Positions 1 to 64,000 of a stretch of 64,000 nt of DNA are shown here, one piece after another. The notes beneath the pieces were generated by a model that made no database searches, was not told the origin of the DNA, and saw only the letters and a program-made list of their open reading frames with translations. Both the position numbers and the translations under genes were made by a program. Positions within the stretch are counted from its first letter, which is position 1. Each line of letters opens with the position of its first letter. The DNA lies in the NCBI GenBank assembly GCA_007279945.1, contig QYPG01000028.1, positions 1 through 64,000 of the forward strand, in the 5' to 3' direction. The stretch is from Streptomycetaceae bacterium. GTDB taxonomy: Bacteria; Actinomycetota; Actinomycetes; Nanopelagicales; Nanopelagicaceae.

Positions 1-97
1 GAAACACCCGGTCCCCTTCCGAACCCGGAAGTTAATCCTCTCAGCGTCGATGGTACTGCACGGGTGACCTTGTGGGAGAGTAGAACGTCGCCGGACT
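1..97 (+). rRNA. rrf: 5S ribosomal RNA, 3' portion (5' end outside window)
   Basis: The sequence matches the conserved 5S core and 3' half of Actinobacteria: the CCCGGTC...CCGAACCCGGAAG segment, the GATGGTACTGC segment and the closing GGGAGAGTAG...GCCGGAC. The first roughly 20 bases lie before the window, so this is the last gene of an rrn operon to the left. A strong intrinsic terminator follows at once. The 3' boundary is accurate only to a few bases. Confidence 0.93.
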
Positions 98-105
98 TCT
101 TTTAT

Positions 106-138
106 AAAAAGGGGCGCTTTAACGAGCGCCCCTTTTTT
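106..138 (+). terminator. Rho-independent terminator of the rrn operon
   Basis: A perfect 8-bp GC-rich stem (111-118 GGGGCGCT with 125-132 AGCGCCCC) has a 6-nt loop. It is extended by an A-run before it and followed by a T-run (133-138). It lies directly after the 5S gene. Confidence 0.93.
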
Positions 139-159
139 ATTTCTCTAAACTAATACGCA

Positions 160-187
160 TAGATAATTTTGTACAAAGGAGATCACA
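160..187 (+). promoter_or_regulatory. Putative -10 and ribosome binding site of the TPR gene
   Basis: A -10-like TAGATA lies at 160-165. An AAAGGAGA Shine-Dalgarno sequence lies a few bases before the ATG at 188. No convincing -35 is visible. This is one of the few genes here with a classical leader and ribosome binding site. Confidence 0.4.
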
Positions 188-1063
188 ATGGAAGAGCGTA
201 GAAACTCACGTCCAGCATCTGATCGTCCGAGCAACCCTCGCGCATCAAAGCCATCTGGGCCAAATAGTGCACGCCGACGTGAGGATTTACCGGCACGTGG
301 TGGATCTTCACAAAGAGCTGGAGCGCCACGTCAAACACGCGATGGCAGCGATGTACGCGGAACAAGACCGGCACCCATGGAGCGAGATCAATCAAGGTTA
401 CGTCCACGAATTTTTGAGCCAGATATTCCAGAAGAGATTACTGGTGAAGAGTTAGATAAATCTTTACGTGCAGAACTTTTATCGTTATCTGCTGAGAATG
501 CAAAGGTAGTTGCACGACATCTAGAGTGTTTAGCTTTATATGCAGATAGTGATCCGCTCCTTGCACACAAACATGGAGTCGCAGCTGCTCATCATGCAGG
601 TCGCTTAGCTGTTGTCCGCGAATCAGCAGGCTACGCCGCATACCGAGCTGGTTTTTATGAAATAGCATTAAAGGAACTTCGTGCGGCACACCGTATTTCA
701 GGAGATGTCACCATGTGGCCCGTGATGGCCGACTGCGAACGTGGACTTAAAAACCCTTTAAAAGCCTTAGCTTTAGCGGGTTCACTCGAGGTAAAACGTT
801 TAGCAAAACCAGAAGAGATTGAAATGCGAATCGTGGCAGCCGGTGCCCGCAGAGATTTAGGCGAACTTGAAGCCGCTGTTGTCACTCTCACGTGCAAAGA
901 GCTGTCCAACGAAAGTGAGGAGTGGGCCGTTCGACTTCGTTATGCATATGCCGATGCACTTTTTACTGCTGGGCGAGTAAGTGAGGCGCGCGAATGGTTT
1001 ATCAAATGTGCCGACGTTGATCCTGAAGAAAGTACTGATGCACAGGAGCGCGCCGAGCTCTAG
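188..1063 (+). CDS. TPR-like repeat protein (Rv1691-type)
   Basis: This 291-residue cytoplasmic protein starts with about 75 residues of Arg/Ser/Pro-rich, low-complexity sequence. A helical region follows with tetratricopeptide-like repeats (for example the AGRLAVVRESAGYAAYRAG segment and the C-terminal YADALFTAGRVSEAREWF helix pair). A conserved actinobacterial TPR protein sits upstream of tlyA-nadK-recN (Rv1691 in M. tuberculosis), and both position and composition fit it. Function is unknown, and protein scaffolding is only an inference. The ATG is well supported by AAAGGAGA upstream. The HAD phosphatase that often follows in other actinobacteria is absent here. Confidence 0.8.
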   Translation: MEERRNSRPASDRPSNPRASKPSGPNSARRREDLPARGGSSQRAGAPRQTRDGSDVRGTRPAPMERDQSRLRPRIFEPDIPEEITGEELDKSLRAELLSLSAENAKVVARHLECLALYADSDPLLAHKHGVAAAHHAGRLAVVRESAGYAAYRAGFYEIALKELRAAHRISGDVTMWPVMADCERGLKNPLKALALAGSLEVKRLAKPEEIEMRIVAAGARRDLGELEAAVVTLTCKELSNESEEWAVRLRYAYADALFTAGRVSEAREWFIKCADVDPEESTDAQERAEL

Positions 1064-1154
1064 GAATCGCAGCTTATGCACAACTCCACAACGGACGGTG
1101 CAGTAGACGTCAGTGCACGCGAGCACTCTGATACCTCCCAACTAGGAGGCCTCA

Positions 1155-1493
1155 ATGGTAAAAAAAACTATCCAAGCACGTGATGAGGATATTGATGTAT
1201 CACTCAATGATGTAATGCTCCGCGGCAGAGTCTCATGCCCTGCCATCGAAAAAGAACTGCCAAGCGGTGACAAAGTTGTTGAGTTCAGAGTAATTATCAC
1301 TAGAGCTGGTCGAGAAGGCGTAGATACGCTGGATATAGCGGCGTGGAGTTACAAATCTAGGCGCTTAGCCCTCACGCTGAAATCTCAGGAATGGATTGAG
1401 ATTTCCGGATCGGTTCATCGACGCTTTTGGCAAACTCCAGCCGGAGTAGCAAGCCGTTGGCAGGTTGAAGCAGCTGAGATAGTGCGAATCTAG
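1155..1493 (+). CDS. Small OB-fold (single-stranded DNA-binding-like) protein
   Basis: The 112-residue product resembles the OB fold of SSB proteins: a beta-rich core with LNDVMLRGRVS, a central VVEFRVIITR strand, and WIEISGSVHRRFWQ followed by WQVEAAEIVRI. It lacks the acidic C-terminal tail that recruits partners in canonical SSB, so it is more likely an accessory or paralogous SSB-like protein than the housekeeping one. The start is fixed by an AGGAGG at 1144-1149. It lies between the TPR gene and the tlyA block. Nucleic-acid binding is inferred from fold only. Confidence 0.65.
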   Translation: MVKKTIQARDEDIDVSLNDVMLRGRVSCPAIEKELPSGDKVVEFRVIITRAGREGVDTLDIAAWSYKSRRLALTLKSQEWIEISGSVHRRFWQTPAGVASRWQVEAAEIVRI

Positions 1494-1494
1494 A

Positions 1495-1500
1495 TAGACT
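1495..1500 (+). promoter_or_regulatory. Leaderless-type -10 element (TAGACT) for the coiled-coil gene
   Basis: TAGACT is followed by exactly 6 nt and then ATG at 1507. There is no Shine-Dalgarno sequence in between. This is the TAnnnT-N6-ATG geometry seen repeatedly in this window. Confidence 0.6.
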
Positions 1501-1506
1501 GCCTCT

Positions 1507-1848
1507 ATGGCTAACGATATTTTTGCGACACTTCGCACGTATCTCTCGAAAGTGACAGATGGCGACAAAAGTGCAACTGAGGTCGCCTCTACGGTTAATC
1601 AATGGTTACGTGAAGGTGGAGAAGCGTTGAAAGTGAAGATTGAAGATGAAGTCGAGCGCTCAGTCTCAAAAATGGGTTTTGTCAAACGTGGTGAGTTCGA
1701 AGCGCTGAAAGAAGAAGTCGCGCGTCTGAAAAACACAAGCCCACAGGTTACCGCAACTAAAAAGAGGGCAAAGAAATCTCCATCTGCAAAGCCTGCCACC
1801 AAGAAAAAGGCTGCGAAGAAGTCTTCCGCCAAGAAAGCAGGTAAGTAA
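1507..1848 (+). CDS. Coiled-coil protein with lysine/alanine-rich histone H1-like tail
   Basis: The product has 113 residues. The first half is helical. Residues about 55-75 (KMGFVKRGEFEALKEEVARL) resemble the conserved motif of the BMFP/UbiK family of short trimeric coiled coils. The last 30 residues are almost only Lys, Ala and Ser, as in histone H1-like tails. UbiK proteins serve ubiquinone synthesis in Proteobacteria. Actinobacteria use menaquinone, so that role is not transferable. A nucleic-acid or polyanion-binding tail on an oligomerising coiled coil is the best structural description. It is probably transcribed as a leaderless mRNA, and its stop directly abuts the next small gene. 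Confidence 0.7.
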   Translation: MANDIFATLRTYLSKVTDGDKSATEVASTVNQWLREGGEALKVKIEDEVERSVSKMGFVKRGEFEALKEEVARLKNTSPQVTATKKRAKKSPSAKPATKKKAAKKSSAKKAGK

Positions 1849-2010
1849 GTGGAGAATGAACCACAGAGAGTAAGCGATGAAAATTTAGTTGAAGCTGTGC
1901 GAAGTGAGCTTCACGAGATCGATGCCATGGATGTCAATGACCATGCTCAGAGATTTGAGGAGCTGCACCAGAAGTTATCGTCGGCTTTGTCCTCGATTGA
2001 TGGCCTGTAG
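1849..2010 (+). CDS. Small conserved-looking protein upstream of tlyA (53 aa, GTG start)
   Basis: A GTG immediately follows the TAA of the previous gene and opens a 53-codon frame ending in TAG at 2008-2010. The translation is acidic and strongly amphipathic-helical (LVEAVRSELHEIDAMDVNDH followed by a second helix ending SSIDGL). Many actinobacteria carry a similarly sized hypothetical gene just before tlyA (Rv1693 occupies this slot). Gene-like amino-acid composition and tight packing support it as real. Function is unknown, perhaps as a helical partner of the preceding coiled-coil protein. Confidence 0.65.
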   Translation: MENEPQRVSDENLVEAVRSELHEIDAMDVNDHAQRFEELHQKLSSALSSIDGL

Positions 2011-2025
2011 GAAGTAGAAGCTGTA

Positions 2026-2814
2026 ATGAAGATTCGACTTGATGCCGAACTTGTTCGACGCGAGCTCGCACGCTCGCGTGAGAACGCTTCGGATTTAATT
2101 GAGGCGAGATCGGTTCTAGTCAATGGAATCCCTGCGACTAAACCCGCCACCATGGTCGATGCAGAAACCTCAATTAAGTTAGCCGGCAAGCGTGATGATT
2201 TTGTCTCCCGAGGCGGACATAAGTTAGCTGGAGCGTTAGATTGTTTTGCTGGTGTCATTGTTGATGGTCGACGATGCCTAGATGCTGGTGCATCGACGGG
2301 TGGCTTTACCGATGTTCTTTTGCGCCGACATGCCGCACACGTTGTAGCAGTTGATGTTGGGTATGGACAACTTGCGTGGTCGCTTCGACAAGATCCACGT
2401 GTCAGTGTTTTAGATCGTACAAATATTCGCCACTTAACCGGTGAATTAGTCGGTGAGCCTATTGATTTAGTGGTGGCAGATTTAAGTTTTATCTCACTCA
2501 CGCTGGTTCTTCCTGCATTGGCTGCAGTGTCAAAGCCCGGTGCTGATTTTGTTGTCATGGTGAAGCCTCAGTTTGAAGTAGGTCGTGAACGTTTAGGTGC
2601 AGGTGGTGTTGTTCGCGATCCAGCTCTGCGTAAAGCAGCTGTAATCGAAGTCGCCGATTCAGCCTATGACGTCGGCCTTGGAACTTTGGGAATCGCGGCC
2701 AGTCCTTTGCCAGGTCCGGCTGGCAATGTTGAGTATTTTCTATGGCTTCGCAGAGGCGCAGATCAGATTGAGCACTCCGCTTTAGATAATGCGATTGCGG
2801 CAGGTCCTCAGTGA
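2026..2814 (+). CDS. tlyA: TlyA family 2'-O-ribose rRNA methyltransferase
   Basis: The product has 262 residues, the usual TlyA length. Residues 1-60 form an S4 RNA-binding domain (MKIRLDAELVRRELARSRENA). A Rossmann methyltransferase follows, with SAM motif CLDAGASTGGFTDVLL, DLVVADLSFISL and the catalytic-type lysine in VVMVKPQFEVG. TlyA methylates 16S and 23S rRNA (C1409/C1920 in mycobacteria), which sensitises to capreomycin. It overlaps nadK by 4 nt, the standard actinobacterial tlyA-nadK-recN order. Confidence 0.95.
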   Translation: MKIRLDAELVRRELARSRENASDLIEARSVLVNGIPATKPATMVDAETSIKLAGKRDDFVSRGGHKLAGALDCFAGVIVDGRRCLDAGASTGGFTDVLLRRHAAHVVAVDVGYGQLAWSLRQDPRVSVLDRTNIRHLTGELVGEPIDLVVADLSFISLTLVLPALAAVSKPGADFVVMVKPQFEVGRERLGAGGVVRDPALRKAAVIEVADSAYDVGLGTLGIAASPLPGPAGNVEYFLWLRRGADQIEHSALDNAIAAGPQ

Positions 2815-3654
2815 GAAATCTACTTCTCGTGTGTAATCCCAACCGTGCAGAGGCCCTGGATGCCGCACAGAAAATCGCCGATGATTTCAGAGATGTTGGT
2901 TTTAATGTTCTCACTATCTCTGATGTGAAGTTGGATGGAGTAACTAATTGCACGTTTGAGCAACTACCGGAGTTAGAAGTTGGAGTAGTGCTTGGGGGAG
3001 ATGGCACAATGTTGCGCGCCGCCGAAGTTACTCGAACGCAACAAATTCCATTGCTGGGGGTGAATCTCGGCCATGTAGGTTTCTTGGCTGAGGTAGAGAA
3101 AGTAGATCGTGCAACGATAGTTTCTTCAATTTCCGATAGGTCATATGTCATCGATCCCAGAATGACTTTACAGTATGTTGTAGTTCGTGATGAAAATGAA
3201 GTCGCTGCTGGATGGGCGCTCAATGAAGTAATAGTTGAGCGCGAACATGCAACTATGGTGGAGCTCTTTCTTGAAATCGATGGCCGGCCTATTTCCAGAT
3301 GGGGTTGTGATGGTCTCATCTGTTCAACACCAACAGGCTCAACGGCCTATGCGTTTTCAGCGGGTGGCCCAATCGTCTGGCCTGAAGTTGACGCTCTTGT
3401 CGTTCTACCGAACTCGGCCCACGCACTTTTCTCACGCCCGCTAGTAATTTCACCTAAGTCTGAAATCGTCGTCCGCATTGAATCTCGTCAAGCTTTATTG
3501 TCAGCTGATTCTTTGCGCAATTTTAATCTGCACAAAGGCGATCGCGTCCACATAACCAAAGATCCAAGCTACGTACAACTTGCACACTTGGGCGACTCTT
3601 TATTTAGTGATCGGCTTGTAGCAAAATTTAAACTCCCTGTTGAGGGCTGGCGCG

Positions 3655-3662
<8 letters not shown>
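2811..3662 (+). CDS. nadK: NAD kinase
   Basis: The product has 283 residues and makes NADP from NAD with ATP or polyphosphate. The diagnostic GGDGT motif is at about residues 62-66 (VVLGGDGTMLRAAE). The downstream LNEVIVER and the glycine-rich STPTGSTAYAFSAGGP segment are typical of the NadK C-terminal domain. The GTG start overlaps the tlyA stop (GTGA), implying translational coupling. The 3' end overlaps recN by 8 nt. Confidence 0.95.
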
Positions 3663-7040
<3,378 letters not shown>

Positions 7041-7045
7041 TGCAT

Positions 7046-8143
7046 ATGATTGTTGGAGTTCCGAAAGAGATTAAGAGCCAAGAATCCCGTGTTGCTTTAA
7101 CCCCTGAAGGAGCAAGTGAACTTGTTGGTGCTGGTCACAGCGTAATAGTAGAGAGCGGAGCAGGTCTTGGTTCGGCTATCTCTGATCTAGATTTTATCCA
7201 AGCCGGAGCATCTATTGTTTCATCGGCCGATGACGTATGGGCACAAGCTGAACTCATTTTGAAGGTAAAAGAGCCGATTGAGATCGAGTATTTAAAGATG
7301 CGCCGTGGTCAGATTCTCTTTACGTATCTACATTTAGCTGCATCTAAACTATGCACGGATGCTCTGATTGCATCGGGAAACACTGCAATCGCTTATGAAA
7401 CTGTCGAAGTCAATGGAGCTCTTCCGCTTCTTGCGCCAATGAGTGAAGTAGCCGGCCGACTCGCAACACAGGTTGGGGCAACTGCACTAGAAAAACCACA
7501 CGGTGGGAGAGGTGTGCTTTTAGGGGGAGTGCCAGGAGTGGCTCCGGCCCGTGTTGTTGTTATCGGTGGTGGAGTTGCTGGGCTTAATGCAGCTGTCATT
7601 GCTATGGGTATGGGCGCAGATGTAGTTGTCATCGATCGCTCAATTAATCGCCTGCAATACATCGACACTATCTATAACGGTCGAATTAAAACTCTGATCG
7701 GCACGGCACATGCGGTTTCGCGAGAGGTGCGATTAGCTGATTTAGTAATTGGCGCGGTACTTGTACATGGAGCTAAAGCCCCCAAGCTTGTCTCAAATGC
7801 TTTAGTGAAAACTATGAAGTCCGGCTCAGTTTTAGTTGATATAGCAATTGATCAAGGTGGATGTTTTGAAGATTCACGGCCAACAACCCACGCCGAGCCT
7901 ACCTACAAAATTCACGACTCTATTTTCTACTGTGTGGCAAATATGCCGGGAGCAGTACCGGTTGCATCGACGTATGCCTTAACGAATGCCACGCTGCCAT
8001 ATGCGCTTTCGATTGCAAATAACGGTTGGCGCGAGGCGTGTGTCAGAGACAAGGATTTAGCAAAAGGGCTCAACGTCCATGAAGGCAAAGTCTATTATCA
8101 GGCAGTAGCACAAGCACATGGATATGCCAGCGCTACGCTGTGA
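7046..8143 (+). CDS. ald: Alanine dehydrogenase
   Basis: The enzyme catalyses NAD-dependent, reversible oxidation of L-alanine to pyruvate and ammonium. MIVGVPKEIKSQESRVALTP is the family N-terminus, and the NAD-binding glycine motif VVVIGGGVAGLNAA is mid-protein. The product has 365 residues. Two in-frame ATGs exist (7040 and 7046). AAAGG at 7032-7036 has good spacing for 7046 only. The gene follows pyrG without a gap, and xerD overlaps its 3' end, so the three are probably co-transcribed. Confidence 0.95.
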   Translation: MIVGVPKEIKSQESRVALTPEGASELVGAGHSVIVESGAGLGSAISDLDFIQAGASIVSSADDVWAQAELILKVKEPIEIEYLKMRRGQILFTYLHLAASKLCTDALIASGNTAIAYETVEVNGALPLLAPMSEVAGRLATQVGATALEKPHGGRGVLLGGVPGVAPARVVVIGGGVAGLNAAVIAMGMGADVVVIDRSINRLQYIDTIYNGRIKTLIGTAHAVSREVRLADLVIGAVLVHGAKAPKLVSNALVKTMKSGSVLVDIAIDQGGCFEDSRPTTHAEPTYKIHDSIFYCVANMPGAVPVASTYALTNATLPYALSIANNGWREACVRDKDLAKGLNVHEGKVYYQAVAQAHGYASATL

Positions 8144-9041
8144 GGTAACAACACAGGCATTTTTAAATTACTGTGTCATCGAACGTGGGCTAGCTGACAA
8201 TTCGATTGCGGCATATCGGCGTGATCTTCATAAGTTTGCACAATTTCTTTCTGATGACGATTTGTATAACGTGACGGGCGAAACAATTACTGAATTTGAA
8301 GTCTCATTGCGGATTTCTGGAATGAGTGATGGAAGTATAAATCGGATAATTTCGACACTGCGCTCGTTTTTTAAATATGTAACTCAGGAATTTACGGTGC
8401 CAAATCCAACCCTTGATACACTCAGTAAAAAGGCTAATAGAAAGCTACCAAAAGCCCTGTCTATCTCTGAGATTTTAAGCTTGATTGAAGCATCACATCG
8501 TGAGAGCGATGTGATTACACTTCGCGATCGTGCGATGGTTGAAATCCTCTATAGCAGCGGTGCGCGAGTCAGTGAACTTGTTGGAATCAACATAAATGAT
8601 ATTTCCATCATGGAGAGTGCTGATGGAGCTGTGACCACGTTAAAATTGCGCGGCAAAGGATCAAAAGAACGAATCGTTCCATTAGGTAGTTTTGCTACCG
8701 CGGCCATTGATGACTATAAAGTCCGGTTGAGACCGATGCTTGCTGCAAAAAATTCTAAAACCAATTCGGCGTTATTTCTCAATTCACGCGGTGGGCGAAT
8801 CACTCGTCAATCGGCATGGACGATTGTTCTAAAAGCAGCTGATGCAGTTGGCCTTGAAGGCAAAGTTTCCCCACATGTTTTTAGACACTCTTATGCAACT
8901 CATTTGCTTGATGGAGGTGCAGATATTCGTGTGGTGCAAGAGCTGCTTGGACACGCATCCGTGACGACTACTCAGATCTACACATTGATTACGATAGATA
9001 AAGTGCGTGAAAGTTACTCAATGTCCCATCCACGAGCTTAA
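8118..9041 (+). CDS. xerD: Tyrosine recombinase XerD (chromosome dimer resolution)
   Basis: The product has 307 residues: a SAM-like N-terminal core-binding domain, then the catalytic domain. The expected residues are visible: Arg150 (SSGARVSEL), a Lys in LRGKGSKER, His253 and Arg256 (HVFRHSYATH), His279 (LLGHAS) and Tyr288 (TTQIYT). XerD acts with XerC at dif. Synteny with pyrG and scpAB supports housekeeping XerD rather than a phage integrase. The start lies inside ald by about 26 nt. An in-frame ATG at 8124 is an alternative. Confidence 0.92.
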   Translation: MDMPALRCEVTTQAFLNYCVIERGLADNSIAAYRRDLHKFAQFLSDDDLYNVTGETITEFEVSLRISGMSDGSINRIISTLRSFFKYVTQEFTVPNPTLDTLSKKANRKLPKALSISEILSLIEASHRESDVITLRDRAMVEILYSSGARVSELVGININDISIMESADGAVTTLKLRGKGSKERIVPLGSFATAAIDDYKVRLRPMLAAKNSKTNSALFLNSRGGRITRQSAWTIVLKAADAVGLEGKVSPHVFRHSYATHLLDGGADIRVVQELLGHASVTTTQIYTLITIDKVRESYSMSHPRA

Positions 9042-9052
9042 ATATCGAAGTA

Positions 9053-9463
9053 TTAAAGCCCACGCAATCTGCGCGCAAGAATACTTTGATCACCCTTAGC
9101 CTCTAAATCGGCGATAATCACGGCGATGGATTCGCGGACTATACGCCCACGATCAGCAGCAAGTCCGAGATCTCCACGAAGAAGTAGACGGGCTTGATCC
9201 AAATCAAACAGCTCATCGGCTGAGAGATAGACAGTAATCTTTTCATCATGTCGCTCACGACCAGATGGTGAACGATCAATTGTTGTTACTCTGCGGCGTG
9301 CAATCGAACGCACACCTTTTTTCACTGACGGTGATTTAGGTGTTGCTATTGCCGGTGGAACTAGGGGAGCAATGCTCTCTTGTGATGCTGGAACAGCACT
9401 GAGTGCTGGGGCATTTGAACGAAAAAGCTCATCAGCTCCTGGAAGATTTGCTCTACGGGTCAT
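9053..9463 (-). CDS. Ribbon-helix-helix DNA-binding protein paired with ParA
   Basis: The product has 136 residues. The first 70 are low-complexity (Ala, Pro, Ser, Arg). The rest fits a ribbon-helix-helix fold: a strand (EKITVYLSADELFDLDQ), two helices, and an ADRGRIVRESIAVIIADLEA segment like the RHH helix-turn. It overlaps the parA stop by 4 nt, so it is translated with ParA. ParA/RHH pairs are known from type Ib plasmid partition, where the RHH protein binds the centromere. Actinobacteria carry this pair near scpAB. A chromosomal DNA-binding partner of ParA is the likely role. Confidence 0.7.
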   Translation of the reverse strand: MTRRANLPGADELFRSNAPALSAVPASQESIAPLVPPAIATPKSPSVKKGVRSIARRRVTTIDRSPSGRERHDEKITVYLSADELFDLDQARLLLRGDLGLAADRGRIVRESIAVIIADLEAKGDQSILARRLRGL

Positions 9464-10344
9464 CGTGCGCCTCCTCTGGCGATTAGTTCACGTGCAAGCC
9501 TGCGATATGAAGCAGCTCCACCTGATGACGTTGCATAAGTAGTAATCGGTTCCCCAACAACAGTTGTCTCTGGGAAGCGAATCGTCTTAGCTATAATTGT
9601 TTCAAATACATCATCTGGGAACTGTTCTAAAATTCTCTCGAGGACTTGTCGGTTATGCGAAGTTTTTTTGTCGTACATCGTGGCAAGAATTCCGATGAGG
9701 TGTAAATCTGGATTCAAGAATGTTTTTACTTTATCAAGATTTCCTTTAAGTTCGATAAAGCCATGAAGGGCAAAGTACTCACATTGCAACGGCACGATAA
9801 CTTCGTCTGCGGCGACGAGCGCGTTAATCGTTAGCTGACCCATTGTTGGTTGACAGTCGATTAATATCACGTCGTAATAGTCGCGAAGTGATGCGAGGGC
9901 ACGCTTTAAATATTGCTGGCCACCAATTTCTGCGCCTAATGTCGTTTCAGCAGTACCCAAATCGCGGTTCGCTGGTAAAAAATCTAGACCTGGAACGAGT
10001 GATTTTAAAATAATCGTGTCGACGTTTGCAGTTGGCGTCATTAGTGCGTAATACACCGTCTGCTCAAGTGGCAAAGAGTGCGCATTGACGCCAAGACCTA
10101 ACGAGAGCCCGCCTTGAGGATCAAAATCGACAAGAAGGACGCGTCGACCGAGTTCAGCCAAACTTGCACCGAGATTAATCGTCGTAGTCGTCTTACCCAC
10201 GCCACCTTTTTGGTTAAAAACAGCTACGACTTTGGCTTGTCCGTGCTCTGTAATGGCAGCTGGCACATCGAACTTTTTAGCAGCCTTGCCTAAGAGAGTG
10301 GAAGTCGTAGAGACTTCTTCGCGAATTGTCGATTTAGCGCTCAA
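9460..10344 (-). CDS. ParA/Soj family ATPase
   Basis: The product has 294 residues. The deviant Walker A KGGVGKTT is at about residues 47-54, with the signature lysine at 47. VLLVDFDPQGGLSLGLG and the VILIDCQPTMGQLT Walker B-like motif follow. This is a ParA ATPase of chromosome or plasmid segregation type. It probably starts at TTG 10344, with AAAGAGG about 8 nt upstream. It is divergent from scpA across an 81-bp gap, whereas in many actinobacteria this gene runs in the same direction as scpA. It is separate from the canonical parAB near oriC. Confidence 0.88.
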   Translation of the reverse strand: MSAKSTIREEVSTTSTLLGKAAKKFDVPAAITEHGQAKVVAVFNQKGGVGKTTTTINLGASLAELGRRVLLVDFDPQGGLSLGLGVNAHSLPLEQTVYYALMTPTANVDTIILKSLVPGLDFLPANRDLGTAETTLGAEIGGQQYLKRALASLRDYYDVILIDCQPTMGQLTINALVAADEVIVPLQCEYFALHGFIELKGNLDKVKTFLNPDLHLIGILATMYDKKTSHNRQVLERILEQFPDDVFETIIAKTIRFPETTVVGEPITTYATSSGGAASYRRLARELIARGGAR

Positions 10345-10413
10345 ACGTCAAACCTCTTTCTAGATATGGCTCGGAGCCTACGCGTTGCACATGGGCTTGA
10401 GCAAGTAGTGAAG

Positions 10414-10419
10414 TAAGGT
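10414..10419 (+). promoter_or_regulatory. Leaderless-type -10 element (TAAGGT) for scpA
   Basis: TAAGGT, 6 nt, then ATG at 10426. It lies in the 81-bp divergent region between parA and scpA. No Shine-Dalgarno sequence precedes the ATG. Confidence 0.6.
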
Positions 10420-10425
10420 GCGCGT

Positions 10426-11295
10426 ATGGATGTATCTATGGAGGCGGCCACCGATGTACATACCGCTGGCCGGGGCGGATTCTCCGTCCATCTAGATAAC
10501 TTCGATGGCCCCTTTGATCTTTTGTTGGGCCTTATTTCTCGCCACAAAATGGAGATTACCGAGATCTCTTTGAGTCTTGTCACAGATGAGTTCATCTCTT
10601 TTATCCGCGCCCTGGAGCTATCCGGTGAGGGCTGGCGATTGGATCAAGCTACGGAGTTTTTGGTCGTAGCGGCTACGCTGTTAGATTTAAAGGCCGCCAG
10701 GCTTCTCCCAAGTGGCGAGGTTGAGGATGAAGAGGACTTAGCTCTACTAGAGGCTAGGGATATTCTCTTTGCCCGTCTCTTGCAGTACCGGGCATTTAAG
10801 GAGATCGCCGCTACATTTAGCGAGCGCATCGCCCAAGCAGATCGAAGTTTTGCTCGCGTCGTCGCACTTGATCCTGCGCTGAGCGCACTCTTACCAGAAG
10901 TGTTGATTGGAGTTGGAGCGGCGAGATTCGCTGCAATCGCTGAGCGTGTTCTTACCCCTAAAACCCTTCCGCTAGTGGGCATAGAGCACCTTCACCTGCC
11001 TCTTGTCAGCGTTGCTGAGGAGTCTAGGCACGTGGTCGAGGCTCTGCGTAAGTCCAAGTCATTGAGCTTTCGCAATCTCGTCTCAGACGCGGAAAACACG
11101 CTCGTCGTGGTAGCCCGTTTTCTCGCTCTTCTAGATTTATACCGTCAAGGCGTCCTAAGGTTCAACCAGGTAATAGCCCTTGGCGAGCTACAGATCTCCT
11201 GGACTGGCTCAGAGTCGGGCGAGGTTGAAGTTACGGATGAGTTTGATATCCCTGTCGTTCTGGAAGAATCGGATGAAAGTGGCGAAAATGTCTAA
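10426..11295 (+). CDS. scpA: Segregation and condensation protein A
   Basis: This kleisin subunit of the SMC-ScpAB condensin bridges SMC heads. The N-terminal FSVHLDNFDGPFDLLLGLI is the ScpA signature. EFLVVAATLLDLKAARLLP is the conserved second helix. The C-terminal winged helix (LALLDLYRQGVLRFNQ) contacts SMC. The product has 289 residues. It overlaps scpB by 8 nt if scpB starts at 11288. Confidence 0.94.
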   Translation: MDVSMEAATDVHTAGRGGFSVHLDNFDGPFDLLLGLISRHKMEITEISLSLVTDEFISFIRALELSGEGWRLDQATEFLVVAATLLDLKAARLLPSGEVEDEEDLALLEARDILFARLLQYRAFKEIAATFSERIAQADRSFARVVALDPALSALLPEVLIGVGAARFAAIAERVLTPKTLPLVGIEHLHLPLVSVAEESRHVVEALRKSKSLSFRNLVSDAENTLVVVARFLALLDLYRQGVLRFNQVIALGELQISWTGSESGEVEVTDEFDIPVVLEESDESGENV

Positions 11296-11839
11296 TGGTG
11301 AGGTTGAGCGTTCCATCGAGGCGATTCTTATGGTCGTTGATGAGCCAGTGACTGAGGTAGTCCTTGCTCAGGTTCTGGAGAAGAGCGTCGATGAGATCGA
11401 GATGGCCCTGGCAACGCTCTGCACTAGTTATGACGAGCGCGGATTCGCTTTGAAGAAGATCAACGGGGGATGGCGCTTCTACAGCAACGCCGAGTACGTC
11501 TCCGTCGTCGAAAAATTTGTTCTAGATGGCCAACAATCACGCCTGACTCAAGCAGCACTCGAGACCCTTTCGGTGGTTGCATACCGTCAGCCTGTCTCCA
11601 GAGCTCGAGTATCAGCGATTCGCGGCGTGAATGTGGAAGCGGTCATGAAGACCCTTATCACACGTGGATTAGTCGAAGAGTCTGGCGTGGAGCATGAGAC
11701 TGGCGCTATTTTGTACAGCACAACGTCATACTTCCTTGAACGCCTTGGCTTGAACTCCCTGGAGGATCTCCCAGCTCTAGCCCCATATCTGCCAAACCTT
11801 GATGGCTTAGATGAGATATTGGATTCGCTAAGCGAGTAG
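11288..11839 (+). CDS. scpB: Segregation and condensation protein B
   Basis: This ScpA-binding condensin subunit has tandem winged helices. VERSIEAILMVVDEPVTEVVLAQVL and LETLSVVAYRQPVSRARVSAIRGVN are clear ScpB signatures. I chose ATG 11288 (MSNGEVERS), overlapping the scpA stop. In-frame GTG 11279 and ATG 11273 are alternatives. The frame stays open further upstream inside scpA, but that extension has no ScpB similarity. Length is 183 residues. Confidence 0.93.
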   Translation: MSNGEVERSIEAILMVVDEPVTEVVLAQVLEKSVDEIEMALATLCTSYDERGFALKKINGGWRFYSNAEYVSVVEKFVLDGQQSRLTQAALETLSVVAYRQPVSRARVSAIRGVNVEAVMKTLITRGLVEESGVEHETGAILYSTTSYFLERLGLNSLEDLPALAPYLPNLDGLDEILDSLSE

Positions 11840-11848
11840 GTCACACGC

Positions 11849-11854
11849 TAGAAT
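11849..11854 (+). promoter_or_regulatory. Putative -10 element (TAGAAT) upstream of rluB
   Basis: TAGAAT would start transcription near 11861, about 20 nt before the ATG at 11882, which has its own GGAGG at 11871-11875. This is a short leader with a Shine-Dalgarno sequence. Confidence 0.4.
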
Positions 11855-11881
11855 CTCGCCTTGACTGTCGGGAGGATAGCC

Positions 11882-12595
11882 ATGGGCGATATACGCCTTA
11901 ATAAGATCATCGCAGATGCCGGTATTACAAGCCGTCGCGGTGCTGATGAGTTAATTGAATCCGGCCGTGTCACGGTCGATGGAGTCGCAATCCGTGAAAT
12001 GGGATCGAAATTTGACCCAGCTTTAGTTAAAGTAGCAGTTGATGGTGAGACAATTACACGTTCAATGACTAAGTCTTATCTTGCACTTCATAAACCAAAA
12101 GGTGTTTTGTCTACGATGTTTGACCCGGATGGGCGCCCATCGTTAAGCGACTTTATTGACCTACGCAAAGAGCGTTTGTTCCATGTAGGGCGGCTCGATA
12201 AGGACTCTGAAGGGCTAATTCTTCTCACAAATGACGGGGATTTAACCTTCAGGGCGACCCATCCTTCCTTTGGGTTGGAAAAGACCTACATCATTAACTT
12301 CGACGGAAAACTGCCTACCGGAGTTGAAAAAACACTACTCAAAGGAATAGAACTTGAAGATGGCATGGGCCGAGTTTTGAATTTTAAAGAGCTCTCGCCG
12401 ACATGGATAGAGGTCACAATCCATGAAGGCAGATATCACATTATTAGACGACTCATGGAGGCGGTAGAGGTAGACGTCCTTCGATTGATCAGAACTAAGT
12501 TTGGACCTATCTCGTTGGGAGATACTCCCGAAGGTCGTTGGAGAGATTTGAATTCTGGTGAATTGCTAAATCTACGTAACGTCTTAAAGTTATAA
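11882..12595 (+). CDS. rluB: rRNA pseudouridine synthase (RluB/RsuA family)
   Basis: The product has an S4 RNA-binding domain (residues 1-60, RLNKIIADAGITSRRGADEL), then a pseudouridine synthase domain with the catalytic-Asp motif GRLDKDSEGLILLTNDGDL. The C-terminal GRYHIIRRLMEAVEVDVLRLIR segment is characteristic. It follows scpAB as in most actinobacteria and firmicutes. ATG 11882 is preferred over the upstream TTG at 11861 because GGAGG lies 6 nt before it. The product has 237 residues. Confidence 0.92.
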   Translation: MGDIRLNKIIADAGITSRRGADELIESGRVTVDGVAIREMGSKFDPALVKVAVDGETITRSMTKSYLALHKPKGVLSTMFDPDGRPSLSDFIDLRKERLFHVGRLDKDSEGLILLTNDGDLTFRATHPSFGLEKTYIINFDGKLPTGVEKTLLKGIELEDGMGRVLNFKELSPTWIEVTIHEGRYHIIRRLMEAVEVDVLRLIRTKFGPISLGDTPEGRWRDLNSGELLNLRNVLKL

Positions 12596-12862
12596 CAATT
12601 TAACGATATGTCTATATTTGCTACAGTATAGATTTACCTCTTTATCGACAATAAATTGCTAATAGTTCTTTATCGACAAAATCTGTGCTGGTATGACCTA
12701 CTGAGAAACGATAAATCGATATTAAGGTTCGTAGTTTAGGAGGCAGATTCCAGAGATGACAATTACAAAAAGTAGTAAAATAGGTTTATCGTTTTATTAA
12801 CTAAAATGTTAAAAGAGATTTAAATGCACGCCTAAGAGTTCAGAGAAAGGTAGGCTTAGCCC
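12596..12862. other. AT-rich intergenic region with repeated TTTATCG motifs
   Basis: This 267-bp stretch is markedly more AT-rich than its surroundings and is the longest gene-free stretch in the window. It holds a 13-bp direct repeat TCTTTATCGACAA (12639-12651 and 12667-12679, starts 28 bp apart). It also holds a 10-bp inverted repeat AAACGATAAA (12706-12715) / TTTATCGTTT (12785-12794). Between the inverted arms lie an AGGAGG (12738-12743) and a 14-codon ORF (12756-12800). No terminator for rluB is evident. It could be a regulatory region for aroH or a protein-binding site cluster. No known family was recognised. Confidence 0.6.
12851..12856 (+). promoter_or_regulatory. Leaderless-type -10 element (TAGGCT) for aroH
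   Basis: TAGGCT, 6 nt, then ATG at 12863. The same hexamer and spacing precede the cmk-der gene at 14281. Confidence 0.6.
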
Positions 12863-13225
12863 ATGACAATGCGTGCTATTCGAGGCGCCGTGCAGGTAAC
12901 GGCTAATACGCCTGAGGCTATCGGGGCTGGGGTCAAAGAGCTGGTCCAGGCGATGATGCGCTCTAACTCATTGACTCCCAGTGATGTCATCTCTGTAATT
13001 TTTACCTCCACACCCGACTTAACCGCCGCCTTTCCGGCCGCGGCCTGTCGCGAAATTGGTTTTGAGTCGGTTCCGCTTCTAGGCGCGGTAGAAGTCGATG
13101 TTCCAGGGGCTCTAGATAAAACTGTCCGAGTGATGATGCACTGCACAACGAGCGTGACTCAAGAGAAGATTTCTCACATCTACCTTCATGGCGCCCAGTC
13201 TCTGCGCCGCGATATCGCGCAGTGA
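12863..13225 (+). CDS. aroH: Chorismate mutase, AroH type
   Basis: The product has 120 residues and converts chorismate to prephenate for Phe/Tyr synthesis. MRAIRGAVQVTANTPEAI is the AroH N-terminus with the active-site Arg. SVIFTSTPDLTAAFPAAACREIG and GALDKTVRVMMHC are family motifs, and YLHGAQSLRRD is the C-terminal tail. It overlaps tyrA by 4 nt, so prephenate is made and used by one operon. An alternative start at 12869 differs by two codons. Confidence 0.94.
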   Translation: MTMRAIRGAVQVTANTPEAIGAGVKELVQAMMRSNSLTPSDVISVIFTSTPDLTAAFPAAACREIGFESVPLLGAVEVDVPGALDKTVRVMMHCTTSVTQEKISHIYLHGAQSLRRDIAQ

Positions 13226-14277
13226 GCCTTGAGCGCGTTCGAATAGTCGGCGCTGGATTAATCGGTACCTCTATCGCCTTAGGGCTTAGGGCTAAAGGAG
13301 TCGCTGTAGATCTACTTGATAGCGATGAGCACACACAGAGCCTTGCCCGAGATCTTGCCCAGTCAGCCTCAGTAACCTCACCGCAGCTCGTCGTTTTTGC
13401 GCTTCCTACCCACTCGCTCCCGTTAGTCATTGATCGCGAATATGTGTTAAACCCAAACTCGACATTTATGGATGTTGGTAGCGTTAAAGTTGAACCTCTA
13501 GTTCACATTAAGAATTCTCAGCTTCCTTTGTCGCAGTTTGTGCCGACGCATCCCATGGCTGGGCGTGAAATTGGGGGAGCACAATCTGCGCGTGGTGACC
13601 TTTTTCTTACCCGCAGTTGGATTCTCACTCCCACCGCCGAGTGTGATCCGGCGAGACTTGAACGTGTCTGTGAACTTATAACCCTCTTAGGAGCTACGGC
13701 AATAACACTAGATGCCTCAGAGCATGATCGAGCAGTTGCCGTGACTTCACATCTTCCACAGATAATCTCTTCCCTAACTGCGATGTCGCTGGAGTCGGCG
13801 CAAGAATCATGGCTGGAGCTGGCAGGTCAGGGGCTGCGCGACACAACGAGAATCGCGGCATCGGATCCACAGTTGTGGGCGCAGATTATCTATTCAAATA
13901 GAGAAGAGATCTCTCGCGTACTCGATGGCGTGCGCGTCAATGTTGAGCGCATGATGAAGGCTCTTGATGATCCTCTCGCTATTGAAGAGCTCATAGCAGC
14001 GGGTGGTAAGGGCCGTTCACGAATTCCCGGCAAACACGGAGGCAGTGCACGCGCATACACATTTGTCCCCATTGTGATCGATGATAAACCAGGTCAGTTA
14101 GCTGCAATATTTAATGAGTGCGCAGCAATTGGAGTCAACGTCGAGGATTTATCTATTGAACATTCTCCTGGTCAGCTCAATGCATTGATCACATTGGCAC
14201 TATCAGAATCTGATGCAGTGCACTTATCCCAGCACCTTTCATCGATCGGATGGAACGTTCATCCGGTTCGTAAATAG
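13222..14277 (+). CDS. tyrA: Prephenate dehydrogenase with C-terminal ACT domain
   Basis: This NAD(P)-dependent oxidative decarboxylation of prephenate leads to tyrosine. The Rossmann motif VRIVGAGLIGTSIALGL is at the N-terminus. FVPTHPMAGREIGGAQSA is the conserved substrate-binding motif, with the catalytic His in ASEHDRAVAVTSHLPQ. Residues about 270-345 form an ACT regulatory domain (FVPIVIDDKPGQLAAIFNEC), so feedback control by an aromatic amino acid is likely. The GTG start overlaps the aroH stop. Confidence 0.93.
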   Translation: MSLERVRIVGAGLIGTSIALGLRAKGVAVDLLDSDEHTQSLARDLAQSASVTSPQLVVFALPTHSLPLVIDREYVLNPNSTFMDVGSVKVEPLVHIKNSQLPLSQFVPTHPMAGREIGGAQSARGDLFLTRSWILTPTAECDPARLERVCELITLLGATAITLDASEHDRAVAVTSHLPQIISSLTAMSLESAQESWLELAGQGLRDTTRIAASDPQLWAQIIYSNREEISRVLDGVRVNVERMMKALDDPLAIEELIAAGGKGRSRIPGKHGGSARAYTFVPIVIDDKPGQLAAIFNECAAIGVNVEDLSIEHSPGQLNALITLALSESDAVHLSQHLSSIGWNVHPVRK

Positions 14278-14280
14278 AAG

Positions 14281-14286
14281 TAGGCT
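14281..14286 (+). promoter_or_regulatory. Leaderless-type -10 element (TAGGCT) for cmk-der
   Basis: TAGGCT, 6 nt, then ATG at 14293, just after the tyrA stop. No convincing Shine-Dalgarno sequence is present. Confidence 0.6.
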
Positions 14287-14292
14287 CATGAC

Positions 14293-16248
14293 ATGGGCAT
14301 AGTCGTAGCAATAGATGGCCCAAGCGGGGCGGGAAAATCAAGCACATCACGTGCAGTAGCTGTTCGCGCAGGTTGGAATTATTTAGATACGGGCGCTCTC
14401 TATCGCGCAATCACATGGATTGCATTAGAAAATAAATTAGAGACAGCAGAGGAAATTCTTAAACTATTAAAGAGTCAACCAATTCGTTTTGTCTCGGATC
14501 CTCATGATCCTCAGGTTTTTGCGGGTGATACTCTGATTACGCATGCCATAAGGGGTAACTCAGTAACTGAAAGTGTTAGTCGTATCAGTGCAATGCCAGC
14601 GATACGAGCGGAGCTACTTTCTGTGCAACGCACAATTATTGATCGTGCCGAAAAAGGAATCGTTGTTGAGGGACGCGACATTGGCACAGTTGTTGTGCCA
14701 GATGCTGCACTGAAGATTTTCTTGACTGCCGATTTAGAGGCGCGTGCCATTCGACGCGAAAACGAGCTAGAAGACAAATCGATTGACGTCAAAAGTTCAC
14801 TCGAAAACCGTGACTCGACTGATTCAAATCGTACGGTGTCACCTTTGGCAATGGCCCATGATGCCGTAGAAATTGATTCTACATATTTAGATTTAGATGA
14901 AACGATCGAGCGAATTTGGGAGTTACTGCGCGAGCGTTCACTTTTAGGTTTACCGATTGTTGCAATTCTTGGGCGACCAAACGTAGGAAAATCAACGTTA
15001 ATTAATCGTTTTATTGGCCGTCGAGAAGCTATTGTCGAAGACACACCTGGTGTAACGCGCGATCGGATTCAGTATGAGTGCGAATGGGGCGGTCGCCGTT
15101 TTATAGTTATGGATACCGGCGGCTGGGAAGCCAAACCCGATGGACTTTCAATTCAAGTAAGTGCAGGGGCAGAGATTGCTATGCAAGAGGCAGATGTACT
15201 TGCATTCGTCGTCGATGCTCAAGTTGGTGCTTTAGATGAAGATGACATTCTTGTGCAGCGACTTCGTAAAGCTAAGAAGCCACTTATTTTAGTTGGTAAT
15301 AAGGTCGATGGAGAACGCGAGGAGTCTGAAGCCCATGCACTGTGGAGCCTGGGTCTTGGCGAACCATATTTTGTTTCAGCGTTGCATGGACGAGGTAGTG
15401 GAGATTTACTCGATCACATTGTCAGTGAACTTCCTGAAGTTGGCGGGGCGCAGACCCAAGATGGTTATCGCAAAGTTGCACTCATCGGTCGCCCCAATGT
15501 TGGCAAGTCCTCACTGCTTAACGCCTTAGCGGGAGAGAACCGATCGATTGTTGACGATGTTGCAGGCACTACGCGAGATCCTGTCGATGAGTTGATTGAA
15601 TTTGGAGGATCGATCTGGAGATTTATCGACACCGCGGGATTGAAAAAACGTGCCAATCAAGCATCAGGAACTGATTATTACGCAAGCCTTCGCACGCAAA
15701 GCGCACTTGAGCGTTGTGAAGTTGCAGTTGTAGTTTTGGATGCATCGGAGCCAATCACTGAACAGGATTTGCGCGTGATCACCATGGTGGAAGAAGCTGG
15801 AAAAGCTATGGTCATCGTTATGAATAAGTGGGACTTAGTCGATGAAGATCGCAGAGATCAATTAGACCGCGAGATCGATCGCCACTTGGATCAAGTGGAG
15901 TGGGCACAACGCGTCAACGTGGCCGCTAAAACAGGCTGGCACCGAGATCGATTAGCCCCGGCGCTTCGCACGTCCCTTGCAAGTTGGGAGAAACGAGTAC
16001 CGACGGCAAAGTTGAACTCCTTCCTTGGCGCCCTTATTGGCGCTACGCCACCTCCAGTGCGTGGCGGCAAACAGCCAAAAATCTATTACGCAACCCAGGC
16101 AGGGATCGCCCCTCCAAAGTTCGTGGTCTTCTCAAGTGGCTGGATCGAGGCCTCCTATCGACGCTTCATCGAACGGAGATTGCGCGAAGAGTTCTCCTTC
16201 CCGGGCACTCCGGTTCAAGTGGCGATCCGAGTAAAAGAGCGGGATTAG
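14293..16248 (+). CDS. cmk-der: Fused cytidylate kinase - GTPase Der
   Basis: One 651-residue frame encodes two proteins that are usually separate. Residues 1-220 are CMP/dCMP kinase (P-loop GPSGAGKSS at 9-17, [20 protein letters not shown], and the RRENE lid). Residues 222-651 are the double-GTPase Der/EngA: the first G1 GRPNVGKST is at about 227 and the second GRPNVGKSS at about 399, with two NKxD motifs and a C-terminal KH-like domain. Der acts in 50S ribosome assembly. No stop or frameshift separates the halves. Adjacent cmk and der are standard in actinobacteria, and fusions of the pair are known in some. All key motifs look intact. Confidence 0.95.
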
Positions 16249-16250
16249 GT

Positions 16251-16823
16251 ATGGATAGATCTCTGCTGACGATTCCCAATGCTTTAACTTTTTTACGTTT
16301 TCTAGGAATTCCTCTATTTATCTACCTCACCTTGAAGCTTCATGCCGATGGTTGGGCGATCGCCGTACTAGCGATCGGGGGAGCCACCGATTACTTTGAT
16401 GGAAAGTTAGCTCGACTATGGAATCAAACGTCGCGCTTTGGCGAGCTCGCAGATCCTGCGATTGATCGGCTCTATATAACTGCAACGCTCATAGTTTTCC
16501 TTATTCGTGACATCGTTCCGATCTGGATCATTTTTATCTTGCTAGGACGCGATTTTATTTTGGGATTTCTCACGGTTGGATTAAAGCGCGCAGGACGAGC
16601 TCCTTTGCAGGTGAACTTTTTAGGAAAGGCAGCGACCTTTAATTTGTTGTATGCCTTTCCTTTTTTGCTTCTAGCTAAGAGTGAGAATTTCTTAGGTACC
16701 TGTGCCTTTGTAGTGGGATGGGGTTTTGCTATCTGGGGCATTGCCCTCTACATTTCTACAGGTATAGGTTATGCACGCGAAGCAACTTCGCAGATAAGAG
16801 GCGCACGTGTCATCAATTCCTGA
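16251..16823 (+). CDS. pgsA: CDP-alcohol phosphatidyltransferase (PgsA-like)
   Basis: This 190-residue integral membrane enzyme of phospholipid synthesis joins CDP-diacylglycerol to an alcohol. The full CDP-alcohol motif D-x2-DG-x2-AR-x8-G-x3-D-x3-D is present (from DYFDGKLAR to GELADPAID). Several hydrophobic segments follow. ATG 16251 starts 2 nt after the der stop. The frame is open back into der, but that part is not transmembrane. Glycerol-3-phosphate is the probable acceptor, but the substrate cannot be fixed from sequence alone. The 3' end overlaps gcvH by 17 nt. Confidence 0.88.
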   Translation: MDRSLLTIPNALTFLRFLGIPLFIYLTLKLHADGWAIAVLAIGGATDYFDGKLARLWNQTSRFGELADPAIDRLYITATLIVFLIRDIVPIWIIFILLGRDFILGFLTVGLKRAGRAPLQVNFLGKAATFNLLYAFPFLLLAKSENFLGTCAFVVGWGFAIWGIALYISTGIGYAREATSQIRGARVINS

Positions 16824-17181
16824 AGGCTTGCAGTACACCAAAGAGCATGAGTGGATCTCCATTTCAGGAAATCTTTACACAATGGGCATCACCGACTTTG
16901 CGCAAGGTGCATTGGGTGACATTGTCTATGTCCAACTTCCTGCCGTAGGCCAGAAAGTAACTGCCGGCAGCGTATGTGGTGAGGTTGAGTCAACAAAATC
17001 AGTCTCTGAGATTTTTGCACCAGTAACAGGTGTAGTTACCTCAATAAATGATTCCTTATCAAATACTCCAGAAGCTATCAACTCGGATCCTTACGGCGCA
17101 GGATGGCTTGCCATTATTGATGTATCAGAGGCGCCGGCCGATCTGCTCGATCACAACCAATACGCCGCACTTACCGCTTGA
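16807..17181 (+). CDS. gcvH: Glycine cleavage system H protein
   Basis: This lipoyl carrier shuttles the aminomethyl group between P, T and L proteins. The lipoylated lysine is Lys64 in EVESTKSVSEI. YTKEHEWI at the N-terminus and NSDPYGAGWLAII near the C-terminus are typical. The product has 124 residues with a GTG start inside the preceding gene. The cluster gcvH-garA-ftsR-bfn-merR-gcvP is the conserved Rv1826-Rv1832 arrangement. gcvT is not in this window. Confidence 0.95.
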   Translation: MSSIPEGLQYTKEHEWISISGNLYTMGITDFAQGALGDIVYVQLPAVGQKVTAGSVCGEVESTKSVSEIFAPVTGVVTSINDSLSNTPEAINSDPYGAGWLAIIDVSEAPADLLDHNQYAALTA

Positions 17182-17236
17182 CCAAACTCTTCCGCACCTT
17201 TAATGTCAGCCTTAGGTTGACGGTAAAGGAGGGGTT

Positions 17237-17680
17237 GTGGAGTCAAAAAACGAACTCACGAGCACTCTTCATCTGTCGAAACAAGGATCAGCTCATTCCC
17301 CAGCTGGTCTTCTCGATGAATACCTAGCTTCTCTTGCACCAAGTGACCTTGCAGTTATCTCGCAGGTAATCGCATCTGGCGGGGTTTCAGCGATGGTTCT
17401 GATCAGCACCGGAATACAGAAAGGCGCCCGATTCTTACTTACCGATAAGGCAACTATCGGTCGTTCGGCGAGTAGCTCAATATTTCTAGATGACATAACT
17501 GTTTCTCGTGCTCATGCACAGATCGAAAAAGGCGCAGAGGGATTTTATCTCACTGATGCTGGCTCTCTGAACGGAACGTATGTCAATAATGTCCAGGCCA
17601 CGCAAGTTTTGCTCAAGCACGGTGATGAGATTCAAATTGGAAAGTTTCATCTGCTTTTTGTTATAGGAATAAAAAAATAA
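17237..17680 (+). CDS. garA: FHA-domain protein GarA/OdhI
   Basis: The 147-residue product has a short N-terminal tail and a C-terminal forkhead-associated domain (ATIGRSASSSIFLDDITVSRAHAQIE, then SLNGTYVNN). In mycobacteria and corynebacteria the family controls 2-oxoglutarate dehydrogenase and glutamate metabolism and is switched by Ser/Thr kinases on an ETTS/DTTS motif. Here that site reads NELTSTLH, so a phosphorylatable Thr is kept but the motif is degenerate. The GTG start has AAAGGAGG about 4 nt upstream. Position after gcvH matches Rv1827. Confidence 0.9.
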   Translation: MESKNELTSTLHLSKQGSAHSPAGLLDEYLASLAPSDLAVISQVIASGGVSAMVLISTGIQKGARFLLTDKATIGRSASSSIFLDDITVSRAHAQIEKGAEGFYLTDAGSLNGTYVNNVQATQVLLKHGDEIQIGKFHLLFVIGIKK

Positions 17681-17707
17681 ATTTATGACTAAATTAGGGG
17701 AGTAATC

Positions 17708-18433
17708 ATGGCCGTTCCAGCTCGCGCATACTTAAGCATTGGTGAAGTTCTCAATCGCCTTCGTGGAGATTTTGCAGATATCACTATTTCAAAGATTCGC
17801 TTCTTAGAATCTGAGGGCCTCATCGATCCACAACGAACCCCTTCGGGCTACCGTAAATTTACGAGCACTGATTTAGAGCGACTGAGATATGTTCTGTTGG
17901 CACAACGCGATCAGTATCTTCCACTGAAAGTGATCAAAGATAATCTTGATGCAATGGACCGTGGTCTTGCACCGTCCCAGACCGCTGGAGTGTCAACCCC
18001 ACGTCCACCAATAGCATTAGCAACTATTGATGGTGAGATGGCACCAAGTAGTTTCGGTGAAGTAAGCGAGATGCGTTTATCTCGTGAAGAGTTACTTAAG
18101 CACAGCGGTTTGCTCGAGGCTCAGCTAGTAGAACTCGAAGGTTATGGATTGATTGCAGCAAGAGGTCGCCACTTTGATGGCGATGCTTTAGCAATTGCCA
18201 AGGCGGTCACCGAGATGGCCAGCTTTGGAATTGAAGCTCGCCATCTGCGTTCATTTAAATCGGCTGCCGATCGCGAGATAGGTTTGATCGAACAGGTAAT
18301 TACGCCACTGGTTCGGCAAAAATCTTCAGAGTCAAAGGCGCGCGCCGAAGAGGTTCAAAAGGAGATCGCTTCACTCTCAATTCGCCTTCACGCAGCTTTA
18401 GTACGCGGCGGTCTTCATCGTCTACGCTCGTAA
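17708..18433 (+). CDS. ftsR: MerR-family regulator FtsR
   Basis: The 241-residue product has an N-terminal MerR winged helix (YLSIGEVLNRL...SKIRFLESEGLIDPQRTPSGYRKF) and a long C-terminal helical part. Length and position between garA and the BFN gene match Rv1828/FtsR, a regulator of ftsZ and growth in corynebacteria. Its targets here are unknown. The start has a GGGGAG ribosome binding site about 6 nt upstream. Confidence 0.88.
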   Translation: MAVPARAYLSIGEVLNRLRGDFADITISKIRFLESEGLIDPQRTPSGYRKFTSTDLERLRYVLLAQRDQYLPLKVIKDNLDAMDRGLAPSQTAGVSTPRPPIALATIDGEMAPSSFGEVSEMRLSREELLKHSGLLEAQLVELEGYGLIAARGRHFDGDALAIAKAVTEMASFGIEARHLRSFKSAADREIGLIEQVITPLVRQKSSESKARAEEVQKEIASLSIRLHAALVRGGLHRLRS

Positions 18434-18438
18434 AGACG

Positions 18439-18927
18439 ATGAATATCTCGATGGAGGTTGTTGGTGTAAGGGTGGAGATGCCATCAAACCAACCGATTAT
18501 TTTGCTCAAGGAGTCAGAGGGTCAGCGTTTTCTACCTATCTGGGTCGGAGCATCTGAGGCAACGGCGATTGCATTTGTTCAACAAGGAGTTCACGCTCCA
18601 CGACCTATGACCCATGACTTGATGGCAGACGTGATCGAGGGTTTAGATGCCGTTGTGACCTCGGTTTACATCACCAAGATCGAAGAGGGAGTTTTCTTTG
18701 CCGAGTTGAATCTGCGCACGAGCGCTGGGGTAGCGGTGACTATCTCGGCCAGGCCATCGGATGCAATAGCACTGGCACTGCGTACCCACAGCAATATTCT
18801 GGCGACGTCTAAGGTCTTGGAAGATGCAGGTATAGCCATTCCAGCAGAAGGTGGGGAAGATAACCAAGAGGTTGAGCGCTTCCGTCAGTTCCTGGATGAG
18901 ATAAATCCCGAGGATTTTGCCAGCTAG
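18439..18927 (+). CDS. Bifunctional nuclease (BFN/DUF151) family protein
   Basis: The product has 162 residues. The N-terminal BFN domain has ILLKESEGQRFLPIWVGASEATAIAF and the RPMTHDLM motif, then ARPSDAIALALRT. The C-terminus is acidic. Plant members have RNase/DNase activity. The bacterial role is unproven. It lies 5 nt after ftsR and is probably co-transcribed, matching Rv1829. Confidence 0.9.
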   Translation: MNISMEVVGVRVEMPSNQPIILLKESEGQRFLPIWVGASEATAIAFVQQGVHAPRPMTHDLMADVIEGLDAVVTSVYITKIEEGVFFAELNLRTSAGVAVTISARPSDAIALALRTHSNILATSKVLEDAGIAIPAEGGEDNQEVERFRQFLDEINPEDFAS

Positions 18928-18953
18928 GTGTAAAACCCTCAATCTCTAGTAGA

Positions 18954-18981
18954 GGTTTCGACCGTGTCGGTCATTGAAACC
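18954..18981. promoter_or_regulatory. Imperfect palindrome upstream of the MerR gene (possible operator or hairpin)
   Basis: GGTTTC-GACCG (18954-18964) pairs with CGGTC-ATT-GAAACC (18968-18981), giving 11 base pairs with a TGT loop and a 3-nt bulge. A smaller CTCT/AGAG pair flanks it at 18944-18954. A -10-like TACTCT is at 18987-18992, so the palindrome would cover the -35 region of the MerR gene. It could be an autoregulatory operator or an RNA hairpin. Confidence 0.5.
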
Positions 18982-19034
18982 ATGGCTACTCTGCCTTAGA
19001 TTTATCAGCACTCCCCAAGAGAAACGAGCTCGAC

Positions 19035-19535
19035 GTGACTTCCCAAGAGACTGAGATCGGCTACCGCGGCGCAACTGCATGCTCGGCGGCAGGGATTACG
19101 TATCGCCAGTTAGATTATTGGGCCCGTACATTGTTAGTTGAACCAAGCGTGCGCACGGCAAGTGGCTCAGGAACCCAAAGACTCTATGGCTTCAGAGACA
19201 TTCTCGTGTTAAAAATTGTTAAGCGGTTATTGGATGCTGGTGTTTCACTTCAAAACATTCGCACGGCCGTTGATCATTTGCGCGGAAGGGGAGTCACAGA
19301 GCTTGAGAGTATGACTCTCATGAGTGATGGTGCCTCGATTTATGAATGTGCAAGCCCCGATGACATCATCGACTTGTTAGCTGGCGGTCAAGGCGTTTTC
19401 GGAATTGCAGTGGGCAAGGTGTGGCATGAGGTAGAGGGTTCACTCTCGCTCTTGCAAGGGGAGATAAGTGGACATGCAGTAGGTGTCGAATCTAACGATG
19501 AACTTTCTCTACGCCGTAAGAGCAAAGGCGCTTAA
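19035..19535 (+). CDS. MerR-family transcriptional regulator (Rv1830-type)
   Basis: The 166-residue product has an N-terminal MerR helix-turn-helix of the FtsR/HspR-like group (GATACSAAGITYRQLDYWART...GTQRLYGFRDILVLKIVKRLLDAGVSLQNIRTA). The C-terminal half has no metal-binding cysteines, so it is not a metal sensor. The GTG start is favoured by the family N-terminus. It follows the BFN gene across 107 bp that hold a palindrome. Position before gcvP matches Rv1830. Confidence 0.88.
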   Translation: MTSQETEIGYRGATACSAAGITYRQLDYWARTLLVEPSVRTASGSGTQRLYGFRDILVLKIVKRLLDAGVSLQNIRTAVDHLRGRGVTELESMTLMSDGASIYECASPDDIIDLLAGGQGVFGIAVGKVWHEVEGSLSLLQGEISGHAVGVESNDELSLRRKSKGA

Positions 19536-19595
19536 AAGGCATACTCTTTACACATACAGGCCAATGTGGAGCCGTACGGGTAGGGGATGTTTTTC

Positions 19596-22445
19596 ATGGT
19601 TGATTACGACGCGTTTTCACGTCGACATATAGGACCAACCTCAGCAGATGAAGTATCTATGTTACAGGCTCTCGGATACTCAGATCTTGAATCATTTATT
19701 CGTGATGTAGTTCCATCAAATATCGCAGTTCATGGTGTTGTCGAAAGCGCTCTTGATAGTGCGAGGACTGAAGTCGAAGTAATCGCAGAGCTACGCTTAA
19801 TTGCCGCAGAGAATAAAGTTTTTCGTTCACTAATAGGAACTGGATATTATGGAACCATAGTTCCTCCAGTTATCAAGCGAAATGTTTTTGAAAATCCAGC
19901 TTGGTACACGGCATATACACCTTATCAACCTGAAATATCTCAAGGTCGACTTGAGGCTCTCTTTGCTTTTCAGACCATGATCTGTGAATTAACTGCCCTT
20001 AATATCTCTAATGCATCGATGCTCGATGAGAGTACCGCCGCGGCAGAGGCTATGACACTTGCCAGACGCGCGTCAAAGCTCAGTGATGACGCTGTTTTTT
20101 TGATCGAAGAACATGTGCATCCACAGACTAAGGCCGTTCTTCTTACACGTGCAAAGCCGCTTGGTATCACAGTAGTTGAGATTGATTCTGGGCACGTGGT
20201 TCGAGATGGTTATGAGGGCGAATTCTTTGGTGCCTTGCTCCAATATCCAGATACAACGGGAACCGTGATTGATTATTCACACTTCGCTGATTATGCACAC
20301 TCTCGCAATGCCTTTGTCATTGCGGCTACCGATCTACTTGCATTAACACTGTTGAAAGCTCCAGGAGAGTGGGGTGCCGATATCGCTGTTGGAACATCAC
20401 AGCGCTTCGGAGTACCTATGGGATTCGGTGGCCCTCATGCTGGCTTCTTAGCGGTACGTAACGGACTAGAACGTTCGATGCCTGGACGTCTTGTGGGACA
20501 AAGCATTGATGCAACCGGAAGGCCTGCATTTCGATTAGCACTACAAACTCGCGAACAACATATCCGTCGCGACAAGGCAACGTCAAATATCTGTACAGCG
20601 CAAGTTCTCCTGGCAAACATGAGTGCTTTCTATGCGATGTGGCATGGTCCGCTTGGGTTACGACACATTGCAGAAAAAGTACATGGCTTTGCATCTCGGT
20701 TGCATGCGGCAACAAAGGCTAGCGCTGATGTTATTTTTGATACCGTTCACATCACTGTCGATGATGCACGTGTAATTCACGCGAAAGCGACTGCTCTGGG
20801 CATTAATTTTGCACGGGTGAGCGATACCGAGGTGAGAGTCTCCTTTGATGAAGAGACCACTGAAGAAACTTTCGCTGATGTGCTTTCAATTTTTGGTGTA
20901 AAGGATGCTGTAGGGCAGAAGATCCCCTCACAATTCCTGCGTACGAGCAAGTACTTAACCCATCCTGTATTTAATACTAATCACAGCGAAACAGGGATGA
21001 TGCGTTATCTACGCAATTTAGCTGATAAGGATTTGGCATTAGATCGAACAATGATTCCTTTAGGTTCATGCACTATGAAACTCAATGCAGTAACCGAGAT
21101 GGAAGCTGTCACGTGGCCGGAGTTTTCTTCACTGCACCCATTTGCGCCAGCTGATCAGAGCGCTGGATCGCGTAAGTTGATTCAACAGTTATCGGAGTGG
21201 TTAGTCGCGATCACTGGGTATGACGCAGTATCTCTTCAGCCTAATGCGGGGAGTCAAGGGGAGTTCGCTGGCTTACTTGCGATTAGAAATTATCATGATT
21301 CACGCGCAGACCAGGCGCGAAATATATGTCTTATTCCATCAAGTGCTCATGGAACAAATGCCGCCTCAGCGGTCATGGCTGGAATGAAGGTTGTTGTAGT
21401 TGAGTGTGATGACAATGGAAATGTGTCGGTAGATGACATTAAAGACAAGATTGTTGAACATGGCTCCAAACTCGCCGCCTTAATGATCACCTATCCATCA
21501 ACACATGGAGTATTTGAAACCGCTGTCTCCGACATCTGCGCCTTGGTGCATGATGCTGGTGGCCAGGTCTACGTCGATGGCGCCAATTTGAATGCGTTGG
21601 TGGGCCTTGCTCAACCTGGAAAGTTTGGCGCTGATGTTTCTCACTTAAATCTGCATAAAACCTTTGCGATTCCACACGGCGGAGGAGGCCCTGGAGTAGG
21701 TCCGGTTATTTCACGTGCACACCTTGCGCCCTTTCTGCCTAATCATCCGATGGATACATTAGCTGGACCAGCGACTGGACCTGGTCCAATCTCAGCGGCC
21801 CCATTTGGTTCGGCTAGCATCTTGCCCATTTCGTGGGCTTACATTCGCTTGCTGGGCGGACATGGGGTAACTCATGCGACTCAAGTGGCGATCGTGTCGG
21901 CAAATTACATTGCTTTGCGACTTTCAGATGCATATCCAGTTCTCTACACCGGCCTCAATGGCCGAGTAGCCCATGAGTGCATCCTCGATATTCGAGGAAT
22001 AACGAAGGATTCGGGAGTTAGCGTTGATGATATTGCAAAGAGATTGATGGACTACGGCTTCCATGCTCCAACCATGTCTTTTCCTGTCGCCGGTACCTTG
22101 ATGATTGAACCGACTGAGTCAGAGGATATAACCGAGATTCACCGCTTTATCGATGCGATGCTATCCATTCGCGCAGAGATACAAGAGATTATTGATGCAA
22201 AGGTGAGCGTGGAAGCCTCTGCTTTGCGCCATGCGCCCCATACAGCGCTCTCGGTTGCCTCAACCCAGTGGGAGAGGGAGTACACCCGCGAGAAGGGCGG
22301 GCATCCAGTTCTCCTTGATGGTCTAGTTCCTGGGGAGTCGATCGGTTCACGTATGAAGTATTGGCCGCCGGTCTCACGTATCGATGGAGTTCATGGCGAT
22401 CGCAATTTGGTCTGTGCCTGTACGCCATTGGATGAGTATCGGTAG
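19596..22445 (+). CDS. gcvP: Glycine dehydrogenase (decarboxylating), P protein
   Basis: This PLP enzyme of the glycine cleavage system decarboxylates glycine and passes the aminomethyl group to GcvH. The product has 949 residues, the single-chain form. The PLP lysine lies in [30 protein letters not shown] and the EPTESE segment are family motifs. ATG 19596 has AGGGG 9 nt upstream and begins [17 protein letters not shown] 19587 would leave no ribosome binding site. No glycine riboswitch is visible in the 60-bp upstream gap. Confidence 0.96.
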
Positions 22446-22455
22446 GAGAGGTGTA

Positions 22456-22500
22456 AAAGTCAGAGACTTTCATTTCTCTTCTTTACTTTACATAATGTAA
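22456..22500. terminator. Weak candidate terminator/palindrome between convergent gcvP and lnt
   Basis: A 5-bp stem AAAGT (22456-22460) / ACTTT (22466-22470) is followed by a T-rich run. A separate 13-bp palindrome TTACATAATGTAA lies at 22488-22500. The stem is short, so this is only a suggestion. Confidence 0.25.
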
Positions 22501-22510
22501 CTTATCGGCG

Positions 22511-23884
22511 TTAGGTATGTGTGAGACGCCGAGCCTTGGCTACCAGCATCAACCAGAATCCTGTGGCCAGCAACGCCCATTGCCCAGCCTTATCCCGTGG
22601 TGTTTTATCCCGAATAAGAGATACGTCGGCAAAAATATGAGCCGGAAGATGCATTCGAGTTTTCTTACTCACGTTGCCTCGGTAATCGATTATTGCCGAT
22701 ATTCCAGTTGTTGAAACCGAGAGAATATTTCTGCCATGCTCGATAGCTCGAACTCTGGATATCTCTAACTGTTGAGCACTCTCAGGTGAGCTTCCAAAAG
22801 TCGCACTATTTGTCTGAACCACGATGAGATTTGAGTTGGTGGCAGCCTTACTAAGGATCTCATCATCGATAAGTTCGAAACAGATTACCGGAGCGATCTC
22901 GGCTTGATCGATTGTGAAAATTTTCGAGGATTGTCCGGGAGAGAAGTCCTCAATGTCATGTGCCAAAGGTGAGACTTTTGAGGCTATCGAGCGCAGTGGG
23001 ACGTATTCTCCAAATGGTGTTAAGTGTTGCTTGATATAGACAATTTGTGACTCCTTTGTCCACGCAATAGATACATTGCGTAACTCTCCTTGAGAACGTA
23101 TGACTGCGCCAACTATAAGTGGTTTTTCGAACGCATTCAGGGTATCTCCCACTGATTGATTGGTGAATGGATCTATATCAACCGCATTTTCTGGCCAAAG
23201 GATAAAGTCGACTTCGCTATTCGTTGATAGAGCTTTCTTAGTTTCTTGCACGTGATTGTTAAAAACCGCAGAAGCTCTCGAATTAAAATCTAGACCAAGT
23301 TGCGGAACATCGCCTTGTACCATTAAAACTTTTGTCGAACCAATTGGATTCATTGATATAGAAGCGAACAAGATGAATAAAGGTAATAAAGGTAAAAACG
23401 TAAACTTGCGATTAATAAAAGTAAAGAGAACTAATGCTGAACAGAGAACAGTAGCGCTGAGGGCGCTTACTCCCCCATATGCAGCAATATTACGATAAGG
23501 GGCATCAGCCTGTGAAAATGCGAGCCTTAGCCATCCAAAACCACCAAACGGAAAATAGGATCGTATCTCTTCTAAGATAAAAAATATGAGGGGATAAAAT
23601 GAAACTCCGTGGCGCTTGGATAGACCAAGAGGGACGAACATGAGACTTTGGCCAATGAAAAGGATTATCCAGGGCATTGCGCCTACATAGATGCTAGTCC
23701 AATGCAGTGTTACCGCATTAAATGCCAGAGCGAAAACAAAGGAGTTTAGAAATGGTTTTGTGCCTCGATTTAGACTGTACATGTGAAACGAAAGCGCTAT
23801 AGGGGCTATCCACCAAACGGACAAGGGTGCAAAAGCTGCGCTGAGTAGAACCCCACTGGTGAAACTAATAAATAGATTTACCAT
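22511..23884 (-). CDS. lnt: Apolipoprotein N-acyltransferase
   Basis: The product has 457 residues. Five or six membrane helices lie in the first 175 residues, followed by a nitrilase-fold domain. The Glu-Lys-Cys triad is complete: Glu232 (LWPENA), Lys285 (VYIKQHLTPFGEYVP) and Cys335 (PVICFEL). It N-acylates the lipid-modified cysteine of lipoproteins. Actinobacteria with mycolic acids also have it. It overlaps the upstream exonuclease gene by 7 nt, so it probably belongs to the same long minus-strand unit. Confidence 0.92.
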   Translation of the reverse strand: MVNLFISFTSGVLLSAAFAPLSVWWIAPIALSFHMYSLNRGTKPFLNSFVFALAFNAVTLHWTSIYVGAMPWIILFIGQSLMFVPLGLSKRHGVSFYPLIFFILEEIRSYFPFGGFGWLRLAFSQADAPYRNIAAYGGVSALSATVLCSALVLFTFINRKFTFLPLLPLFILFASISMNPIGSTKVLMVQGDVPQLGLDFNSRASAVFNNHVQETKKALSTNSEVDFILWPENAVDIDPFTNQSVGDTLNAFEKPLIVGAVIRSQGELRNVSIAWTKESQIVYIKQHLTPFGEYVPLRSIASKVSPLAHDIEDFSPGQSSKIFTIDQAEIAPVICFELIDDEILSKAATNSNLIVVQTNSATFGSSPESAQQLEISRVRAIEHGRNILSVSTTGISAIIDYRGNVSKKTRMHLPAHIFADVSLIRDKTPRDKAGQWALLATGFWLMLVAKARRLTHT

Positions 23885-24780
23885 CCAAGTGCACTGATCA
23901 AACGATCAACGCTGGCACCTAGTCCGTAACGCTCCTTACATTGATAGATAGCCGATAAATCAGCAGGTGCAGTTGGCATTGATAGATCAACTTTTGGCAA
24001 GGGTACATTTCTAGCCACTTGGACAACAGTGGGTGCAATCTTTAAATAGTCAGCCCCATCAATAATTTTCTTGGCCAACGTTGGCGACAGAGATTCATGC
24101 GCAGCATGTGCACCGGCCAACGCCGCCTCAACAGAAGCGAAATTATTGGCAATCAGAGCTGCACCCTTTTCACCTATCCCCCGAACACCGGGCAAACCAT
24201 CGGAGGGGTCTCCACGAAACATTGCAAAAAGTGCGTAACGCTCTCCAGGAATCTGATATTTATCTGCAACGTATTTCAAATCAACAAGATCGTGTGCAGA
24301 AACTCCCTTTGCTAAATAAACTACTTTGATATCGCGCTTATCATCGACCATTTGAAAAAGATCACGATCGCCCGTGACTATTCGAATTGGACCCTTCTCT
24401 ACCTCTGCATAGGTAGCCATAACATCGTCGGCCTCAAAATCATCTACGCCGACGACGGGAATCTTAAATAAATCCAGTAGATCTAGGAGAATCGGAATTT
24501 GAGGTGTCAGCGTATCTGGCTCTTCTTCCTCGTCACCATCTTCTTCCAATCGGTTAGCTTTATATTCGGGGAAAAGTTCTACGCGCCACATTGGGCGCCA
24601 ATCGCCATCCAGACATGCCACTAGGCGATTTGGTTTATAGATGCTTACCAAGCGAGCAGTCATATCCAGGTAACCACGAATCGCATTCACTGGGGTTCCA
24701 TCTGGTGCCAACAACGTATCTGGCATTCCATAGTATGCGCGGTACCACAGAGATGCGCTATCTAAAAGCATTAAGGTCAT
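23878..24780 (-). CDS. 5'-3' exonuclease (FEN/Pol I-like nuclease domain)
   Basis: The 300-residue stand-alone flap nuclease is like the N-terminal domain of DNA polymerase I (Rv2090-type). Metal-binding acidic residues are visible in MLLDSAS, CLDGDWRP, DFEADDVMATYA and TGDRDLFQMV. The H3TH region is GDPSDGLPGVRGIGEKGAA. It probably works in Okazaki-fragment or repair processing. The start overlaps the helY stop (ATGA-type), the same nuclease/helY pairing as in M. tuberculosis. Confidence 0.92.
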   Translation of the reverse strand: MTLMLLDSASLWYRAYYGMPDTLLAPDGTPVNAIRGYLDMTARLVSIYKPNRLVACLDGDWRPMWRVELFPEYKANRLEEDGDEEEEPDTLTPQIPILLDLLDLFKIPVVGVDDFEADDVMATYAEVEKGPIRIVTGDRDLFQMVDDKRDIKVVYLAKGVSAHDLVDLKYVADKYQIPGERYALFAMFRGDPSDGLPGVRGIGEKGAALIANNFASVEAALAGAHAAHESLSPTLAKKIIDGADYLKIAPTVVQVARNVPLPKVDLSMPTAPADLSAIYQCKERYGLGASVDRLISALGW

Positions 24781-27161
24781 ACATCCCCCATTAAATAGGC
24801 GACTACACCGCGATCAATTCGTTTGACTGCATCTTTGCATATGGGCCGCAACTTTTCGCTGGCACCACCAATTTGATTAAGAAGATCAACTAATTGTTTT
24901 GTAGAGCGAACAAAATCTCCAACCGACATGTCACTACCTTTGAGAACACTTTGTAGAGAGCCTCCATTTGCCCACTTATATGCGATCCAGCAGAAGCCTG
25001 GATCGGGTTCACGCTGAGTTTTAACGCCGTACTCACTCTCGATGGCCTCTAATTGGGCCCAGACTGAAATGACCTCAGTCAAAGCGGCAGAGACCCGGGG
25101 ACTCGGCATTTTAGGTGCAAGGTTTTCGGCCGATCTAGATTCAAAAATCATGCATGAAACTATCGATAAAAGCTCTGGTGCGTTTAGCTCATCGAAAAGT
25201 CCCACACGAATAGATTCTGTGAGTAACAGATCGGATTCGGCGTAAATCTTCGTCAGAATCTTTCCTTGGGCAGTTGGCTTCTCACCCTCGATGTAGTTGA
25301 GATGGGTCAAGACTTGGCAAATTTGGTCGAAAGTTTTTGCAATAACATTGGTGCGCGAATCTACGCGCGCGCGTAGTCCTTCATTTTCTCGGTTTAATCG
25401 TCCAGCGCGTTCGGCAAAGCGCGCATGTTCTTCACGTTCATTACAACTATGACAACTGTGATTACGTAGTGATTTTCGCAAGTCGCTTAAATCACCTTCT
25501 AACCGTGAACGCTGACGATTATCGAAGGTTTTCTTGTGATCACGCCGGCTCAGTAAAACTTCAACTTCCTTAATTTCGCGGCGAATACTTGCGTAATCTA
25601 TGAAATCTCCAAGATGGCAGGCAGCCTGGAGAATCAACTCCTCTATTGCCGTTTCATTTTTGTGGATTTGCCGAGCTAAACCAACAACTGCCCGGTCAGC
25701 TTGAAACTGTGCGAAGGAGGATTCGAGTGATCCACGCGCTCTTTCGCGACCAAAACGTGATATCAAATTAATCGACATGTTATAGGACGGTGCAAAGGAG
25801 GAGCGCAATGGGTAGGTTCTAGTTGACGCTAAGCCTGCCGCAGCAGCTGAATCCACTGTCGGAGACCATTGAATGACTGCATTTCCTTCGATATCGATTC
25901 CTCGGCGACCAGCTCTACCGGTTAATTGGGTGTACTCCCCCGGTGTTATTGGTACATGAGCTTCACCGTTATATTTAACTAGTTTTTCTAAGACTACCGT
26001 TCGTGCTGGCATATTGATTCCAAGTGCCAAAGTTTCGGTAGCAAAGACTGCTTTTACCAATCCTCGTTGAAAAAGATCTTCTACGGCACCTTTGAAACTA
26101 GGCAATAAACCAGCATGGTGTGCAGCAATTCCACGTTCTAGTGCAGTTAGCCACTGTGTGAATCCGAGGACTTCTAAATCTTCTACTGCGATATTTGCTG
26201 TGTATTTAAGCGCCGTTGCTTTAATTTCCACGCGCTCTTCGGGAGACGTGAGTCTGATGCCAGCCTGAAGACATTGATTGACAGCGGCGTCGCACCCTAC
26301 TCTAGAGAAAATAAAGGTGATTGCCGGCAGCATACTTTCACGCTGAAGTCTCTCAATAATATCGGCACGCGAAAGTCGTTCACTTGCTTCATTACTCCTA
26401 CCTCGGCGGTGCTTACTAATGGAGGAACGACGAATTGCTTCCCGCTCACGCGCCAGAATCTCAGGATTAATCTGTCCTGGCGCTTCGAATAAATCCATCA
26501 TGCGATTGCCTATAAGCACATGTTGGTAAAGAGGAATTGGACGGATCTCGCTGACGATTACTTGTGTATTGCCTCTGACTTCTCCTAACCATTCACCAAA
26601 CTCTTCGGCATTAGATACCGTCGCCGAGAGTGAGATTACCTGGACGCTCTCCATGAGATGAATGAGAACTTCCTCCCACACGGCTCCACGAAATTTATCG
26701 GCTAAGTAATGGACTTCATCCATCACAACATAGCCAAGATTTTTAAGTGTGCCTGAGCCCGCGTACAACATATTTCGCAGGACTTCAGTAGTCATGACCA
26801 AGATGTCGGCTTCACTGTTAATGCTTGTATCACCCGTTAGCAATCCAACTTTATCCTCACCGAATTTTGCGACAAACTCGAAGTACTTTTGATTCGAAAG
26901 AGCCTTAATAGGGGTTGTGTAAAAGCATTTCTTTCCAAGGCTCAGTGCATAATACGCAGCGAATTCACCAACGACCGTTTTGCCTGCGCCTGTGGGAGCA
27001 GCAACGAGAACGCCACTCCCGTCTTCAACTGCGTGGCAGGCGGCGATTTGAAAGGGATCAAATTCAAAGTTAAAAGTCAGGAGAAACTCACGGGTTACTG
27101 GATGGGCATTTCTTAGCTTTGCTGCGGCAAATTTTTCAGCCGGCGTGCTTACGGTATCCAC
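24777..27161 (-). CDS. helY: Ski2-like DEAD/DEAH helicase HelY
   Basis: This ATP-dependent RNA/DNA helicase is related to yeast Ski2/Mtr4. Motifs are intact: FDPFQIAACHAVEDG (Q-like), APTGAGKT (Walker A), MDEVHYLAD (DEVH), SLSATVSN and QLTGRAGRRGID. The C-terminal DSHCT-like region has CHSCNEREEH. The product has about 795 residues, a little shorter than typical 900-residue HelY. GTG 27161 (VDTVSTPAEKFAAAK) fits homologous N-termini. GTG 27185 is an alternative. It overlaps the lipid kinase stop. Confidence 0.93.
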   Translation of the reverse strand: MDTVSTPAEKFAAAKLRNAHPVTREFLLTFNFEFDPFQIAACHAVEDGSGVLVAAPTGAGKTVVGEFAAYYALSLGKKCFYTTPIKALSNQKYFEFVAKFGEDKVGLLTGDTSINSEADILVMTTEVLRNMLYAGSGTLKNLGYVVMDEVHYLADKFRGAVWEEVLIHLMESVQVISLSATVSNAEEFGEWLGEVRGNTQVIVSEIRPIPLYQHVLIGNRMMDLFEAPGQINPEILAREREAIRRSSISKHRRGRSNEASERLSRADIIERLQRESMLPAITFIFSRVGCDAAVNQCLQAGIRLTSPEERVEIKATALKYTANIAVEDLEVLGFTQWLTALERGIAAHHAGLLPSFKGAVEDLFQRGLVKAVFATETLALGINMPARTVVLEKLVKYNGEAHVPITPGEYTQLTGRAGRRGIDIEGNAVIQWSPTVDSAAAAGLASTRTYPLRSSFAPSYNMSINLISRFGRERARGSLESSFAQFQADRAVVGLARQIHKNETAIEELILQAACHLGDFIDYASIRREIKEVEVLLSRRDHKKTFDNRQRSRLEGDLSDLRKSLRNHSCHSCNEREEHARFAERAGRLNRENEGLRARVDSRTNVIAKTFDQICQVLTHLNYIEGEKPTAQGKILTKIYAESDLLLTESIRVGLFDELNAPELLSIVSCMIFESRSAENLAPKMPSPRVSAALTEVISVWAQLEAIESEYGVKTQREPDPGFCWIAYKWANGGSLQSVLKGSDMSVGDFVRSTKQLVDLLNQIGGASEKLRPICKDAVKRIDRGVVAYLMGDV

Positions 27162-28018
27162 GTGTGCAGAGCTCCACTCACGCACTTAGCACTCAATGGA
27201 GTTTCCCCTAGGCGCTCACCATCTGCGTAAGCAACGGCTGTTGCTCGTATGGTGACGTTTTTGCTTCGAATAATCTCTACCGCCGGATGGCTGGTATGAG
27301 TCCCCTTAAAAACCTTTGGAAAAACTTTAAGGAACTCGATCTTTGAGACGGGATGCAAGACCATCACATCAAAAAGACCATCGTGGATAGTAGCTTGTGG
27401 GCACACAAGCATGCCTCCACCATATGAGCGGCCATTTGCCACGGCGATTAACATCGCCTCTGTCGAAAGTGATCGATCATCAAGTTGTATTTCATAGTGA
27501 CGGGGTTTAAAGCGCGGTAATTCAATAGCTATCGCGGCGTTGTATTTCTGTGGGCCTTTGGGCCAACGCATGGTATTCGCTTTTTCGTTGACTATTGAAT
27601 CAAATCCAGTTGAAAGAATTGCACCGAACCAGCGATTGTGCGATAGTCCTAAATCTATTGATCGAGGTGGCATAGAAATAATGTATTTGAGATAACCATC
27701 TAGATCATTGAGCGGCCAACCTAAGGTTCGAACAAAATCATTTCCGGTACCAGCTGGAATCATCGCTAAGGGAATCTGCGCTGGTACTAAAATCTGGAGA
27801 GCAAGATGTAAAAGTCCATCTCCACCGACACATATCACGCCATTACATTGCGGATAACGCTCAATAAACTGGTGGAGATTTGACGACATATCTTTTGCGC
27901 TGTCACCGGTTACAACCGAGAACTCAATCTGATGAGAGTGTAAAAACTCGGCCACTTGCGAACCAACTATGGCACCTTTTCCCGAACCGGAGATTGGATT
28001 AACTAATAGTGCCCACAT
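27149..28018 (-). CDS. Diacylglycerol/lipid kinase family protein
   Basis: The 289-residue product has a DAGK catalytic domain: LLVNPISGSGKG at the N-terminus, GVICVGGDGLLHLALQ (GGDG nucleotide motif) and MIPAGTGNDFVRTLG. The C-terminal lobe has MLVCPQATIHDGLFDVMVL. It phosphorylates a lipid, but the substrate is not determinable. It sits between tatC and helY, as in several actinobacteria, and has its own -10 element in the 17-bp gap after tatC. Confidence 0.9.
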   Translation of the reverse strand: MWALLVNPISGSGKGAIVGSQVAEFLHSHQIEFSVVTGDSAKDMSSNLHQFIERYPQCNGVICVGGDGLLHLALQILVPAQIPLAMIPAGTGNDFVRTLGWPLNDLDGYLKYIISMPPRSIDLGLSHNRWFGAILSTGFDSIVNEKANTMRWPKGPQKYNAAIAIELPRFKPRHYEIQLDDRSLSTEAMLIAVANGRSYGGGMLVCPQATIHDGLFDVMVLHPVSKIEFLKVFPKVFKGTHTSHPAVEIIRSKNVTIRATAVAYADGERLGETPLSAKCVSGALHTWIP

Positions 28019-28024
28019 GAGGCG

Positions 28025-28030
28025 ACCTTA
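28025..28030 (-). promoter_or_regulatory. Leaderless-type -10 element (TAAGGT) for the lipid kinase gene
   Basis: On the minus strand TAAGGT, 6 nt, then ATG at 28018. It lies in the short tatC-kinase gap. Confidence 0.55.
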
Positions 28031-28035
28031 TCGCC

Positions 28036-28851
28036 CTATTCCTCGATCGAAGTGACACTCTCGATCGCGCTCACCCCGGTTTCTACTTTAACGGCGCGCT
28101 TATCGCGGCGACGGTCTATCAGCAGGGCGATGCCACCGGCTGTGAAGTACAACAGACACAGTGGCAAAGCTAGGAGCATCATCGTCAAAGGATCTGCGGT
28201 CGGAGTGAATGCTGCGGTGAAAAGCACGATGGAAAAGACCCACATTCTCCAAGGTCGCAGAATAGTCTCTCCCCGAAGGAAGCCAATCAAGTTAAAAGTG
28301 AGTAGAAAGATCGGGAGTTCAAAGGCCAAGCCGAAAAGAAGAATTATTCGCATAACGAAATCTAGATAGTCATCGAATTTAACTAAATTGGAGAGCGAAC
28401 TAGGCGTGAAGCCGAAGAGGACTTTTATTGCAACCGGTAAAACCAAATATCCAAGTGTTGCTCCCAACGCAAAAAACGGAGTAGCACCCACAAAAAAGAG
28501 AACCGAGTTTCGCTTCTCTTTTCGGTGAAGACCCGGTGCAATGAATGCCCACAGTTGGTAGAGCCAAATAGGCGCTGACAGTATTACGCCAGCCAGTAAA
28601 GCAACTTTAATCTGTAGATTAAGTGGCCCAAGAACTCCATTGATGTAAAGAGAGCCGCAATGAGTTGCACCAGTTGCTTGTGCCTTCTTAAGATCGCACA
28701 CTGGCATAGCCAACTTAGTAATTATTGTGTTATAAAAATACCAGCCAGCACCTGAGGCAATAAATATCGCTACAGATGCACGAAAAGTTCGCTTACGTAA
28801 TTCACGTAAGTGATCCAACAAAGGCATCCGCGCGTCTTTTGTCGACGCCAT
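28036..28851 (-). CDS. tatC: Sec-independent translocase TatC
   Basis: The 271-residue polytopic membrane protein recognises twin-arginine signal peptides. The N-terminal MPLLDHLRELRKR and the six-helix pattern with AFIAPGLHRKEKR, FELPIFLLTFNLIG and AAFTPTADPLTMMLLALPLCLLY are TatC hallmarks. The C-terminus is charged and cytoplasmic. It lies 5 nt downstream of tatA. No tatB is in the window. Confidence 0.95.
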   Translation of the reverse strand: MASTKDARMPLLDHLRELRKRTFRASVAIFIASGAGWYFYNTIITKLAMPVCDLKKAQATGATHCGSLYINGVLGPLNLQIKVALLAGVILSAPIWLYQLWAFIAPGLHRKEKRNSVLFFVGATPFFALGATLGYLVLPVAIKVLFGFTPSSLSNLVKFDDYLDFVMRIILLFGLAFELPIFLLTFNLIGFLRGETILRPWRMWVFSIVLFTAAFTPTADPLTMMLLALPLCLLYFTAGGIALLIDRRRDKRAVKVETGVSAIESVTSIEE

Positions 28852-28856
28852 AGATG

Positions 28857-29042
28857 TTACTTCTCTGGGCTAGCGTCGCCCTCGGCCTTTTTCTCGTCGG
28901 TAGTCATCTCTTTCATTTCGCTCTTGAAGATTCGCATTGAGCGACCTAAAGAGCGGGCCGAGTCTGGAAGACGCTTTGCTCCAAAGAGAACTAAAACAAC
29001 AATAAGTAGAATTAAAATATGACTTGGTTCGCGTAAAAACAT
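28857..29042 (-). CDS. tatA: Sec-independent translocase TatA
   Basis: The 61-residue product has one membrane helix (about residues 8-20, [13 protein letters not shown]), the FG hinge in [15 protein letters not shown], an amphipathic helix and an acidic/basic tail. It forms the Tat pore. An AAAGGAG ribosome binding site 8 nt upstream supports the ATG. Confidence 0.95.
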
Positions 29043-29118
29043 TGAGCAAACTCCTTTGAGAGCAGTCGAAAGAACGCCTTAAGGCTACCTCAGTTCTAAC
29101 CACATTGGGTAGGTGAAT

Positions 29119-30039
29119 TTAGCTCTTGCCATATTTCTGCAAAATTTGAGCCGCCGATGCAGCGATTTCGGCTCGTATCTCGGCCGGCTCAGTCAACTCG
29201 GAAGAACCAGCAGAGGCCATGACCGAACGTATGAGCCATTCTTGTGAATAAGCATGAGAAGTGGTTTTTGAGGACATCTGAGCTTTGCTGAGATTGAACC
29301 TTTCCATCGCCTCCCTCTTGTTAGTTCTTATTTTTAGTGAGTATGGGATAGCCGAAACTTTGTCTGCAGTGGTGCCCGTAAGTGTGGCCGAACCATGAGC
29401 CTGTTCGCAGTGAAGTATTCGATCAGTTCTAAAACTTCTGAAAGCTTGTGCCTTTTCACAGTATGCCCATACGTAATCATGTAAATTCTCAGTTCGAATT
29501 TCAACTGGCTGTATCTCTCGAGTTGTTATCTCATCAGAGTAGAGCGAATGATATTTAATTTTCATCAGTTTCTTTGAAGATATTGCGACAAGAATCGCTG
29601 ACTTGATGTGATGATCATTTTCCGGTTCGGCGCGCAAAGGTGATGGGAGATTTGCGCGCAAAGAGAGCTTGTCGATCAATGCAGTAGCCATGGTTTTTAA
29701 ATCTTTACGATCATCGGGCAAGGACTGCATCACTAAATCTAAACCTAGCAACAGAGCTATGGACTCCTCTATCGTCAGGTTTCTGGGTTGGCTTAAAGTC
29801 TGTGCATTATGAATAGTCACATAACCAGAATCGAATGAAAGATCCATGAGTTCCAAAGGGGTATAGCCCGGTAGTCCGCACATCCATAAGGTAGTTAAAT
29901 CTGCGACCATCTGATTGGAGGTCACTTCAAAAACATCTGCAAGAATTTTCAGTTCGATGCCTTGATGTGCACTCACATAAGGGACTAGATCTAGAAGTCT
30001 AGAAGTTCGACTCAGTGGCGTCTGCGGAATTTTAGACAT
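29119..30039 (-). CDS. pafC: WYL-domain regulator PafC
   Basis: The product has 306 residues from ATG 30039 (MSKIPQTPLSRTSRLLDLV), which overlaps the pafB stop by 8 nt. It has an N-terminal helix-turn-helix-like region and a degenerate WYL domain (DYVWAYCEKAQAFRSFRTDRI). With PafB it forms a transcription activator of the DNA-damage response in mycobacteria. The name comes from proteasome accessory factor, but the function does not need the proteasome. No pafA is present beside it. Confidence 0.9.
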   Translation of the reverse strand: MSKIPQTPLSRTSRLLDLVPYVSAHQGIELKILADVFEVTSNQMVADLTTLWMCGLPGYTPLELMDLSFDSGYVTIHNAQTLSQPRNLTIEESIALLLGLDLVMQSLPDDRKDLKTMATALIDKLSLRANLPSPLRAEPENDHHIKSAILVAISSKKLMKIKYHSLYSDEITTREIQPVEIRTENLHDYVWAYCEKAQAFRSFRTDRILHCEQAHGSATLTGTTADKVSAIPYSLKIRTNKREAMERFNLSKAQMSSKTTSHAYSQEWLIRSVMASAGSSELTEPAEIRAEIAASAAQILQKYGKS

Positions 30040-30973
30040 GGCTGCGCACCAAATCCTTGAGTGCAGAGATAACACCGTTGCGAAGCTCTTGTGGAGCAAC
30101 TACTAGTACATCATCACCGTGCCACAAGATCGATTCGATAATGCGAGATTGGTCTTGGTAGCTCAGTGTCATTTGATCCCACTCCCCCTTATCAACCAGG
30201 GTTAATGCATGTATTCGAAGAAGATGAGCCTTGCCTTTTCGAACATCAACTGTAGCTATTTCGGATTCACCAACATTTTCAAGATAGTTAACAATGTCGA
30301 AGTCAACTGGAATTTCATACCGGGTCGATGATTTATTCGCTTGAATCAGACCATCGATACGATCTAATCTAAAAGTACGAACTGAGTTCTTCTCCAAATC
30401 CAAGCCCGCCAGATACCAAAAGCCCTTACGAGTTGAAATTGCGTAGGGTGCAACGCGTCGATTTTGTAGCTCCAAATCTCTGCCGATATAGGTGAAGGTC
30501 AGAACGCCTCTTTGGGCAATCGCTTGGGAAATTGCCTCAAAATCAATGTTCGGGGTTCGCAATTGTGGAGAGATATTAGGTATCGCATCGAGGTCAGACT
30601 CAACACCGATAGATTTTAGTTTGATGAGTGCACTTTGTGCGGCTTCATCAAGTGCAGCACCCCTCCAAGCCTCTGCAGCAAGCGAGAGTAGGGCTACGTC
30701 ACTTCCCGAAATATTGCCTATGTCGAGCTGGTAATTTTCACTTGTAATTCGATAACCAGCTTCATCGTCAAAGGCGGGATCAAAACCACCAACTTCAATG
30801 TGAATTCCAAGATTTCTTAAATCATCTTTGTCTCGTTCAAACATACGTTCTTTGGTCTCGGGTGAACCTTCATAGCCATCAACTGAAGAAAATATCTCTT
30901 TTTTTGTTAGATATCTTTTAGTTGCTAATAGTGCGATCGTGAGATTGATTAATCTCTCAATCTTCCGAGACAC
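30032..30973 (-). CDS. pafB: WYL-domain regulator PafB
   Basis: The product has about 313 residues. The N-terminal winged helix (RKIERLINLTIALLATKRYLTKKEI) is followed by an SSVDGYEGSPETKERMFERD segment and a WYL domain with FWYLAGLDLEKNSVRTFRLDRI. It partners PafC in LexA-independent DNA-damage regulation. GTG 30973 has AAAGG 8 nt upstream and overlaps the trmI end by 17 nt. The frame is open upstream to 31009. In many actinobacteria pafA and the Pup-proteasome genes lie between pafB and trmI. Here they are missing. Confidence 0.9.
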   Translation of the reverse strand: MSRKIERLINLTIALLATKRYLTKKEIFSSVDGYEGSPETKERMFERDKDDLRNLGIHIEVGGFDPAFDDEAGYRITSENYQLDIGNISGSDVALLSLAAEAWRGAALDEAAQSALIKLKSIGVESDLDAIPNISPQLRTPNIDFEAISQAIAQRGVLTFTYIGRDLELQNRRVAPYAISTRKGFWYLAGLDLEKNSVRTFRLDRIDGLIQANKSSTRYEIPVDFDIVNYLENVGESEIATVDVRKGKAHLLRIHALTLVDKGEWDQMTLSYQDQSRIIESILWHGDDVLVVAPQELRNGVISALKDLVRSHV

Positions 30974-31808
30974 CGTAGGCACCTTTCGCAGGTCGGCGTC
31001 TACGAGCAAGAACTTCTACCCCAGGTGCCATTCGTCGACTTTGGACTAAGAAACCAGTATGACCAATCATTCGCTGCTGAGGCCGCACAGCTAGACCTTC
31101 ATGGTGCCAGCCTCGTACGAGTGTTTCGCTGCTTTCGGGTTCAGTAAAACGGCCATCACTCTTTATCGCCTCTGCCGTGGCAGAAAGTTGTGTAGTAGTT
31201 GCGACGTAGGCCATGAACACTCCACCTGGTCGAAGTGCATTAGCGGCAATATCAACGCATTCCCACGGGGCGAGCATGTCTAGGATTACTCGATCATAGG
31301 AAGAATCAACCTCTTGATCTTGCAGATCTCCAACTGTGAGTTTCCAATTGAAAGGTGCTGCGCCAAAATAACTCTCAACATTTGAACGGGCATTGTCAGC
31401 AAAATCTGAACGGCGCTCAACTGAATGAACAGAACCATTAATAGAGCACGCGCGAAGAAGAGAAATCGTCAATGCGCCGCTACCCACCCCAGCCTCTAAA
31501 ACCCTTGCTCCTGGATAAATATCAGCTAATCCAACAATCATCGCTGCGTCTTTAGGATAAACAATCGTGGCGCCGCGTGGCATAGTGAGTACGTAATCAG
31601 CTAACAGTGGCTTGAAAGCTGTGAACCTAAGTCCTCCCGTAGTGCTCACGACACTGCCTTCAGGCATTCCAATCAACTCGTCATGCGTGATCCAACCCTT
31701 GTGCGTATGCCACTCTTTTCCTGCTGTGATGGTAAAGCTGTACAACTTACCTTTGGGGTCGGTTAATTGGATTCGATCACCCTCACCGAAATACCCTAAA
31801 TTAGACAC
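30957..31808 (-). CDS. trmI: tRNA (adenine-58-N1)-methyltransferase
   Basis: The 283-residue SAM enzyme makes m1A58 in tRNA. The N-terminal beta domain is followed by a Rossmann fold with VLEAGVGSGALTISLLRA (motif I) and VILDMLAPWECVDIAAN. The GTG start is preceded by a leaderless-type -10. It matches Rv2118c in position beside the Rv2119-type nuclease gene on the other strand. Confidence 0.94.
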   Translation of the reverse strand: MSNLGYFGEGDRIQLTDPKGKLYSFTITAGKEWHTHKGWITHDELIGMPEGSVVSTTGGLRFTAFKPLLADYVLTMPRGATIVYPKDAAMIVGLADIYPGARVLEAGVGSGALTISLLRACSINGSVHSVERRSDFADNARSNVESYFGAAPFNWKLTVGDLQDQEVDSSYDRVILDMLAPWECVDIAANALRPGGVFMAYVATTTQLSATAEAIKSDGRFTEPESSETLVRGWHHEGLAVRPQQRMIGHTGFLVQSRRMAPGVEVLARRRRPAKGAYGVSED

Positions 31809-31814
31809 GTGCGT

Positions 31815-31820
31815 ATCTTA
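31815..31820 (-). promoter_or_regulatory. Leaderless-type -10 element (TAAGAT) for trmI-pafBC
   Basis: On the minus strand TAAGAT, 6 nt, then GTG at 31808. It probably drives trmI-pafB-pafC. Confidence 0.6.
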
Positions 31821-31850
31821 GGCGAAAAATAATCTACCAGTGGGAGTAAG

Positions 31851-32624
31851 TTGAGTCAGGTGAATAGTGATCCGAGGCTGCGCCTCTCCCCCAGTAGCGT
31901 CAGCGAGTTCAACAACTGTCCGCAGCTCTATAAATACCGAAGCATAGATCGCCTTCCCCAGCCTCCTAGTTTGGATGCCGAACGAGGCACTTTGGTACAC
32001 ACAGTTTTGCATGATCTTTTTGAACGTCCAGCCGCCGACCGGACACCGCTTAGTGCTATCGAACTTCTTCCCTCTCGGTGGCTGGCACAGGTTGAGGCGA
32101 AACCAGAACTTGCCACCATGGTTACCAACGAAAAAGAGTGGTTGGACCGTGCACGTTCGCTAGTAGAGACGTATTTCAAGTTAGAGCAACCTTCAACTTT
32201 TGAAGCAACACATCGTGAAATGCATTTAGAGGACGACTTCAGAGAAGATCTATACTTACATGGTTATGTAGATCGACTCGATGTTGCACCCACTGGTGAA
32301 GTACGAATTATTGACTATAAAACTGGAAAGTCTCCGAAGCCCGGTTGGGAAGATAAAGCGTTATTTCAGCTTCGCGTCTACGCTTTACTATATTGGAAAA
32401 ACAATGGAGTACTTCCTCGACTCCTACAACTTATGTATCTGGGTGATGGCAAGTTAGTCAGAAGTAATCCGACAGTTGCCGATTTGGAATCAGCTCAGAA
32501 ATCTCTTCTTCGTACTGCCGATGATATTTTGGCATCCATTGATAAGGATTACTGGCCACCTAAACCAAGTAGATTGTGTGATTGGTGTTACTTCAAAACA
32601 ATGTGCCCAGCACATACAAATTAA
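31851..32624 (+). CDS. RecB-like PD-(D/E)XK nuclease with Fe-S cluster cysteines
   Basis: The product has 257 residues. The nuclease core has RGTLVHTVLHDLFE, GYVDRLDV and VRIIDYKTGK (D...DxK catalytic set), then QLRVYALLYW. Cys23 and the C-terminal Cys243, Cys246 and Cys252 have the spacing of an AddB/Cas4-type 4Fe-4S site. It matches Rv2119 by position. A role in DNA end processing is likely, but the partner is unknown. The start may be TTG 31851 (GGAG 4 nt upstream) or GTG 31860. The C-terminus overlaps the convergent HAD gene by 4 nt. Confidence 0.88.
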   Translation: MSQVNSDPRLRLSPSSVSEFNNCPQLYKYRSIDRLPQPPSLDAERGTLVHTVLHDLFERPAADRTPLSAIELLPSRWLAQVEAKPELATMVTNEKEWLDRARSLVETYFKLEQPSTFEATHREMHLEDDFREDLYLHGYVDRLDVAPTGEVRIIDYKTGKSPKPGWEDKALFQLRVYALLYWKNNGVLPRLLQLMYLGDGKLVRSNPTVADLESAQKSLLRTADDILASIDKDYWPPKPSRLCDWCYFKTMCPAHTN

Positions 32625-33307
32625 ATTGCTACCGAGAAATCCTTAAACAGTTCTTCTAGCTTTTTATAATTAACTTGTTCCAGAGATTTGATACTTCGTA
32701 TGCGAGGACCCTCATGTACAACCACCAAGTGAGGAACCGCAATGAGCCAAGCTCCACTAGCTTTGGCAGCACTAGCCCCAGTGAGAGAGTCTTCAAAAAT
32801 CAGACTCTGGCTAATCTCTACGCCTGCGCGCTTAGCCGCTAGAAGATATGCATCTGGATGCGGTTTGGTATGCACAACGTCATCGCTACTTATTGACAAT
32901 GGAAATATGTCGATCCCGAGATTCTCAATGACGGCATCGACAATGGTGCGTGGACTAGCCGAAACAAGGCCGGTGATGATCCCTTTGCTCTGTAGATCCT
33001 GGACTAACTCCTGCGCACCTGGCATCAGCGCAACGCCCTGACGCATCTTGTGGCACTGCGTATCGATGAGTAAGTCTGTAAAAAAACCAGGTGATTCCGC
33101 TCTGCCACATTTCTCATGCATGTATTGGCCAACACGCGTGAGCGGTCCACCTAGACAGGCGACCTGATCTTCATGACTCCATATGTAGCCATAGGCAGCA
33201 GTAATCTGCGTCTCTGATTCCAGCCATAAAGGCTCCGAATCTACGAGAAGGCCATCCATATCGAAGAAGACGGCTTGGAAGAAATCAGGTGATTTAGAGG
33301 TCTCCAT
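32621..33307 (-). CDS. HAD-family phosphatase/phosphomutase (beta-PGM-like)
   Basis: The 228-residue haloacid dehalogenase hydrolase has the nucleophile motif FFDMDGLLVDSEPLW, a helical cap, motif II VSAS, and motif IV IFEDSLTGASAAKASG. The DGLLVDSE form is typical of phosphoglucomutase-like and sugar-phosphate phosphatases. The true substrate is unknown. ATG 33307 is chosen because a -10-like TACCCT lies 7 nt upstream and homologues start close to the DxD motif. Confidence 0.9.
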   Translation of the reverse strand: METSKSPDFFQAVFFDMDGLLVDSEPLWLESETQITAAYGYIWSHEDQVACLGGPLTRVGQYMHEKCGRAESPGFFTDLLIDTQCHKMRQGVALMPGAQELVQDLQSKGIITGLVSASPRTIVDAVIENLGIDIFPLSISSDDVVHTKPHPDAYLLAAKRAGVEISQSLIFEDSLTGASAAKASGAWLIAVPHLVVVHEGPRIRSIKSLEQVNYKKLEELFKDFSVAI

Positions 33308-33314
33308 CTGCTGG

Positions 33315-33320
33315 AGGGTA
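33315..33320 (-). promoter_or_regulatory. Putative leaderless -10 (TACCCT) for the HAD gene
   Basis: On the minus strand TACCCT lies 7 nt before ATG 33307. It sits in the 30-bp gap shared with the divergent PAC2 gene. Confidence 0.4.
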
Positions 33321-33323
33321 CCG

Positions 33324-33329
33324 TAAGGT
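33324..33329 (+). promoter_or_regulatory. Putative leaderless -10 (TAAGGT) for the PAC2 gene
   Basis: TAAGGT lies 8 nt before ATG 33338. Two divergent -10 elements fit in 30 bp, so their -35 regions would lie inside the opposite genes. Confidence 0.45.
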
Positions 33330-33337
33330 TTGAGGCT

Positions 33338-34201
33338 ATGGAGATACTTCACATCCCTGCTCTACGTAACCCGGTCATGCTGTGCGCCTTCACCGGATGG
33401 AATGATGCAGCCGAAGCGGCAAGTGCGGCGGTCGAGCATGTATTGGATGCACTCACTGCAGGTGACTCTGATATAACTTCAACCTTGATAGGCGTGATAG
33501 ATTCTGATGAGTACTTTGATTTTCAAGTTAATCGCCCACAAGTTTCGCTCGACGAATTCGATAATCGCACAATTACGTGGCCATCTACACAAATATGGGG
33601 TTTACACGTTCCAGGTTTCTCGCGCGATTTCGTAATTGTCAATGGCACTGAACCCTCGATGCATTGGAAATCTTTTGTTAATGAGGTACTTGATTTAGCC
33701 GATGATTTGGAAGTTTCGCTCGTGGTAACAATTGGTTCTCTTTTAGCCGATGTGCCGCATAGTCGTCCAATATCGGTTGGGCTCAGTGCTTCCAATCCAG
33801 CCCTAGCTAAGGATTTAGGTTTAGAGATTTCTCGATATGAAGGATCAACCGGAATTTTGGGAATTATCAATGATGGTGCTCTCCGCAGAGGAATCGATGC
33901 CATATCCATGTGGGCCGCTATTCCACACTATGCATCAAATTCGCCGTCGCCTAAAGCATCTCTCGCGCTTATTCATGCAATGGAGGATTTTTTGGAAGTT
34001 CAAATTCCGCAAGGTGCCTTACCTAACGAGGCAGATGAGTGGGAAAAAGAGATCGATGCCTTAGCTCTCGAAGACAGCGATGTAGCCGATTATGTTAAAT
34101 CACTCGAAGAATCAAAAGATGCTCAGGATTTGCCTGAAGTTTCTGGTGAAATGATTGCGAAGGAGTTTGAAAGGTATTTGCGCCGAAATAATCAGAGTTG
34201 A
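33338..34201 (+). CDS. PAC2 family protein
   Basis: The 287-residue PAC2 (proteasome assembly chaperone 2-like) protein is Rv2125-type. Core motifs are AFTGWNDAAEAASAAVEH, LHVPGFSRDFVIVNGTEPS, VVTIGSLLADVPHSRP and a C-terminal acidic region. The family is conserved in Actinobacteria with no firm function. The name comes from distant similarity to eukaryotic assembly chaperones. It overlaps mshC tail-to-tail by 10 nt. Confidence 0.9.
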   Translation: MEILHIPALRNPVMLCAFTGWNDAAEAASAAVEHVLDALTAGDSDITSTLIGVIDSDEYFDFQVNRPQVSLDEFDNRTITWPSTQIWGLHVPGFSRDFVIVNGTEPSMHWKSFVNEVLDLADDLEVSLVVTIGSLLADVPHSRPISVGLSASNPALAKDLGLEISRYEGSTGILGIINDGALRRGIDAISMWAAIPHYASNSPSPKASLALIHAMEDFLEVQIPQGALPNEADEWEKEIDALALEDSDVADYVKSLEESKDAQDLPEVSGEMIAKEFERYLRRNNQS

Positions 34202-35439
34202 AACTCTAAACCTAGTAAAGCGTCTAGGAAGTTTCGGAGCGTGATTGAATCCCCGCCACCGCTTCCTTTTTGAGATCTAGTAGCCCACGACTGCAGGGCA
34301 TGTAAAGCGGATGGAGTATCAAGATCATTTGCTAGAGCACTGACTACTTCCGACATTACTGTCTCTGCAGACTCAACATGTTGCATCGACAAGGCTGTTC
34401 TCAGATTGTTAATTTCATTCTGCGCTTGCAGTAAAACTTCGTTAGTCCACATCCGATCACGATGGTAATGCTCCATCATGAGTGCATATCGAATCACCAT
34501 TGGGTCAACGCCTTCGGCAAGTAATGTGGAAACGAAAACTAAATTCCCTTTACTCTTGCTCATCTTCTCACCATCTAGACCAAGCATGCCGGCGTGCACA
34601 TATGTCGAAGCTAACTCCTTTCCGGTCAACACTGTGGCTTGAGAGCGACACATTTCATGATGAGGGAAAATGAGATCACTTCCACCACCTTGAATATCGA
34701 TAAGCTCAGGGTTTTCGCTATCGGGCGATAAATACTGATTAGCAATTGCGGTGCACTCAATGTGCCAACCAGGCCGACCTTTGCCTAGTTCTGAATCCCA
34801 TCCTGGTTCACCTGGACGCTGTGCCATCCACACTAAGCAATCAAGCGAGTCTTTCTTCCCGATCAGGGTTGGGTCTCCCCCGCGCTGAGAAAATATGATC
34901 TCCATCTCTTTTTTACTCAAGTGCGACAGCGAACCAAAATCTGAGCAGGCCCCATTTGCAAAATACAAGTCGTCCTCAATCAAATACGTTGTTCCTTTAG
35001 ATGCCAGGCCCTGTATCGCTTGTACCACTAATGGAATCGCCTCGACTGCACCGATGTAATGCGCCGGTGGAATGACTCTGAGTGCAACCATATCTGAGCG
35101 AAAAAGATCAATCTGCGAATGCGCTAAAACTTGCCAATCAACTCCATCGCGGTTGGCACGCTCGAGAAGTGGGTCATCAATATCTGTAATATTTTGAACA
35201 TAATTTACTTCACTTCCAGATGCGCGTAAATATCGTTGCAATAAATCAAAAGTTAAATAAGTAGCTGCATGACCAAGGTGCGTTGCATCGTAAGGCGTTA
35301 TTCCACATACATACATGCGGTAGAGATCCTTTTTCGCGAGTTGGTTCTTCGACCCAGTCTTGGAGTCGGTAAGTGATAAAGAGGGCATTGATAATGCGTA
35401 ATCGAGCTTGGGTACTGCGATTGATTGCCACGATTCCAT
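34192..35439 (-). CDS. mshC: Mycothiol ligase MshC
   Basis: This CysRS-like ATP-dependent ligase joins cysteine to GlcN-inositol in mycothiol synthesis. The product has 415 residues. The family start MESWQSIAVPKL is present, then YVCGITPYDATHLGHAATY (HIGH-like), RPGWHIECTAIANQYL (zinc and cysteine site) and KMSKSKGN. The alternative, cysteinyl-tRNA synthetase, is disfavoured by the N-terminus and the short C-terminal part. It indicates that this organism makes mycothiol. The other msh genes are elsewhere. Confidence 0.95.
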   Translation of the reverse strand: MESWQSIAVPKLDYALSMPSLSLTDSKTGSKNQLAKKDLYRMYVCGITPYDATHLGHAATYLTFDLLQRYLRASGSEVNYVQNITDIDDPLLERANRDGVDWQVLAHSQIDLFRSDMVALRVIPPAHYIGAVEAIPLVVQAIQGLASKGTTYLIEDDLYFANGACSDFGSLSHLSKKEMEIIFSQRGGDPTLIGKKDSLDCLVWMAQRPGEPGWDSELGKGRPGWHIECTAIANQYLSPDSENPELIDIQGGGSDLIFPHHEMCRSQATVLTGKELASTYVHAGMLGLDGEKMSKSKGNLVFVSTLLAEGVDPMVIRYALMMEHYHRDRMWTNEVLLQAQNEINNLRTALSMQHVESAETVMSEVVSALANDLDTPSALHALQSWATRSQKGSGGGDSITLRNFLDALLGLEFQL

Positions 35440-35445
35440 GTGCTT

Positions 35446-35451
35446 ATCCTA
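35446..35451 (-). promoter_or_regulatory. Leaderless-type -10 element (TAGGAT) for mshC
   Basis: On the minus strand TAGGAT, 6 nt, then ATG at 35439, within the 23-bp gap after the SCO1664-like gene. Confidence 0.6.
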
Positions 35452-35462
35452 GTTTGTCTTTA

Positions 35463-36167
35463 TCAAAATGCAGGCCAAGGAATTGGCGGCCACTCTTGGC
35501 TTGGAACTGGCATGGTCTTTGCATCGATCATTCGTGTAATGCGCATGTGAAGAGCGTCTATCTCCTGTTCGGTTATATAAGGACTCAGATCAAACTCCTC
35601 ACCCAGTGAACGCTCTAAATAAGACAAAAGTGCCAGCTCGGATTCAAGAAGTGCGTTTCCCGCCCACTGCCACAAAACGGTGCGCAACTTATCGTCGGTA
35701 TGAAAAGTGACCCCGTGATCGCAGCCGAATACCTTTCCAATTTTGTCCGGAAGCAGGTGTCCTATTTTTCGATCAGTGTTGTTGATGATTGCATCAAAGA
35801 AAGCCATACTTCGCAGCTGCGGATGATCTGTAGAAAAGAATTCCGCTAAATCAATACGCTCATCAATCTCAATCCACTCTTGAACCATTCCTTGGCCGTA
35901 AGGACCTTCTCTCAATACTGTGAGAGGAACGAGATCTAACTTTAAAAAACTGCTCACAAGATAGGAAGCGTATTCACGATGGGCTAAATTTCCATCTGGA
36001 AAATCCCATAACGCGCGTTCGCCTGCGATGGGTTTGTAGATACATGTCATCGATGCATCACCCAGGGACGAGGTTGTATACAACGTTGCATTTGAAGCAT
36101 CCACGAGTCGTCCAGTAACGATTAATTCACCAGAGGTTAAGAGTGTGCGTTTAACGTTTGTATCCAT
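35463..36167 (-). CDS. SCO1664 family protein (PI3/4-kinase-like fold)
   Basis: The product has 234 residues. It keeps kinase-like features: an ATP-lysine candidate Lys45 (CIYKPIAGERALWDFP), a catalytic-loop-like NNTDRKIGHLL with Asp132, and a metal-binding-like CDHG with Asp150. The arrangement resembles PI3/4-kinase and HipA-like folds, so it may be an active kinase of unknown substrate. It belongs to a conserved actinobacterial trio with DUF3090 and a histidine phosphatase beside mshC. It overlaps DUF3090 by 17 nt. Confidence 0.82.
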   Translation of the reverse strand: MDTNVKRTLLTSGELIVTGRLVDASNATLYTTSSLGDASMTCIYKPIAGERALWDFPDGNLAHREYASYLVSSFLKLDLVPLTVLREGPYGQGMVQEWIEIDERIDLAEFFSTDHPQLRSMAFFDAIINNTDRKIGHLLPDKIGKVFGCDHGVTFHTDDKLRTVLWQWAGNALLESELALLSYLERSLGEEFDLSPYITEQEIDALHMRITRMIDAKTMPVPSQEWPPIPWPAF

Positions 36168-36642
36168 TGGCCCTCGGACACAGATGACCCTGTGGATCTA
36201 TAGGCAGCCCGCACAGAGGGCAAGGAAGACGCCCCGATTCAATAACAGCGCGCGCGCGCTTTACGAAAGCATTGGCCATCTCTAATGAGAGAAAGAGATT
36301 CCAGCCTTGTTGTGACTCTTGTTCTACGTCGAGCAATTCGATTTCGACGTGATTGCCATCCTCGCTCCACGAGATGGAGATAGCTCCAACTACAAAATCG
36401 GCCTCGATAGGTTGTTCTAAAGGCTTGTCGTCACGTTCAAGGAGATTAAGCCCAATGGCGTGCCCACTCTTTCGCAGCTGAGAGATTAACATTTCTAAGC
36501 GCTCGGTGAGTGCGGCTACTTGAGATTTTTCTACCGCAACGGTTGCTAGTTTTCCAGACTGTCGCACTTGTAGGAAAAACGCTCGTTCACCGGGGAGTCC
36601 AACGGTTCCGACTATGAAGCGCTCAACGGAATCGAAAATCAA
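36151..36642 (-). CDS. DUF3090 family protein with C-terminal zinc ribbon
   Basis: The 163-residue product starts MIFDSVERFIVGTVG, typical of DUF3090. The C-terminal CPLCGLPIDPQGHLCPR has the cysteine spacing of a zinc ribbon. Function is unknown. It overlaps the phosphatase gene by 4 nt and the kinase-like gene by 17 nt, so translational coupling is strong. It is probably an adaptor for one of its neighbours. Confidence 0.85.
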   Translation of the reverse strand: MIFDSVERFIVGTVGLPGERAFFLQVRQSGKLATVAVEKSQVAALTERLEMLISQLRKSGHAIGLNLLERDDKPLEQPIEADFVVGAISISWSEDGNHVEIELLDVEQESQQGWNLFLSLEMANAFVKRARAVIESGRLPCPLCGLPIDPQGHLCPRANGYKR

Positions 36643-37310
36643 GCTCCACCGCCAATAAGATTTCGCGCGCGAAACGGGGCGTTGAGGAAACTTTGCAAAT
36701 CCGATCGTGAGTCATTCATTAATAGTACGCGAGGCTTGTCCGACGAATAATCCAAAACCGTGACGGAGGCTGGATCGATCACTATTCGCTGGAAATCATC
36801 TAAATGCATCGCTAAAACCGAAGACACAATTGTTTTGATTACATCTCCGTGAGTCACAAAAACATCTGACCCCTTACCTTTTTTAGCAAGCGCCTTGTGA
36901 ATTGCACTCATTGCACGAACTTGTACCTGTGCTAATCCTTCACCCCCTGGAAAATACATCGAGCTGGGCGAATTTTGAACGGTTTTCCACTCACGCTTTC
37001 CTGATAGTAACGAGAGTTTTTTACCACTCCAATTACCATAATCAACCTCAACGATGTCGCTATCTTGTACAAGTGCGACCTTGGGATTCTTCACTGATCC
37101 GACCTCGTTCCACCACGGCGAAATGGTTTCACTGCATCGAGTGAGAGGGCTGACATGTAAGGATCTGACTTTGATAGCACCGAGTCGTGAAACTAAACGT
37201 TGCGACTGCTCAACTCCTTTATCTGACAGAGCGACTCCTGGAAGGCGGCCAGATAGAACGCCACGTTCATTGGCCTGAGAATGCGCATGTCTAATCAAAA
37301 CGATCTGCAT
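36639..37310 (-). CDS. Histidine phosphatase family protein (MSMEG_4193 type)
   Basis: The 223-residue phosphoglycerate-mutase-like product has phospho-His site RHAHSQAN at residues 7-14, Arg in SPLTRCSET, an EVDYGNWSGK segment and the second catalytic His in VTHGDVIK. ATG 37310 (MQIVLIRHAHS) is preferred because homologues start here and a -10 TAGCCT lies 7 nt upstream. A longer frame to 37367 overlaps the divergent AKR gene. The substrate is unknown. Partner genes suggest it acts on a phosphorylated product or protein. Confidence 0.88.
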   Translation of the reverse strand: MQIVLIRHAHSQANERGVLSGRLPGVALSDKGVEQSQRLVSRLGAIKVRSLHVSPLTRCSETISPWWNEVGSVKNPKVALVQDSDIVEVDYGNWSGKKLSLLSGKREWKTVQNSPSSMYFPGGEGLAQVQVRAMSAIHKALAKKGKGSDVFVTHGDVIKTIVSSVLAMHLDDFQRIVIDPASVTVLDYSSDKPRVLLMNDSRSDLQSFLNAPFRARNLIGGGA

Positions 37311-37317
37311 AAATCTA

Positions 37318-37323
37318 AGGCTA
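37318..37323 (-). promoter_or_regulatory. Putative leaderless -10 (TAGCCT) for the phosphatase-DUF3090-SCO1664 unit
   Basis: On the minus strand TAGCCT lies 7 nt before ATG 37310, in the 51-bp divergent region shared with the aldo-keto reductase gene. Confidence 0.5.
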
Positions 37324-37349
37324 TCGCAGGTTTTACCGATGCGCCTTGC

Positions 37350-37355
37350 TAGGGT
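37350..37355 (+). promoter_or_regulatory. Leaderless-type -10 element (TAGGGT) for the aldo-keto reductase
   Basis: TAGGGT, 6 nt, then ATG at 37362. No Shine-Dalgarno sequence is present. Confidence 0.6.
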
Positions 37356-37361
37356 CACCTC

Positions 37362-38306
37362 ATGCAAATGCGACGAGCTGGAACTAGTGGACTCACTCTT
37401 TCACGTCTTGGTTTGGGCACTATGACATGGGGGCGAGATACCGACGAACACGAGGCCGCTGATCAATGTCGTGCGTATATAGATGCCGGCGGAAATTTCA
37501 TCGATACCGCAAATACATATGGGGATGGCGATAGCGAACGAGTTATAGGCGGGTTAATAGGAACGCTTTTCGCTCGGGAAGAAATAGTAATCGCTACCAA
37601 GGCAGGATTGAGTTTTACCGACGGGGTCAGGTCAATTGATGCCTCGAGAAATGTACTGATTTCGCAATTAGACAAATCTTTAGCGCGCTTAGCAACTGAT
37701 TATGTAGATGTTTGGCAGATACACGCATGGGATCCATTTACTCCTCTAGATGAAACCCTTGCTGCACTCGACTATGCATACACAACCGGTCGCGCACGTT
37801 ATGTCGGTGTCAGTAATTATTCAGGCTGGCAATTAGCAAGAGCTTCAACTAAGCAGCAAGGTAATTCGATGAAGGCGCCAGTGACGACAACCCAAAATGA
37901 ATACTCTCTACTCAATCGGGATGCAGAGATTGAGATTTTGGAGTCGGCCGACGACTGTGGTGTTGGATTTTTAGCTTGGGCTCCGCTAGCCCGTGGTGTG
38001 TTGACCGGAAAATACCGTAAGGGAGTTCCAAGTGATTCTCGCGGAGCAGCCCCCCACTTTGCAAAACATATTGAGCCATACTTAGATGCGCGAAGCTCAC
38101 GAATTGTTGAAGCGGTGAGCGTGGCAAGTCAAGGTTTGGGTTACTCGCCTTTAGAGGTAGCTCTGGCGTGGGTTCGCGATGCACCCGGTGTGACGAGCGC
38201 AATTGTCGGTGCACGCACAGCTGCACAACTAACGGGACTCCTTAAATCTGAAGAGATTGCTCTTCCACAGGTAGTGCGCAGTGCACTAGATGATGTGAGC
38301 CTCTAA
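37362..38306 (+). CDS. Aldo-keto reductase
   Basis: The 314-residue NADPH-dependent reductase has a TIM barrel with the AKR tetrad: Asp in NFIDTANTYGDG, Tyr in the same motif, Lys in VIATKAGL and His in WQIHAWDP. SNYSGWQLA and the C-terminal AIVGARTAAQL are cofactor-binding motifs. The substrate is unknown. Location beside mshC and the phosphatase trio is typical in actinobacteria. The 3' end overlaps the convergent M20 peptidase by 4 nt. Confidence 0.9.
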   Translation: MQMRRAGTSGLTLSRLGLGTMTWGRDTDEHEAADQCRAYIDAGGNFIDTANTYGDGDSERVIGGLIGTLFAREEIVIATKAGLSFTDGVRSIDASRNVLISQLDKSLARLATDYVDVWQIHAWDPFTPLDETLAALDYAYTTGRARYVGVSNYSGWQLARASTKQQGNSMKAPVTTTQNEYSLLNRDAEIEILESADDCGVGFLAWAPLARGVLTGKYRKGVPSDSRGAAPHFAKHIEPYLDARSSRIVEAVSVASQGLGYSPLEVALAWVRDAPGVTSAIVGARTAAQLTGLLKSEEIALPQVVRSALDDVSL

Positions 38307-39616
38307 CAGTTTTCGAGAAAATCTTTCAAGGTACGGACTCCGAAAGTTAAGCCGTCAACCGGCACGCGCTCATCGACTCCATGGAACATCGCCATGAAAT
38401 CAAACTCGGCATCGAGTTTCAAAGGTGAAAAACCGTAACCGATTATTCCAAGTTCGGCTAGTGCTTTATTATCTGTTCCCCCACTCATCAGATATGGGAC
38501 TGGAATGGCTTCTGAGTCCTCCTTAAGAATAGCTGCGCACATCGCATCAACTAAGTCGCCTTCGAATGGAACTTCTAGGGCTTTATCACGTGTGATTGTC
38601 TCAACACTGACATGAGGTCCGATCAGAGATTGAATTGTCGAATTGAGTTCATCTTCAAAACCAGGAATAAAACGACCATCAATTACCGCACTAGCTGAAC
38701 CAGGAATAACGTTTGCTTTGTAGCCGGCTTGAAGCATCGTTGGGTTCGCAGTATTTTGTAGCGTCGCGCCAATCATGCGTGCAGCAAAACCAACTTCTGA
38801 TAATAATGGTCGTAAGTCCTTCTCGTCGTAGGCTTTGCCAGTAACTTCGGCGACGCGCTTAAAGAGCGCCTTTACTGTTGTGCTGTAACGCTGGGGCCAA
38901 CTGTAATTTCCAATAGCACTGACTGCATCGGTAAGTCGCGTGAGAGCATTCTCTTCATTCATAACTGAACCATGACCGGCCCGTCCCGTTGCAGTTAAAC
39001 GCATCCAATGTATTCCTTTTTCAGCGGTTTCAATCATGTACAGACGTTTTCCATTTGCGACTGTGACAGAGAAACCCCCAACTTCAGAAACAGCTTCGTT
39101 ACATCCTGCAAAGAGCTCTGGATGGTTATTCACCATCCAGTGTGAACCATAAATACTTCCCGCTTCTTCATCAGCGAAGAAAGCTAAGACAATATCGCGC
39201 GGTGGCTTATAACCTGTTCGAGCCCATTCGCGCACAGTTGCTAACATCATGGCATCCATATTTTTCATATCAACAGCGCCACGACCCCAGATCATGCCGT
39301 CTTTAATGTCGCCACAAAATGGATCAACACTCCAATCATCAGCATTAGCTGGGACAACATCGATGTGACCATGGACGACTAGTCCGGGGCGATTTGAATT
39401 CGTGCCTTCTAAGCGAGCCATCACATTGCAACGGCCAGGAGCTGATTCATACATTGTTGACGCAATACCAACCTCTGCAAGTGATGCAATGACATATGCA
39501 GCAACTGCGGCTTCATCACCTTTTCCATCACCAAAATTGACACTGGGAATTCGGATTAAGTCCTGGCAGATAGAGATTGCTTCTTGTTCAATACGTGAAA
39601 GCGAAGATGTATCCAT
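38303..39616 (-). CDS. M20 family metallopeptidase (DapE2/ArgE-like)
   Basis: The 437-residue zinc amidohydrolase has metal ligands visible in LVVHGHIDVVPA, WGRGAVDMKN, FFADEEAGS and the late MFHGVDERVPV. The dimerisation domain has the conserved AGHGS. M20 enzymes of this length (Rv2141c-type) act as dipeptidases, or on succinyl- or acetyl-amino acids. The exact substrate is open. It is divergent from tRNA-Leu. Confidence 0.9.
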   Translation of the reverse strand: MDTSSLSRIEQEAISICQDLIRIPSVNFGDGKGDEAAVAAYVIASLAEVGIASTMYESAPGRCNVMARLEGTNSNRPGLVVHGHIDVVPANADDWSVDPFCGDIKDGMIWGRGAVDMKNMDAMMLATVREWARTGYKPPRDIVLAFFADEEAGSIYGSHWMVNNHPELFAGCNEAVSEVGGFSVTVANGKRLYMIETAEKGIHWMRLTATGRAGHGSVMNEENALTRLTDAVSAIGNYSWPQRYSTTVKALFKRVAEVTGKAYDEKDLRPLLSEVGFAARMIGATLQNTANPTMLQAGYKANVIPGSASAVIDGRFIPGFEDELNSTIQSLIGPHVSVETITRDKALEVPFEGDLVDAMCAAILKEDSEAIPVPYLMSGGTDNKALAELGIIGYGFSPLKLDAEFDFMAMFHGVDERVPVDGLTFGVRTLKDFLENC

Positions 39617-39622
39617 TTCGCC

Positions 39623-39628
39623 ATTCTG
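39623..39628 (-). promoter_or_regulatory. Possible leaderless -10 (CAGAAT) for the M20 gene
   Basis: On the minus strand CAGAAT lies 6 nt before ATG 39616. It differs from TAnnnT at the first position, so support is weak. Confidence 0.3.
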
Positions 39629-39640
39629 TCACCGAATTGC

Positions 39641-39646
39641 TATCCT
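39641..39646 (+). promoter_or_regulatory. Putative -10 (TATCCT) for tRNA-Leu and apt
   Basis: TATCCT lies 13 nt before the tRNA 5' end. A weak TTCGCC lies 18 bp further upstream as a -35 candidate. Confidence 0.4.
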
Positions 39647-39659
39647 TGCCCTTCACTCA

Positions 39660-39743
39660 GTCCGGGTGGCGGAATTGGCAGACGCGCTAGCTTGAGGTGC
39701 TAGTGCCCGCAAGGGCTTAGGGGTTCAAGTCCCCTTTCGGACA
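39660..39743 (+). tRNA. tRNA-Leu (anticodon GAG)
   Basis: The 84-nt type II tRNA has a long variable arm. The acceptor stem GTCCGGG pairs with TTCGGAC (two G-T pairs), followed by discriminator A. The anticodon stem CTAGC/GCTAG encloses loop TTGAGGT with anticodon GAG at 39694-39696. The T arm contains GGTTCAAGTCC. CCA is not encoded. The apt start codon begins two bases after the 3' end. Confidence 0.97.
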
Positions 39744-39744
39744 C

Positions 39745-40272
39745 ATGCATATTAATGAGGCGCTCTCGTTCATCCGTGAAATTCCTGACTATCCAAAGCC
39801 AGGTATTCGCTTCTTAGATATCACGCCACTGCTCAGCAATCCAGAGGCATTTAATTCAGTCACTATGAGCTTCGCTAAATACGCAGAGTCGGGCACATTA
39901 GTTGCAGGGGTTGAGGCACGTGGTTTTATTCTTGCAAGTGCACTTGCTCATCAACTCAAATCGGGATTTATTCCTATTCGCAAGGCAGGAAAACTCCCCT
40001 TCACAACGTTGAGTGAAAACTATGGGTTGGAATATGGAACGGACACTCTCGAAATTCATATCGATGCGGTAGGGGTGATGGACAAAGTTCTCATAGTAGA
40101 TGACGTACTGGCTACGGGAGGAACCATCGCTGCGGCAATTGAATTAGTACGACGCTGTGGCGGTGAAGTAGTTGGAGTCCTGGCGCTACTTGAGATCGGA
40201 GCCCTTTCCGGGCGTGCATTCTTAAAGAGCAAATACCCCGAGGTAACAATCTCAACGCTGTTAGTTTCTTAA
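39745..40272 (+). CDS. apt: Adenine phosphoribosyltransferase
   Basis: The 175-residue enzyme salvages adenine to AMP with PRPP. IPDYPKPGIRFLDITPLL is the family N-terminus, VAGVEARGFILASALA follows, and the PRPP loop is KVLIVDDVLATGGTI. The ATG at 39745 gives the expected N-terminus. One base separates it from tRNA-Leu, so there is no room for a ribosome binding site outside the tRNA. Translation probably needs a leaderless mRNA released by tRNA 3' processing. relA, the usual downstream neighbour in actinobacteria, is not here. Confidence 0.94.
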   Translation: MHINEALSFIREIPDYPKPGIRFLDITPLLSNPEAFNSVTMSFAKYAESGTLVAGVEARGFILASALAHQLKSGFIPIRKAGKLPFTTLSENYGLEYGTDTLEIHIDAVGVMDKVLIVDDVLATGGTIAAAIELVRRCGGEVVGVLALLEIGALSGRAFLKSKYPEVTISTLLVS

Positions 40273-40274
40273 GC

Positions 40275-42125
40275 GTGCGTGTTCTTCAGATACAAGGCCT
40301 ACGTGCACTCGCTGCTCTATTAGTCACATTCTTTCATGCCCAAATTATAGGTGGCGGCTATGTCGGAGTAGATATCTTCTACGTTATTTCCGGATATCTG
40401 ATCACTGGATTAATTCTGAGAGAGATTGATCAAACTGGAAAGATGAATTTAAGTGCATTTTACCAGAGGAGAATAAAACGCCTTCTACCTTCGTCGGCTT
40501 TTGTTCTGTTTTCTACAGCAATAGTAGGTTGGGTGATTCTTCCGGAAACTACCCGTGATGCATTGGGGCGGGATCTATTTGCTGCCGCGGCATATATTTC
40601 AAACTACCTGTTTGCTTGGTGGCAAAATGACTACCAAAACCTTAATGCCACTCCCTCACCATTCATCCATTATTGGTCACTGGCGGTTGAAGAACAGTTT
40701 TATCTTCTATGGCCTTTCTTTATGCTGCTACTGGCAAAATATGGAAAACAAATAATTATTCGTGGAATCCTAGCTCTCACCGTACTTTCATTTCTTCTCT
40801 CTGTGTACCAGACACAAACTTCCCCAATCTGGGCTTTCTATTCGCTACCCACTCGTGCTTGGGAGCTAGGGGTCGGTGCACTCCTACTGTTTATCCCAGA
40901 GCGATTACTTCATCTGCGTTTGCTGCCTTGGTTTGGTATCGGTGCACTTGTTTATTCAGCTTTTCAATTTAGTGAGAAAACATCCTTCCCTGGAGTTAAT
41001 GCCCTCGTGCCTGTTCTAGGAACAGCAATTCTTATAGCCGCAATCTCAACGTGGCCTCCCATATTAAACGACCTTTTCAACAACTCATTTAGTCAATGGC
41101 TGGGGCGAATTTCATATCCACTTTATCTTTGGCATTGGCCCGCACTCGTTCTGCCTAGTAGCGCATTGGGTAGGCCACTTCATATGTACGAACGCGCAAT
41201 GTGTATCGTATTAACAGTCGCTTTGGCGCATCTGACTAACCGATTTATTGAAGAGCCGATGCGACACAAGAAATTTGCACCACGCACTGTCTACATTGGG
41301 GCTCTTTCTACAACAGTTCTATCCTTACTGACCGGAATCCTTATCGCAACGTCGGTAGCATCGGTTATTTCGACTAGAGGAACAACCTCGTACTCCTTCG
41401 ATTTGAAGACAGTTATGTCTAAGCCTGCGATTTATGATGACGGATGCCCTGTAAATTCCGGAGAAACTAAGTCAGGTCCATGCACGTATGGTGATGTAAA
41501 TTCAAAGGTAATTATCGTGCTTTACGGTGATTCCCATGCCGCACAATGGTTCCCAACTCTACAAAAAATCTCACTAGAACAACACTTCAGATTAATTTCG
41601 CTCACTAAATCATCGTGCCCTTCGGTAGATGTTAACCGTTCGGATCAAGGCGCTTACAAAAACTTGGACTGTGCTGATTGGCGAAAAAACTCTGTTTCAC
41701 GTATTAAATCGCTTCACCCAGCAGCAGTAATTATGAGCGGTTACCAACATTATGCAGTCCCACATGGTGTTGGCTCAAGACAAGAGTGGTGGGAAAATGG
41801 TCAGATTAGATTGTTGATGAGTCTGATGGGGTCAACGAGCCACCTTATTTACATCTCCGATACGCCTAAACCTGTCAAAGATATTCCATCTTGCTTGGCG
41901 TCACGTGACTTAAGCACGTGTGACACCTCGAAAAAATCACCAGCGATTCTCATGAGTGGGTTTGAAACTATCGACCCTACCAAGTGGCTCTGCACTACTT
42001 ACTGCCCAGCTATATTGGATGGCATCGTCGCCTACCGAGATGCATCTCATATTTCAGTGAGCATGGCACTTCACCTGCTTCCTTCACTGGAGGCGGCATT
42101 GCGAGACGTTGGGCTTTTTCGCTAG
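40275..42125 (+). CDS. OafA/OatA-type acyltransferase with SGNH domain
   Basis: The 616-residue product has an N-terminal acyltransferase-3 membrane domain of about 10 helices (IQGLRALAALLVTFFHA, GYVGVDIFYVISGYLITG, the R/K-rich KRLLPSSA loop, WSLAVEEQFYLLWP). The extracellular C-terminal SGNH hydrolase domain has Ser420 in YGDSHAAQW and a D-x-x-H pair at about 589-592. The family O-acylates cell-surface glycans or peptidoglycan. The exact target is unknown. It probably starts at GTG 40275, 2 nt after apt. Surface-modifying genes like this are often accessory. Confidence 0.9.
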   Translation: MRVLQIQGLRALAALLVTFFHAQIIGGGYVGVDIFYVISGYLITGLILREIDQTGKMNLSAFYQRRIKRLLPSSAFVLFSTAIVGWVILPETTRDALGRDLFAAAAYISNYLFAWWQNDYQNLNATPSPFIHYWSLAVEEQFYLLWPFFMLLLAKYGKQIIIRGILALTVLSFLLSVYQTQTSPIWAFYSLPTRAWELGVGALLLFIPERLLHLRLLPWFGIGALVYSAFQFSEKTSFPGVNALVPVLGTAILIAAISTWPPILNDLFNNSFSQWLGRISYPLYLWHWPALVLPSSALGRPLHMYERAMCIVLTVALAHLTNRFIEEPMRHKKFAPRTVYIGALSTTVLSLLTGILIATSVASVISTRGTTSYSFDLKTVMSKPAIYDDGCPVNSGETKSGPCTYGDVNSKVIIVLYGDSHAAQWFPTLQKISLEQHFRLISLTKSSCPSVDVNRSDQGAYKNLDCADWRKNSVSRIKSLHPAAVIMSGYQHYAVPHGVGSRQEWWENGQIRLLMSLMGSTSHLIYISDTPKPVKDIPSCLASRDLSTCDTSKKSPAILMSGFETIDPTKWLCTTYCPAILDGIVAYRDASHISVSMALHLLPSLEAALRDVGLFR

Positions 42126-42146
42126 CTCTATGACAAGATACCCATC

Positions 42147-42791
42147 ATGGCTGAGTTGACGTATTACTGCGGAACGATGGATAGTGGTAAATCCACGCTT
42201 GCATTGCAAACAGCCCATAACCACCATAGCCGTGGCCGTAGTGGAGTTATTTTTACCAATAAGGATCGCGCGGGCAGTGGAATCATCTCTTCTCGTTTGG
42301 GTTTGTCATCCCCTGCGATCGAAGTGAGTCCTGGCATGGATCTGCATAAACATGTCGTAGATCATTTATCGGCCGGCGATAGGATTGACTACATCATCTG
42401 CGATGAAGCTCAATTTTATGAGCGAGAGCAGATTGAGCAACTTGCACGAATCGTGGATGGTTTAGGAATTGATGTTTTCGCCTTTGGAATTTTGACCGAC
42501 TTTAAGACACTGCTCTTTCCTGGATCAGCGCGTCTGATCGAATTGGCGGATCGAGTGAATGCTTTGCAAGTCGAGGCGCTGTGTTGGTGCGGGTCACGTG
42601 CCACCCACAATGCGCGTACTCAGGGTGGAGTCATGGTCGTTGAAGGAGAGCAGGTAGTAGTCGGAGATGTAGCCGCAGGTGCTGAGATTGCTTACGAGGT
42701 ACTATGCAGACGTCACCATATGCGTCACGTTACTGCGCGAGCTTCCCGCGCTGGTCATATTTCATCACAACCACTTCCATTTAAGGAGTGA
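42147..42791 (+). CDS. tdk: Thymidine kinase (type II)
   Basis: The 214-residue TK1-like enzyme phosphorylates thymidine for salvage. P-loop YCGTMDSGKSTLAL is at the N-terminus, DYIICDEAQFYERE is the Walker B and catalytic Glu, and the lasso/zinc region has CWCGSRATHNAR with a second Cys/His pair in VLCRRHH. It belongs to a minority of actinobacteria with tdk. It lies between the acyltransferase and an alcohol dehydrogenase. Confidence 0.93.
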   Translation: MAELTYYCGTMDSGKSTLALQTAHNHHSRGRSGVIFTNKDRAGSGIISSRLGLSSPAIEVSPGMDLHKHVVDHLSAGDRIDYIICDEAQFYEREQIEQLARIVDGLGIDVFAFGILTDFKTLLFPGSARLIELADRVNALQVEALCWCGSRATHNARTQGGVMVVEGEQVVVGDVAAGAEIAYEVLCRRHHMRHVTARASRAGHISSQPLPFKE

Positions 42792-42794
42792 TCA

Positions 42795-43835
42795 ATGAAA
42801 GCTCGCGGATTAGCAGTGCTTAAGGCAAAAGAACTCTTGCAACCCTATGAATTTGAACGCAGAGAATTAAGACCTAACGATGTTGCAATCGACGTTGCTT
42901 ACACAGGTATTTGCCACTCAGATATACATCAGGCTCGCGAGGAGTGGGGACCATCTATTTTTCCAATGGTTCCCGGACACGAGATAGCAGGAACGGTTTC
43001 GGCTATTGGAAGTCAAGTTTCAAAATTCGCAGTCGGCGATCGCATTGGTGTTGGCGTGTATATCGATTCATGTCGTACATGCGAAAACTGCCTAGGTGGG
43101 CTGAGTCAATACTGTCTTAATGGTATGACCGCTACCTATAACGGGATGGAGCGTGATGGAACAACGATTGCCAATGGTGGATATTCAAATATTTTTGTAG
43201 TGGATTCAGACTATGCGGTTCACATTCCGAAAAATCTTCCTTTGCAAGCTGTTGCACCTTTATTGTGTGCTGGAATTACGCTTTATTCGCCCTTACGAAA
43301 GTGGGGTACTAAAACCGGAATGAAGGTCGGAATTATGGGCCTAGGTGGTTTGGGCCATATGGGAGTTAAATTCGCTAAAGCCATGGGGGCTGAAGTTACG
43401 GTGTTTTCACATTCTCCTTCCAAAGAGAAGGATGCGTTAGCAATGGGCGCACATCACTTTGTCTGCACAACAGATATCACCGTGTTGCATTCTATGCGCA
43501 AAAAATTTGACTTGATCATCAACGCCGTGAGTGCTGAATTAGATATCAATGAATATCTCAAGCTTCTTAAAATTGATTCGACACTTGTAATTGTTGGGAT
43601 ACCAGGTAAGCCTTATGCAGTTGAGGCAGGAGTCATGCTCGATGGCCGACGTAATTTAGCCGGATCAATGATCGGCGCAGTCTCTGAACTTCAAGAGATG
43701 ATGGACTTTTGCGGCGAACACGGAATCGTCAGTGATGTCGAAGTCATCAATGCTGACTACGCCAACGAAGCCTATGAAAGAACTATTAAGAGTGATGTGA
43801 AGTACCGATTTGTAATCGATGCCACATCTTTCTGA
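42795..43835 (+). CDS. Zinc-dependent NADP alcohol dehydrogenase (AdhC/YahK-like)
   Basis: The 346-residue medium-chain dehydrogenase has catalytic zinc ligands in GICHSDIHQ and GHEIAGTVSAIG, structural zinc cysteines in CRTCENCLGGLSQYC, and Rossmann GLGGLGHMGVKFAKAMGA. The GICHSDIH form and the HSPSKEKDALAMGAHHFV motif fit the NADP-specific cinnamyl-alcohol-dehydrogenase-like group that reduces aldehydes. AAGGAG lies 6 nt upstream. It is convergent with the DUF554 gene, 1 nt apart. Confidence 0.92.
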   Translation: MKARGLAVLKAKELLQPYEFERRELRPNDVAIDVAYTGICHSDIHQAREEWGPSIFPMVPGHEIAGTVSAIGSQVSKFAVGDRIGVGVYIDSCRTCENCLGGLSQYCLNGMTATYNGMERDGTTIANGGYSNIFVVDSDYAVHIPKNLPLQAVAPLLCAGITLYSPLRKWGTKTGMKVGIMGLGGLGHMGVKFAKAMGAEVTVFSHSPSKEKDALAMGAHHFVCTTDITVLHSMRKKFDLIINAVSAELDINEYLKLLKIDSTLVIVGIPGKPYAVEAGVMLDGRRNLAGSMIGAVSELQEMMDFCGEHGIVSDVEVINADYANEAYERTIKSDVKYRFVIDATSF

Positions 43836-43836
43836 A

Positions 43837-44571
43837 TTAGATCAGCTGGTGAACAACGAGAGCCAAAACCGGAGCAACGGCTAAAGCTGGAAGAAGATTG
43901 CCAATCGCTACCTGCTTGATGTTAAGTAGACGTAGTCCAATAGTGACGAGCATGATTCCACCTACGACAGTCATAGCATCCACTTGGTATGGTGCAAGTA
44001 CTTGCCCTAAGAGAAGACCAATAACGGTCCAGAACCCTTGGTACATGCCAACTGGCAGAGCCGAGACTGCTACTCCCCATCCAAGTGAAGAAGCAAAAGC
44101 CATGGCGGCAAAAAAGTCCAGAGTGCTCTTTAATAACAGTTGATCAATACCAGTAGACATTCCATCGCTGATCGAACCCAAAATAGCGAGAGGTCCAATA
44201 GCAAATAGAAGTGACGCTGACACGAAACCTTCAACAAAGGGACTCTCCTTGGAGGCTTTAAATCGATTACGTAGATTCTCCCCCAACGCATCCAACTTGT
44301 TCTCGAGTTGAAGCGCTGAACCTATGAGACCACCAATAAGAAGTGATCCGAGTACAACTAACAGTGGCCAGCCTTTTGGAATGGCCGAGAGATATTGCGG
44401 TGACCACATTGCGACCAGAGCAGATGCTGCACCCAGCATTGTTACTAAACCTAAAACGTCGGTTAGTAAAACCCTCGTTTTATCTGACATTCGGTTTCCA
44501 ACGAGAACTCCGATTGACGCACCACCAATAATGGTCGCAATATTTATAACGGTGCCGATTCCTGGAAACAT
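43837..44571 (-). CDS. DUF554 membrane protein
   Basis: The 244-residue polytopic product has about seven hydrophobic segments. GTVINIATIIGGASIGVLVGNRM at the N-terminus, LPVGMYQGFWTVIGLLLG and MTVVGGIMLVTIGLRLLNIK at the C-terminus match the YdfK/YqgA (DUF554) family. Function is unknown; transport is only a guess. It is divergent from the YczE-like gene across 62 bp. Confidence 0.88.
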   Translation of the reverse strand: MFPGIGTVINIATIIGGASIGVLVGNRMSDKTRVLLTDVLGLVTMLGAASALVAMWSPQYLSAIPKGWPLLVVLGSLLIGGLIGSALQLENKLDALGENLRNRFKASKESPFVEGFVSASLLFAIGPLAILGSISDGMSTGIDQLLLKSTLDFFAAMAFASSLGWGVAVSALPVGMYQGFWTVIGLLLGQVLAPYQVDAMTVVGGIMLVTIGLRLLNIKQVAIGNLLPALAVAPVLALVVHQLI

Positions 44572-44577
44572 TGCTGC

Positions 44578-44583
44578 AGGCTA
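44578..44583 (-). promoter_or_regulatory. Leaderless-type -10 element (TAGCCT) for the DUF554 gene
   Basis: On the minus strand TAGCCT, 6 nt, then ATG at 44571. Confidence 0.6.
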
Positions 44584-44621
44584 CGCAGATTTATATGTCT
44601 GTGCAACAACCCCTCGTGGGT

Positions 44622-44627
44622 TAGACT
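44622..44627 (+). promoter_or_regulatory. Leaderless-type -10 element (TAGACT) for the YczE-like gene
   Basis: TAGACT, 6 nt, then ATG at 44634. Hexamer and spacing are identical to those at 1495. Confidence 0.6.
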
Positions 44628-44633
44628 CCCCGA

Positions 44634-45302
44634 ATGAACATGACTCACCTGATGGAGTTTTTTCGCCCCCATAAAACAGTGCCTCTCACTCCGTGGACGG
44701 CTACAAGTCGTTGGGATCTTTCATTTACGCGGGTGCTTAATTTATTTGGCGGACTCTTCATCTTCGGTATTGGTGACTCCCTACTTATCCAAGGAAATAT
44801 AGGAAACGCGCCGTGGTCGGTTTTCGCCCAAGGTGTTTCTCAAAAATTAGATATAACCATGGGATGGTCAACATTTGGCATAAGCGCTCTAGTCTTGCTT
44901 GCCTGGATTCCGCTACGAGAGAAGCCTGGTTTTGGAACAATTGCGAATATTGTCATTATCGCAATCGCGATACAGGTTGGTGTCACTATTATTCCATTGC
45001 AACACAATTACTATGTCGGGATTCTCTACTCCCTACTTGGAGTAGCAGCTGTCGGAATGGCGTCGAGCATCTACATCACATGTGGCCTAGGACCTGGTCC
45101 TCGAGATGGACTTATGACGGCCCTTCACCATCGAACAGGTATTCGCGTTGGACGAGTCCGAATGGCGATTGAAACTACCGTTGTTCTATTTGGCGCTCTT
45201 TTAGGCGGGAACGTAGGCCTCGGTACGCTCATTTTTGCCGCCTTCATCGGACAATCTGTGGCTATCGCGCTAGGTGTGGTGTCCCGACTTACCGCTAAGT
45301 AG
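44634..45302 (+). CDS. YczE/YitT-like integral membrane protein
   Basis: The 222-residue product has five to six membrane helices. GGLFIFGIGDSLLIQGNIGNAPWSVFAQG and ITCGLGPGPRDGLMTALH are characteristic of YczE-like membrane proteins. YczE has been tied to surfactin production in Bacillus, but no biochemical function is known. It is divergent from DUF554. Its stop overlaps an AAGTAG/CTACTT inverted repeat (45297-45319). Confidence 0.85.
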   Translation: MNMTHLMEFFRPHKTVPLTPWTATSRWDLSFTRVLNLFGGLFIFGIGDSLLIQGNIGNAPWSVFAQGVSQKLDITMGWSTFGISALVLLAWIPLREKPGFGTIANIVIIAIAIQVGVTIIPLQHNYYVGILYSLLGVAAVGMASSIYITCGLGPGPRDGLMTALHHRTGIRVGRVRMAIETTVVLFGALLGGNVGLGTLIFAAFIGQSVAIALGVVSRLTAK

Positions 45303-45306
45303 CCGA

Positions 45307-45402
45307 TAGCCTGCTACTTATCTTCCCTCGGCTTTGTACATGCCGATTGTTCGTACACGGGGTCGTAAACACCCCCGATACCAAAACAGAAAGGGATCAT
45401 CC
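45307..45402 (+). promoter_or_regulatory. Promoter and structured leader of the purine permease gene
   Basis: A -10-like TAGCCT lies at 45307-45312 and would give a leader of about 84 nt. It can form TGTAC (45335-45339)/GTACA (45353-45357) and GGGGT (45359-45363)/ACCCC (45371-45375) hairpins. An AAAGGGA ribosome binding site follows about 9 nt before the ATG. The conserved bases of the known purine riboswitch are not present. The role is open. Confidence 0.4.
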
Positions 45403-46839
45403 ATGCTCGATTCGTATTTTAAAATCTCAGAACGTGGGTCAACCGTTGCTCGTGAAGTCCGTGGTGGATTCGTCACATTCTTCACAATGGCATACATCGT
45501 CGCACTAAATCCATTAATCATTGGCCTAGCCAAGGATGCCGATGGAAAGTTCCTCGGTGGCGGAGACGCTCCAAACTTGGCCGCAGTTGCTGCGATGACT
45601 GCACTTATGGCAGGCATTCTGACCATTCTTATGGGTGTCGTTGGAAACTATCCATTGGCACTTGCAACAGGTCTTGGCCTAAATACTTTCGTCGCCGTTG
45701 GAATAGCTTCGAAGATGTCGTGGGCAGATGCAATGGGACTCGTAGTAATTGAAGGTCTCATTATCACCATTCTCGTACTAACGGGATTTAGAACCGCAGT
45801 ATTTAAGGCAGTACCTGCCCAACTTAAGATTGCTATCTCAGTTGGTATTGGCCTATTTATTGCATTGATCGGTCTTGTTGATGCGGGCTTTGTTCGCAAA
45901 ACTGGTTCGGGTCCAGTTCCTGTAACCCTTGGCGACAACGGAACTCTCGTTGGTTGGCCAATTATTATCTTCGCTTTCGGTCTCTTCATGATGATCATAT
46001 TGATGGTGAAGAAAGTTAAAGGGGCTTTGTTAATCGGTATTGCTGCAGCAACTGTCGCTGCCATCGCCGTTGAGTCAGCTTTCAAGATTGGACCTAACTT
46101 TAATGGTGCAACAGGTGCCGTTAATGCAAAGGGATGGGGACTTAATGTTCCAACGATTCCATCTGACATCGTCGGAAAGCCTGATTTTGGATTATTCGGT
46201 CAGTTCAACTTGTTGGGATCATTCGATCGCATCTCTTTGATCTCCGGAATCCTTTTTGTCTTTACTCTCATGCTCTCTGACTTCTTCGATACCGTTGGAA
46301 CAGTTACGGCTATCGGACACGAAGCTGGCCTCGTCGATAAAAATGGAGATATTCCAAACAACGATCGCATTCTTCTAGTCGACTCCCTTGCAGCAGTTGC
46401 TGGTGGAGCTGGAAGTATCTCGTCTAACACAAGCTACATTGAATCAGCAGCTGGAGTTGGAGAAGGTGCGCGTACTGGTCTTGCATCGGTTGTAACAGGA
46501 GTTCTCTTCTTGCTCACCACTTTCTCAGCACCACTTGTTGCAGTGATTCCATACGAGGCTGCGACTCCAGCTTTAGTAATTGTGGGCTTCCTGATGATGA
46601 CTCAGATTAAGAATATTGATTGGGAAGATTATGGAATCGCTATTCCAGCCTTCTTAACGATCATCCTTATGCCATTTACTTACAATATTTCTGTAGGTAT
46701 TGGTGCTGGGTTTGTTTCTCACGTAGTGATTCGTTTAGTTCAAGGTCGCCGCAAGGACGTACATCCTTTGCTACTCCTTGTTTCTGGTCTCTTTATGATC
46801 TACTTCCTAACCTCTCCAATTAATGCTTGGGTAGGTTAG
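45403..46839 (+). CDS. NCS2 family purine permease (AzgA/PbuG-like)
   Basis: The 478-residue product has 12-14 membrane helices. Motifs of the AzgA branch of NCS2 are clear: VRGGFVTFFTMAYIVALNP near the N-terminus, LATGLGLNTFVA, MLSDFFDTVGTVTAIGHEAG, and SSNTSYIESAAGVGEGARTGLASV. It probably imports hypoxanthine, guanine or adenine by proton symport, which fits apt and other salvage genes nearby. ATG 45403 has a ribosome binding site; the frame extends further upstream without family similarity. A strong terminator follows. Confidence 0.93.
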   Translation: MLDSYFKISERGSTVAREVRGGFVTFFTMAYIVALNPLIIGLAKDADGKFLGGGDAPNLAAVAAMTALMAGILTILMGVVGNYPLALATGLGLNTFVAVGIASKMSWADAMGLVVIEGLIITILVLTGFRTAVFKAVPAQLKIAISVGIGLFIALIGLVDAGFVRKTGSGPVPVTLGDNGTLVGWPIIIFAFGLFMMIILMVKKVKGALLIGIAAATVAAIAVESAFKIGPNFNGATGAVNAKGWGLNVPTIPSDIVGKPDFGLFGQFNLLGSFDRISLISGILFVFTLMLSDFFDTVGTVTAIGHEAGLVDKNGDIPNNDRILLVDSLAAVAGGAGSISSNTSYIESAAGVGEGARTGLASVVTGVLFLLTTFSAPLVAVIPYEAATPALVIVGFLMMTQIKNIDWEDYGIAIPAFLTIILMPFTYNISVGIGAGFVSHVVIRLVQGRRKDVHPLLLLVSGLFMIYFLTSPINAWVG

Positions 46840-46851
46840 AGCACTAATTTA

Positions 46852-46887
46852 ACAAAGGCCCTGTGCGTAATAGTGCAGGGCCTTTGT
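46852..46887. terminator. Bidirectional intrinsic terminator
   Basis: A perfect 12-bp stem ACAAAGGCCCTG / CAGGGCCTTTGT has a 12-nt loop. An A/T-rich flank lies on each side, so it serves both the permease gene and the convergent ung gene. The right end of the stem touches the ung stop codon. Confidence 0.9.
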
Positions 46888-47522
46888 TATGCCCAAATAA
46901 TCGGGGTTAATCCCCTTGATATTAGTAATGCGTTAGTCCGTGAAAAGGGCTTGGAGCCAAAAAATCCTCTATAAGCCGAGAGGGGACTTGGGTGAGCTGA
47001 TTCGATAGTCAAAGCGGAATCAAAGTGAATCTTTAACTCCTGAGCTGTCTTACCCCAAAGAATTGCGACGGATTTTCTTTTACCTAAAACTTGGGCAGCT
47101 TCGGATGTAATTTTCTGCCAACCATAATCAGCATGAGCCAGTGACTCCCCTGGTGTTGTAGTGAGAACTCGATTGAGTAGGAAAACTCCTTGCTGGGCCC
47201 AATCATTTAAATCACCATTGATTCGCTCCGCAAGTTTCAAATCATCACCGAGCTCCCTAAATATATTTTTCAAGGAAGCCGGAAGAACTTCGGAGGTTAC
47301 CGAAAAAGCCAAACCTTGTGCCTGGCCAACACCTGGATAAGGGTCTTGCCCAACTATTACGACTTTAATCTGACTTATCGGTTGAGCGAAAACGCGCATG
47401 ATGTTCGAGTACGTTGGTGTGACACTATTCGAATCGATAAGTGAATCTATGCGATCAATATCAGTGTGAAATTTTCCAAGTACCACTTGCCACTCTGGAT
47501 GTAACTGTTCAAATAAAGACAT
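46887..47522 (-). CDS. ung: Uracil-DNA glycosylase
   Basis: The 211-residue base-excision enzyme removes uracil from DNA. The catalytic Asp is in the GQDPYPG motif and His in AHPSPLSAYRG. LLNRVLTTTPGESLAH and AILWGKTAQ are further family motifs. ATG 47522 (MSLFEQLHPEWQ) lies 4 nt after the ABC gene stop and fits homologues. The stop codon overlaps a terminator stem. Confidence 0.95.
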   Translation of the reverse strand: MSLFEQLHPEWQVVLGKFHTDIDRIDSLIDSNSVTPTYSNIMRVFAQPISQIKVVIVGQDPYPGVGQAQGLAFSVTSEVLPASLKNIFRELGDDLKLAERINGDLNDWAQQGVFLLNRVLTTTPGESLAHADYGWQKITSEAAQVLGKRKSVAILWGKTAQELKIHFDSALTIESAHPSPLSAYRGFFGSKPFSRTNALLISRGLTPIIWA

Positions 47523-47526
47523 GAAA

Positions 47527-48318
47527 CTAGCCGGTTGCACGTGCGAAAAAACGACCAGAGTCAAAGGTTACAGAGATAGATGTATCAAAAACAGCCGAGA
47601 TATGTTCAGAGGTGATCACAGACTCTGCTGGTCCACTCACAGCAATGAGGCCATCTTTGAGTAGAAGTGCGTGAGTAGTACCGACTGGGATCTCTTCTAT
47701 GTGATGCGTAACTAAAATAGTTGCTGGAGCTAACGGGTCACGTGAGAACTCAGTAAATCTGCGCAGTAGATCTTCACGTCCACCGACATCTAAGCCACCG
47801 GCAGGTTCGTCGAGTAAAAGTAACTCAGGATCGGTCATAAGAGCACGTGCGATTTGAACCCGCTTTCGCTCACCTTCACTGAGCGTTCCATAGATGCGAC
47901 CGCCTAGTTCCCGGACTCCAAAGGTAGTTAACAGGGCCATTGCTCTTGACTCATCCCATAAATCATAAACTTCATTCCATCGACCTGAAATTGCGTAAGC
48001 AGCCGTTAGGACTACATCATGAACTTTTTCATAATAAGGGATCTCCTCATTGGTTAGTGCGCCACATGTTCCAATTCGCGTGCGCAGTTCAAAGAGATCA
48101 ACTTTGCCCATCTGTTTACCTAGAACCGTCACCGTACCCTTTGTTGGAAAGAGTTTTGTTCCTAGGACCTGCAGTAAAGTCGATTTACCCGCGCCGTTAG
48201 GTCCCAGAATCACCCACCTCTCCCCTGGCATAATTTCAAAATTTATTGGCCCCAAGATGTTCTTGCCGGCTCGTGAAACGCTGACATCGTTAACAGTCAA
48301 AACCGATGTACTTGTCAT
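47527..48318 (-). CDS. ABC transporter ATP-binding protein
   Basis: The 263-residue ATPase has Walker A LGPNGAGKSTLL, signature LSEGERKRVQIARALM, Walker B LLLLDEPAGGLD and H-loop THHIEEIP. No permease gene is adjacent. The GRED and ISAVFDTSISV segments resemble the YlmA-type stand-alone ATPases often found beside ung or serB in actinobacteria. The transported substrate, if any, is unknown. Confidence 0.88.
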   Translation of the reverse strand: MTSTSVLTVNDVSVSRAGKNILGPINFEIMPGERWVILGPNGAGKSTLLQVLGTKLFPTKGTVTVLGKQMGKVDLFELRTRIGTCGALTNEEIPYYEKVHDVVLTAAYAISGRWNEVYDLWDESRAMALLTTFGVRELGGRIYGTLSEGERKRVQIARALMTDPELLLLDEPAGGLDVGGREDLLRRFTEFSRDPLAPATILVTHHIEEIPVGTTHALLLKDGLIAVSGPAESVITSEHISAVFDTSISVTFDSGRFFARATG

Positions 48319-48326
48319 AGGGCAAA

Positions 48327-48332
48327 AAGATA
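48327..48332 (-). promoter_or_regulatory. Putative leaderless -10 (TATCTT) for the ABC gene
   Basis: On the minus strand TATCTT lies 8 nt before ATG 48318. It sits inside a 47-bp inverted repeat GGGCAAAA (48320-48327) / TTTTGCCC (48359-48366) in the gap shared with serB. Confidence 0.45.
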
Positions 48333-48404
48333 CTGGTTAGTTGCATCATGTAAGGCGATTTTGCCCATTAATACTCAGTGATTCGCGATAAACTTCCGAC
48401 TCTT

Positions 48405-49586
48405 ATGGCCACTAACGAACAATTCACGGGACTAATCCTGCTCAGTGGCGTGGATAAGCCGGGTATAAATGATGCTCTCTTCTCGGCCCTAGCCCCGTTT
48501 GCAATAACCGTCTTAGATATTGAACAGGTGGTCATCAGCAATCGACTCATTTTGACGGTACTGATTGCGTGTAACCCGGCCCATGAGAAAGCAATAGATA
48601 CAGATTTACTTACGTGTGCCAGTGAATTAGATGTAGATATTGCCACTCTGTTTGCCAGCACAACCCATGACAGTTTCGCTAGTAAAAAGGGATTAATACA
48701 TATTGTCGTGTTGAGTGCGAAGCTTGCACCCGTATCGATCGCAGCGATTTCCGGAGCAATCTCCAAACTCGGGGCAAATATTGAAAGAATTTCTCGGACT
48801 GCATCGACTCCCGTAACCGCTATCGAGATGATTGTTTCGGGTACTGATCACGAAAGATTAACAACTGCTCTTGCACCGATTGCTGCTGCAAACCATGTCG
48901 ATATTGCAGTTCAACCCAATGGCTTCTCACGATTTTCTCGCAAGTTAGTTCAATTAGATGTCGATTCAACCTTGATACAGCAAGAAGTGATCGATTTGCT
49001 AGCCGACAAAGCCGGTGTTGGTGCAGAAGTTAAATCCATTACTGAATCTGCAATGCGCGGAGAGTTAGATTTCGCACAATCCTTAACCGCCAGAGTTGCC
49101 TTACTTAAGGGTCTATCCGAGTCGGCACTAATCGAAGTTCAAGCAGACATACTTTTGACGCCTGGTGCTAAGACGCTCATAAAGAGGCTACATAAACTCG
49201 GCCATAGTGTTGCCGTAGTTTCAGGTGGTTTTATTAATGTGATCCAGCCTTTGTTGGCATCTTTGGAAATCAAGCATCTCAAAGCTAACACCCTCGAGGT
49301 TGTCGATGGAGTTCTCACTGGGGCTTTACTCGGCCCCATCATCGATAGAGCTGCCAAGGCCGATGCTTTGCGCGAATTTGCCGCAATCGAATCAATCAGC
49401 ATGTCACAAACAGTTGCAATAGGTGATGGAGCAAATGACTTGGACATGATTGCTGCTGCCGGATTAGGTATCGCCTTTAACGCCAAACCGGCGGTAAAGG
49501 CTGCCGCTGATAGTTCACTCAGTGATCCTTACCTTGATTCCGTGCTCTATCTCTTGGGAATTCCGCGCGAGGATATAGAAGATTAA
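48405..49586 (+). CDS. serB: Phosphoserine phosphatase with N-terminal ACT domains
   Basis: The HAD enzyme carries out the last step of serine synthesis. Two ACT-like domains occupy about residues 5-165 ([21 protein letters not shown] and [17 protein letters not shown]). The HAD domain has nucleophile motif [20 protein letters not shown] and [19 protein letters not shown]. The product has 393 residues from ATG 48405, with a -10-like TAAACT 10 nt upstream. GTG 48378 is an alternative. It overlaps hisG tail-to-tail by 4 nt. ACT domains suggest serine feedback. Confidence 0.93.
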
Positions 49587-50428
49587 AGCCGGCAGGCGTG
49601 AATATCTGTAACTAGAATCCCTCGTGCTCCAACAGCCCACAGCTCATCCATCACTCTATTGGTATCTTTTCGCAGAACCATCGCGCGAACTGCGACCCAA
49701 TCTTTGCGCTGCAATGGAGAAATAGTTGGAGACTCTAAGCCTGGTGTAATTGCACATGCTGCATCTACATGGGAACTTGGAATATCATAATCAAGCAGTA
49801 CATACTTGCGTGCAGTGACAACTCCTTGAAGCCTGCGAATCAAAATCTCAAGTTCTACCGGAATGACTGCACCATTTCTGGTTATGAGAACTGCCTCACT
49901 TGTTAAAATTGGTTCTCCAAAGACAGCGAGACCTGCCTGGCGCAGAGTGTTTCCGGTGCTCACTACATCGGCAATCACATCGGCAACACCAAGTCTGACA
50001 CTACTTTCCACGGCTCCATCAAGACGCACTACCTCGGCCTCAATCTTCAATGACGACAAATACTGGGCCACCAAACCTGGATATGCAGTGGCAACTCGTT
50101 TCCCGGAGATATCAGCTAAAGTCCATGAGCGATCAGAGGGTGCAGCAAAGCGAAATGTTGATCCGCCAAAATTCAAAACCATCTGCTCTGTTGCCTCTGC
50201 CGCAGAGTCAATCAATAGATCTCGGCCCGTAATTCCAGCCTCTAACTCACCAGTTCCAACATAGATTGCAATGTCGCGAGGACGAAGATAATAAAACTCC
50301 ACACCATTGTCGGAATCGAGAAGAACTAAGTCACGAGAATCGGTGCGCTGTCTATAGCCAGCTTCTTTGAGAATCGAGATCGACTCCTCAGCCAAAGATC
50401 CCTTATTTGGTACCGCAATTCTTAGCAT
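49583..50428 (-). CDS. hisG: ATP phosphoribosyltransferase (long form)
   Basis: The enzyme catalyses the first step of histidine synthesis. The 281-residue form has a catalytic domain ([52 protein letters not shown]) and the C-terminal regulatory HisG_C domain that senses histidine. It forms an operon with hisE (12-nt gap), as in M. tuberculosis. Confidence 0.95.
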
Positions 50429-50440
50429 GGTGGCGCCTTT

Positions 50441-50704
50441 CTATAGGTACTTATAAATATCATTCGGCGTCAACCCACGTGCCAGCATCAACGTTTGGAG
50501 GTGATAAATCAGTTGGCTTATCTCCTCGGCCAACTCCTCATTCGATTCGTGTTCAGCTGCCAGCCACACTTCTCCAGCTTCTTCTAGAATTTTTTTTCCA
50601 ATAGCGTGAACACCAGCATCGACGGCAGCGACAGTTCCCGAACCCTCTGGACGAGCCAGCATCTTCTCTGCTAATTCACTCCAGAGGGAGTCGAAGGATT
50701 TCAT
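50441..50704 (-). CDS. hisE: Phosphoribosyl-ATP pyrophosphatase
   Basis: The 87-residue product is the second enzyme of histidine synthesis. The all-alpha MazG-like fold has the [20 protein letters not shown] metal-binding motif and [20 protein letters not shown]. The fused hisI domain of some bacteria is absent. It is preceded by a leaderless-type -10. Confidence 0.94.
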
Positions 50705-50710
50705 GCCCCT

Positions 50711-50716
50711 ACTTTA
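50711..50716 (-). promoter_or_regulatory. Leaderless-type -10 element (TAAAGT) for hisE-hisG
   Basis: On the minus strand TAAAGT, 6 nt (AGGGGC), then ATG at 50704. AGGGG could double as a weak ribosome binding site. Confidence 0.55.
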
Positions 50717-50730
50717 CTCGTAGCTCCCAC

Positions 50731-51405
50731 CTAGGCGTTGCCTATTTTGGGGCCCTTGGAAATCTTTAACCATGAGATGAAGCCCCAGACAACAAAAGGC
50801 AAGTAAATCGCATATAACGTACCCGTTGGGTAGTACCCATTTTTAAAGGCAAAAGGAACGCCGACCAAGTCAACGGCAATCCACACCAACCAGAATTCAA
50901 CATAGCCGCGACTCATACCGTACGTAGCCAAAGCGGTACCCGTAAAAATCCATGTATCTACAAGTAACCACGTTCCGGACTCACCTAACGCTTTAAAAAT
51001 CTGCATTGATGTGAGGAAAAATAGAACAATGCAAGGTATGAGGATTAAACGCTCGCGCGTAGTCGCCCACCGTGGATCAACCGGGGAATTATTCTCAGTG
51101 CTTTGTTTTCTATGCGCGCTCCATCGAACCCATCCATAAACGCTCACGATAATAAGCAAGAGATTACGACTTGCCTGTCCATAGAAATTTGCAGATGGTT
51201 GGTCTCCATAGGCAAAGACGGCACCCAAAAAGACCGTGAAGAGTAATCCATCTCCAATTATTCCTACCGGCCAAGCCCACATATTTCTACGAGCACCTAA
51301 AATTGCACTACTCAAACCAAGTGTGCCGCCGATTACTTCTCGTACGGCGATAGATTTAGAGCCGAAATGTATTGTGGCTTCGAAAAGCCATGTAATGATA
51401 TTCAT
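50731..51405 (-). CDS. pnuC: PnuC-family vitamin transporter
   Basis: The 224-residue product has about seven membrane helices. EVIGGTLGLSSAILGARRNMWAWPVGIIGDGLL and WLVDTWIFTGTALATYGMSRGYVEFWLVWIAVDLVG match PnuC. The usual substrate is nicotinamide riboside, but actinobacterial relatives (PnuX/RibM) move riboflavin. The start is 2 nt after rpe, with no riboswitch between. Substrate assignment is open. Confidence 0.87.
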   Translation of the reverse strand: MNIITWLFEATIHFGSKSIAVREVIGGTLGLSSAILGARRNMWAWPVGIIGDGLLFTVFLGAVFAYGDQPSANFYGQASRNLLLIIVSVYGWVRWSAHRKQSTENNSPVDPRWATTRERLILIPCIVLFFLTSMQIFKALGESGTWLLVDTWIFTGTALATYGMSRGYVEFWLVWIAVDLVGVPFAFKNGYYPTGTLYAIYLPFVVWGFISWLKISKGPKIGNA

Positions 51406-51407
51406 AA

Positions 51408-52073
51408 TTATCGCGCCTCCGAGACTGCTAAAGCGCGCAGCGATTCAATCATCGCCGCCGGATCCTCGGCGTTAAATACAGCACTCCCTGCGACGAAGGT
51501 ATCTGCGCCAGCTTCTGCTGCTGCACTGATGGTTTCTAGTGAGACTCCACCATCTACCTGCAACCAGATAGGTCGATCTCCAATGATTACGCGGGTTTTG
51601 CGAAGCTTTTCAATCATGTCATACATAAATTTTTGTCCACCAAAACCTGGCTCAACCGTCATAATCAAAAACATATCTATCTCGTCTACAAAGTCTGCAT
51701 AGTCCTCTATCGAGGTCCCTGGCTTAATACCGAGTCCACATCTAGCGCCTGCTTTACGAATAGCTTTCGCAGTCATAGGAATATTTGAAGTCGCTTCGAC
51801 ATGAATAGTCACACTGGCACAACCTGCTTCTGCGTACGCGGGAGCGATTTGGTCCACCTCTGCAACCATAAGGTGAGCATCCACTCCGATAGGACAGTCG
51901 GCGATAATCTCTGCACTTCTTGCGAAGTCAAAAGTAAAGTTAGGAACAAAGATATTATCCATCACATCTAAATGCAGTAAGTCTGAGGACGCAGCTATGC
52001 GCTTGATCTCTAGATCTAAATTAGAAAAGTCAGCATTTAATATGCTCGGCGTAATGCGAATCTCTCGGCTCAT
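51408..52073 (-). CDS. rpe: Ribulose-phosphate 3-epimerase
   Basis: The 221-residue TIM barrel interconverts ribulose-5-P and xylulose-5-P. Motifs are ITPSILNADFSNL, LHLDVMDNIFVPNFTF, DAHLMVAEVD, MTVEPGFGGQKF and QVDGGVS. It lies downstream of rsmB, with its own leaderless-type promoter. Confidence 0.95.
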   Translation of the reverse strand: MSREIRITPSILNADFSNLDLEIKRIAASSDLLHLDVMDNIFVPNFTFDFARSAEIIADCPIGVDAHLMVAEVDQIAPAYAEAGCASVTIHVEATSNIPMTAKAIRKAGARCGLGIKPGTSIEDYADFVDEIDMFLIMTVEPGFGGQKFMYDMIEKLRKTRVIIGDRPIWLQVDGGVSLETISAAAEAGADTFVAGSAVFNAEDPAAMIESLRALAVSEAR

Positions 52074-52079
52074 GTAGGT

Positions 52080-52085
52080 ATATTA
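52080..52085 (-). promoter_or_regulatory. Leaderless-type -10 element (TAATAT) for rpe-pnuC
   Basis: On the minus strand TAATAT, 6 nt, then ATG at 52073. The -10 overlaps the rsmB stop region, so rpe can be expressed apart from fmt-rsmB. Confidence 0.6.
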
Positions 52086-53444
52086 ACTTTTCTTAACTAT
52101 GACAGCTAAATACATCGCATCCGTGCCGTGTCGGTGAGTCCACAGCGACATTGCACCCTCTCGTGTCGCCTCTAATAAATTAGTTGGTAGGTATGGCTCA
52201 ATGTTTACTAGTTCGCACTCTGGATGGTTTTTCAGAATATCCCTTACCTGCACGGTAGTTTCGGCTAAATGAGGCGAACACGTCGCATAACCCAAAACTC
52301 CCCCGACATTGAGTACCTGAATTGAGGCTTCAATGAGTTCGCGTTGAAGCTCCGTCAGCGCGCGAAGATCTTTGAGATTACGTCGCCATCGAACTTCAGG
52401 GCGCCTACGCAACGCTCCAAGACCCGTACATGGCGCATCGAGCAAGATTGCATCGAAGCTCTGATTTCGTGAGGAAATATCGCGACCATCACCACACCAT
52501 ACGGTGGCACCATGAACAACGCGTTTTACTAATTCAGCTCTAACTGGTGAAACTTCATTGGCGATAAAAGTTATTTCCCGCTTTGCTGCAATGCTTGAGA
52601 GCAATGCCGCTTTTCCTCCGGGCCCTGCACATATATCTAACCACTGCCCACCTTGCGCGATTGCAGCAAAAACCGTTGCTACAAGTTGGGATCCCTCATC
52701 CTGAACACCGGCCTTGCGATGTCGTATAAGTTCAAGAGCACCAGGATTGCCTTTGAAATTTGCACCAAACTGTGAAAAATTGGTAGGCGAGGCCCCTAGG
52801 GCAACTAGCTCATCTCGAGTTGAAAATCCGGGCCATGCAACTAACGTCGGAGTTGCCGGCACGTTATTTATAAGGAGAGCGGATTCGACTTCTGACCAAT
52901 CTTTGAGCAAGTCAAAATAAGCAGAGATAATCCACTCGGGATGCGAGTATTGAATCGACATCCGCTCTACGGGATCCTTAATCTCTTCCAGAGGTGCGAA
53001 CCATTCCTCCATACTCTTTCGAGTAACACCTCTTAGCAAGGCGTTTACAAAACTAGCCTTGGATTCACCAACTCTTTTACGGGCGACTTCAACCGTAGCC
53101 GCTACAGCTGCATGATCAGGTATCCGCATCTCATGAATTTGATGAACACCAAGGCGGCACAGATCAACAATTCCGGGGTCAACTTCACTCCAAGGACGAT
53201 CGCTGAGCTGTGCAAGCACCCAATCGTGCTTACCTTGCATTCGTAGCGTTCCATAGAGCAGCTCTGTCACTAAATTGCGATCGCGCTCTTCTAGGGAGCT
53301 AGCAGATATCGCTGCAGGTAAAAGTAGATTGGAGTAACCATCGTTCCGGTTGACTTCACTTAACAAATCAAAAGTAAGGAGCCTAGAAGCATCAGGCTTA
53401 GGTGACTTAAATGTATTTCTTCGTGCTTCAACCAAAGTTTTCAC
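52083..53444 (-). CDS. rsmB: 16S rRNA m5C967 methyltransferase (RsmB/Sun)
   Basis: The product has an N-terminal NusB-like domain (about residues 20-150, with LLPAAISASSLEERDRNLVTELLYG), then a SAM methyltransferase with WLDICAGPGGKAALLSS. The two catalytic cysteines are in LLDAPCTGLGALRRRPEVRW and GYATCSPHLAETT. GTG 53444 is the best start, overlapping the fmt stop by 17 nt. The frame extends upstream to 53552 without family similarity. About 453 residues. Confidence 0.92.
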   Translation of the reverse strand: MKTLVEARRNTFKSPKPDASRLLTFDLLSEVNRNDGYSNLLLPAAISASSLEERDRNLVTELLYGTLRMQGKHDWVLAQLSDRPWSEVDPGIVDLCRLGVHQIHEMRIPDHAAVAATVEVARKRVGESKASFVNALLRGVTRKSMEEWFAPLEEIKDPVERMSIQYSHPEWIISAYFDLLKDWSEVESALLINNVPATPTLVAWPGFSTRDELVALGASPTNFSQFGANFKGNPGALELIRHRKAGVQDEGSQLVATVFAAIAQGGQWLDICAGPGGKAALLSSIAAKREITFIANEVSPVRAELVKRVVHGATVWCGDGRDISSRNQSFDAILLDAPCTGLGALRRRPEVRWRRNLKDLRALTELQRELIEASIQVLNVGGVLGYATCSPHLAETTVQVRDILKNHPECELVNIEPYLPTNLLEATREGAMSLWTHRHGTDAMYLAVIVKKS

Positions 53445-54339
53445 CACCAAGCAGATGTGCCCCACGAGCCCAATCTGTAGCTGGCATTTCACTCTTACCA
53501 GCAGGGATGACGCTCTCCAATTCGATAACACCGTTGAGTGCAACTCCCACAAATACTCTATTTTCTTGGCATTGAATCTGCCCGGGTTTCAGCTTCATGT
53601 CGATCTGCGCCATGCTGGCTTGCGTAATCTTGATGGGATTTTCTCTCCATAAGCTCCACGCGCACGGAGCTGGATAAAATGCTCGAATCTTATTAACAAC
53701 AACATGAGCAGAATTCGACCAATCAATCTTTGCTTGCTCTTTCGATATTTTCGGTGCTATAGAGGCTGAACCTTGTTGCGGCTCGGGTTTGATTCCTTGT
53801 TCAATCTTGTCAATAGTTTGTGCCATGGCCTCTGGTCCCATGCTTGCTAGACGCTCTAACATTTCTACGCTACGCCATGCCGATTCTATAGCGATAGGTA
53901 TTTGAGTAAATAGCGGACCAGTGTCCATGCCTTTGTCGAGTTGGAAAACAGTTAATCCAGAAATTACTTCACCATTTTCAAGTGCACGCTGAACCGGGGC
54001 TGCACCACGATAGGCAGGCAAAAGTGAAAAATGTAGATTAAGAAATCCAAAGCGAGGAAGTTTCAAAATCTCTTCCGGCAGTATTACGCCATAACCGATA
54101 GTTAGAACTAGATCTAGCTCGCTAACAACGTCGACTAATTCGCTAGGCACAAGGGGTTTGACGCAGTTAATGCTATGAGACCGAGCCCATGCACTCACTG
54201 GGGATTCTGTTAACTCTCTCCCCCGACCAGCTGGCCTATCGGGCTGTGTTATTACCATTGCTAACTCATGTGAAGTCGTTAGTAACCAATCCAGTGTCGG
54301 AATCGCAACCTGCGGAGTAGCTGCTACTCCAATGCGCAT
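53428..54339 (-). CDS. fmt: Methionyl-tRNA formyltransferase
   Basis: The 303-residue enzyme formylates initiator Met-tRNA. The formyl-transferase domain has SLLPAYRGAAPVQRALENGE and GLTVFQLDKGMDTGPLF. The C-terminal OB-like domain has IRAFYPAPCAW. It shares one base with def, so both formyl-cycle enzymes are made together. Confidence 0.95.
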   Translation of the reverse strand: MRIGVAATPQVAIPTLDWLLTTSHELAMVITQPDRPAGRGRELTESPVSAWARSHSINCVKPLVPSELVDVVSELDLVLTIGYGVILPEEILKLPRFGFLNLHFSLLPAYRGAAPVQRALENGEVISGLTVFQLDKGMDTGPLFTQIPIAIESAWRSVEMLERLASMGPEAMAQTIDKIEQGIKPEPQQGSASIAPKISKEQAKIDWSNSAHVVVNKIRAFYPAPCAWSLWRENPIKITQASMAQIDMKLKPGQIQCQENRVFVGVALNGVIELESVIPAGKSEMPATDWARGAHLLGGENFG

Positions 54340-54899
54340 TACGTGTTCCGTCCGAAAAGACCGTGCGGTGACTCCTTGATGGATATTTTTCGACCAACCT
54401 CAGAAGATTGGTTAAACCATTCGGACTCGCGAATCTCTTTCATAGCTAACTTGCGTTCAGTAGGCTTCATTCGATCTATAAAAAGAATGCCATCTAAATG
54501 GTCTGTCTCATGCTGCAAAGCTCTTGCCAAAAATTCAGTGCCATCAACGCTAATTGGTTCGCCAAACATATTAAATCCAGCGGCAACCGCTCTCATCGCG
54601 CGGGGTGTTGGATAACTTAACTCAGGAAAAGACAGACAACCTTCTTCCCCCTCCTGCATCTCATCACCAAGGACAAGGACTGGATTAACTAGATGTCCTA
54701 AGACGTCATCGACATTCCACGTAAAAACACGCAAAGGAACACCTATTTGAGGCGCAGCCAAACCAGCACCTGGGGCTTCCAACATCGTTTCAGTCAGATC
54801 AGCTACTAGAGTTCGCAACTCTTTATCAAAATCGAGGACTAGGGCCGCAGGAGTCAATAAAACTGGATCTCCGAAAAGTCGTATCTCTTGGATTGGCAC
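54339..54899 (-). CDS. def: Peptide deformylase
   Basis: The 186-residue metalloenzyme removes N-formyl from nascent proteins. All three motifs are intact: GAGLAAPQIG, EGCLSFP and QHETDHLDG. It starts at GTG 54899, giving MPIQEIRLFGDPVL. The C-terminal extension past the third motif is typical of actinobacterial forms. Confidence 0.96.
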   Translation of the reverse strand: MPIQEIRLFGDPVLLTPAALVLDFDKELRTLVADLTETMLEAPGAGLAAPQIGVPLRVFTWNVDDVLGHLVNPVLVLGDEMQEGEEGCLSFPELSYPTPRAMRAVAAGFNMFGEPISVDGTEFLARALQHETDHLDGILFIDRMKPTERKLAMKEIRESEWFNQSSEVGRKISIKESPHGLFGRNT

Positions 54900-54905
54900 T
54901 ACCCC

Positions 54906-54911
54906 ATCCTA
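54906..54911 (-). promoter_or_regulatory. Leaderless-type -10 element (TAGGAT) for def-fmt-rsmB
   Basis: On the minus strand TAGGAT, 6 nt, then GTG at 54899, in the 20-bp gap after priA. Confidence 0.6.
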
Positions 54912-54919
54912 CCAAAGGG

Positions 54920-56806
54920 CTAGAAGGAATAAGGATCCACCCGTATTGAGAGCAGTTGTTTCTTGGCAATACTTCGTCGACGCTGGAGCTCGTGGACGAA
55001 ACTCCTGACCTGCGCACCGCTTTTAACGTCGACATAGATAACGATTTTCGCCAACCCTTTTGGCATTGGGCTTGGACCGAAAACTCTGACGCTAGCAGGC
55101 AATCGTGCCTCTCTGATGGATTTATTTAAACCACTTATAAGTTGCGTGGCCTCATTAACCGGACAGGAGATGAGAAAAGATTGCACAAACGGTGGAAGCG
55201 AAACCTCTTGCCGTTCAGTTAATTCACGACGAATCATTGCACCGGGATTCCACTTAGCAATAGATGAAGTGATGGGATGTCCATCAGGAACCGTTAGTAA
55301 CACAATCCCTTTAGGATCTATCATCGCCGCGGTTTCAAAAAAGAGCTCACGTGCACGTTCCTGTGCACGTATGTCCGGATGCGAGAAGAAATTTAACCCT
55401 TCCAAAATAACTACTGCGCTATATCCTTCTGTGCATCGCGGAGCTGCACCAGGAGTGGCAAGAACCAACGCTGGCGAATGTGGCACAGATCTCTTGATAA
55501 CACCTTCGAATGAGAGAACCAGTGGATAGCCGTTGAACGCTCTAGAGATTTCTTCGCCTGCGCGCTCTATTCCCCGTCCGGCTATGTATGGCTTCGTGCG
55601 ATTACACCACGTGCATGTCCACTCTGGAAAATCTTTCGAACACACCGTGCAACGTGGTGCTGCATTCTTTGCGCTGATAGATAACCGCCCTCCGCACGTG
55701 CATTGCGCTAAATTCTTGCAGTGCGCGCAGAGAAGTGCGTTTCCATAACCCTTGCGGGGGACTAGAAAAAGTACCGGTCCACGGGTGAGAGATTTACGAA
55801 TATCGGCGAAAATACGTCCTGGCAATAGCGTTCCATCATCTGAAGCGAATGATTTGACGTTGAGCTTGAAGGCATTATTAAGAAAGCGTAATTTCTTCGT
55901 ATCGATGAGAAGTGAGAGCTCCATCGATGGTACATAACCCGTAAAGACTAGATTGATAGATTCTAAAGATTGGCGAATGAAAGCAATATCGCGCACATTG
56001 CATCCTGGCGAACGTTGCTCGAAATGCTCATGCGAACTCTCTTTGTAAATGATGATAGTTTGCAGATTGGATATCGGGGCGAACATCGCACTCCGGGCAC
56101 CGATCACTATACAGTCTGGTGAATCCATAGCTTTCAAATAATTCTCGTATCGCTGCGCCCGAGTCAGTGAGCTGTCCAAACGCAGATGCGCCAGCTTTTC
56201 GCTGTGTAAGGCGTGACCAATTTCATCTAGATCATTTTGATCTGGAGCAACTATAAGAACCGAACCCTTCTTATTTGCTTTCTGAATCTGAGCAACGATT
56301 TGATGAGCTGGATTCTTTAAGGGATCAAAGGCAAGAAAGAGTTGATCACCATCTGTCCGCATAACAGAAGGAGAAACTAGTGATTGGCGTATGTATGTCT
56401 TATCAACGGATGCAACTCTGGGCGGTATTGCAAGTCGTAGAACATCTGTCGGATTCGTCGACCAGCGTTGGGCCACGACTGAGATTAGTTCCAAGGATTT
56501 TTTGGTTGCAACAGGATGTACAGACAAAATCTTTGAGATCTGTCGAATCCGTCCGGTAGTCTTAGATTGTTGAAGGCGTTCTATAACGATACCTTCGACT
56601 TCACGTGTACCAAATGGGACTTGAACTCTTACACCGGTTGTAATCGATGCACTAAAACTCTCTGGGACTGCGTAATCAAATGGAGTATCTAAATGAAAGA
56701 CTCCGGTATCAACCCAGATACGAGCAATAGGTAAGTGTGTTGCCGCTTCTACCTCGGGCCGTGTAATAACTTCGGCCTTGAGACGAAATAATCGCGGCGC
56801 TGCCAC
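54920..56806 (-). CDS. priA: Degenerate primosomal protein PriA
   Basis: The product has 628 residues. The N-terminal DNA-binding domain begins at PIARIWVDTGVFHLDTPFDYAVP. The helicase core is recognisable but lacks a Walker A (the site reads VLIVAPDQNDLDE), and the DEAH box is replaced by a YKESSHEHFEQ segment. Zinc cysteines (CAHCKNLAQCTCGG, CTVC, CTWC) are kept. Actinobacterial PriA is known to lack helicase motifs, so it is thought to act in replication restart as a DNA/SSB-binding protein rather than a motor. It starts at GTG 56806. Confidence 0.9.
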   Translation of the reverse strand: MAAPRLFRLKAEVITRPEVEAATHLPIARIWVDTGVFHLDTPFDYAVPESFSASITTGVRVQVPFGTREVEGIVIERLQQSKTTGRIRQISKILSVHPVATKKSLELISVVAQRWSTNPTDVLRLAIPPRVASVDKTYIRQSLVSPSVMRTDGDQLFLAFDPLKNPAHQIVAQIQKANKKGSVLIVAPDQNDLDEIGHALHSEKLAHLRLDSSLTRAQRYENYLKAMDSPDCIVIGARSAMFAPISNLQTIIIYKESSHEHFEQRSPGCNVRDIAFIRQSLESINLVFTGYVPSMELSLLIDTKKLRFLNNAFKLNVKSFASDDGTLLPGRIFADIRKSLTRGPVLFLVPRKGYGNALLCAHCKNLAQCTCGGRLSISAKNAAPRCTVCSKDFPEWTCTWCNRTKPYIAGRGIERAGEEISRAFNGYPLVLSFEGVIKRSVPHSPALVLATPGAAPRCTEGYSAVVILEGLNFFSHPDIRAQERARELFFETAAMIDPKGIVLLTVPDGHPITSSIAKWNPGAMIRRELTERQEVSLPPFVQSFLISCPVNEATQLISGLNKSIREARLPASVRVFGPSPMPKGLAKIVIYVDVKSGAQVRSFVHELQRRRSIAKKQLLSIRVDPYSF

Positions 56807-56809
56807 GTT

Positions 56810-58000
56810 CTACTTAATTGCCTTCTGCAAAGCATCAACGCGATCAGTGCGCTCCCACGCAAACTCAGGTAGTTCACGCCCAAAATGTCCGTAGGCACTT
56901 GTCAGTGAGTAGATAGGGCGCAAAAGTTGGAGATCTCTAATAATTGCAGCGGGTCTCAAATCAAAGGTAGCCAACACGGCATCCTGAATTTTTTGCACTG
57001 GCACCGTCTCGGTTCCAAAGGTCTCAACGAAAAGTCCTACTGGTTGGGCTTTTCCGATTGCGTAAGCGACCTGAACTTCACATCGTCTAGCCAGGCCAGC
57101 GGCAACGACATTCTTGGCGACCCATCGCATTGCATATGCAGCGGAGCGATCTACCTTTGAAGGGTCTTTCCCACTAAATGCTCCCCCACCATGACGTGCC
57201 ATTCCGCCGTATGTATCGACGATGATTTTGCGACCAGTCAATCCCGCATCTCCCATTGGTCCACCAATGACAAAACGTCCAGTTGGATTAATGAGAATTT
57301 TAAGATCGAGCCTTGGAAGTTCTATAGTGGATAAAATCGGTTCAATGACATATTCAATAATCTCTGGAGTCAAGGTTTTAGCAACATCAACGTCTTCACT
57401 GTGCTGACTGGAGATAACAACGGTATTAAGTGCAACGGCTCGATCGCCTTCATATTCAATAGTTACTTGAGTCTTTCCATCTGGGCGCAAGTAAGGGAGT
57501 TGACCAGATTTGCGCACTTTAGAAAGTTGAGCGGCTAGCGCATGTGCCAGCCAGATGGGCAGTGGCATCAACTCTTTGGTGTCATCACAAGCATAGCCAA
57601 ACATTAAACCTTGATCGCCGGCGCCTTGCAAATCTAAGGGATCTACCCCTGATGCAACGCGATGCTCATAAGCGTCATCGATGCCTTGGGCGATGTCTTG
57701 AGACTGCTGACCAATGGATATTGAAACTCCGCAGCTATTTCCATCAAAACCCTTCTCTGACGAGTCATATCCAATATTTAGAACCGTGTCTCTAACAATT
57801 GTATTAACGTCGGCATATCCATCAGTTGTTACTTCACCAGCAACATGGACTTGACCAGTAGTAATAAGAGTTTCTACGGCGACTCGGCTCTTACTATCTT
57901 GTGAGAGTAAGGAGTCTAAAACCGCATCTGAAATAGCATCGGCAATCTTATCCGGATGACCTTCAGTAACTGATTCTGATGTAAAGAGGCGCTGCGACAT
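56810..58000 (-). CDS. metK: S-adenosylmethionine synthetase
   Basis: The 396-residue enzyme makes SAM from Met and ATP. Motifs are [32 protein letters not shown], the [19 protein letters not shown] loop and a C-terminal [13 protein letters not shown]. It precedes priA and follows coaBC, the conserved actinobacterial order. Confidence 0.97.
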
Positions 58001-58005
58001 GAGTT

Positions 58006-59190
58006 CTAACCTAACTGCCGGATGGCGTAATCAAGGAGTAAATCTGCGAGAGCGTCTTTGGAGACTTCCTTGAGCGCTATTTCCTCACCGTTTCGTAGAA
58101 GGATTGTACCGTGCGTGACATCTTTTCCGAATATTGCGCCACCGCTAACATCGTTAACATAGATGATATCGAGAGATTTAGCCTTGAGCTTTGAGCGCGC
58201 AGACTCAATATGATCATTAGTCTCTGCCGCAAAACCGATCATTACTTGGTGAGACTTTTGGCTAGAGAGCTCGGCCAGTAAATCAGGGTTAGCTTCTAGT
58301 TCTATAGAGGTAAAGAAGGCCTTCTTAATCTTTTGGCTAAGTTTTGCAGTTGGCCTTGCATCGGCCACGGCGGCACACATAATTAATACATCACAAGAGG
58401 CAAACTCGTTCTGCAACGCTTCCTGCATATCGCGAGCACTTTCTACATTAATGATGGAGATTCCATCAAGGCTAGAGCTATCCATGTTGGCGGCGATCAA
58501 ACTAACCTCGGCTCCTCGTAACTGCGCCGAGCGTGCCAGTGCAATGCCTTGTTTGCCAGATGACCTATTACCAATAAATCGGACTGGATCAACTGCCTCG
58601 CGAGTACCGCCTGCAGTAATAAGAATTTTTCGTCCAAGAAAATCCTGCTTATTACCTGTCATTTCATCAAACTCAGTAACTATTCGAGAGACCTCAGGGA
58701 AACGACCCTGGCCAGAATCTTTGCCGGTGAGCCGCCCGGTATCCGGTTCTAGAACAATGAATCCACGTGAGCGCAGTGTTTCGACATTGAGCTTCGTTGC
58801 AGGATCATTCCACATGTTTGGGTGCATCGCGGGGACGATCATTTTGGGAACATCACTTGCAAGAACTAAATTCGTCAGAAGGTCATCGGCGCGACCGACC
58901 GAAATGCGGGCGATGAGATCGGCAGTAGCGGGAGCAATAATAAAATAGCCGCTTTTTTGTGCTAATGAAATATGTGCAACTTCATGCACGTTTTCCCAGA
59001 CTTGTGTATGTGCTGGACGTCCTGACAGTGCCTCCCATGTTGCAGCCCCAACGAAATTTAGCGATGAGGGAGTTGGGACGACGGTAACGAGGTAGCCACG
59101 ATCTTGTAATCTGCGCAGAAGATCGGCTGACTTATAGGCCGCGATTCCAGCGCCAACGCCGAGTATTACCTCACGGCTGTCGGTAGACAT
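58006..59190 (-). CDS. coaBC: Phosphopantothenoylcysteine decarboxylase/synthetase CoaBC
   Basis: This bifunctional coenzyme A enzyme has 394 residues. The N-terminal flavin-dependent CoaC domain has [19 protein letters not shown], the active-site His in EVAHISLA and VPAMHPNMW. The C-terminal CoaB domain has [27 protein letters not shown] and [19 protein letters not shown]. Both halves look active. Confidence 0.95.
58008..58013 (-). promoter_or_regulatory. Putative leaderless -10 (TAGGTT) for metK
   Basis: On the minus strand TAGGTT lies 7 nt before ATG 58000, overlapping the coaBC 3' end. Confidence 0.4.
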
Positions 59191-59205
59191 TGCTAAAAGA
59201 AAACT

Positions 59206-59454
59206 TTAAGCCGTTGGTTCGAGATTTTCGATCGTTAGAAGACCTTCATTAATTTCGCGAAGGGCGATCGAGAGTGGCTTTTCATGAACATGTGTCTCAA
59301 CTAGAGGTCCCACGTATTCGAGTAACCCCTCGCCTAACTGTGAGTAATAGGCGTTGATCTGACGGGCACGCTTTGCGGCGTAGAGAACGAGGCTGTACTT
59401 AGAGCCACTCTTCTCTAGAAGTTCGTCAATTGGTGGATTTGTAATGCCATCCAT
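59206..59454 (-). CDS. rpoZ: RNA polymerase omega subunit
   Basis: The 82-residue product promotes RNA polymerase assembly. [20 protein letters not shown] is the omega signature, followed by [13 protein letters not shown]. The ATG has GGGGA about 5 nt upstream. It follows gmk, as in most bacteria. Confidence 0.95.
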
Positions 59455-59482
59455 AGTTATCCCCGCTCATGTGCTGTTTTGG

Positions 59483-60355
59483 TCAAGATATCAATCCTAT
59501 CAGTTGTTCAACGACCCGCTCGACCTGGTCATTGACGATTACTACATCGAAATAAGAGGCCGCTGCTAACTCTTCCTGCGCTAGGGCTAGGCGTTCAGCT
59601 CTGCGCTCAGGACCATCCGTGCCACGTCCCTCTAATCGTGAAACCAGCTCCTCCCAGGTTGGAGGTTCAAGAAATACCAGAAGCGACTGCGACACATGCG
59701 CCTTCACCTGTCTGGCTCCCGCAATCTCAATCTCCAAAAGAACATTTCTGCCCTTTAAGAGTGCTTCTTCAACTGCTGATCGCGGAGTTCCATAGCGGTT
59801 GCCGGCGAATGCCGCCCATTCAAGAAACTCATCATCTTTGATTCGGCGAGAAAACTCTTCATCTGAAATAAAAAAATATTCAACACCATCGTGCTCATTT
59901 TTTCGTGGAGCTCTAGTTGTTGCAGAAATGCTAACCCAGAAATCTCCAGAAGCACGCAATGAACTTGCGACTGTACTTTTGCCGACTCCCCCTGGTCCGG
60001 ACAAAACTAAGAGTTTCCCAGGTGCTACAGCATGCGATGAATTCATAAATTCGTTACGTAATTGCTTCAACTGGTGACGACCCAAACCTTGAATCCTACG
60101 AGTGGGTGAGATATTCAATCGCTCCATGAGACTGGTTGCCCTAACTTTTCCAACACCAGAGAGAGCTTCCAAAAGCTCGCGAACTCGCATCTTTCCGACA
60201 CTATCTTCATTAGCTGCAATTTCTAGGACTGTATCGATAGAAAACTCCCCACTTTTAATCTTGTTTTTTACTTCAGCACGTCGTTTGCGCGACTGGGCCG
60301 CCTTAGCAAGCGCCAATGCACGTTCTTCGGCAGTCAATTGTGGAGGTGCACCCAT
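59483..60355 (-). CDS. gmk: Fused mIHF DNA-binding domain - guanylate kinase
   Basis: The product is a single 290-residue frame. Residues 1-103 are the actinobacterial integration host factor mIHF: helix-rich start PPQLTAEERALALAKAAQSR, VGKMRVRELLEALSGVGKVRA with a helix-hairpin-helix, and RRIQGLGRHQLKQLRNEF. Residues 104-290 are guanylate kinase: P-loop GPGGVGKS at 120-127, SATTRAPRKNEHDGVEYFF and RLEGRGTDGPERRAERL. Elsewhere mihF and gmk are adjacent but separate. No stop lies between them here. Met104 could start Gmk alone. Both domains look intact. Confidence 0.93.
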   Translation of the reverse strand: MGAPPQLTAEERALALAKAAQSRKRRAEVKNKIKSGEFSIDTVLEIAANEDSVGKMRVRELLEALSGVGKVRATSLMERLNISPTRRIQGLGRHQLKQLRNEFMNSSHAVAPGKLLVLSGPGGVGKSTVASSLRASGDFWVSISATTRAPRKNEHDGVEYFFISDEEFSRRIKDDEFLEWAAFAGNRYGTPRSAVEEALLKGRNVLLEIEIAGARQVKAHVSQSLLVFLEPPTWEELVSRLEGRGTDGPERRAERLALAQEELAAASYFDVVIVNDQVERVVEQLIGLIS

Positions 60356-60361
60356 GAGCTA

Positions 60362-60367
60362 AATCTA
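60362..60367 (-). promoter_or_regulatory. Leaderless-type -10 element (TAGATT) for mIHF-gmk
   Basis: On the minus strand TAGATT, 6 nt, then ATG at 60355. It overlaps the pyrF stop, so the mIHF-gmk-rpoZ unit can be transcribed apart from the pyr genes. Confidence 0.6.
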
Positions 60368-61078
60368 GTGCACAGAGTTAATTTGCTGTGCTATTTCCAT
60401 TGCTCGTTCGCGCATAGCTTGAGCGCCATGTTGCCAATGCATAGTTATTGGCCTACCAATAACCACAAAATCAGCACCGCAATCTATCGCCTCACGTGGA
60501 GTCATGGTCCTTTTTTGATCATCACTATGTGCGGTATCGACAGGACGCACTCCAGGGGTAATGATTGTTACTGCCGAACCTACTGCTTGACGAATCGCCA
60601 AAATCTCTAAGGGTGAACAGACAATCGCTCGAGCACCTGCGTTGGTGGCTAAGCTGGCTAAGCGAACTGCGCTATCTAAAGCATTATCTCTGAATCCAAT
60701 ACTGTCAACATCACTTTCTGACAGCGACGTTAAAACCGTAACTGCAGTCACAAAAGTCGAAGGTAATGCATCTGCGGCGGCGCGAATCATTCCCGCTCCC
60801 CCAGAGGCATGGACCGTTAAGTACTTTGGTCTTAAGGAACTAACTGCACGTGCTGCCCCAGAAACCGTGTTTTCTATGTCATGAAGTTTAAGATCTAGAA
60901 AAATATCAGCATCGGTGTTTTGTGTTACCGCATTCACGCCCTCTGATCCAAAGGTAAGAAAAAATTCTAGGCCTAATTTATACACTGTTACGACATCTTC
61001 TGTTGCTTTGACCCAGCCAAAAGCGGTTTTTAAATCCGAAGTATCGACTGCCAAAACTATCGGTGCTTTATTTAGCAT
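60365..61078 (-). CDS. pyrF: Orotidine 5'-phosphate decarboxylase
   Basis: The 237-residue TIM barrel makes UMP. MLNKAPIVLAVDTSDLKTA is the N-terminus, with catalytic motif FLDLKLHDIENTV (D-x-K-x2-D-I), TVHASGG and ITPGVRPV. This is the shorter type 1 form, whereas the M. tuberculosis enzyme is the longer type 2. ATG 61078 overlaps the pyrD 3' end by 11 nt. Confidence 0.94.
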   Translation of the reverse strand: MLNKAPIVLAVDTSDLKTAFGWVKATEDVVTVYKLGLEFFLTFGSEGVNAVTQNTDADIFLDLKLHDIENTVSGAARAVSSLRPKYLTVHASGGAGMIRAAADALPSTFVTAVTVLTSLSESDVDSIGFRDNALDSAVRLASLATNAGARAIVCSPLEILAIRQAVGSAVTIITPGVRPVDTAHSDDQKRTMTPREAIDCGADFVVIGRPITMHWQHGAQAMRERAMEIAQQINSVH

Positions 61079-62015
61079 CAGCGATCTCAGGTCTATGCGC
61101 AAAACCAATTGCATCACGTAGCGATGAGAAGCCCTTGTCGAGTAAAAGCTGCTTCAACTCACTCTGAATAGTCGGCAATGCAGTTGGATTACCAAAACTT
61201 GCCGTGCCTACAGATACTGCGCTAGCTCCAGCTGCAATCATCTCTAAAGCATCGCGACCGCAAGATACCCCTCCCATGCCTAAAATTGGAAGCTTTGGAA
61301 GTGCAGCGTGAACTTGATAGATAGCACGCACAGCAATTGGTCTAATAGCTGGACCCGATAATCCACCGGTCTTTCCGCCAAGATGTGGTCTTAACGTTTC
61401 AATATTAATCACCATGCCTAAAACCGTATTGATGAGAGCGACTGCATCTGCACCCGCATCTACTACTCCACGAGTAATATGAACTAAATCGGTAACATCG
61501 GGTGAAAGCTTTGCAATGATCGGAAGTTCTCCACCGATGGTACGTCGTACACCATCTATTACACGCCGTGATGCATCTGGATCGCAGGCAAAGACCAGAC
61601 CTCTATTCTCGACATTCGGACACGATATGTTGACTTCGAGAGCGCTGATCCCAGATATTCCGCGTAACTTACGCGCTAACGTTGCATACTCTTCAACGGT
61701 CTCTCCCGCAATTGAGACAACGATGCGAGCTTTTTGTTCAAGTAGATAGGGAATATCTTTAGCAATAAAGGCGTCGATACCAGGGCCTTGCAGACCGATG
61801 GAGTTAAGCATTCCGCTTGGTGTCTCGGCCATTCGAGGAGTTGGACGACCATGACGTGGCTTAGACATAACGGATTTAGTTACGACTCCACCTATCGAAT
61901 TCAGATCAAAAAACTGTGCTAACTCACGACCGGAGCTGGCGCATCCACTAGCGGTGAAAATTGGGGCAGGAAACCATGCATTTCCAAGCGTTGTAGAAAA
62001 ATCTAAAGAAGTCAT
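61068..62015 (-). CDS. pyrD: Dihydroorotate dehydrogenase B, catalytic subunit
   Basis: The 315-residue FMN enzyme is of class 1B. The base is Cys in EVNISCPNVENRG. GLQGPGIDAFI, AKLSPDVTDL, NTVLGM and GGLSGPAIRPIA are 1B motifs. The partner pyrK lies directly upstream and overlaps it, so it uses NAD as acceptor. Many actinobacteria use class 2, quinone-linked PyrD instead. Confidence 0.94.
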   Translation of the reverse strand: MTSLDFSTTLGNAWFPAPIFTASGCASSGRELAQFFDLNSIGGVVTKSVMSKPRHGRPTPRMAETPSGMLNSIGLQGPGIDAFIAKDIPYLLEQKARIVVSIAGETVEEYATLARKLRGISGISALEVNISCPNVENRGLVFACDPDASRRVIDGVRRTIGGELPIIAKLSPDVTDLVHITRGVVDAGADAVALINTVLGMVINIETLRPHLGGKTGGLSGPAIRPIAVRAIYQVHAALPKLPILGMGGVSCGRDALEMIAAGASAVSVGTASFGNPTALPTIQSELKQLLLDKGFSSLRDAIGFAHRPEIADAK

Positions 62016-62848
62016 AACGCCTTACCAACCTTGTCCCAGATAACTCTCTCACCATCCATGACCGGTCCATCGATACATGATCTGAGCATCGCTATGTTGC
62101 CATCGGCATCTTGGGTTGGAAGAACGCATGTCATGCACACGCCTATTCCACATGCCATTGACTCTTCGACTGCACATTGATGAACCACTTCTGTTCCTCG
62201 AGTGATTGAATCGATAGCGGCCAACATAGCCATTGGACCGCAGGAATAAATGACCGCAATACTTAAATCTGCAACCAGGGCTTGTATCGGTTCAGTTACT
62301 CTTCCAGTTTGTCCCATAGTCCCATCTTCGGTGTATATACGCAGAGAATTTACTGCGCGCTTTCCTTCCATGGGTGCATAAATTTTCGAAGCAGTACTTG
62401 CTCCCAATATCATGTCTACGCGACAACCACGCGCATTAAGTACTTCAGCTAAACCAAATAGAGGGGCTGATCCATATCCGCCGCCTACTAGTAGAACTTG
62501 AACTGGTTCTGTCGGTATACCAAAGGCTGTGCCTAGCGGGACTACCACATCTAGTTCGGCACCTTCGAGCTGCGAACATAACCACGTACTACCCTGACCG
62601 TGAGGGGCAACGATTAACTCCATAGTTCCACCCGATGCAGAGTTAACCGAGACTCGCGAAATTGCAAATGCTCTACGCAAAATCATGGCCGACGTATTAC
62701 CACCAACATTAATTGCTACGAAGTTTCCAGGTTTACATTGTTGAGCTACATCGCCGATAGTGAGAATTAACTGATGGTATTGACCAACCCGCTTATTACT
62801 CACTACATAGGCTTTAATCTGCCTAGCGTTGCGATTAATCTCAGCCAT
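62012..62848 (-). CDS. pyrK: Dihydroorotate dehydrogenase B, electron transfer subunit
   Basis: The 278-residue FAD/2Fe-2S protein transfers electrons from PyrD to NAD. FAD-binding region RRAFAISRVS, NAD motif VLLVGGGYGSAPLFGLAE, and C-terminal 2Fe-2S cysteines in CAVEESMACGIGVCMTCVLP plus a late RSCIDGP. ATG 62848 (MAEINRNARQIKAYV) is preferred. The frame is open upstream inside carB but without similarity. Confidence 0.93.
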   Translation of the reverse strand: MAEINRNARQIKAYVVSNKRVGQYHQLILTIGDVAQQCKPGNFVAINVGGNTSAMILRRAFAISRVSVNSASGGTMELIVAPHGQGSTWLCSQLEGAELDVVVPLGTAFGIPTEPVQVLLVGGGYGSAPLFGLAEVLNARGCRVDMILGASTASKIYAPMEGKRAVNSLRIYTEDGTMGQTGRVTEPIQALVADLSIAVIYSCGPMAMLAAIDSITRGTEVVHQCAVEESMACGIGVCMTCVLPTQDADGNIAMLRSCIDGPVMDGERVIWDKVGKAL

Positions 62849-62849
62849 G

Positions 62850-64000
62850 CTAAGCCAGCCACTCTTGTAGAGATTTAATCGAAACTTCGTTTGATTGCAA
62901 GAAGCGAATACCCTCAACTGCAGCGTTAAATCCTGCGGTAGTCGTGATAATTGGAATAGAGCGTTGAACAGCTGCCGTGCGAATGGCCCAACCATCATGA
63001 CGTGTGCCACGCCCTACCGGAGTATTGATCACAAGATCAATATCACCGGAGTTAATCATGTCTACGATCGTGCGCTCTCCCATGGGCCCTTTACCTTCAG
63101 AGTTTTTTCGAACCGTGACTGAAGGTACTCCATGGGAGGCTAAAAACTCGGCAGTGCCCTGAGTTGCCAATATTTTAAAGCCCAATGTGCTGAGGCCGGC
63201 TGCGGCATCAACACCATGAACCTTATTTTTATCGGCTAAAGAGATAAACACTGTTCCAGTTTTAGGCAGAGGACCAAAGGCCTGTATTTGTGACTTCGCA
63301 TAGCTCTCACCAAAGGTTGGAGAGATACCCATGACTTCACCAGTTGATCGCATCTCGGGCCCAAGCACTGCATCCACTCCTCGTCCATCCAGACGACGAA
63401 AGCGATTCCACGGTAGAACTGCCTCTTTCACTGAGACGCCATGTGCAACACCATCGCCGATCGTCGGCAATAAACCTTCGGCGCGCAGTTCTGCGATTGA
63501 GCTACCCACAGAGATTCGTGCTGCCGCTTTTGCTAAAGGAACTCCCGTTGATTTACTTACAAATGGAACTGTTCGAGAAGCGCGAGGATTAGCTTCTAAT
63601 ACGTAAAGTTTAGAGTCGGCGATTGCGAATTGAATATTAATCAAACCTCGAACACCAACACCACGAGCTATCATAAGTGTGGCTTGAATAATCTCGGCTA
63701 ACGAATCAGCTGAGACCGTCATGGAAGGTAGAACGCACGCACTATCTCCACTATGAATACCGGCCTCCTCAATATGTTCCATAACTCCACCCAGGAATAG
63801 TTCATCACCATCGAATAAAGCATCGACATCAATCTCAATAGCGCTATCTAAGAAACGATCTACTAAGACTGGATGATCTGGGGTGATATCTGTTGCCCGC
63901 GAGATAAAACCTGCAAGTGATTGATCATCATAAACAATCTCCATGCCACGACCACCTAATACAAAGGAAGGCCTCACTAATACTGGGTAACCGATACGGG
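62850..64000 (-). CDS. carB: Carbamoyl-phosphate synthase large subunit, 3' part
   Basis: This is the C-terminal 383 codons of a protein usually about 1100 residues long; the 5' part lies beyond the window. Second ATP-grasp half: [41 protein letters not shown], and the [16 protein letters not shown] motif. Then the C-terminal MGS-like allosteric domain begins near [15 protein letters not shown] and ends QEWLA. Stop codon overlaps the pyrK start region. First gene of the minus-strand pyr run visible here. Confidence 0.95.

Follow-up and report, generated by a model that had tools for sequence, protein, structure and literature searches.

Three consecutive genes on the minus strand of an actinobacterial contig overlap one another and encode a histidine phosphatase, a DUF3090 protein and a kinase-like protein of the SCO1664 family. 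The locus raises the question of what these three proteins do together, and whether their role is tied to the adjacent gene mshC. The genes lie in the window (the whole stretch of 64,000 nucleotides that was analysed) as follows.

36639..37310, minus strand: histidine phosphatase gene (ATG at 37310, stop at 36639; 223 amino acids)
36639..36642, minus strand: overlap of the phosphatase stop with the TTG start of the DUF3090 gene (4 nt)
36151..36642, minus strand: DUF3090 gene (TTG start at 36642; 163 amino acids)
36151..36167, minus strand: overlap of the DUF3090 and kinase-like genes (17 nt)
35463..36167, minus strand: SCO1664-family kinase-like gene (ATG at 36167, stop at 35463; 234 amino acids)
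34192..35439, minus strand: mshC, a neighbour that is placed outside the module by co-occurrence (TIGR03447, E 3.2e-163, 543.4 bits, cut-off 485.1)

The overlaps of 4 and 17 nt given by the initial annotation were reproduced by a check of the open reading frames. The adjacency of mshC also holds; it starts at 35439 on the same strand, 23 nt downstream of the kinase stop. The single promoter that had been claimed was not confirmed, as a consensus scan of 34100-37700 gave 0 sigma-70-like sites (mean of the shuffles 4.9). All three proteins pass the curated NCBIfam cut-offs: the phosphatase scores 209.9 bits against TIGR03848 (cut-off 203.85), the DUF3090 protein 161.6 bits against TIGR03847 (117.25) and the kinase-like protein 284.7 bits against TIGR03843 (172.4). 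On the other side of the trio, a divergently transcribed aldo-keto reductase gene begins after 51 nt. Further genes in the vicinity are those for PAC2, a HAD hydrolase, a RecB-like nuclease and TrmI as well as a pafBC pair.

The host genome comprises 1.33 Mb and the closest named relative of the window kinase is found in Candidatus Planktophila (67% identity). The source is probably a streamlined freshwater actinobacterium. A contig labelled as a Bifidobacterium breve MAG (L079) has the gene order of the freshwater Planktophila-like loci and a kinase identity of 58%; this label is probably wrong. FrhB/FdhB-like F420 genes, recognized by Pfam, are located near the trio in several families (L046, 4997-6190, and relatives).

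The predicted structure of the kinase-like protein (pLDDT 93.3, pTM 0.91) has a two-lobed protein-kinase-like fold. The closest solved structure is PI4K II beta (Z 17.3, r.m.s.d. 3.6, 219 residues aligned). Z-scores range from 16.0 to 17.3 for PI4K II, from 12.8 to 14.7 for Fam20, from 12.0 to 13.1 for CtkA and from 10.1 to 11.4 for HipA. Z of 8 or more was reached by 84 of 1000 chains, and the 50 matches listed are all kinases or kinase-fold proteins; Foldseek gave an E-value of 1.1e-7. At the sequence level, PF00454 (PI3/PI4-kinase) is matched by 22 of 22 family members at E<=1 (best E 1.1e-13), and the window kinase itself stays below the gathering cut-off with 15.7 bits (27.1 required). 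By sequence, the pseudokinase Fam20A ranks first among PDB entries, with an E-value of only 0.18.

Invariant residues were read from two alignments, one of 22 diverse members and one of 56 members. These residues are K45, E50, D55, E65, N130, D132, R133, K134, H137, D150, G152, R162, T163 and W166. Among them are the ATP-binding Lys (K45), the helix-C Glu (E65), the catalytic Asp (D132) and the DFG-like Asp (D150), invariant in the 22 as well as the 56 sequences. K45, D132 and D150 had been proposed at exactly these positions beforehand. Loss of the two aspartates from homologues had been named in advance as evidence against the proposal, and it was not seen: each is present in 40 of 41 aligned rows and in 56 of 56 sequences of the second alignment. 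From the fold and the invariant K45, E65, D132 and D150, the SCO1664-family protein is predicted to be an active kinase, and probably is one.

The catalytic loop of the window kinase, D132-R-K-x-G-H137, is followed by a D150-H-G motif. D-R-K-x-G-H replaces the usual D-R-H-x-x-N in all 80 named members. The Asn that binds metal, expected five positions beyond the catalytic Asp, is thus absent from all 80, and His137 takes its place. As this replacement occurs in every member, kinase activity is not assured. Viral relatives of the kinase carry the loops DRHTGN and DRHGAN. PI3/4-kinase-like domains are encoded on two viral contigs (L152, 4473-5609; L154, 4566-6359; PF00454 E 5.6e-9 and 1.1e-8). 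The N-terminal segment ahead of them presumably resembles phage head-associated proteins, and it is possible that these are injected kinases. The kinase ends with PWP and a few further residues in 80 of 80 members. In the model of the window kinase this tail is unplaced (pLDDT <50). Conserved in sequence and without a confident position in the model, it appears as would be expected of a docking peptide.

The phosphatase belongs to branch 1 of the histidine phosphatases, family TIGR03848 (MSMEG_4193 / Rv2135c family), and matches PF00300 with 133 bits. The branch 1 signature is complete, with the RH motif, the second Arg, the Glu/Asp and the second His. The active-site residues R7, H8, R58, E88 and H154 are retained in 71 of 71 aligned members; H8 and H154 are the two catalytic His residues that had been noted before. 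The closest solved structure is that of phosphoserine phosphatase 1 (4ij5, E 1.8e-13). Rv2135c from M. tuberculosis has a slow, experimentally observed acid phosphatase activity, with a specific activity of 0.23 on pNPP and a Km of 10.6 mM as printed in Table 5 for the recombinant protein (PMC3866925). Rv2135c has no phosphoglycerate mutase activity, is inactive on glucose-6-phosphate, 3-phosphoglycerate and ADP, and is reported in membrane fractions (PMC3866925). The phosphatases of Actinomycetes (L072-L151) share a C-terminal GGG(A) tail, which reads GGGA in the window (36639-36700); the Gly columns are occupied in 69 of 71 members. This tail is seen neither in most of the non-Actinomycetes tails listed nor in an extra copy of the locus (L064).

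The DUF3090 protein had been described as a zinc ribbon. This description fits the last ~25 residues (CxxC...HxC), where C141, C144, H153 and C155 form a zinc knuckle and are invariant in 41 sequences; the remainder is a separate domain. A remark on metal binding in PMC9425974 is consistent with the invariant Cys and His residues. In the predicted structure (pLDDT 86.7), residues 5-138 or thereabouts form a Pur-alpha-like domain. It aligns with Pur-alpha repeat I-II with Z-scores of 9.7-10.0 over 110-113 residues (best Z 10.0, r.m.s.d. 3.4, 113 residues aligned). Weaker matches are Whirly (Z 6.0), a guide-RNA-binding protein (5.4) and SsgB (4.2). Foldseek alone relates DUF3090 to Pur-alpha with an E-value of only 1.9e-3.

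Neither a PUR nor a Whirly family is among the Pfam matches listed for the 41 members (25 of 27 families), and a PDB profile search gave no PUR match up to E 10. PUR domains consist of two beta-beta-beta-beta-alpha repeats folded into one unit; the two halves of DUF3090 show no significant internal repeat (score 15.86, shuffled maximum 19.01). Furthermore, the DUF3090 proteins are acidic, with a median pI of 4.55 (range 4.26-5.95, n=68). In PUR domains, K-N-R and F residues contact nucleic acid (PMC4764581). DUF3090 is acidic, lacks a PUR family among the Pfam matches listed and has halves no more alike than shuffles. Therefore it is called Pur-like in its predicted fold only. It has no recognizable enzyme-like active site. 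Among 22 candidate viral stretches, no DUF3090 copy was confirmed, and the best hit in a viral structure library is an uncharacterized Bacillus phage protein (E 1.3e-3). As MSMEG_4192 is only presumably the DUF3090 gene, its transposon listing under dibucaine (+1.49; PMC10127668) and its listing in the ClpC1 interactome (PMC10433963) were not counted as evidence on DUF3090.

Co-occurrence was determined in 168 genomes of the phylum, with the phosphatase counted at E<=1e-40. The kinase and DUF3090 are present in the same 78 genomes, and 77 of these also have the phosphatase. In the remaining genome (G157), DUF3090 is located at a contig end. Six further genomes contain only a weaker phosphatase match below the cut-off (140-157 bits). 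In a comparison of 41 loci (40 stretches and the window), order and strand of the trio are alike in 40. The remaining locus, L064, is an additional copy from a genome (G008) that also has the full trio; it consists of the kinase-phosphatase pair and lacks DUF3090. This pair resembles the state of Corynebacterium glutamicum in the control set, which has the kinase and the phosphatase and no DUF3090 match. Whole-genome searches located DUF3090 elsewhere in two Frankia genomes and the phosphatase elsewhere in three Pseudonocardiales genomes in which it was absent from the locus. All three genes were thus retained in 5 of 5 genomes with broken-up loci.

Among the gene clusters of the 41 loci there is no fourth constant gene; the neighbours all vary. 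In the order of the window, the kinase is kept in 117 of 121 genomes, many of which have 1.0-1.5 Mb, and the four genomes without it are drafts of 40 to 140 contigs. The recurring order and strand and the identical sets of genomes exceed chance. Presence of the trio is confounded with phylogeny, however, as PafA is distributed almost identically. A shared clade age of trio and PafA is the main confounder of the co-occurrence argument.

PafA is present in 77 of the 78 trio genomes and in four genomes without the trio. The one trio genome that lacks a match belongs to the window itself; a search of this whole genome gave no PafA, though pafBC remain. A role of the trio in pupylation or the proteasome was considered for this near-identical distribution and was ruled out as a requirement: the host genome has the trio and no PafA match, and therefore the trio does not need PafA. 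In the window, pafB/pafC-type WYL genes are located directly beside TrmI (29119-31808), a position where many actinobacteria presumably carry the Pup-proteasome block.

A tie to mycothiol synthesis had also been proposed, with a check of co-occurrence suggested. This check does not support it. Of the 168 genomes, 14 have an MshC above its curated cut-off. Each of these carries the trio and belongs to the same class as the window, and no genome without the trio has such an MshC; 64 of the 78 trio genomes thus lack it. Accordingly, a mycothiol-specific role (MshA2) was ruled out as the general function. MshA exceeds its cut-off in 29 of 168 genomes, all with the trio, leaving 49 of 78 without it. 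In one genome (G008) the trio and mshC are on different contigs, and among the loci examined their neighbourhood is confined to Actinomycetes. SCO1664 is described as invariably linked to mshC in PMC4255298. Since MshC is present in only 14 of 78 trio genomes and lies on a separate contig in one of them, this linkage is a local arrangement of Actinomycetes. The rejection of the mycothiol tie has a caveat, namely divergent MshC/CysS-like proteins (345-446 bits) encoded by about 20 genomes, of which nearly all also have the trio. Some of these genomes may make a related thiol. Outside the class, such proteins (G134:C5:92620-93720 and about 20 similar) are in many cases encoded beside a separate CysS-like match and are possibly another cysteine ligase.

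Inositol-1-phosphate synthase was traced with PF01658, as PF07994 proved a poor probe (34 of 168 genomes, with most class members missed). PF01658 is found in 75 of 78 trio genomes compared with 48 of the 90 others; the trio genomes without it are G006, G063 and G135. This distribution is compatible with an inositol link and is not diagnostic.

It is about an even call that the trio is a self-contained module of reversible phosphorylation. The SCO1664-family protein, as an active, ATP-dependent member of the PI4K-II/Fam20/CtkA/HipA kinase branch, would add a phosphate group, the TIGR03848 phosphatase would remove it and DUF3090 would recruit the pair to its substrate as a targeting or scaffold subunit. 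The likeliest substrate class would be a serine or threonine of a core cellular protein rather than a mycothiol intermediate. The analysis shows to which families and folds the proteins belong, that the catalytic residues are kept, that the genes occur jointly and that they are retained when unlinked; a common substrate of both enzymes, binding of DUF3090 to either enzyme and the protein nature of the substrate are inferred. The simplest reading is a reversible switch in which DUF3090 does the targeting, because a kinase and a phosphatase are co-inherited with a small zinc protein in which no enzyme-like active site is recognizable. A protein is the favoured substrate for two reasons: two of the three proteins end in conserved, unplaced motifs of a kind that could dock to a protein, and the small phosphates tested were poor substrates of Rv2135c. 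Of the nearest kinases by fold, PI4K II phosphorylates lipids, Fam20 sugars or proteins, and HipA and CtkA proteins. The phosphorylation switch of the initial annotation is retained as a kinase-phosphatase pair with a zinc protein and intact catalytic residues, and its mycothiol component is not supported. Against such a module, the phosphatase could serve metabolism independently of the kinase; recombinant Rv2135c is slow. The pair can also do without DUF3090, as it does in the extra copy and in C. glutamicum.

Alternatively, the trio might run an inositol-phosphate cycle, with the kinase phosphorylating and the phosphatase dephosphorylating a lipid or sugar that contains inositol. In that case the phosphatase would be either the PIP phosphatase that acts in making phosphatidylinositol or the MshA2 of the mycothiol pathway. 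The type II PI4-kinases as closest solved folds, the distribution of PF01658, the adjacent mshC in Actinomycetes and the membrane fractions reported to contain Rv2135c (PMC3866925) agree with such a cycle. It is nevertheless rather unlikely: PF01658 occurs in 48 genomes without the trio and is missing from three with it, the window kinase has no CCPCC lipid-anchoring motif and DUF3090 is left unexplained. The counts for MshC and MshA given above weigh against the MshA2 variant. The invariant His137, which stands in for the metal-binding Asn that the viral relatives retain, and the match to Fam20A, at an E-value of only 0.18, would suit a pseudokinase that binds ATP without transfer and regulates the phosphatase in a nucleotide-gated manner. 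This is unlikely, as His is able to ligate metal and the family invariably keeps the Lys, the Glu, the catalytic Asp and the DFG-like Asp, a combination that pseudokinases usually do not retain.

The Pur-like domain raises a further alternative, in which DUF3090 would bind RNA or single-stranded DNA and direct the pair to an RNA-bound protein of the ribosome or the transcription machinery. The ranking of Pur-alpha, Whirly and the guide-RNA-binding protein among the fold matches points in this direction. In PMC11329110, a transposon mutant of Rv2134c is among those listed with a change under rifampicin at sub-MIC levels (-1.42). On the other hand, the acidity of DUF3090, the lack of PUR and Whirly families among the Pfam matches listed and a PUR-type repeat that does not exceed shuffled controls make this alternative distinctly unlikely. 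SsgB also matches weakly, and to our knowledge it is not a nucleic acid binder. A bolder version, in which kinase and phosphatase cycle a phosphate on RNA or on a core factor associated with it and DUF3090 recognizes the nucleic acid, would constitute a previously unrecognized bacterial writer-eraser-reader system. If true, this system would have a long history in its part of the phylum, with 78 of 168 sampled genomes carrying it, and would be useful enough to have survived genome streamlining, but it has to be regarded as very unlikely. Finally, three unrelated housekeeping genes might be held together by inherited gene order alone. Their presence follows the clade, and PafA and MshA-like genes are similarly distributed. 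The identical sets for kinase and DUF3090, the overlapping frames, the retention after unlinking and the constancy of only these three genes among changing neighbours render this highly improbable.

The trio is already known as three named but uncharacterized families. A search of the open-licence PMC literature for DUF3090, Rv2133c/Rv2134c/Rv2135c, SCO1664, MSMEG_4190-4193, SCO1665 and PF11290 found no report on its function. New here are the substitution in the kinase active site, the predicted Pur-like fold for DUF3090, the almost exact co-occurrence of the genes and the finding that the trio is tied to neither mycothiol nor PafA. This co-occurrence spans a large part of the phylum, including M. 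tuberculosis, Streptomyces relatives and freshwater genomes of 1.2 Mb, and makes the trio a strong candidate for a basic regulatory switch. Two tempting leads, mycothiol and pupylation, are removed. The named active-site residues, the unusual loop, the docking-like tail and the fold of DUF3090 provide testable handles. If the substrate were inositol-linked, the open PIP-phosphatase step could be filled.

The Rv2133c-Rv2134c-Rv2135c / SCO1664 locus of actinomycetes has the same three families in the same order, with mshC adjacent in Actinomycetes. We take Rv2133c to be TIGR03843 and Rv2134c to be TIGR03847. The copy in the window differs from that locus in belonging to a probably streamlined freshwater actinobacterium whose genome has no PafA match. 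Rv2135c is described as a histidine phosphatase in PMC3866925; the window phosphatase is of the same family, and Rv2135c is a weak acid phosphatase and not a phosphoglycerate mutase. DUF3090 resembles Pur-alpha and other PUR-domain proteins in the predicted fold of residues 5-138 (Z 10.0), whereas no sequence match to them was found, and its acidity and zinc knuckle set it apart.

With the type II PI4-kinases, the window kinase shares the closest solved fold (Z 17.3), the Lys/Asp/Asp positions and an N-x-D-R loop that is presumably the one of PI4K. In contrast to these enzymes, it is much shorter, has a DRKxGH loop and scores 15.7 bits on PF00454, below 27.1. It also lacks the palmitoylated cysteine insert: no CC pair occurs in its 234 residues, and we take the CCPCC insert for palmitoylation and lipid anchoring to be a PI4K II feature. 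By fold (Z 10-15), HipA, CtkA and Fam20 fall into the same branch of kinases as the window protein. Unlike in HipBA, there is no adjacent HipB-like antitoxin gene; DUF3090 and mshC adjoin the kinase gene, and the phosphatase and DUF3090 are its constant partners.
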